Assembly (NCBI GenBank): GCA_902618555.1
Contig: CACNAY010000009.1
Coordinates: 1-35,049 of the forward strand
Source: an uncultured Pelagibacteraceae bacterium
GTDB taxonomy: Bacteria; Pseudomonadota; Alphaproteobacteria; Pelagibacterales; Pelagibacteraceae
Length of the DNA: 35,049 bases
Reading direction: 5' to 3'
The notes under the pieces are model-generated. The model was not told the origin of the DNA and ran no database searches. It saw only the letters and a list, made by a program, of their open reading frames with translations. Below, piece after piece: positions 1 through 35,049 of this stretch. The translations under genes and the position numbers were made by a program. Positions within the stretch are counted from its first letter, which is position 1. Each line of letters opens with the position of its first letter.

Positions 1-1284
1 AAGGTGAGTTTTAAAACTTTGAGCAAAGACACAAAAGATATCAAGAGAGGTGAAATATTAATTCAAGATCTGAAGTGGATAATTCCAAAAACAAAAACTG
101 TCAGTGATAAATTTAAAATTGGCGATATAATTTTTGTAAAAAAAAATGGCAGCAGGTGGAAAATAAAGCAATACCCAAAAGTTAATGGTGGGATTGTTGC
201 ACTAGACCCTTACACAGGAGATGTTAAAGCTTTAGTAGGAGGATTTAATTTTAAATCAAGTGAATTTAATAGAGTTACCCAAGCTAAAAGACAGCCTGGT
301 TCAGCTTTCAAGCCAATAGTATACGCAGCTGCTCTTGAAAATGGATTTGCACCCAATTCTATAATTTTAGATGCACCTTTTGTAGAAAGTCAAGGCGTAG
401 GGTTAAAAAATTGGAAACCTGAAAATTATGGAAAAAAATTCTATGGCCCTACAACTTTAAGAAAAGGGATTGAGTACTCAAGAAATCTGATGACAGTAAG
501 AATTGCTAAAATACTTGGCTTAAATAAAATTTTAAATTTATCAAAGAAATTAAATATTTACGAGGAAATCCCTGAGTTATTATCAGTATCTTTAGGAGCG
601 GCTGAAACAAGTTTAATTAATTTAACTTCTGCTTACGCACCATTTGTTAATGGTGGTATAAAAATAGAACCTAAATTAATTTCTAGAATTCAAGACAGGA
701 GAGGTAAAACAATCTTTAAAATTGACAGTAGAGAGTGTCTAGGATGTGATAAATTTATAAATAGTTCTGAAGAGTATCCAATTATTAAAAATTTGAATGA
801 AAGAGTTTTTAGTGAGGAGACTGCTTACCAAATGGTAACAATTTTAAATGGAGCAGTTAAAAGGGGCACTGCAAAAAAATTAAAATCTCTCAAAGTTCCA
901 ATAGCCGGAAAAACTGGTACAACAAATGATAATTATGATGCGTGGTTTATTGGATTTACTTCTAATTTGGTTGTGGGTGTATATATTGGATTTGATAATC
1001 CTAAAACGTTGGGCAAGTTTGAAACAGGCTCTAAGGCAGCTTTACCTATATTTAAAGATTTTATTGAAAATTCACTATTTCAAGAAGATTTTGGTGAATT
1101 TAAAATACCTAAAAATATTTATTTAACATCAATTAATTATGATACTGGCAAGAAATCTTCTCCAAATGATAAAAATATTATTGTTGAAGCTTTAAAATCA
1201 AAAGATATTAACAATATAGATAATATCGACTTAATATCGTTAAATGATCGTGATACACTTATTAAATTTAGACAGTTTTACTAA
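1..1284 (+). CDS. mrcA: Penicillin-binding protein 1A-type class A PBP, transpeptidase domain (5' end outside window)
   Basis: Frame open to the window start; transpeptidase motifs RQPGSAFKP (SxxK), YSRNL (SxN) and AGKTGTT (KTG). The GTG at 4 is probably not the real start. Confidence 0.9.
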   Translation, partial: KVSFKTLSKDTKDIKRGEILIQDLKWIIPKTKTVSDKFKIGDIIFVKKNGSRWKIKQYPKVNGGIVALDPYTGDVKALVGGFNFKSSEFNRVTQAKRQPGSAFKPIVYAAALENGFAPNSIILDAPFVESQGVGLKNWKPENYGKKFYGPTTLRKGIEYSRNLMTVRIAKILGLNKILNLSKKLNIYEEIPELLSVSLGAAETSLINLTSAYAPFVNGGIKIEPKLISRIQDRRGKTIFKIDSRECLGCDKFINSSEEYPIIKNLNERVFSEETAYQMVTILNGAVKRGTAKKLKSLKVPIAGKTGTTNDNYDAWFIGFTSNLVVGVYIGFDNPKTLGKFETGSKAALPIFKDFIENSLFQEDFGEFKIPKNIYLTSINYDTGKKSSPNDKNIIVEALKSKDINNIDNIDLISLNDRDTLIKFRQFY

Positions 1285-2373
1285 TGGAAAATTTTGAAAA
1301 TAAATTATCAAAAGTAGAGGGAACTATTAATAATATCAGGGGGTATCTTTGATAAAAATCAAGTTGAATTTAAACTTAAGGATATCGAAAAATCTCTACA
1401 GCAAGAAAATTTCTGGAAAAATAAAGAAATAGTAAAAAAAACTGTAAAACAAAAAAAAATTTTTGAAGAAATTCTTTCAACCTATAAAAATTCTTCTAAA
1501 GAAATATCTAATATAAAAGATTTATATAAATTAGCCTTAGATGAAAAAAATGAAGAAATTATTAAAGACTGCAATGAAAAAATAGAAGAAATTCAAATTA
1601 ATTTAAAAAAAAGCGAGATTAGTTGTTTTTTATCAGGCGAGAATGATGAGTTAAATATTTTTCTAGAAATTCATGCTGGAGCAGGGGGCACCGAAAGTCA
1701 GGACTGGGCTGATATGCTTAGGCGCATGTATATGAAATGGTTTGATAAAAAAGGCTTTAAGTATCAGATAATAAGTGAGCATAAGGGAGAAGAAGCTGGC
1801 ATAAAATCATCAACTTTAAAAGCCGAAGGGAATTATTTATATGGTTTAATGAGAGCTGAGTCCGGAGTACACAGGTTAGTCAGAATATCTCCATTTGATA
1901 GTGGAGCTAGAAGGCATACAAGTTTTGCAAGTGTTTGGGTCTATCCCGCAATTGAGGACAACATCAATATCCAAATTGATGAAAAAGATTTAAGGATAGA
2001 TACTTATAGGTCCAGTGGAGCAGGAGGACAACATGTGAATACAACAGATAGTGCTGTAAGAATAACACATTTACCTACAAGGATAGTTGTTCAATGCCAG
2101 AATGAAAGATCACAACATAAAAATAAAGAAACTTGTTTTAAAATGTTAAGAGCAAGATTATATGAAAATGAAATGCAAAAAAGAGAGGAAGAAAATAAAA
2201 AAGAGTTAAATGCCAAAACAGATATTGGCTGGGGCCATCAGATAAGATCTTATGTATTACAACCATACCAATTGGTAAAGGATTTAAGAAATAAATTAGA
2301 AAGTACCAATCCATCTAGTGTTTTAGATGGAAATATAGATCAATTTATAGAAGAGGGAATAAAAAATAAATAA
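1284..2373 (+). CDS. prfB: Peptide chain release factor 2, expressed by programmed +1 frameshift at CTT-TGA (1347-1352)
   Basis: ATG at 1284 opens MENFENKLSKVEGTINNIRGYL then in-frame TGA (1350-1352); +1 frame continues DKNQVEFKLKDIEKSLQQENFWKN... into the 1714-2373 ORF with the GGQ motif (SSGAGGQHVNTTDSAVRITHLPT). AGGGGG-TAT-CTT-TGA matches the classic RF2 frameshift signal. Confidence 0.95.
1338..1352 (+). promoter_or_regulatory. RF2 programmed frameshift site (SD-like AGGGGG, slippery CTT, UGA stop)
   Basis: AGGGGGTATCTTTGA read directly at 1338-1352. Confidence 0.93.
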
Positions 2374-4562
2374 TGACAAAAACAATTAAAATTATTTTTT
2401 TATTAATTACTATTATTTTTTTTTCAACAATTATCGTTTTATCTACAACCGGTATTAAGACGAATAAATTTAACAGTTTTATTTCACAAAAAATAAAACA
2501 AAATAATGACAAAATTGAAATAGAACTCAAGTCAATTTATTTTAAGCTTGATATTAAAGAAGTAAGCTTATTCTTAGAAACAGAGAGTCCAAAAATTTAC
2601 TACAAGAATAATCTTGTGCCATCTAGTAAAATAAGAGTTTATTTAGATTTTTTATCAATTATCAAATCTGAGGGAAAAATAAAAAAAGTGATTTTAAACT
2701 TAAATCAATTTAGCGTTGATCAACTAAAAACTATTTCACAAACTTTTAAACCCTCCAATTTTCAAAGCTTTATAAAGAATAAGTTAATTAAAGGAAAAAT
2801 AAACTCCGAAGTAGAGCTTTATTTTGACATGAACAATTCATTAGATAATTTTATTGCTCGGGGCACAGTTTTAGATCTAAATGTCGAAATATCAAAAGAT
2901 TTAAAATTTAAAGACACATCATTCAACTTTATTGCAGACCAAACTGATCTATTATTAAAAAATTTTTCTGGCAAATCGGAATTATTTTCTATTGAGGAAG
3001 GCGATTTAAAGGCAGATTTATCTTCAGAAATTAAAATAGAAACTAACTTTAAAACAAACATCAATTTTAATGAAAAACTAAAAAATCTAGAAAAATTCTT
3101 CCCATATTTTAATCATTTAAAAAATTTATCCGATATTCAAGCAAAACTGAATAATAGTTTATTTTTGAATTTTGATAAAACCTATAAATTAAAAGATTAC
3201 GATTATAAAAATAATGGGAAAATAATAAATGCGAATTTTGATTTGACGAAATTTAATTTAGATCATCTTTTAAAAAGAAATTTAAAAAAATTATCTATCT
3301 TCGATACAGATATAAAAACAACTTTAAATCCTAAAAAAAATCTTTTAAATTTTTCTGGAAAATATTCTTTAAATGATAGTAAAAATTTGGGTTTTGATAT
3401 AACAAACACTATCGAGAAAGAGTTGGTAAATTTAAAATTTAATGCTGATTACGATGAGTTGTTTGAAGTTAAGATTTTAAATTACATTAAAAATAAAGGG
3501 GACGTAGCTAAAATAAATTTTGATCTGGTAAAAAATAAAAACTCAATTAAGGTAAATCAAGTTAATTTAAGCGAGGGTAAAAATTCATTAATTCTGAAAG
3601 GTGCTAAATTTTCTAACGGAAAATTTAAGTTGTTTGATGAATTAGTAGTTAAAACATATGAAGATAATAAGAAAAATAACGATTTTTCAATAATTTTTAA
3701 TAAAGGTATTTATATTAAAGGAAAAAAGTTTGATGCAAGTAATTTACCAAAATTGTTAAAACAACAAACAAGAAAAAATATTTTTTCTGAAATTTCAAGT
3801 GATATAGAAATTGATTTAAATAGCATAATTGCACCAGTTTCTAAAAAATTAAAAAATTTCAAATTGATTGGTAGAATTGAAAAAGGTCGCTTTGTAAAAA
3901 TTACATCTAAAGGAGACTTTGGAGAAAATAATTTTTTAGATATAACAATGAAAAATGATAATAATAATAAAAAATATTTAGAAATATATTCAGATTTGAC
4001 TAAGCCATTATTAACAGAATACAATTTTTTTGAGGGTTTAACAGGTGGCAAATTACTATTTACTTCAATTATTGGAGAAGATTTCTCTAGTTCAAAATTA
4101 AAAATTGAGAATTTCAAGGTGATTGACGCTCCAGGAATGGTACAATTACTTTCGCTTGCAGACTTAGGTGGATTAGCAGATTTAGCTGAAGGTGAAGGTA
4201 TATCATTTGATACTCTTGAAATTAATATAGAAAAAAATAAAAATAATTTGAAAATCAATGAAATACTTGCCCTTGGTCCAAGTATTTCAGTTTTAATGGA
4301 AGGTTACCAAGATCAAAACGTTACAAGTTTGAGAGGCACTTTAGTTCCAGCTAAAACTTTGAATACAATTATTTCAAAAATTCCTCTTATTGGAGATATT
4401 ATTATTCCAAAGGAAGTCGGCGAGGGATTATTCGGAATAAGTTTTAAAATGAAAGGCCCTCACGGAGAACTCAAAACAACTATTAATCCAATAAGAACAA
4501 TTACTCCAAGATTTATTCAAAAAATTATCGATAAAAAAAAATTACCGAATAATTTTAATTAA
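2373..4562 (+). CDS. AsmA/YhdP-like (DUF3971-type) large envelope protein
   Basis: 729-aa ORF with N-terminal hydrophobic segment, beta-rich repetitive body, and C-terminal LLSLADLGGLADLAEGEGISFD ... GPSISVLMEGYQD resembling AsmA-like C-terminal regions; start overlaps prfB stop (TAATG). Confidence 0.65.
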   Translation: MTKTIKIIFLLITIIFFSTIIVLSTTGIKTNKFNSFISQKIKQNNDKIEIELKSIYFKLDIKEVSLFLETESPKIYYKNNLVPSSKIRVYLDFLSIIKSEGKIKKVILNLNQFSVDQLKTISQTFKPSNFQSFIKNKLIKGKINSEVELYFDMNNSLDNFIARGTVLDLNVEISKDLKFKDTSFNFIADQTDLLLKNFSGKSELFSIEEGDLKADLSSEIKIETNFKTNINFNEKLKNLEKFFPYFNHLKNLSDIQAKLNNSLFLNFDKTYKLKDYDYKNNGKIINANFDLTKFNLDHLLKRNLKKLSIFDTDIKTTLNPKKNLLNFSGKYSLNDSKNLGFDITNTIEKELVNLKFNADYDELFEVKILNYIKNKGDVAKINFDLVKNKNSIKVNQVNLSEGKNSLILKGAKFSNGKFKLFDELVVKTYEDNKKNNDFSIIFNKGIYIKGKKFDASNLPKLLKQQTRKNIFSEISSDIEIDLNSIIAPVSKKLKNFKLIGRIEKGRFVKITSKGDFGENNFLDITMKNDNNNKKYLEIYSDLTKPLLTEYNFFEGLTGGKLLFTSIIGEDFSSSKLKIENFKVIDAPGMVQLLSLADLGGLADLAEGEGISFDTLEINIEKNKNNLKINEILALGPSISVLMEGYQDQNVTSLRGTLVPAKTLNTIISKIPLIGDIIIPKEVGEGLFGISFKMKGPHGELKTTINPIRTITPRFIQKIIDKKKLPNNFN

Positions 4563-5783
4563 ATAGTGTTTCTTTTTTCCATAAGAAATTTTTAGAAATT
4601 TATCTTTGAAGTCATTCTCGTCTAAAACTTTTTTTTCATCATTTAGTAATGCATCATTTAATTTTAATCCGTTACTTTTTATCAATCTTCGAGCCTCACT
4701 TTTAGAAGATGTTATTTTACTATTTGATAAAAAATCTAAAAGCGTGATACCTCGGTTCACATCAGATAACTTAATCTTAATTTCAGGTAAGTCTTCACTA
4801 AATCCTTTTCCCTCAAAAGTTTCTTTAGCTGTGCTTTCTGCTTTTTTTGATGCATTTTCACCGTGTAAAATCTTTGTAGCTTCATTAGCTAAAATAATTT
4901 TCAGTTTATTAATATTTTTTTCTTTTTTAAAAAGATTATCAATTTCGTTAGGTTCCAATTCGGTAAAAAAATTTAGGAATTTTTTTACATCTCTATCATC
5001 AGTATTCCTCCAAAATTGCCAATATTCATAGCTGGAAAATAATTCCTCATTTAGCCATACTGCACCTTTCTCTGTTTTTCCCATTTTAGCACCAGATGCT
5101 AAAGTGATTAGAGGAGAAGTTAAACCAAAAGACTCTTTTTTAATCATTCTCCTTATTAGCTCCACTCCGTTTATAATATTTCCCCATTGGTCAGAGCCAC
5201 CAATTTGAAGTAAGCAATTTTTTTTTTTGGCTAACTGATAAAAATCAAAAGCTTGTAGTATCATATAATTAAATTCCATATAGCTAAGAGATTGTTCACG
5301 TTCTAATCTCAATTTTACACTATCAAATGTAAGCATTTTATTAACAGTGAAGTGTATTCCAATCTCTCTCAAGAACTGAATATAATTTAACTTCGATAAC
5401 CATTCAGCATTATTAACAAATATAGGTTTTGTCTTATTGTCTGAAAAATCTAAAATCTTTCTAAAAACTTTCTTTATACTTTTAATATTTTTATTTATTT
5501 CACTATCTTTTAAAATTTTTCTTGTTGCTTCCTTGCCCGAAGGATCACCAATTAAAGTCGTTCCACCACCTAATAGAATAATTGGCTTATGCCCATGTTT
5601 TTGCATAAGCTTTAAAATCATGATTTGAAGAAGGCTACCTACGTGCAAACTACTTGCGGTACAGTCAAAACCAATATAACCCGATATCGACTTTTTTTCG
5701 CAAAAAACTTCAAGTTTTTCTAAGTCAGTGCATTGGTTCAAGTATCCACGAGACTGTAATTCAATAAGAAATTTATTTTTCAT
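4542..5783 (-). CDS. tyrS: Tyrosyl-tRNA synthetase
   Basis: YIGFDCTASSLHVGSLLQI (HIGH region), IGGSDQWGNIINGVEL, KMGKTEKGAVWL (KMSKS-like), C-terminal S4-like region. Confidence 0.95.
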   Translation of the reverse strand: MKNKFLIELQSRGYLNQCTDLEKLEVFCEKKSISGYIGFDCTASSLHVGSLLQIMILKLMQKHGHKPIILLGGGTTLIGDPSGKEATRKILKDSEINKNIKSIKKVFRKILDFSDNKTKPIFVNNAEWLSKLNYIQFLREIGIHFTVNKMLTFDSVKLRLEREQSLSYMEFNYMILQAFDFYQLAKKKNCLLQIGGSDQWGNIINGVELIRRMIKKESFGLTSPLITLASGAKMGKTEKGAVWLNEELFSSYEYWQFWRNTDDRDVKKFLNFFTELEPNEIDNLFKKEKNINKLKIILANEATKILHGENASKKAESTAKETFEGKGFSEDLPEIKIKLSDVNRGITLLDFLSNSKITSSKSEARRLIKSNGLKLNDALLNDEKKVLDENDFKDKFLKISYGKKKHYLIKIIR

Positions 5784-5838
5784 AGCACAAATTCTTTAAA
5801 CTACTATTATACGAAAATTGTTATAAATAAATAAAAAT

Positions 5839-6960
5839 ATGCAAAAAAATTATACTTCTTTAGGTTTAATGAGCGGAACATCTGGTGATGGTGTAGATGC
5901 TTCTATAATAATTTCTAATGGTATTGACCAATTTCGGGTAATACAAGACAAGTATTTTGAATACGACTCATCTATTTTTAATGGAATTCATTCTCTAAAA
6001 AAAAAAATACATTCTTTAAATGATTTAAAAAAATTTTCAAAAGATGTAAGAGAAATCGAGCGAAAAATTACTTTATTTCATGCAAAAATTATTAAAGATT
6101 TAAATTTTAATAAAAATGAGAATGAGCTAGTTGGTTTCCATGGACAAACAATCTATCATAATTCCAAGGAGAAAGTCTCGATTCAACTAGGGGATGGTAA
6201 ATTATTAAATCAGCTTACAAAAAAAAGAATTATCTTTAATTTTAGAAAAAACGATTTACTGAATGGAGGAGAGGGTGCGCCACTATCTCCTCTTTTTCAC
6301 CAATTAATTGTAACACAACAAAAAATTAGTTTACCTATTTGTATTCTAAATATCGGTGGAATTTCTAATATTACAATTATAAAAGAACCAATAGGTTCGA
6401 TGCAAATTTATAGCAAAGATATAGGACCAGGAAACTGTTTAATAGACGAGTGGGTTAGAAATAATTCTGATCTAAAATATGATAAAAATGGACGGTTAGC
6501 ATCATCTGGAAAAACCAACGAAATAATTTTTGAACAAGCCCAGGAACTTTATCTTAATAGAAAAAATAAAGAAAAACTGTCATTTGACACAAGTGATTTT
6601 GATATTTCTTTTTCAAGAGGTCTTCAATTAGAAGATGGCGCAGCTACATTGACTGAATTTACTGCAAGTATTATTGGTGATGCCTTATCACAAATTTTGA
6701 ATAAAGAAAGTTTGATAAAAAATATTTTAATATGCGGTGGTGGAAGAAAAAATAACATATTACTTAGTGCAATTTCAAAATACTGTAGCTCAAAGTTTAA
6801 TCTTAAGTTGATAGATGATTACGGTATTGATGGAGATTTTGTCGAGTCTCAAGCGTTCGCCTTTCTTGCTATAAGATCTTATAAAACTCTTCCAATAAGT
6901 TTCCCTAATACTACTAATTGTAAGACACCTAGTTTAGGTGGAGAATTAGTTGAAAATTAA
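5839..6960 (+). CDS. anmK: Anhydro-N-acetylmuramic acid kinase
   Basis: LGLMSGTSGDGVDASI, VGFHGQTIYHNS, DIGPGNCLIDEW, ICGGGRKN motifs. Confidence 0.93.
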   Translation: MQKNYTSLGLMSGTSGDGVDASIIISNGIDQFRVIQDKYFEYDSSIFNGIHSLKKKIHSLNDLKKFSKDVREIERKITLFHAKIIKDLNFNKNENELVGFHGQTIYHNSKEKVSIQLGDGKLLNQLTKKRIIFNFRKNDLLNGGEGAPLSPLFHQLIVTQQKISLPICILNIGGISNITIIKEPIGSMQIYSKDIGPGNCLIDEWVRNNSDLKYDKNGRLASSGKTNEIIFEQAQELYLNRKNKEKLSFDTSDFDISFSRGLQLEDGAATLTEFTASIIGDALSQILNKESLIKNILICGGGRKNNILLSAISKYCSSKFNLKLIDDYGIDGDFVESQAFAFLAIRSYKTLPISFPNTTNCKTPSLGGELVEN

Positions 6961-7613
6961 ATTAGAGCAGTTTTCTCTTTAAGATATTTTTCTACTTCAA
7001 GAGTAAGATCTTTTTCTTTATTCTTAAAAAAATGATTTGAATTTTTTATCTTTGAAAAAATAACTTCAACACCTTTTTGACTTTTTATTCTGTTATCAAG
7101 CTCTAGAATACTCTCTTTTGTGACTAATTCATCATTCTCACTATAAATTACCTGACCGGAGGTCGGGCAAGGAGCTAGAAATGAAAAATCATAAACATTT
7201 GGTTGGGGTGAAACGGCAATAAAATTGTTTACCTCTGGTCTCCTCATGATTAGTTGCATACAAATAAGAGAACCAAAAGAAAAACCAGAAACCCAACACT
7301 GACTATAATCTAAATTTTCTCTCTCAATCCAATCTAAAGCAGCTGCAGCATCTGAAAGCTCTCCTAATCCATTATCAAACACACCTTCACTTTTACCGAC
7401 CCCTCTAAAATTTACCTTAATAACTGAAAATCCATTTTCTACAAAAATATTATACATTAATTGCACAATCCTATTATTCATTGTTCCTCCATATTGAGGA
7501 TGTGGATGTAGAACTATTGCCACTGGAGAACCAAACTTCGGATTTTTATAATATTTTGCTTCGAGCCTCCCAGCAGGCCCAGGTATAAAAATTTCTAAAC
7601 TTTTCGGTTTCAT
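6957..7613 (-). CDS. Alpha/beta hydrolase (COG2945-like)
   Basis: LHPHPQYGGTMNNRIVQ, NFRGVGKSEG, VSGFSFGSLI nucleophile elbow. Confidence 0.85.
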   Translation of the reverse strand: MKPKSLEIFIPGPAGRLEAKYYKNPKFGSPVAIVLHPHPQYGGTMNNRIVQLMYNIFVENGFSVIKVNFRGVGKSEGVFDNGLGELSDAAAALDWIERENLDYSQCWVSGFSFGSLICMQLIMRRPEVNNFIAVSPQPNVYDFSFLAPCPTSGQVIYSENDELVTKESILELDNRIKSQKGVEVIFSKIKNSNHFFKNKEKDLTLEVEKYLKEKTALI

Positions 7614-7690
7614 AATTGATAATGATTACTATTTAAAAAAAAAGTACTGAGTTATAGCACGTTTTTATGCGACAAATATTTTTTTTTAAT

Positions 7691-7710
7691 CCTGACTAAA
7701 TTGGTAGGAA
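7691..7710 (+). promoter_or_regulatory. Candidate IscR-type operator upstream of the iscR-suf operon
   Basis: CCTGACTAAATTGGTAGGAA closely resembles the E. coli IscR type 1 consensus (YYGACTRWWWYAGT...), about 15 nt upstream of TATAAT. Confidence 0.6.
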
Positions 7711-7725
7711 TTCTTAAAAAACTAT

Positions 7726-7731
7726 TATAAT
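7726..7731 (+). promoter_or_regulatory. Candidate -10 box of the iscR-suf promoter
   Basis: TATAAT about 14 nt upstream of the iscR ATG (7745); TTGGTA at 7701 could be a weak -35 with 19-nt spacing. Confidence 0.55.
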
Positions 7732-7744
7732 ACAACGATTAATT

Positions 7745-8155
7745 ATGAAATTAACTAATAAAGGTAGATATGCAGTTATGGCTATGGCCGACCTAGCCTC
7801 TAATGAAAGTAAGGGTCCTATAAGTTTGACAGAAATATCTATTAGGCAGAATATTTCATTAGCTTATTTAGAACAAATTTTTATTAAACTAAAAAATAAT
7901 AAACTAGTAAAAAGTTCAAGAGGCGCAAACGGAGGTTATGTTTTAGAAAAGTCAGCATCTGAAATAAAGTTATCAAATATTATTTATGCTGTAGATGAAG
8001 AAGTAAAAACACTTAATTGTAAAAAAAGCTCAAAACGTGGGTGTAATAATAAATCAACTAAATGCATAACGCACAATTTATGGGATAAATTAGACCAACA
8101 TATTAATGGATTTTTTGAAAAGGTAAGATTACAGGATTTGACAAGAAATAATTAA
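7745..8155 (+). CDS. iscR: Rrf2-family Fe-S cluster regulator, IscR-like
   Basis: [28 protein letters not shown], three Cys before THNLWDKL ([22 protein letters not shown]); first gene of a suf operon. Confidence 0.88.
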
Positions 8156-8159
8156 ATTT

Positions 8160-9593
8160 ATGAAAAGTGAAGAATTAAAAAATCAAGAATATAAATACGG
8201 TTTTACAACTCAGATAGAAAATTTTAAAGCGCCCAAAGGTTTATCTGAGGAAACAATTAGATTTATTTCTAAAATAAAAAAAGAACCGAAATGGATGCTT
8301 GATTGGAGATTGAAAGCTTTTAAAAGGCTAAAGGTTTTAAAAGAGCCAAACTGGCAAAAACCTAAGTATCCAAAAATTGATTATCAAAACTTATATTACT
8401 ACTCTGCACCTAAAAGCATGAAGGAAAAACCAAAAAGTTTAGATGATGTTGACCCCAAACTAATTGAAACTTACAATAAACTTGGGATACCACTTAATGA
8501 ACAAAAAAGATTAAGTGGTGTAGCCGTTGACGCTGTCTTTGACTCTGTTTCTGTTGCTACAACTTTTAAAGGTGAGCTCGATAAAAAAGGAATTATCTTT
8601 TGTCCAATATCAGAAGCAATACAAAAACACCCTCATTTAGTAAAAAAATATTTAGGCTCAGTAATACCAATCAGTGACCATTATTTTGCAACACTTAATT
8701 CTGCTGTGTTTACTGATGGATCTTTTGTTTATATTCCTCCAAACACAAGGTGTCCAATGGAGCTTTCGACTTATTTTAGAATTAATGCTTCAGAAACAGG
8801 GCAATTTGAGAGAACTCTTATTATCGCAGATAAAGGCAGTTATGTAAGTTACTTGGAGGGTTGCACTGCGCCTATGAGAGATGAAAATCAACTTCATGCT
8901 GCTAACGTAGAATTGGTGGCGTTGGACGATGCAGAAATAAAATACTCAACTGTACAAAATTGGTACCCAGGAGATAAAGATGGAGTTGGTGGAATTTATA
9001 ATTTTGTAACAAAAAGGGGCGCTTGTAGAGGAAAAAATTCAAAAATTTCATGGACTCAAGTGGAAACTGGATCTGCAATTACATGGAAATATCCAAGTTG
9101 TATTTTACAAGGTGATAATTCGGTCGGTGAATTTTATTCCATAGCTATAACGAACAACTATCAAAAAGCAGATACTGGTACTAAAATGATACATTTAGGA
9201 AAAAATACAAAAAGTAAAATTATTTCAAAAGGAATTTCTGCTGGTCAAGCTGACAACACATATAGAGGACTAGTAGACATAAATGCTAAAGCTAAAAATT
9301 CCAGAAATTACACTCAATGTGACTCGCTGTTGATGGGTAATAAATGTGGAGCACATACTGTACCTTATATTAAAAATAAAAATTCATCTTCCACAATTGA
9401 ACACGAAGCTACAACATCTAAAATAAATGAAGATCAATTATTTTATTGTAATCAGAGAGGACTTAATCAAGAGGAGGCAGTAAGTCTTATTGTTAATGGT
9501 TTCTGTAAAGAAGTATTGCAGCAACTTCCTATGGAATTTGCTGTTGAAGCTCAAAAATTAGTTTCTATTAGTTTAGAGGGGAGTGTTGGATAA
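8160..9593 (+). CDS. sufB: Fe-S cluster assembly protein SufB
   Basis: [64 protein letters not shown]. Confidence 0.97.
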
Positions 9594-10327
9594 TGCTACA
9601 ATTACAAAATCTAAAAGCTTCAGTTAACGACAAGTCAATTTTAAATGGACTAAACCTTGAGATAAAACCTGGAGAGGTACACGCAATTATGGGCCCGAAC
9701 GGATCTGGAAAAAGCACTTTAGCAAATATTTTATCTGGCAAAAATGGTTACGTGGTTAGCGGAGATTTAAAGTATGAGGGAAAAAACTTGCAAGATATCC
9801 CTATCGAGGAGCGAGCACAGAAGGGTATATTTTTAGCATTTCAATATCCGTTAGAAATTCCAGGAGTGAATACAACAAATTTCATTAAAACCTCGCTGAA
9901 TTCAATTAGGAAGGCTAAAGGTGAAAAAGAATTAGATACTTTAACTCTATTAAAATTAATTAAAGAAAAAGCTTCTGAACTTAACATTGATGAGAAATTT
10001 TTATCAAGACAATTGAATGTTGGTTTTTCGGGAGGTGAGAAAAAAAAAAATGAAATTCTCCAAATGAAGCTCCTAGAGCCAAAATTAGCTATATTAGATG
10101 AGACAGACTCAGGTTTAGATATAGATGCTTTAAGAATTGTTGCTGATGGAGTTAACTCCCACAAAAATAGTAAAAATGCATTTTTAATTATTACTCATTA
10201 TCAGAGATTACTTGATTATATAAAACCTGATTTCATACATGTTTTATCAAATGGAAAAATAATTAAAACCGGCTCCTCTGAATTAGGTCAAGAATTAGAG
10301 AAAACAGGTTACGTAAATTTAAAATAA
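9593..10327 (+). CDS. sufC: Fe-S cluster assembly ATPase SufC
   Basis: Walker A GPNGSGKSTL, FSGGEKKKNEILQM, LDETDSGLDIDAL. Confidence 0.97.
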   Translation: MLQLQNLKASVNDKSILNGLNLEIKPGEVHAIMGPNGSGKSTLANILSGKNGYVVSGDLKYEGKNLQDIPIEERAQKGIFLAFQYPLEIPGVNTTNFIKTSLNSIRKAKGEKELDTLTLLKLIKEKASELNIDEKFLSRQLNVGFSGGEKKKNEILQMKLLEPKLAILDETDSGLDIDALRIVADGVNSHKNSKNAFLIITHYQRLLDYIKPDFIHVLSNGKIIKTGSSELGQELEKTGYVNLK

Positions 10328-11568
10328 TGGAACAGTTATTTAATATAGATTTTAAAAGAATATCTACTTCTTCAGAAAAAGAGATGTTAAAAAGAAAAAA
10401 AAATTTTGAATTATTTTTAAAGAAAGGTCTTCCAAATAAAAAAGATGAAAATTGGAAATTTAGTGACCTTAATTTTATTATAAATAAAAATTTCAATCAG
10501 ATTACAAATAGTGACGGTTTTAGATTTGATAAAAAAATTGAATTGATAAATGACTTTGATCATAATCATGTCATTCTTATTAATGGAGTTTTTAAATCCT
10601 GCGACATAAGATTTGAAGAAAAAGATAAAGTCAAAATTCAAAAACTTAATTCTCTTGAGAGTTTAAGTAATCAGTCAAACAACAACCTTCACAATCTCAA
10701 TCAAGCCCTATCTTTAGGAGGGTTTAAACTAGAACTACAAAAAAATTATAAATGTAAAAAACCAATTATCATTTATAATTATTTTACTTCAAATTTAGAT
10801 AATAAAATTATAAATAACTCAAATCAGATTAAGCTTAATCAAAACTCTGAGTTAATTTTAATAGAATATAATATTACCGAAAAATGCAAATTTTTGAAGA
10901 ACACTTTTGAAAAAATAAATATTGGTCAAGGGTCTGAACTAAAAATTTTTAATATTCAAAAAACAAAGAGCAATGGTTATTTTTATAAAAATATATCAGG
11001 TACACAAGATTATAACTCCACCTATCAAAACTTTTTATTAAGCTCAGGATTAAAATTCAATAAAATAGATATTGATATGGTTTTAGAAAAAGAGAATGCT
11101 AGTTGTTACATTTTAGCTGGATTGATTTTGGGTAAAGAAGAACATCAGGAAATTAAAACTAGAATAAACCATATGGCACCAAATTGTAAAAGTTATCAAA
11201 AAATAAAGAACGTTCTGGAAAATGATAGCAAAGGAGTGTATCAAGGGAAAATTTTTGTTAAAGATATTGCACAAAAGACTGACGCATATCAATTGAGTAA
11301 AGCTCTCATTTTAGATGACAAAGCTGAATTTAATGCCAAACCAGAATTAGAAATTTATGCCGATGACGTTAAGTGTTCACATGGATCAACTTCAGGAAGC
11401 ATTGATGAAGATGCGATTCATTATTTAATGACTAGAGGTATTGAATTACCAATTGCAAAAAAATTATTAATAAATGGTTTTATCAATGAAATTTTTGAAA
11501 ATATACCTGAAGAGACATTAAAAATATTCTTCGAAAAAAACATTAAGGAGCAGGTTAGTGAAATTTAG
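10327..11568 (+). CDS. sufD: Fe-S cluster assembly protein SufD
   Basis: C-terminal AKPELEIYADDVKCSHGSTSGSIDEDAIHYLMTRGI; position after sufC. Confidence 0.94.
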   Translation: MEQLFNIDFKRISTSSEKEMLKRKKNFELFLKKGLPNKKDENWKFSDLNFIINKNFNQITNSDGFRFDKKIELINDFDHNHVILINGVFKSCDIRFEEKDKVKIQKLNSLESLSNQSNNNLHNLNQALSLGGFKLELQKNYKCKKPIIIYNYFTSNLDNKIINNSNQIKLNQNSELILIEYNITEKCKFLKNTFEKINIGQGSELKIFNIQKTKSNGYFYKNISGTQDYNSTYQNFLLSSGLKFNKIDIDMVLEKENASCYILAGLILGKEEHQEIKTRINHMAPNCKSYQKIKNVLENDSKGVYQGKIFVKDIAQKTDAYQLSKALILDDKAEFNAKPELEIYADDVKCSHGSTSGSIDEDAIHYLMTRGIELPIAKKLLINGFINEIFENIPEETLKIFFEKNIKEQVSEI

Positions 11569-12775
11569 TAATATAAAATCAAAATTTCCAATTTTCAAAC
11601 AAAAAATTAAAGGCAAGCCTTTAATATATTTTGATAGCGCTAATTCCTCACAAAAACCTAAAGTGGTAATTGATGAGATATCAAGATTTTATGAAACTGA
11701 ATTTTCAAATGTTGGGAGAAGTGTTCATACTTTAGCAGTTAAAGCTACAAACAAATTTGAAGAGACAAGAGATATAGTAAAATCTTACATTAATGCTAAA
11801 TATAGAGAGGAAATAATTTTTACAAAAGGAGCTACAGAAGCAATTAATTTAGTAGCAAATACATATGGTGAAAAATTTATAAAATCTGGTGACGAAATTA
11901 TTTTAACTGAACTAGAACATCACTCTAATTATGTTCCTTGGCACTATTTGAGAAAAAAAAAAGGTGCAGTGATAAAATTTGCATCAGTAAATGATAGTGG
12001 CGAGATAGATGTTAATGAGTTTAGAAAACATATTACTGAAAAAACTAAAATGATTGCTTTTACTCATATTTCAAATGTTACTGGCACAATCATGCCAGTA
12101 AAAAAAATTATTGATTTAGCAAAATCAAAAAATATCCCAGTGTTGATTGATGGGACTCAAGGTGCTCCTCACTCTAATCTAGATATGCAGGATTTAGAGT
12201 GTGATTTTTATGCTATTTCTTGTCACAAAATGTACGGTCCAAATGGACTTGGTATTCTTTATGCCAAAAAAAAATGGGTTGATGAATTGCCACCTTATCA
12301 AGGAGGCGGGGGAATGATAAGTGAAGTAAAAAAAGATTATATAACATACGCAGACTCACAAACAAAGTTTGAGGCCGGGACAATGCAAACTGCCGAAGTT
12401 GTGGCTTTTGCAAAATCCATCAAGTTTATTGAGGATTTAGGTATCAAAAATATTGAAAAACATGAAAGCCAAATTCTTGAATATGGTCTGGAAAAACTAA
12501 GAAAAGATAATTCTATAAATATTATAGGTAATCCAAAAAATAGAGCATCAATTATATCATTTACAATCAAAGGAATTCACCCACACGACATTGCAACAAT
12601 TTTAGATGATGATGGAGTAGCAATAAGAGCCGGCCATCATTGTTGTCAAATTTTGCACGAAAAACTTGGCATTCCAGCTTCAGCTAGAGCATCTATTGGA
12701 GTTTATAACAGTAAAGAAGATATTGATGTTTTAAGTGAATCAATTAATAAATGTAAGAAAGTATTTCAGATTTAA
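11558..12775 (+). CDS. sufS: Cysteine desulfurase SufS (class II)
   Basis: FTKGATEAINLVA, SCHKMYGPNGLGILY (PLP Lys), RAGHHCCQ (catalytic Cys). GTG start. Confidence 0.95.
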   Translation: MKFSNIKSKFPIFKQKIKGKPLIYFDSANSSQKPKVVIDEISRFYETEFSNVGRSVHTLAVKATNKFEETRDIVKSYINAKYREEIIFTKGATEAINLVANTYGEKFIKSGDEIILTELEHHSNYVPWHYLRKKKGAVIKFASVNDSGEIDVNEFRKHITEKTKMIAFTHISNVTGTIMPVKKIIDLAKSKNIPVLIDGTQGAPHSNLDMQDLECDFYAISCHKMYGPNGLGILYAKKKWVDELPPYQGGGGMISEVKKDYITYADSQTKFEAGTMQTAEVVAFAKSIKFIEDLGIKNIEKHESQILEYGLEKLRKDNSINIIGNPKNRASIISFTIKGIHPHDIATILDDDGVAIRAGHHCCQILHEKLGIPASARASIGVYNSKEDIDVLSESINKCKKVFQI

Positions 12776-13219
12776 ATGGAACTAAAAGAATTATACCAAG
12801 AAATAATATTAGATCACGCAAAGAATCCTAGAAATAAAGGAAAATGTGAAGGATATAATCATGATGCTAAAGCTCACAATCCACTTTGTGGCGATAAAGT
12901 TCACATTTATTTAAAATTAGAAAAGGATAAAAATATTTCTGGTTTAAGTTTTGAAGGTGAAGGATGTGCAATTTCTTTAGCATCAGCTTCAATTCTTACT
13001 GATACTTTGAAAGGTAGAGATTTACAATTCTCTAAGAAAGTAACCGACGACTTTTTAAGTATGTTAAAAAATAAATCTAAAATTACTTTGAATAGTTTAA
13101 CAGATAATCAAATAACAACTATTTCTTCATTATCTGGTGTTCAAGAATTTCCGATGAGAATAAAATGTGCAACTATGGCTTGGCATACATTATTATCAGC
13201 TTTAGAAAAAAAAAGCTAA
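12776..13219 (+). CDS. sufU: SufU-type Fe-S scaffold / sulfur acceptor (IscU/NifU-N family)
   Basis: NPLCGDKVHIYL, FEGEGCAISLASASILTD, RIKCATMAWHTL, with extra residues between the second and third Cys as in SufU. Confidence 0.82.
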   Translation: MELKELYQEIILDHAKNPRNKGKCEGYNHDAKAHNPLCGDKVHIYLKLEKDKNISGLSFEGEGCAISLASASILTDTLKGRDLQFSKKVTDDFLSMLKNKSKITLNSLTDNQITTISSLSGVQEFPMRIKCATMAWHTLLSALEKKS

Positions 13220-13222
13220 ATT

Positions 13223-13525
13223 ATGAGTGATTTAAAAGAAAAAATAATATCTGAAATAAAAAAGATTTATGACCCAGAGATTCCAGTAAATATTTTCGAA
13301 TTAGGGTTAATATATAATATTAAGGTAAATGAGGAAAAAAAAGTATTTATAGAAATGACCTTAACTTCTCCAAATTGCCCTGTTGCTGAAAGTTTGCCTA
13401 ATTCAGTTAAAGAGAATATACTTAAGATTGAAGAAGTAAACGATGTTAACTTAAAATTAGTTTGGGATCCCCCTTGGACGAAAGAAAAAATGTCTGAGGC
13501 TGCTAAATTAGAATTGAATTTATGA
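13223..13525 (+). CDS. sufT: SufT / DUF59 (MIP18-like) Fe-S maturation protein
   Basis: IYDPEIPVNIFELGLIYNI, MTLTSPNCPVAESLP, LVWDPPWTKEKMSEAAKLEL. Confidence 0.88.
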   Translation: MSDLKEKIISEIKKIYDPEIPVNIFELGLIYNIKVNEEKKVFIEMTLTSPNCPVAESLPNSVKENILKIEEVNDVNLKLVWDPPWTKEKMSEAAKLELNL

Positions 13526-13857
13526 GTAATCAAGCAATAAAATTAAGTGATAACGCCGCTAAAAGAATTAAGTTTATCATGTCAAAGGCAGAAAAATCTG
13601 CAATTGGCGTAAGAGTCGGAGTTAAATCTGGAGGTTGTGCTGGTATGTCGTATATTATGGAATACGCTAAAGAAATCAAACCGAATGAGGAGATAATCGT
13701 TGATAAGGGCGTTAAAGTCCTGATAGATCCAAATGCAATAATGTATTTGCTTGGCACAGAAATGGATTACAAGGAGGAAAAATTTTCATCTCAATTTGTA
13801 TTTAAGAATCCAAATGAAACTGAAAGATGTGGATGTGGTGAATCCTTCAAAGTTTAA
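13522..13857 (+). CDS. sufA: A-type Fe-S carrier (SufA/IscA/ErpA family)
   Basis: VKSGGCAGMSYIMEYA and ERCGCGESFKV give the three conserved Cys. Confidence 0.9.
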   Translation: MSNQAIKLSDNAAKRIKFIMSKAEKSAIGVRVGVKSGGCAGMSYIMEYAKEIKPNEEIIVDKGVKVLIDPNAIMYLLGTEMDYKEEKFSSQFVFKNPNETERCGCGESFKV

Positions 13858-15260
13858 CCACTATAATACATTTCAAATTCAATAGGATGAGGAGTGTGTT
13901 CAAAGTTATATATTTCTTGAAATTTTAATTCAATATAAGCGTCAATCTGATCGTCAGTAAAAACTCCACCTTCGGTTAAGAACTTTCTATCTTTATCTAG
14001 GTTTTGCATAGCTTCTCTCAAAGACCCACAAACAGTTGGTAGTTTCTTTACTTCATCCTCTGATAAAGAATATAGATCTTGATCAAAAGCTTTTCCAGGA
14101 TCAATTTTATTTTTAATTCCGTCTATACCTGCCATCAACATTGAAGCAAAAGTTAAGTATGGATTGCCTGCCGCGTCTGGAAATCTTATTTCCATTCTTG
14201 CTGCCTTCGGATTCATTATCACTGGTATTCTGCATGAAGCAGATCTGTTTCTAGCAGAATATGCTAAAATAACCGGAGCCTCAAATCCTGGAATCAATCT
14301 TTTATAACTGTTTGTAGTAGCGTTTGAGAAAGCATTAATTGCTCTAGCGTGTTTTAAAATACCACCAATATAATATAATGCTTCCTTAGATAGACCCGCA
14401 TATTCTTTACCCATAAATACAGGAGTGCTGCCTTTCCATATAGATTGATGACAATGCATTCCGGACCCATTATCTCCTTTTACTGGTTTAGGCATAAATG
14501 TCGCTGTTTTACCAAATGAGTGCGTAACCATTTGCACAGCGTATTTATAAAGCTGAACGTTGTCGGCTTGATTTGTTAAAGTTCCAAAGTACATTCCTAA
14601 TTCGTGTTGGCTGGGCGCAACTTCGTGGTGATGTTTTTCTACTTTCACACCCATGTCTTTCAAAGCTTTTAAATATTCACCTCTCATATCTTGAGCACTA
14701 TCAACTGGTGGAACTGGAAAATATCCACCTTTAATTCCTGGTCTGTGACCCAAATTTCCATTTTCATATTTTTTACCTGTATTATAAGGTCCCTCAGAGC
14801 TGTCGATGCTAAAACTAGTTTCATTCATATCATTTTTAAATCTTACATCATCGAAAACAAAGAATTCAGGCTCAGGACCAAAATACGATTTATCTCCTAT
14901 ACCCGTTTTTTTTAAATATGCTTCAGCTTTTTTGGCTGTTCCTCTGGGATCTCTCTCGTAAGGATCTTTTTTTACTGCATCTAAAATATCGCAGAAGATG
15001 TTTAAAGTTGTATGAGAATTAAAAGGATCAATTATAGGCCTTTCTAAATCTGGTTTCAAAATCATGTCTGACTCATTTATAGCCTTCCAACCAGCTATTG
15101 ACGAACCATCAAAAAACACTCCTTTGTCTAACATATCCTCGTCCACTACTGTTGCGTCCATAGTAAGGTGTTGGAGTTTACCTTTAGGATCTGTAAATCT
15201 TAAATCCACATATTCAACTTGCTTATCTTTCATAAGCTTAAGTATGTTTTTTGAACTCAT
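13854..15260 (-). CDS. glnA: Glutamine synthetase type I
   Basis: FFDGSSIAGWKAI, HHHEVAPSQHELG, GDNGSGMHCHQS, Tyr-containing DQDLYSLSEDEVKKLP adenylylation-site region. Confidence 0.97.
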   Translation of the reverse strand: MSSKNILKLMKDKQVEYVDLRFTDPKGKLQHLTMDATVVDEDMLDKGVFFDGSSIAGWKAINESDMILKPDLERPIIDPFNSHTTLNIFCDILDAVKKDPYERDPRGTAKKAEAYLKKTGIGDKSYFGPEPEFFVFDDVRFKNDMNETSFSIDSSEGPYNTGKKYENGNLGHRPGIKGGYFPVPPVDSAQDMRGEYLKALKDMGVKVEKHHHEVAPSQHELGMYFGTLTNQADNVQLYKYAVQMVTHSFGKTATFMPKPVKGDNGSGMHCHQSIWKGSTPVFMGKEYAGLSKEALYYIGGILKHARAINAFSNATTNSYKRLIPGFEAPVILAYSARNRSASCRIPVIMNPKAARMEIRFPDAAGNPYLTFASMLMAGIDGIKNKIDPGKAFDQDLYSLSEDEVKKLPTVCGSLREAMQNLDKDRKFLTEGGVFTDDQIDAYIELKFQEIYNFEHTPHPIEFEMYYSG

Positions 15261-15386
15261 TTCGTCTCCTTTAATTTAAAATTTGTTTTAATTTCGAGAT
15301 GAACATATATAAGGGGCTTTTTTAGAGTATAATTAAAAATATATATCTGCTATGCATTTATCACATATCCACAATTGAGGCTTTAG

Positions 15387-16265
15387 ATGAGAGAGGCAAA
15401 TACATTCGATTTATCATTACTTATTTTATTAGCTATTATTTGGGGTTCCTCTTTTTTTAATATAAAGATAGCAACATATTCTTACGACCCTATCACACTT
15501 GCTTTAGTAAGAGTCATATTTGCAAGCATACCATTATTAATTCTTTGCAAAATTAGTGGGATTAAGATTGAAGCATTTAATCGAAATTGGAATTGGTACG
15601 CTCTGATTGGACTATGTAATATTGCAATACCTTTTGTATTGATTGCTATAGGCACTGCAAAAATTAATAGTTATCTTGCAGCGATATTAATGAGCACAAC
15701 CCCTTTAAGTGGATCGATACTTGCACATTTTTTTACTAAAGATGAAAAACTATCTTTTTCTAAATCTTTAGGTGTTTTAATTGGTTTCAGCGGAATTATA
15801 TTACTATTTTTTGACAAAGTTATAATAAATAGCGAAAACTATATTTATGCTTTGATTACTATTTTGGGATCAACATTTTACTGTATTGGAGGTCTTTTGA
15901 CTTTAAAATTGAAAAATAAAAAAAACGAAAATGTTACAACGTCTACAACTTTATGGTCAGTAATTTTTCTTCTCCCTTTTTCATTGATAATTGAAACACC
16001 ATGGGAGTCTTCTCCAACTTTAAACTCGACTCTTTCTTTGTTATATTTAGGTGTTATCGCTACTGGATTTGCATGGTTAATTAGATTTAGAATTCTGACG
16101 GTTAATGGCCTAGTTTTTCAAACTCAAGTAGCATATCTAATACCAATTTTTGGAATATTTTTTGGATATTTTCTTATGGATGAAATTATTACGTGGAAAG
16201 TTATAGTTTCACTAGTTGTAATACTTATTGGAATTTATATATTTAAAAAAAACAATAAAGGATAG
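15387..16265 (+). CDS. EamA/DMT-family transporter
   Basis: About ten TM segments; AIIWGSSFFNIKIA and repeated EamA organisation. Confidence 0.85.
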   Translation: MREANTFDLSLLILLAIIWGSSFFNIKIATYSYDPITLALVRVIFASIPLLILCKISGIKIEAFNRNWNWYALIGLCNIAIPFVLIAIGTAKINSYLAAILMSTTPLSGSILAHFFTKDEKLSFSKSLGVLIGFSGIILLFFDKVIINSENYIYALITILGSTFYCIGGLLTLKLKNKKNENVTTSTTLWSVIFLLPFSLIIETPWESSPTLNSTLSLLYLGVIATGFAWLIRFRILTVNGLVFQTQVAYLIPIFGIFFGYFLMDEIITWKVIVSLVVILIGIYIFKKNNKG

Positions 16266-16269
16266 ATAA

Positions 16270-17331
16270 ATGGGAGCAGAGTCAATTGAAGCAAGTTTTT
16301 TGTCAATTTTTGCTTTAATAAGTTTTTTTATTTTTTTACTCGTAAGTAAATACTCACATAAAATTAGAGGGGGTATTTTATTTGATAAAGACTTTTTTAA
16401 ACCACAAGCTTTTCACGATTTGCCCGTAACTCGAAGCGGGGGAATCGCTACAATTTTTTCTTTAAGTTTTTTTTTTATTATCTATTATTTGCTGTATTCA
16501 AAAATTTTATATGATTATATTCTTATAAGTTACTCTACTTTCTTAGTAGGTTTTTTAGACGATTTGAGGATAAATATTAAACCATTAAAAAGATTATTAC
16601 TAATGGTTCTAACTCTTTTTATTGCAATATATTTCTTACCAATTAAGATTTTAAATATCGATATTCCTTTCTTAACCATTTTAATGTCTAATCATATGTT
16701 TTCTTCATTGTTTGTATTATTATGCTTTTTATTTGTAATTAATGGAGCAAATTTGATTGATGGTTTTAATGGCTTGTTAACTTTAAATTTAATTATAATA
16801 AACATAATATTAGCTTATATAAATATAAATAATCAAAATCTTGAATTTTCAGTTTTGATAATTTCTCAAATTATTATTCTTTTATTATTTTTGTTATTTA
16901 ATTTTCCTAATGCAAAAATGTTTTTAGGTGATAGCGGAGCTTATACAATGGGAGCTTTAACAGGTTTAAATACGATTATTACAAACAACTTAAATCCAAA
17001 GATATCTTCATTTTTCTTTTGTACACTTTTATTTTATCTTTTCTTTGAAGTATTTTTTTCATTTTTCAGAAAACTTACTCAAAAAAAATCTCCAATTTAT
17101 CCAGATGATAAACATTTACATATGCTTAGCTTTTATAAAATCTCTAATATTTATGGAAAAAACAAAGGTAATTATATTAATTCAATAGTTATTAATCTTT
17201 TTTATTTAGCTCTAATAATTCCTGGGTTGTATTTATTTAATGATCCTCAATTGAGTAAGTATTGGTTCTTCATCTTATTGTTAATTTATCTGGTAATTTA
17301 TCTTAGACTTTATCATTTAACTAAAAATTAA
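16270..17331 (+). CDS. Polyprenyl-phosphate sugar-1-phosphate transferase (GT4, WecA/MraY-like)
   Basis: Multi-TM; VGFLDDLRINIKPLKR, NGANLIDGFNGL, NAKMFLGDSGAYTMG, DDKHLHM. Confidence 0.85.
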   Translation: MGAESIEASFLSIFALISFFIFLLVSKYSHKIRGGILFDKDFFKPQAFHDLPVTRSGGIATIFSLSFFFIIYYLLYSKILYDYILISYSTFLVGFLDDLRINIKPLKRLLLMVLTLFIAIYFLPIKILNIDIPFLTILMSNHMFSSLFVLLCFLFVINGANLIDGFNGLLTLNLIIINIILAYININNQNLEFSVLIISQIIILLLFLLFNFPNAKMFLGDSGAYTMGALTGLNTIITNNLNPKISSFFFCTLLFYLFFEVFFSFFRKLTQKKSPIYPDDKHLHMLSFYKISNIYGKNKGNYINSIVINLFYLALIIPGLYLFNDPQLSKYWFFILLLIYLVIYLRLYHLTKN

Positions 17332-17359
17332 ATTGATATATAAAAAATAATTATTAATT

Positions 17360-17444
17360 GGGCAAGTGGCGGAATTGGTATACGCGCTGGTCTTAGAAAC
17401 CAGTGCCGCAAGGCTTAAGAGTTCGAGTCTCTTCTTGCCCACCA
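17360..17444 (+). tRNA. tRNA-Leu(UAG), CCA encoded
   Basis: GGGCAAG/CTTGCCC acceptor stem, GCTGGT-CTTAGAA-ACCAGT anticodon arm, variable arm, GTTCGAGTC T-arm, terminal ACCA. Confidence 0.95.
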
Positions 17445-17451
17445 AAAAATT

Positions 17452-18822
17452 ATGAAAGTAGAAGTTAAATCAAAAAAAGGACTTAGAACGATCTTGTCTG
17501 TTGCTGTCGATAAAAAAAAAATACAGACTAAAATGGACGAAAGACTCAAAGAGCTTCAAAAAGAGGTTGCTTTAAAAGGTTTCAGGCCAGGCAAAGTACC
17601 CCCAGAAGTAATTAAAAGTCAATTTGGTAAATCTATATATGGAGAAGTGGTGGATAAAGTTTTGAGAGAAACCTCAACAAAAGCTATTGATGAAAAAAAA
17701 TTAAAAATCGCAGGACAACCAAAAATAGATCTAAAACAATTCGGCGAAGGAAAAGATTTAAATTATGAACTTCAAATAGATTGTTTACCAAGTGTTATTT
17801 TAAAAGGTTTTGACAAATTTAAAGCTACAAGTTTTAAAGTAAAAGTAGATAATAATACTATTGATGAAAAATTAAAAGAAATTTCTAATCAAAATAAACA
17901 GTTCGAAGATAAAAAAGAAAATGAAAAAGCAATTAGTGGAGATCAAGTTGTTTTTAATTACGTAGCTACAATCGATGGTAATAAATTTGAGGGCAGTGAG
18001 GGAAAAGGAGTACAGATTGAGTTAGGCAAAGATCTTTTTTTAAAAGGTTTTGACGAACAACTAGTTGGAGTAAAAAAAAATGATACTAAAATATTAGACG
18101 CTATACTTCCCTCAAATCATCCAAAAAAAGAACTTGCAAATAAAAAAACTAGATTTGAATGTAAAATTTTAAATATTAAAAAACCCAAACAAATTAAAAT
18201 TGATGACGAGTTTGCTAAATTAATGGGAGCAAAAGACATCGAAGATTTAAAATCTTTAGTTGAAAAACAAATTTCTGGCCAATATTCTCAAGCTTTAAAC
18301 TCAATTACAAAAAAAGAAATATTAGATCAAATTGAAAAGAGTCATCAGGTAGATCTTCCGCAAAATTTAATTGATCAAGAAATTTTAATGATGACTCAAA
18401 ATCTTAAACAAGAAGATAAAGAAAAGCACAAAACTAATAATGAAAAGTTAGCTAAATCTAGAATTAAACTTGGCCTATTGTTGAACGAATATGGTGAAAA
18501 AAACAATTTAAAAGTATCAGACGATGAAGTAAGAAATGAAATTCAAAAACAAATAAAAGCTATGCCTGGTCAAGAAAAAATGGTTCTCGAATATTATCAA
18601 AAAAATCCGAGCGCGTCCCAAAGTTTAAAAGGTTCTTTGTATGAGGAAAAAATAATGGAATTAATAAAATCTAAAATTAATCTTACATCTAAAGAAATAA
18701 ACACAAAAGAAGCTGAAAAAATAATTGCTGAATTCAATAAACCAAATGTAAATACTGAGAAATCTAAAACCTCATCTTCTACAAAAAATAAGTCTAAATC
18801 AAAAAAAATTAGTAAAAAGTAA
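17452..18822 (+). CDS. tig: Trigger factor
   Basis: LKGFRPGKVPPEVIKSQFGKSIYGEVVDKVL; central FKBP domain; C-terminal chaperone region. Confidence 0.95.
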   Translation: MKVEVKSKKGLRTILSVAVDKKKIQTKMDERLKELQKEVALKGFRPGKVPPEVIKSQFGKSIYGEVVDKVLRETSTKAIDEKKLKIAGQPKIDLKQFGEGKDLNYELQIDCLPSVILKGFDKFKATSFKVKVDNNTIDEKLKEISNQNKQFEDKKENEKAISGDQVVFNYVATIDGNKFEGSEGKGVQIELGKDLFLKGFDEQLVGVKKNDTKILDAILPSNHPKKELANKKTRFECKILNIKKPKQIKIDDEFAKLMGAKDIEDLKSLVEKQISGQYSQALNSITKKEILDQIEKSHQVDLPQNLIDQEILMMTQNLKQEDKEKHKTNNEKLAKSRIKLGLLLNEYGEKNNLKVSDDEVRNEIQKQIKAMPGQEKMVLEYYQKNPSASQSLKGSLYEEKIMELIKSKINLTSKEINTKEAEKIIAEFNKPNVNTEKSKTSSSTKNKSKSKKISKK

Positions 18823-18844
18823 CCAATAGTTGTATAAACCATTA

Positions 18845-19456
18845 ATGAGTCGCGAATTTGAAGAAAAAATGAATAGCTTAATTCCTATGGTTGTTGAACA
18901 AACTAGCAAAGGAGAAAGAGCTTATGATATTTACTCAAGACTTTTAAAAGAGAGAATAGTTTTTTTGGTAGGGCCAGTAAATGACACTGTAGCATCTTTA
19001 GTTACAGCACAACTACTTTTTTTGGAGTCCGAGAATCCTAAAAAAGAGATAAATTTTTATATTAATAGTCCAGGAGGACTTGTTACTGCTGGACTTGGTA
19101 TTTATGATACGATGCAATACATTAACTCACCCGTATCAACATTATGCATCGGACAGGCCTCCTCGATGGGATCTTTTCTTTTAGCAGCAGGAGAAAAAGG
19201 TAAAAGGTATTCATTACCTAATTCAAGAATTATGGTGCACCAACCTTCTGCAGGTTTTCAAGGGCAAGCAACAGATATTCAGATTCATGCTAAAGAAATT
19301 TTATCTCTTAAAGAGAGATTAAATAAAATTTATTCAAAACATACGGGTAAATCGGTAAATGAAATTTCGGAAGCTCTAGAAAGAGATAATTTCATGACTG
19401 CTGAAGAGGCAAAAAAATTTGGTCTTATAGACTCAGTTGTGGAAAAAAGAAATTAA
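18845..19456 (+). CDS. clpP: ATP-dependent Clp protease proteolytic subunit (start revised from TTG 18830 to ATG 18845)
   Basis: [45 protein letters not shown] (Ser), [16 protein letters not shown] (His). Confidence 0.95.
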
Positions 19457-19489
19457 AACACAATATATAGAATTCTATACAACTTCACC

Positions 19490-19517
19490 TTGATAACAGA
19501 ATTTTTAAGTTTATTAT
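19490..19517 (+). promoter_or_regulatory. Candidate sigma70-type promoter for clpX
   Basis: TTGATA (19490-19495), 16 nt, TATTAT (19512-19517), upstream of ATG 19536. Confidence 0.4.
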
Positions 19518-19535
19518 TGAATTTATTGATTCGAA

Positions 19536-20789
19536 ATGACTGAAAAAAATACAAAAAATATTTTATATTGTTCTTTCTGCGGTAAAAGCCAACACGAAGT
19601 AAGAAAATTGATTGCTGGTCCTACAGTATTCATTTGCGATGAGTGTGTAGAACTTTGCATGGATATAATTAAAGAGGAAAATAAGAGCTCACTTGTTAAA
19701 CATCAAGACGGTGTCCCTTCGCCCAAGGAAATTTGCAACGTTTTAGACGAATATGTTATTGGTCAAAAATTAGCTAAAGAGATTTTATCAGTAGCAGTGC
19801 ACAACCATTATAAGAGACTTAACCATGAAACAAAGAATAGCAAAGACGTTGAACTCTCAAAATCAAATATTTTATTAGTTGGACCAACAGGATGTGGAAA
19901 AACTTTACTAGCACAAACTTTAGCAAGAATTTTGGATGTTCCTTTCACGATGGCTGATGCAACGACCTTAACAGAAGCAGGCTACGTTGGTGAGGACGTA
20001 GAAAATATTATTTTAAAATTATTACAAGCAGCTGATTATAATGTTGAAAAAGCACAAAGAGGAATAGTTTATATTGATGAGGTAGATAAAATTAGTAGAA
20101 AATCTGAAAATCCATCAATTACTAGAGATGTTTCAGGCGAAGGTGTGCAACAAGCTTTATTAAAAATTATGGAGGGAACTATAGCTAGCGTTCCGCCCCA
20201 AGGTGGAAGAAAACATCCACAACAAGAATTTCTCCAAGTTGACACTACTAACATTTTATTTGTTTGCGGCGGAGCATTTGCCGGACTTGATAAATTAATT
20301 GATAGTAGAGGAAAAGGAAGTTCTATTGGCTTTGGAGCTAAAGTTAAAGATTATAAAGAGATACCTCTCTCACAGACAATGAAACAATTAGAGCCCGAAG
20401 ATTTAATAAAATATGGTTTAATTCCAGAATTTATTGGTAGAATGCCAATTATTGCAACATTAGATGATCTTGATGAAAAATCATTAGTAAGAATTTTAAA
20501 AGAGCCTAAAAACTCACTTATAAAACAGTATCAAAGATTGTTTGAATTTGAAGAAGTTGTTTTGGAGTTTAAAGATGAAGCAATTCTTGAGATAGCAAAA
20601 AAAGCTATTTCCAAAAAAACAGGAGCAAGAGGATTAAGATCTATATTAGAAAATATACTTTTAAAAACAATGTTCGATTTACCTGATATGGAAAATGTAA
20701 TTAAAGTTACTGTTGACAGCGCTACTGTTAAAGGCAAATCTGAGCCCATTGTCACATATGCTACAAAATCATCAACATCTGTAGCGTAA
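19536..20789 (+). CDS. clpX: ATP-dependent Clp protease ATP-binding subunit ClpX
   Basis: N-terminal zinc binding [11 protein letters not shown]...[29 protein letters not shown]. Confidence 0.97.
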
Positions 20790-20802
20790 ACTTAATTTGT
20801 TT

Positions 20803-20830
20803 CTTGAAATTACTGAATTAATTGCCATAT
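20803..20830 (+). promoter_or_regulatory. Candidate sigma32 (RpoH) heat-shock promoter for lon
   Basis: CTTGAA (20803-20808), 16 nt, CCATAT (20825-20830), directly upstream of the lon ATG (20839). Confidence 0.55.
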
Positions 20831-20838
20831 TACGTTAG

Positions 20839-23223
20839 ATGAAAGCATCTTATCTAAAACCTATTTTACCTTTAAGAGATATAGTCATTTTTCCTTCTAT
20901 GGTAGTTCCATTATTTGTGGGCAGGGAAAAATCTATCAAAGCTCTACAGGAAGTAATGAAATCAGATAAATCTATTGTTTTAGTAACTCAAAAAAATTCT
21001 GAAATAGATGATCCATCTGGACAAGATCTATATCAGTTTGGATGTTTAAGTAAAGTGCTACAACTTTTAAAATTGCCAGATGGGACTGTTAAAGTTTTAG
21101 TTGAGGGTGAAAAAAGAGTAAAAATTTTAAAATTTGAAGAAAAAGGAAAAGATTTTTTAAACTGCGAGTCTGAAATTGTAAACGATCAAAATATTACTAA
21201 AGATCTTGATCAACTAGCAAATGGATTAATAAAAAAGTTTGAGAGACTACAAGTCTTGAGTAAAAAAGATTTAAGTGATGGTGCAAATAATATTAAAAAC
21301 CTTAAAGACCCCATTCAGATAGCTAATCATATTTCATCTAATTTAAATATTCAAATATTTGAAAAACAAGAATTATTAGAGATTTTAGACTTAAAAAAAA
21401 GATTAGAAAAAATTCATTCTTTAATAGAAAAAGAAACTAGTGTTTTATCTGTAGAAAAAAAGATCAGAGGAAGAGTAAAAAATCAGATGGAGAAAACTCA
21501 AAGAGAGTATTATTTAAATGAACAATTAAAAGCTATCCAAAAAGAACTAGGTGAGATTGATGAAGGAAAAGATGAACTTTCCTCACTTTCTAAAGCGATA
21601 TCAGACGCAAAAATGCCGAAGTTGGCAAAGGAAAAATGTTTATCAGAATTAAAAAAATTAAAATCCATGAGCCCGATGTCAGCTGAGGCAACAGTAGTTA
21701 GAAATTATCTCGATTGGATGACAGATTTACCTTGGTCGGTTAAATCAAAAATTAATACTGATTTAATAAACGCTCAAAAAATTTTAGATGAAGATCATTA
21801 TGGACTTGAAAAAGTAAAAGAGAGGATAATCGAATTTTTGGCAGTTCAAAAGAGAATTAAAAAGATGAAAGGACCTATACTATGTCTAGTAGGACCTCCC
21901 GGAGTCGGAAAAACATCATTGGGTAAATCTATTGCGAAAGCAACTAATAGAAAATTTATAAGAATTTCTTTAGGAGGAATAAGGGATGAAGCTGAAATAA
22001 GAGGTCACAGAAGAACTTATATTGGATCATTACCAGGAAAAATTATTCAAATGATGAAAAAAGCTGGAACAAACAACCCGCTTTTTTTATTAGATGAAAT
22101 TGATAAAGTTGGAAATGATTATAGAGGTGATCCATCTTCTGCTTTGTTAGAAGCATTGGATCCGGAGCAAAACAAAGAGTTTAACGATCATTATTTAGAG
22201 GTGGATTATGATTTATCAGACGTAATGTTTGTTACAACTGCTAACACTTTAAATATATTACCACCTCTTCTTGATAGAATGGAAGTAATCAGATTATCAG
22301 GTTACACTGAAGATGAGAAAGTAAACATTTCTCAAAAATATCTTATACCTAATCAAAGTAAGTATAATGGGTTAAAAAATGATGAATGGAAAATCGATGA
22401 GGATATTAACAGAAAAATTATTAGAAATTATACAAGAGAGTCCGGCGTTAGAAATCTAGAAAGAGAAATTTCAAAAATTGCTAGAAAACTTGTTAAGAAA
22501 ATAGATAATAAAGAAAAAGTTAACACCTCAGTTAATGAAAAAGATTTAAAAGATTTACTTGGTGTAGAAAAATTTAAATATGGTGAGATAGAGGAAGAAA
22601 ATAGAATAGGAGTTGTCACAGGTCTAGCATGGACAGAGGTTGGTGGTGAAATATTAAAAATTGAGTCTGCAGTAATGCCAGGTAAAGGCAAAATGCAAAT
22701 AACTGGAAAACTAGGCGATGTAATGCAAGAGTCAGTAAAAGCCGCTAAATCTTATATAAGGTCGAAAAGTTTGGATTATGGAATTATTCCTCCAATATTT
22801 GATAAAAAAGATTTTCATATACATGTTCCAGAAGGTGCAACACCAAAAGACGGACCATCAGCAGGCATCGGAATGGTTACCTCAATAATTTCAGCGATAA
22901 CTGAAATTCCAGTTAATAAAGATGTGGCGATGACGGGTGAAATTACTTTAAGAGGTCTAGTTTTGCCAATCGGTGGATTAAAAGAAAAGTTATTGGCTGC
23001 GCATAGAGCTGGGATTAAAAAAGTTTTAATTCCTCAAGAAAATAAGAAAGATTTAATTGAAGTGCCAAAAACTATTGTAGAATCTATGGAAATAATTCCA
23101 GTTAAGAATGTAGACGAAGTTTTAAAAGTAGCGTTAACAAAAACTTTAAAAAGCGTAGAATGGGTAGAAGTAGATCAAATAGCCGACAAAAACAAAGACA
23201 AGAAGGAACTTAGTACTCATTAA
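20839..23223 (+). CDS. lon: ATP-dependent protease Lon
   Basis: [47 protein letters not shown] (catalytic Ser), [19 protein letters not shown]. Confidence 0.98.
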
Positions 23224-23237
23224 TACTTATTCAATAC

Positions 23238-24128
23238 TTAATCAAGCCAATCTTTAAATACTTTTTCATTTTTAGAAATATATTCCGGAAGAAGACTTAA
23301 GTCTATTTTTTTTAAAGTAGATTTGCCACTCCATTTAAAATCTTTTTGATCAACTTTATAATCATAAATTACTCTTTTATCATTAATTATTTTTTTTATA
23401 TCTTCTAATTTAAGTCCGCTTAATTCGAATTCATAATGATGAGCAAAGTTTAGTAATTTTTTTTCAAGTTCCTCGGGTTTTCTTAGACACGTAAAATGCC
23501 ATCCACCATTTTTTGAAAAAATTATATTTGAGTATTTTTTTCTTGAGAAATAGGTGTCTAATCTCCATTTAGAATATTTTTTTCCCTTAATATTCCTCAA
23601 CCACTGTGGTGATAACAAATTCTTTTTTTTTACTGCCCTAGTTCCATGCCAGGAAAAATTCTCATAATGTAAATTCAATTTGTAATAAAAAATTTTTTGC
23701 TCGAAGAAAATGATATTATTATTAATATTATTAAAGTCTAAATTATTAAGGTTTGGAATTTCATCTAAGTCACTAATTAAAATAATATCACTATCTCTAG
23801 CTTCTATTAATCCTTTTTGAATGCATTCTCTTTGATAATAATCTCTAGCCATTCCGTTTAGAATGAGTTTCTCACCTCTCTTTTCTTTGCTCTCTCCTTC
23901 TACAAGGTTGATTATGTTTTTAGGCTCTTGATCTACCTTGATATAAATTATCTTGTCTTTAAACTTTTTAAACTTATCAATATCAAAGTTTAATTTCTTT
24001 TTACTTCCATTGTGGGTGTAACTAGCTTCTGTAATTATGAATTTATCTACAAATTTGTTAAGGTGATTGAGCCTTATATCTAATAGTAAATCTTCATCAA
24101 AATACATAAAGCAATCATAAATATTCAT
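23238..24128 (-). CDS. Glycosyltransferase family 17-like (beta-1,4-mannosyl-glycoprotein GlcNAc-transferase-like)
   Basis: N-terminal MNIYDCFMYFDEDLLLDIRLNHLNKFVDKFIITEASYTHNG, IILISDLDEIPNL, GGWHFTCL are typical of GT17 proteins. Confidence 0.8.
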   Translation of the reverse strand: MNIYDCFMYFDEDLLLDIRLNHLNKFVDKFIITEASYTHNGSKKKLNFDIDKFKKFKDKIIYIKVDQEPKNIINLVEGESKEKRGEKLILNGMARDYYQRECIQKGLIEARDSDIILISDLDEIPNLNNLDFNNINNNIIFFEQKIFYYKLNLHYENFSWHGTRAVKKKNLLSPQWLRNIKGKKYSKWRLDTYFSRKKYSNIIFSKNGGWHFTCLRKPEELEKKLLNFAHHYEFELSGLKLEDIKKIINDKRVIYDYKVDQKDFKWSGKSTLKKIDLSLLPEYISKNEKVFKDWLD

Positions 24129-24179
24129 GTTATTTGAGTTATAATAAATTATAATATAAGTAAATATTTATTAAATTTC

Positions 24180-26732
24180 ATGAAAAAAAAAATTATTATT
24201 ACTGGTGGTCTTGGATACATTGGAACGGAGCTTTGTAAGCTTTATTCAGGAGTTAGCTGGAATCATAAGATATTGGTGATAGATAATAGGTTTATTTCCG
24301 AAAGAGTGAATCAAATTAGAAATTGGAATATGGATTTCATACAAGGTGATATTCTTGATAAAGAGATGGTCAACAAAAATTTTAAAGATGCAGATGTCGT
24401 CCACCACTTAGCGGGAATTACTAAAGTACCTAGAACGCAAAGCGAGTCAGATAAATCTCAAGATGATAAAATAATGAGTGTGGCAATAGAGGGGACAAAA
24501 AATATTTTAGATGCAATAAGCAATAATTGTAAGATCATTTTTCCATCTACTCACGTAGTTTATGAGGGAATAGGAGAAGTAAGAAAAGATATAAAAGAAG
24601 AGGAAAGTACTAAACCAATTTTAAGCTACTCCAAATCCAAATCAATAAATGAGAAACAAATAAAAGATTCTAAAAAAAATTATATTATTTTGAGACTTGG
24701 CTCAGTTTATGGTTATTCCACAGATACTATGCGTATGGATATTATGCCGAATCTTTTTTCTAAAATTTCTTCACAGAACGGTATATTAAAACTTTTTGCA
24801 GGCGGTCAACAAGTAAAAAGCTTAGTTCCTTTAATTGATGTTGCTAGATGTTTTAAATTTATGGAAGAAAATAATAAAATAAACTCTGAACTATTTAATT
24901 TAACAAAAGAGACATTAACCGTAAAAGAAGTTGCTCAAATTTGTAAAAAACATAATCCCAAAGTAATACTAAGAGAAACAAACGATGAAGTTCCGAATTT
25001 AGGATTTTCTCTATCAAATAAAAAACTAATGAATACTGGATTTGAATTTTTATATAATCTTGATCAAAATATAAAAGAGATGATCCAAAAATGGTCTGAA
25101 CATGAAATAACCAAGGATTTAGAACATGTAAGAGACGGAAAAAATATTTTTAAAGACAAGCGTGGGACAATAAGTAACCATGAACTACCTGAGCCAATAA
25201 ATTTAATTGGACTCATAGACTCAAAAAAAGGAACAATCAGAGCAAATCATTATCATCCTCAACAAGAGCAAAAATGTTTATTTACAAAAGGCCAAATAAT
25301 AGAAGTTTTTCAAGATATTATTAATCCTAAATCCCCAAAAGTCACGCAAGTAGTTAATGAAGGCCAACTTTCTATAATTAAACCAAATGTAGCTCATACA
25401 ATGGTTTTTTCAAAAGACTCAACATTTTTAAATCTTGTTAGAGGTGAAAGAGATCACGAAAATTATGGAATTACCCATACGATAAAACATAATTTTGTAG
25501 ATGAAAATGAAAAAAATCTCTTATTAAAAAATTATAAATTCGAATGCAGGTCTTGCGGAAATAAAAACTTAAAAAGAGTTGTCTCTTTAGGATATCAACC
25601 CTTAGCTAACAATTTATTAAAAAAATTGACTGAAAAATGCGAACTATATCCGCTCGAGGTAAATTATTGTGAAATTTGTCATAACTGTCAATTATCTGTT
25701 GCTGTAGATCCAAAAAAAATGTTTGCTAATTATCTATATACCTCATCTACTTCAAAAATTTTTAGAAAGCACTTTATTAATTCTGCAAAAAAATATTGCA
25801 GAGACTTAAAATTAAATAAAAAAAACTCATATATAATTGATATTGGAAGTAATGACGGTATAGCACTAAAACCATTTTTAGATATGGGTTTTAAAAAAGT
25901 AATTGGTATTGAACCTGCTAAGAATTTAGCAAAACTTGCAAATAAAAAAAAGATAAAAACATTAAATATGTTTCTTGAGAAAAAGAATCTAAAAAAAATT
26001 AAAAAAAACGCAAATTTGATTTTAGCATCTAATGTTTTTGCTCATTCTGACAAATTAAAAGAAATGGCGGAATGTATGATATATCTTTTATCAAAAAACG
26101 GAACAATCATAATAGAAGTTCAGTATTTGATGAATACTTTAAAAGATCTAACATTTGATAACATTTACCATGAACATTATAATTATTGGTCCTTAACTTC
26201 CTTAGTAAACTTTTTTAAACAATTCAATGCAAAAATTTATAAATCTGAAAAAGTTAATACTCACGGGGGTTCTTTAAGAATTTACGTAAGTAAAAATAAA
26301 AAGATAAAAATCGAAAAAAGTGTTCACTTAATGCTTAAAGAAGAGGAAAATTATGGCATAAAAAAATATAAAACTTACAAAGAATTTGGTAAAAAGGTAT
26401 ACAAAATCAGAGAGAATGTAATTCAAAATATTAAAAAACTTAAATCTAAAAACAAAAAGATTATTGCTTACGGGGCTCCAGCAAAAGCAACAACAGCTTT
26501 AAATTTTTATGGAATCACTAATGAAATAGACTTTATAGTAGAAGATAATCATCTTAAGCAAGGCAAATTTGTCCCGGGAGTCAAGATACCAATTAAACCT
26601 AAATCAAAAATTAAAGATAAAAATAATTATTTAATCGTTTTAGCTTGGAATTTTTTTGAGGATATAATAAAAAATAATGAAAATCTTTCAGATAATTTTA
26701 TTAATATAAAAGATTTAGAAGTTAGTAAATAA
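24180..26732 (+). CDS. Multidomain deoxysugar enzyme: NAD-dependent epimerase/dehydratase (SDR) + cupin + SAM-dependent C-methyltransferase
   Basis: Single 850-aa ORF. SDR: GGLGYIGTELCKLY and YSKSK (about 24180-25100). Cupin: RANHYHPQQEQKCLFTKGQIIEVFQD...PNVAHTMVF (about 25120-25500). C-methyltransferase: CRSCGN...CEICHNCQL zinc site, IDIGSNDGIALKPF, THGGSLRIYVS, YGAPAKATTALNFYGI (about 25540-26729). Confidence 0.85.
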   Translation: MKKKIIITGGLGYIGTELCKLYSGVSWNHKILVIDNRFISERVNQIRNWNMDFIQGDILDKEMVNKNFKDADVVHHLAGITKVPRTQSESDKSQDDKIMSVAIEGTKNILDAISNNCKIIFPSTHVVYEGIGEVRKDIKEEESTKPILSYSKSKSINEKQIKDSKKNYIILRLGSVYGYSTDTMRMDIMPNLFSKISSQNGILKLFAGGQQVKSLVPLIDVARCFKFMEENNKINSELFNLTKETLTVKEVAQICKKHNPKVILRETNDEVPNLGFSLSNKKLMNTGFEFLYNLDQNIKEMIQKWSEHEITKDLEHVRDGKNIFKDKRGTISNHELPEPINLIGLIDSKKGTIRANHYHPQQEQKCLFTKGQIIEVFQDIINPKSPKVTQVVNEGQLSIIKPNVAHTMVFSKDSTFLNLVRGERDHENYGITHTIKHNFVDENEKNLLLKNYKFECRSCGNKNLKRVVSLGYQPLANNLLKKLTEKCELYPLEVNYCEICHNCQLSVAVDPKKMFANYLYTSSTSKIFRKHFINSAKKYCRDLKLNKKNSYIIDIGSNDGIALKPFLDMGFKKVIGIEPAKNLAKLANKKKIKTLNMFLEKKNLKKIKKNANLILASNVFAHSDKLKEMAECMIYLLSKNGTIIIEVQYLMNTLKDLTFDNIYHEHYNYWSLTSLVNFFKQFNAKIYKSEKVNTHGGSLRIYVSKNKKIKIEKSVHLMLKEEENYGIKKYKTYKEFGKKVYKIRENVIQNIKKLKSKNKKIIAYGAPAKATTALNFYGITNEIDFIVEDNHLKQGKFVPGVKIPIKPKSKIKDKNNYLIVLAWNFFEDIIKNNENLSDNFINIKDLEVSK

Positions 26733-27255
26733 TTAATAAATCTCTTACTATTTCAAAAACATTTCTTACACTCTCAAAAAAATAATTTAGATAAAATTCT
26801 GATAATGGCAGCTTAACTACTATGAAATCTTTTGCAAAATATAGCAATCTAGTTAAAAAGATGAATAAAAAAATAAATAAAATTAGCGAGTTATAGAAGC
26901 CAAAAGAAACATTAGATATCTTAATTTTTGAATTATTACTTTTAATATTTGAGTCATTAATTTTTATACCATGCTTTTTTGCTAAATATTCTGGTGAGTA
27001 TAAGCTGATTTCTCTTGGTTTCCTTGTAGAAATTTTTTTTACCTTTTTTGCTTTTTGTGTTTTTAGTTTAGCCGGCTGAGGTTTTGAGACTACTTTTTGG
27101 ATACGAGAGATTGATTGAGTTTTTTTAGCTTCTCCTAAAGGGAATTGTTTCCATTTATTTCCACATGAGCCACATTGAACCATTCTTCCAGACACGGTTA
27201 TCGCGTTATCAGGAACAACAAATTTTTTGCCGCATGAATTACAAGTTAAAATCAT
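26722..27255 (-). CDS. MJ0042-type zinc-ribbon protein with one C-terminal TM segment
   Basis: MILTCNSCGKKFVVPDNAI...VQCGSCGNKWKQFP; hydrophobic SLILFIFLFIFLTRLLYFA. Confidence 0.8.
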   Translation of the reverse strand: MILTCNSCGKKFVVPDNAITVSGRMVQCGSCGNKWKQFPLGEAKKTQSISRIQKVVSKPQPAKLKTQKAKKVKKISTRKPREISLYSPEYLAKKHGIKINDSNIKSNNSKIKISNVSFGFYNSLILFIFLFIFLTRLLYFAKDFIVVKLPLSEFYLNYFFESVRNVFEIVRDLLIIY

Positions 27256-27355
27256 ACAAATTCAATAATACTGCTATTTATATAAATTACACTATATTTT
27301 AAATACTTTTTTACTTTATAAAATTTTTATTGTATATCTCGATTTTATTTAATAT

Positions 27356-27431
27356 GGGCGGTTAGCTCAGTTGGTAGAGCATCTCGTTTACACCGAGAGG
27401 GTCATAGGTTCGAGTCCTTTACCGCCCACCA
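27356..27431 (+). tRNA. tRNA-Val(UAC), CCA encoded
   Basis: GGGCGGT/ACCGCCC acceptor, TCTCG-TTTACAC-CGAGA anticodon arm, GGTTCGAGTCC, terminal ACCA. Confidence 0.95.
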
Positions 27432-27439
27432 TTAAATAA

Positions 27440-27517
27440 GGGGGTGTAGCTCAGTTTGGTTAGAGCGCCTGCCTGTCACGCAGGAGGTCGCGGGTTCGAG
27501 TCCCGTCACTCCCGCCA
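27440..27517 (+). tRNA. tRNA-Asp(GUC), CCA encoded
   Basis: GGGGGTG/CACTCCC acceptor (one G-U), CCTGC-CTGTCAC-GCAGG anticodon arm, GGGTTCGAGTCCC, terminal GCCA. Confidence 0.95.
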
Positions 27518-27677
27518 CTAATTGATAATGATTTTCATCTAAAAAGTTTAAAAACAACATTTTTTAATCAACAAAAATGCTTCTTTCTGTCCTGTACTCT
27601 TTATTGATAAATGCTATAAATATTGTTCATTAATATAAGAATCCTTAAGCTACGGTATTAAGGTAGATATTAAAAAT

Positions 27678-28046
27678 ATGATTTACAACTTTTTATCAGA
27701 TTATCTATCAATAATAATATTTCTTTTTATATCTATATTTTTAAGCGTAGGTTTTATTTTAGCTAATTTTCTAGCTTCTCCCTCAAACCCAGATCCAGAA
27801 AAACTATCGGCTTATGAATGTGGATTTGAGGCGTTCGACGACTCGAGAATGGAATTTGACGTAAGATTCTACTTAGTAGCGATACTTTTTATAATATTCG
27901 ATTTAGAAATAGCATTTCTTTTTCCTTGGGCAATTTCTTTAGGCAATTTAGGGGCTTTAGGTTTTTGGTCAATGATGACTTTTTTAGCAATTTTAACTGT
28001 TGGATTTATTTATGAGTGGAAAAAAGGAGCTTTGGAATGGGAATAA
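27678..28046 (+). CDS. nuoA: NADH-quinone oxidoreductase subunit A
   Basis: [42 protein letters not shown]. Confidence 0.96.
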
Positions 28047-28573
28047 AATTTAATTTAACTCCAGAAAAACAAAATAAAATTCCAGAAGAATTCAAAGAGT
28101 TAGCAAAGGATTTTGCAGAAAAAGGTTTCATTACAACTTCATCGGATAATTTAATAAATTGGGCTAGAACAGGCTCATTACACTGGATGACTTTCGGTTT
28201 AGCATGTTGTGCTGTGGAAATGATGCAAACATCTATGCCAAGATACGACTTAGAAAGATTTGGAGCAGCACCACGAGCTTCCCCTAGACAATCAGATGTT
28301 ATGATAGTTGCCGGCACGCTAACTAATAAAATGGCACCAGCTCTCAGAAAAGTTTATGATCAAATGCCAGAACCAAGATATGTCGTTTCGATGGGAAGTT
28401 GCGCAAACGGCGGAGGTTATTATCACTACTCGTACTCTGTTGTTAGAGGATGCGATAAAATAGTTCCAGTAGATATTTATATTCCAGGTTGTCCTCCGTC
28501 AGCTGAGGCGCTCTTGTACGGAATATTACGTCTTCAAAAAAAAATTAGAAGAGAGGGAAATTCTTCAAGATAA
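28037..28573 (+). CDS. nuoB: NADH-quinone oxidoreductase subunit B (start revised from GTG 28016 to ATG 28037)
   Basis: [66 protein letters not shown]. Confidence 0.97.
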
Positions 28574-28574
28574 A

Positions 28575-29192
28575 ATGACGGAAAAAAATTTGAGTAAATT
28601 AGAAAAATTAATTAATTCTCAACTTTCTAGCAAAGTGAAACACTCTCACATTGAAAATAATGAACTGATGATAGAAATTGATGAAAAAAATTTAATTGAA
28701 ATTGTTCAATTTTTAAAAACAAATGATAATTGTAAATTTAGACAACTAATAGATATTGCAGGGGTAGATTACCCAGACGAGGATAGAAGATTTAATTTAA
28801 TATATCTTTTTTTATCTCATCAAAATAATAATAGAATCAAACTATTAATTAAATTTAAATCTGATCAAACTATCAACTCTTTGACTAAAATTTTTCCTTC
28901 AGCTAATTGGATGGAAAGAGAAGTATTTGACATGTATGGGATAAAATTTAAAAATCATCCTGATTTAAGAAGAATTTTGACAGATTATGGTTTTAAAGGG
29001 CATCCACTAAGAAAAGATTTTCCCATCACAGGTTTTAATGAAGTTAGGTACAGTGAAAAAGAAAAGAGGGTTATATACGAGCCAGTAAAACTCGAGCAAA
29101 ACTACAGAAATTTTGATTTTGAAAGCCCTTGGGAGGGTACAAATTATTTTAAGGAAATTAAAAATCTAGAAAAAGATGGTAAAAAAAACTAA
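28575..29192 (+). CDS. nuoC: NADH-quinone oxidoreductase subunit C
   Basis: [41 protein letters not shown]. Confidence 0.96.
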
Positions 29193-30351
29193 ATCATTAA
29201 ATTTAAACTTTGGACCACAACATCCAGCTGCACATGGTGTTTTAAGACTAATATTAGAATTAGACGGTGAAGTTGTAGAAAAAGCTGACCCACATATAGG
29301 TTTACTACATAGAGGAACTGAAAAATTGATAGAACAAAAAACTTATACTCAAGCATTACCTTATTTTGATCGATTAGATTACGTTGCACCAATGAATCAA
29401 GAGCATGCCTTTGCTTTAGCAGCGGAAAAATTACTTAATATAGAGGTCCCTATTAGAGCAAAATATATTAGAGTAATTTTTTGCGAAATCGGAAGAATTT
29501 TAAGTCATATACTTAATGTTACAACGCAAGCACTAGATGTCGGCGCTTTGACACCCTCCTTATGGGGTTTTGAAGAACGTGAAACCTTAATGACCTTTTA
29601 TGAGAGAGCCTCTGGTTCCAGATTGCACGCTAATTACTTTAGAACTGGAGGAGTTCATCAAGATATACCTTTAAAATTAGTAGATGATATAGAAAAGTTT
29701 TGTAAATCGTTCCCAAAAATCATTGATGATCTTGAAAGTTTACTCACTGACAATCGAATTTTTAAACAACGTAATGTTGAAATAGGAATAGTTTCAAAGA
29801 AAGAAGCCTTAGATCATAGTTTTTCAGGTGTAATGCTAAGAGGATCTGGAATACCATGGGATTTAAGACGATCCCAACCTTACGAAATATATAAAGATTT
29901 AGATTTCAAAATACCTGTTGGAAAAAATGGTGATTGTTATGATCGTTATCTTTGTAGAATTGAGGAAATGAGAGAGAGTGTAAAGATAATTTTACAATGT
30001 ATAGAAAAACTTCCAAAAGGACCAATTAAATCAATTGATGGAAAAATATCCCCGCCGAAAAGAGATGATTTGAAACAATCGATGGAAGCATTAATTCATC
30101 ATTTCAAGCTATTTACTGAAGGTTACAGAGTTCCTAAAGGCGATGTTTACACAGCTGTAGAAGCGCCAAAAGGTGAATTTGGAGTTTATTTAATATCTGA
30201 TGGAAGCAATAAACCATACAGATGTAAAATAAGAGCTCCGGGCTTTTCACATCTTCAAGCGATGGATTATTTAATTAGAGGTCACATGTTGGCAGATGTT
30301 CCAGCAGTATTAGGATCACTAGACATAGTTTTTGGTGAGGTTGATCGATGA
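29176..30351 (+). CDS. nuoD: NADH-quinone oxidoreductase subunit D
   Basis: [65 protein letters not shown]. Confidence 0.97.
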
Positions 30352-30953
30352 GTCTAAAAAAGGTACACAATGAACAACCTAAAGAATTTAAATTTTCAGC
30401 TGAAAATTTAAAAAAAGCAGAAGATATACTTAAAAAATATCCTGAAAAAAATAAAAAAAGTGCTGTGATGCCATTTCTTTATTTAGCTCAAAAACAAAAT
30501 GACAACTGGATACCTTTAGCAGCTATGAAATATATAGCTAATTTTTTATCTATGCCTTATATAGCTGTTTATGAAGTTGCGACTTTTTATTCGATGTATA
30601 ATCTAGCTCCTGTAGGTAAGCATTTCATACAAGTATGTACAACAACACCGTGCTTAATTCGAGGAGCAGATAAAATAGTTAAACTTTGTAAAGAAAAAAT
30701 TTCTTCTAAAGAAAACGTAATATCTGAGCTAGGAAATTGTTCTTGGATGGAAGTAGAATGTTTAGGAGCTTGCGTAAGTGCTCCAATGATACAAATCAAT
30801 GATGATTACTACGAGGATCTTGATGAAAAGAGTGTCAAAGAAATTTTTGACTCTATAATTAAGGATAAACCTTTAAAGCCCGGTTCATATAGAGGACGTT
30901 CAAATACTTCCCCAGAAAAAAATAAGGCTAGTAACGGAGAAAAACATGCTTAA
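30348..30953 (+). CDS. nuoE: NADH-quinone oxidoreductase subunit E
   Basis: [47 protein letters not shown]. Confidence 0.95.
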
Positions 30954-32277
30954 AAAAGAAGATAAAATTTTTAAAAATCTCTATAACGAATTTGGTTGGG
31001 AAATAGAGAATGCAATCAAAAGAAATGATTGGAAAGATACAAAAAAAATCATTTCCAAGGGAAGAGATTGGATAATTAATGAGGTTAAAACATCGGAACT
31101 AAGAGGAAGAGGTGGGGCTGGATTTTCAACTGGACTTAAATGGTCATTTGCTCCCAAAGAATTAGGTTCTAGGCCACATTACCTTGTGATCAATGCGGAT
31201 GAGTCTGAACCAGGTACGTGTAAAGATAGAGACATTCTAAGATTTGAACCCCAGAAACTAATTGAAGGGTGTTTAATAGCTGGTTTCGCTGTTAATGCTC
31301 ACATTTGTTACATTTATATTAGAGGTGAATACTTTAACGAGGGCAAAAGATTACAAGAGGCTATTAATCAAGCTTATAAAAATAATTTTATTGGTAAAAA
31401 TGCATGTGGATCAGGTTGGGATTTTGATATTCACATACATTACGGAGCTGGAGCATATATATGCGGTGAAGAAACAGCTTTGTTAGAAAGTATAGAAGGA
31501 AATAAAGGACAACCACGATTAAAACCTCCTTTCCCTGCTTTAGTAGGTTTGTACGGTTGTCCAACAATTGTAAATAATGTTGAAACTATTGCAGTTGTTC
31601 CAACAATTTTAAGAAGAGGTGGTAAGTGGTTTGCATCGATTGGGAAACCAAAAAATACTGGAACAAAAATATTTTGCATATCTGGTAATGTAAACTCTCC
31701 TTGTAATGTAGAAGAGGAGATGGGTATCCCTCTTAAAGAGTTAATTGAAAAGCATGCTGGAGGTGTTATTGGAGGGTGGGAAAATCTTCAAGCCGTCATT
31801 CCAGGTGGATCTTCAATGCCATTATTGTCAAAAAATATTTGCGATACAATTACTATGGATTTTGACTCTTTAATAGAAAATAAGAGCGGATTAGGTACAG
31901 CTGGAATTATTGTAATAAACAAAGATCAAGACATAATTTCATGCATGGCAAGGATAGCAAGATTTTACAAGCACGAAAGTTGCGGTCAATGCACTCCATG
32001 CCGAGAAGGAGCAGGATGGATGTGGAGAATTCTAAATAGAGTAGAAAAAAGAAAAGCTACATTTAGTGACATCGAATTACTTTCTGATGTGACAAAACAA
32101 ATAGAGGGTCATACAATTTGTGCATTTGGTGAAGGCTCTGCTTGGCCTGTTCAAGGTTTACTTAGACATTTTAGAAAAGAAATTGAAAGTCGTTGTAGAG
32201 AAGAGCCTTTAATTAAAAAGAAAACAAATAATCCTTATTTAGTAGATCAACATCTTTTGGAGAATAAGAATGCCTAA
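30946..32277 (+). CDS. nuoF: NADH-quinone oxidoreductase subunit F
   Basis: [58 protein letters not shown]. Confidence 0.97.
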
Positions 32278-34327
32278 GATCACTATTAATGGAAAAGAGA
32301 TAGAGTTTGAAAAAGGCATGACCGTACTTCAAGCCTGTGAGCTTGCGGACGCTGAAATACCAAGATTTTGTTACCACGAGAAATTATCTATAGCTGGAAA
32401 TTGTAGAATGTGCCTTGTTGAAATGGAAAAGTCAGCTAAACCTATTGCATCATGTGCAATGCCAGCAGCTGAAGGGATGAAAATTAAAACTAATACAGGC
32501 CTTGTTGAAAAAGCTAGAAAGGGTGTAATGGAATTTCTTCTTGCTAATCACCCCTTAGATTGTCCAGTTTGTGATCAAGGTGGTGAATGTGATCTACAAG
32601 ATCAATCAATGTATTACGGAGTAGATAAATCAAGATTTATTGAAAACAAAAGACAAGTAAAAGAAAAATATATGGGACCATTGATAAAAACTCAAATGAC
32701 TAGATGCATTCATTGCACAAGATGCGTTAGATTTGCCACAGAGGTCGCTGGTGTTCCCGAGATTGGAGCAATTGGGCGAGGTGAAAATATGGAAATTACA
32801 ACATATTTAGAAAAAGCGATGGAGTCAGAGCTTTCAGCTAATGTAATAGATTTATGTCCTGTGGGAGCACTAACATCAAAACCATACGCGTTTGAAGCTA
32901 GGCCATGGGAATTAAAAAAGACTGAAAGTGTAGATGTAATGGATGCAGTAGGTTCAAATATAAGAGTCGATACTTATAATTGGGAAGTAAAAAGAATATT
33001 GCCAAGACTTAACAATGAAATTAATGAAGAATGGATTTCAGATAAGACAAGATATTCATGTGATGGTTTACTCAAGCAAAGGTTAGATACACCCTACGTA
33101 AAAAAGGATAATAAACTTCAAAAATCTTCTTGGGATGAAGCTATTTCTATTTTGATTAAAAAAATAAAAGAGGTAGACCCAAGTGAAATTGGTGGACACA
33201 TTGGAGACATGGTTAATCTGGAAAATGCTTTAAGTTTTAAAAAATTTTTCTCTTATCTAAAAAGTAAAAATCTAGAGTTTAGAGAGAGAAAATTTTATAT
33301 AAATTCTTCTGATAAGAGAAATTACATATTTAATTCCTCGATAAAAGGTATAGAAGAGTCTGATCTGATACTTTTAATAGGCACAAATCCTAGACATGAA
33401 GCTACTATGGTAAACGCAAGGATAAGAAAAGTATTCGCACAAAAAAATGTGCCAATTTTTTCCATTGGAGATCCAGGAGATCTTACATACAAATATACTA
33501 TACTAGGTAGCAAGACTGACGATGTTAAGAAGATATTAGACAAAAATTCAGAATTTTCAGGAAAACTCTTATCTTCGAAAAAACCAATTATTATAATTGG
33601 TGAGTCCGCTCTGGAACTTGACAGCGCTAAATATATATTTGAAGGTATTAAGAGTTTCTTAAAGAATAATAATTTTATCAGTAAAGATTGGAATGCACTT
33701 AATTTTTTACCACAAAATGCATCAACTGTTGGTTTAATAGATCTAGATATTTTATCAAAAAAAGATGAAGAAAAAGATTCTTTCTTTGAAAAACTAAATA
33801 ATAATAAATTAAAAATATTATATCTTTTAGGATCTGACAATTTAGAGATAAAAAAAAATAATGAATTTATTATTTATCAAGGTAGTCATGGCGATAGGGG
33901 AGCAGAAATAGCAGATATAGTTCTTCCAAGCGCCGCCTATACTGAACAAAATGGTCTATATGAAAATTTAGAAGGAAGAGTTCAAGAGTGTAAAAAAGCA
34001 TCTTACCCAATAGGTGAAGCATATGAGGATTGGAAAATATTTAATTTAATTTTGAAAAAATTAGGAAATAAAGAGAAACTACCAACTTTTGACTCATTGA
34101 GATCAGAAGTTTTGAAATTAATCCCAAATTTTACAAAATTAAATGCACTTCCAAGTTATAAAGATATAGATATTAAGAATAATTCATCGAGTTTCATCAG
34201 TGAAGATATAAACATTAAAGAGTTAGATTATTTTTATACAAATGCAATTTCTAGAGCTTCAAAGACAATGAGTGAATGTCGTCAAATCATACGAAATTCA
34301 AAAAAAAATGGCACTAACAATATATGA
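32270..34327 (+). CDS. nuoG: NADH-quinone oxidoreductase subunit G
   Basis: 2Fe-2S N-terminus ([20 protein letters not shown]), [42 protein letters not shown]. Confidence 0.96.
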
Positions 34328-35049
34328 TTGAATATCTTCTAATCCTAGGTCAAGAAATTTATAAAATTCTATTTGTTCTTATTCCTATTTTAGTTTCAGT
34401 AGCTATGATAGTATGGCTTGATCGAAGAGTATGGGGCCTCGTGCAAAAAAGAAGAGGTCCTAATGTTGTTGGTCCTTTCGGACTTTTCCAAACTCTTGCT
34501 GATGCATTAAAATATATTTTTAAAGAAATTATTATCCCTGCTAGTGCTAACAAAGTAGTTTTTATTCTTGCTCCTATAGTTACAATGACTTTAGCCTTAG
34601 TTGCATGGGCCGTGATACCATTGAGTGCAGATTTAGTCTTAGCAGATATTAATGTTGGTATTTTATATTTATTTGCGGTTTCGTCTCTCGGTGTTTATGG
34701 GATTATAATGGGAGGATGGGCATCAAATTCAAAATACCCTTTCCTTGGAGCAATAAGATCTGCTGCACAAATGGTCTCGTATGAAGTTTCAATTGGAATA
34801 ATAATTATTAATGTCCTTTTGTGTGTTGGATCATTAAATCTAAATGATATCGTCGTCGCTCAAAGAGAGCTATGGTACATAATCCCTCTGTTTCCAATGT
34901 TTGTAATTTTTTTTATTTCTGCCCTTGCTGAAACAAATAGACCCCCTTTTGATTTGCCTGAGGCTGAGGCTGAATTAGTAGCCGGTTATCAGACCGAATA
35001 CTCAGGAATGATGTATGCAATGTTTTGGCTTGGGGAATATGCAAATATA
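34324..35049 (+). CDS. nuoH: NADH-quinone oxidoreductase subunit H (3' end outside window)
   Basis: My translation from ATG 34324: [64 protein letters not shown]...[27 protein letters not shown]; open to window end and missing from the ORF track. Confidence 0.96.

Follow-up and report, generated by a model that had tools for sequence, protein, structure and literature searches.

The question raised by this locus is whether a single polypeptide could carry out several consecutive steps in the synthesis of a methyl-branched nucleotide sugar. Little is known of the chemistry of the surface glycans of SAR11, whose cells are among the most abundant in the ocean, and these glycans are likely targets of phages. 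If one near-core gene suffices to make a branched sugar, it would be a testable handle on SAR11 glycan chemistry. The gene lies in a window of 35,049 nucleotides (contig CACNAY010000009.1, from an uncultured Pelagibacteraceae bacterium), which is the whole stretch of DNA analysed here.

Domain Organisation of the Fused Gene

The open reading frame at positions 24180–26732 of the forward strand encodes 850 aa, starts with ATG and runs without interruption in the list of frames of the window, as the preliminary description had it. Pfam assigned, above the cut-offs, Epimerase to residues 5–240 (E 6e-24), Methyltransf_13 to residues 456–515 (5e-16), Methyltransf_23 to residues 544–686 (1e-13) and Methyltransf_14 to residues 694–837 (2e-43), the last three by the gathering thresholds. 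The middle 140 residues remained under all Pfam cut-offs, the best families being RmlC, the CapF C-terminal domain and Cupin at E 0.009–0.03; the cupin fold of this segment was recognised by AlphaFold2 and Foldseek, and thus the three-part reading is right. Pfam, for the SDR and the methyltransferase, and the structural search, for the cupin, agreed with the three activities proposed for the chain and with their order: SDR, cupin and C-methyltransferase. The whole-chain AlphaFold2 model, built with 38 sequences, had a pLDDT of 81. The open frame, the Pfam matches, the relatives and dN/dS all identify the gene as a fused SDR-cupin-C-methyltransferase, and each of the three domains is under purifying selection (dN/dS 0.02–0.16). 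Each belongs to a described family; it is a real, conserved and new fusion of known enzymes, whose chemistry is expected to be of known type.

Conserved Residues of the Three Domains

Residues 451–850 form a complete zinc C-methyltransferase of the TcaB9/MtmC type, with Methyltransf_13, the SAM domain and Methyltransf_14 in order. In comparison with MtmC, KijD1 and TcaB9, phmmer gave E values from 6e-64 to 2e-47, and Foldseek a target TM of ~0.88. The zinc-binding part (25545–25724, +), seen by Pfam and in the alignment, carries Cys456, Cys459, Cys497 and Cys500; the SAM-binding part (25809–26237, +) carries DIGSNDG at residues 554–560; the C-methyltransferase C-terminal domain, assigned by Pfam, follows at 26259–26690 (+). 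Using the chain of the E224Q mutant in the alignment to fix the mapping, we could place the residues of TcaB9 mutated in the solved structures, Y76, H181, Y222, E224 and H225, on Y518, H622, Y663, E665 and H666, respectively. These five residues, the SAM motif and the four zinc cysteines did not vary among 21 homologues, 8 of which were copies from phages or viral contigs. A methyltransferase of the zinc-binding TylC3/NovU type, as first proposed, is therefore borne out with its known active-site residues present, and a search for missing catalytic residues found those that could be mapped to be conserved.

The SDR domain (residues 1–310; 24180–25109, +) contains GGxGxxG (G9–G15), Asp35 after β2, S123/T124, Y150 and K154, again invariant in the same 21 homologues with their 8 phage or viral-contig copies. 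Asp35 suggests, from the sequence, an SDR of the NAD(H) type. Its closest solved relative, by sequence (E 3e-26) and by fold (Foldseek, E 4e-22), was Cj1427 (PDB 6vo6), an NAD-dependent C4-dehydrogenase with tightly bound NADH (PMC10680097). The 4,6-dehydratases are marked by an acid/base pair, [ST]DE or [ST]DK, together with Yx3K (PMC8987622). This pair was absent from the SDR domain, where S123-T124-H125-V126 was found, invariant in the 21 homologues, and because the pair is missing we rejected a role of the domain as NDP-sugar 4,6-dehydratase. The preliminary description had named SDR-cupin chains as known (CapF-like). The arrangement of an SDR followed by a cupin in one chain does agree with CapF, but the SDR itself is not close to it: the 60 top-ranked matches at E 0.01 did not include CapF, and orthology to CapF is unsupported.

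The cupin domain (residues 311–450; 25110–25529, +) carries RANHYH(x)3E (H357, H359 and E363) and H406. The three histidines were invariant in the 21 homologues, and residue 363 was mostly Glu, with Gln in some phage copies. Among the three domains it was the least similar by sequence to solved enzymes (best E 0.006), and CapF is no nearer a relative of it than RmlC. The family of the CapF C-terminal cupin, PF14667, matched at E 0.012, below the cut-off, and the CapF cupin in the PDB at E 0.04. When modelled separately (pLDDT 74), the domain retrieved by Foldseek the FdtA/QdtA ketoisomerases, the GDP-heptose C3/C5-epimerases MlghB/DdahB/Cj1430, RmlC and ChmJ, with a best E of 1.6e-6; the model thus has the fold of a sugar-nucleotide epimerase or ketoisomerase.

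Distribution in Pelagibacterales

Among 84,980 species genomes scanned there were 220 relatives, the best 80 of which were examined in detail. These 80 were essentially full length, 74–89% identical and all from Pelagibacterales, and in 80/80 one continuous frame of 830 aa or more encoded the protein; one of them, L044, departs only in the glycine-motif pattern searched for. An assembly join at a domain boundary, which had been named as a possible objection, was looked for and is rejected on this count. Within the order, the fusion was found in 52 of 297 sampled genomes, among them 29/30 of the window's own genus; a few copies were contig-edge fragments or were interrupted by a stop codon or a frameshift. 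It is, then, a near-core gene of a SAR11 genus. In one SAR11 genome (L112, G211:C4:1000-7500), a break within the cupin divides the fusion between two frames, which looks like a pseudogene or an error of sequencing.

The preliminary description had called the third domain unusual, and indeed the full chain was found in 0/398 other genomes across the phylum, scoring the two best candidates per genome, and CapF has no methyltransferase. This sample yielded the methyltransferase alone, at ~26–38% identity, and two genomes with a cupin joined to the match. Plasmids gave 195 records with partial matches, none over more than 80% of the query.

The usual gene order was tig, clpP, clpX, lon, the divergent glycosyltransferase of family GT17, the fusion, a convergent zinc-ribbon gene and nuoA onward, with a minority of copies elsewhere (L060, L067, L068, L073, L077, L078, L080 and others). 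The MJ0042-type zinc-ribbon gene (26722–27255, −) is convergent to the fusion and overlaps its 3′ end by 11 bases; its position before nuoA is conserved in the genus and less so outside. In another part of the window, prfB (~1280–2373, +) shows an apparent programmed +1 frameshift, in which frame 0 ends in IRGYL-stop and the body of RF2 follows in the next frame, a pattern as in the classical autoregulation of RF2. It is followed by a frame of 729 aa (2373–4562, +) with no Pfam or NCBIfam match and GC down to 0.21, the C-terminal part of which may be AsmA/YhdP-like.

Phage and Viral Copies

Outside Pelagibacterales, and within the collections searched, the fusion was found only in phages. Nine viral contigs carried it at 50–57% identity, one of them (L090) frame-disrupted as deposited, and the 642 kb megaphage LR756502, for whose group of records a freshwater lake in France is given (PMC9723777), matched at 54% over 98% of the query. 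LR756502, with a T4-type portal (E 1e-58), and the 81 kb contig IMGVR_UViG_3300008448_000038 (L084), with a T4-type portal (E 2e-173) and a terminase (E 1e-12), are certainly phages. T4-type portal and terminase were not found on the other viral contigs with the fusion, and so their phage nature rests on IMG/VR. In the methyltransferase tree, the phage copies formed one clade (99/99) beside the SAR11 copies, a topology that does not give the direction of transfer. As a further observation, in L084 and in LR756502 (L092, LR756502.1:441119-463641) the fusion sits amid genes for an FkbM methyltransferase, an SDR, GT11, GT17 and a PLOD-type glycosyltransferase, a phage glycan cassette.

Glycan Setting

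The GT17 gene (23238–24128, −) adjoins the fusion in the window, and a GT17 gene lies directly upstream of it in the megaphage. A homologue was present in 65 of the 80 fetched loci, two of the 15 loci without a match being contig ends. Where GT17 was not adjacent, the gene just upstream was often a GT2 (L060, L067, L114), a PLOD-type glycosyltransferase (L083) or a sulfotransferase-like gene (L085). Genomes with the fusion had GT17 in 47/52 cases and those without it in 113/245 (p 1e-9 over all of them and p 0.04 when the genus is left out). GT17 is therefore the likely partner of the fusion. Across the sampled Pelagibacterales, GT17 occurred in 160/297 genomes, often in two or three copies, and in 0/14 control genomes. 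None of the neighbours scanned was a nucleotidyltransferase pointing to the nucleotide.

Of the surface-glycan role suggested earlier, the glycan part is supported by these neighbours (GT17, GT2 and other glycosyltransferases), and the word "surface" would be an extension of it. It is striking that such a fusion is near-core in a streamlined genus and that the same partner accompanies it in phages; the phage copies hint that phages may rebuild or imitate the SAR11 glycan.

Origin of the Fusion

The components of the fusion also occur as separate genes. In the phylum sample, from other Pseudomonadota, homologues of the cupin and of the methyltransferase lay within ~1.5 kb of each other in 6/9 loci, and the fusion is thus one of a known toolkit. 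One genome of the same family (G143) has consecutive genes for a 4,6-dehydratase with an SSDE motif, a cupin and a C-methyltransferase; one of another family (G439) has SDR, cupin and methyltransferase genes in that order; a third (G275) has, besides the full fusion, unfused genes for a methyltransferase, an SDR and a cupin that lie within 5 kb at another site. Shorter forms were a cupin-methyltransferase didomain without SDR, with GT17 ~2 kb away (G212), and a lone methyltransferase of 59% identity (G216). From the separate neighbours and the didomain, the fusion most likely arose by joining of neighbouring genes. The dehydratase of G143 was ruled out as the source of the fused SDR (25% identity, different motif).

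Proposed Chemistry and Alternatives

The three domains with their conserved catalytic residues, the conservation of the fusion and its glycan-gene neighbours are direct observations, on which we infer a substrate, an order of steps, a stereochemistry and a use of the product. C-methylation by enzymes of the TcaB9/TylC3 type needs a ketone beside the methylated carbon. The fusion probably makes a C-methyl-branched NDP-sugar: the C-terminal domain would deprotonate the carbon next to a C4-ketone and transfer a methyl group from SAM, the cupin would be the acid/base catalyst of an epimerisation or isomerisation at C3 or C5, and the redox step at C4 would fall to the N-terminal SDR with NAD(H). 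The reaction scheme of the preliminary description is plausible but unproven. In our leading version, an NDP-4-keto-6-deoxyhexose would be made elsewhere by RmlB or Gmd, the cupin would epimerise it, methylation would follow and the SDR would reduce C4. A glycosyltransferase, which in this genus would be GT17, would then use the product for a surface glycan. A 4-ketone supplied by RmlB or Gmd, with reduction by the SDR as the last step, is a tentative assignment, with a chance slightly short of even.

In favour of the leading version, the window's own genome has rmlB, by family match, side by side with an rmlA-like gene, and 4-keto-deoxysugars are the substrates of those methyltransferase relatives that have been characterised. 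RmlB was present in 39/52 genomes with the fusion and in 101/245 without it (p 1e-5 overall); however, outside the genus the figures were 15/23 and 92/205 (p 0.08), and so the link is largely one of shared ancestry, which counts against this version. Also against it, Asp35 suggests NAD(H), while NADPH was the cofactor in assays of the Campylobacter C4-reductases (PMC10680097), and the nearest solved SDR is a dehydrogenase. RmlB was missing from 13/52 genomes with the fusion, and any dehydratase of RmlB or Gmd grade from 5/52, which we did not use as evidence since ~5/52 is expected from genome incompleteness alone. A dehydratase of either grade was present in 47/52 (90%) of the genomes with the fusion and in ~79% of the others. 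Given these figures and the unclear RmlB enrichment outside the genus, we rejected an assignment of the substrate from gene co-occurrence, which, over 52 genomes with the fusion and 245 others, does not separate a last reduction by the SDR from the self-contained cycle considered below. In a related genome (L097, G252:C4:54000-70000), the cluster by rmlB-rmlA varies and contains, as judged from the starts of the sequences, RmlC-like, FdtA-like and second C-methyltransferase-like genes.

In the self-contained cycle, the SDR would oxidise C4 of an ordinary NDP-sugar and later re-reduce it with its own bound NADH, the cupin and the methyltransferase acting on the 4-ketone in between; the SDR would both make and remove the ketone, the pathway could do without a further dehydratase or reductase, and its product would not be a 6-deoxysugar. 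The proximity to Cj1427 with its tightly bound NADH, the R-x-D-x3-N-x-F stretch and the Asp after β2 that both share, the lack of the dehydratase pair and one genome (G137) with no GDP_Man_Dehyd-type SDR other than the fusion all fit such a cycle. On the other hand, few 4-ketoreductases of this SDR kind are in the PDB, so that the nearest match is biased; the known methyltransferase relatives use 4-keto-deoxysugars; and a dehydratase of RmlB or Gmd grade is present in nearly all genomes with the fusion, although in most others too. We consider this cycle unlikely and lean towards the SDR reducing last. It is rather unlikely, too, that the fusion is a redox-neutral branching machine on a non-deoxy sugar that replaces the dehydratase and reductase route, near-core in the genus and carried by T4-like phages and a megaphage with a matching GT17.

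By analogy with an MtmC-type methyltransferase, reported to reduce C4 as well (in work cited by PMC3539893), the SDR might be free for another step if the methyltransferase itself reduces C4.

It is improbable that the SDR or the cupin is structural or regulatory, with the methyltransferase, perhaps with one partner, as the catalyst and the fusion serving oligomerisation or channelling: the didomain and the lone methyltransferase described above and the low similarity of the cupin to solved enzymes would agree with it, but catalytic residues and low dN/dS are kept in all three domains, and the residues are retained even in phage copies at ~50% identity. Most doubtful is an unbranched product, with the methyltransferase homologue acting at another position or on a non-sugar acceptor. 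Family membership does not fix regiochemistry (the TylC3 and NovU types differ in the carbon methylated), but all five mapped TcaB9 residues are present and an SDR and a sugar-nucleotide cupin on the same chain point to a nucleotide sugar.

Comparison with Known Systems

MtmC, TcaB9 and KijD1 (PDB 4rv9, 3ndi and 5t64), which are NDP-sugar C-3′ methyltransferases, match all of residues 451–850 and share with the fusion the zinc site, the SAM fold, the catalytic Tyr/His/Glu and the C-terminal domain; they are, however, separate actinomycete antibiotic enzymes, whereas the fusion carries this domain last, at 25–32% identity. MlghB/DdahB/Cj1430, RmlC and FdtA/QdtA have the same cupin fold and motif His, but are separate proteins with sequence similarity below or near significance. 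Cj1427, a GDP-heptose C4-dehydrogenase, is an SDR alone, 25–27% identical to that of the fusion; the likeness is in sequence and fold, and the same activity in the fused SDR would be a prediction from it. CapF (PDB 2zkl, 4yrd) also joins an SDR and a metal cupin in one chain, with a related NHYH/NHWH metal motif (the metal site of the fusion is predicted), but has no methyltransferase. The literature searched held no description of a triple SDR-cupin-C-methyltransferase fusion. For enzymology such a chain would offer three steps joined by nature in a single polypeptide, in which every active site appears to be intact. The multidomain rhamnose synthases of plants and viruses (PMC8987622) likewise fuse consecutive NDP-sugar steps in one chain, but they join a dehydratase with an epimerase/reductase, whereas here the chain ends in a C-methyltransferase.
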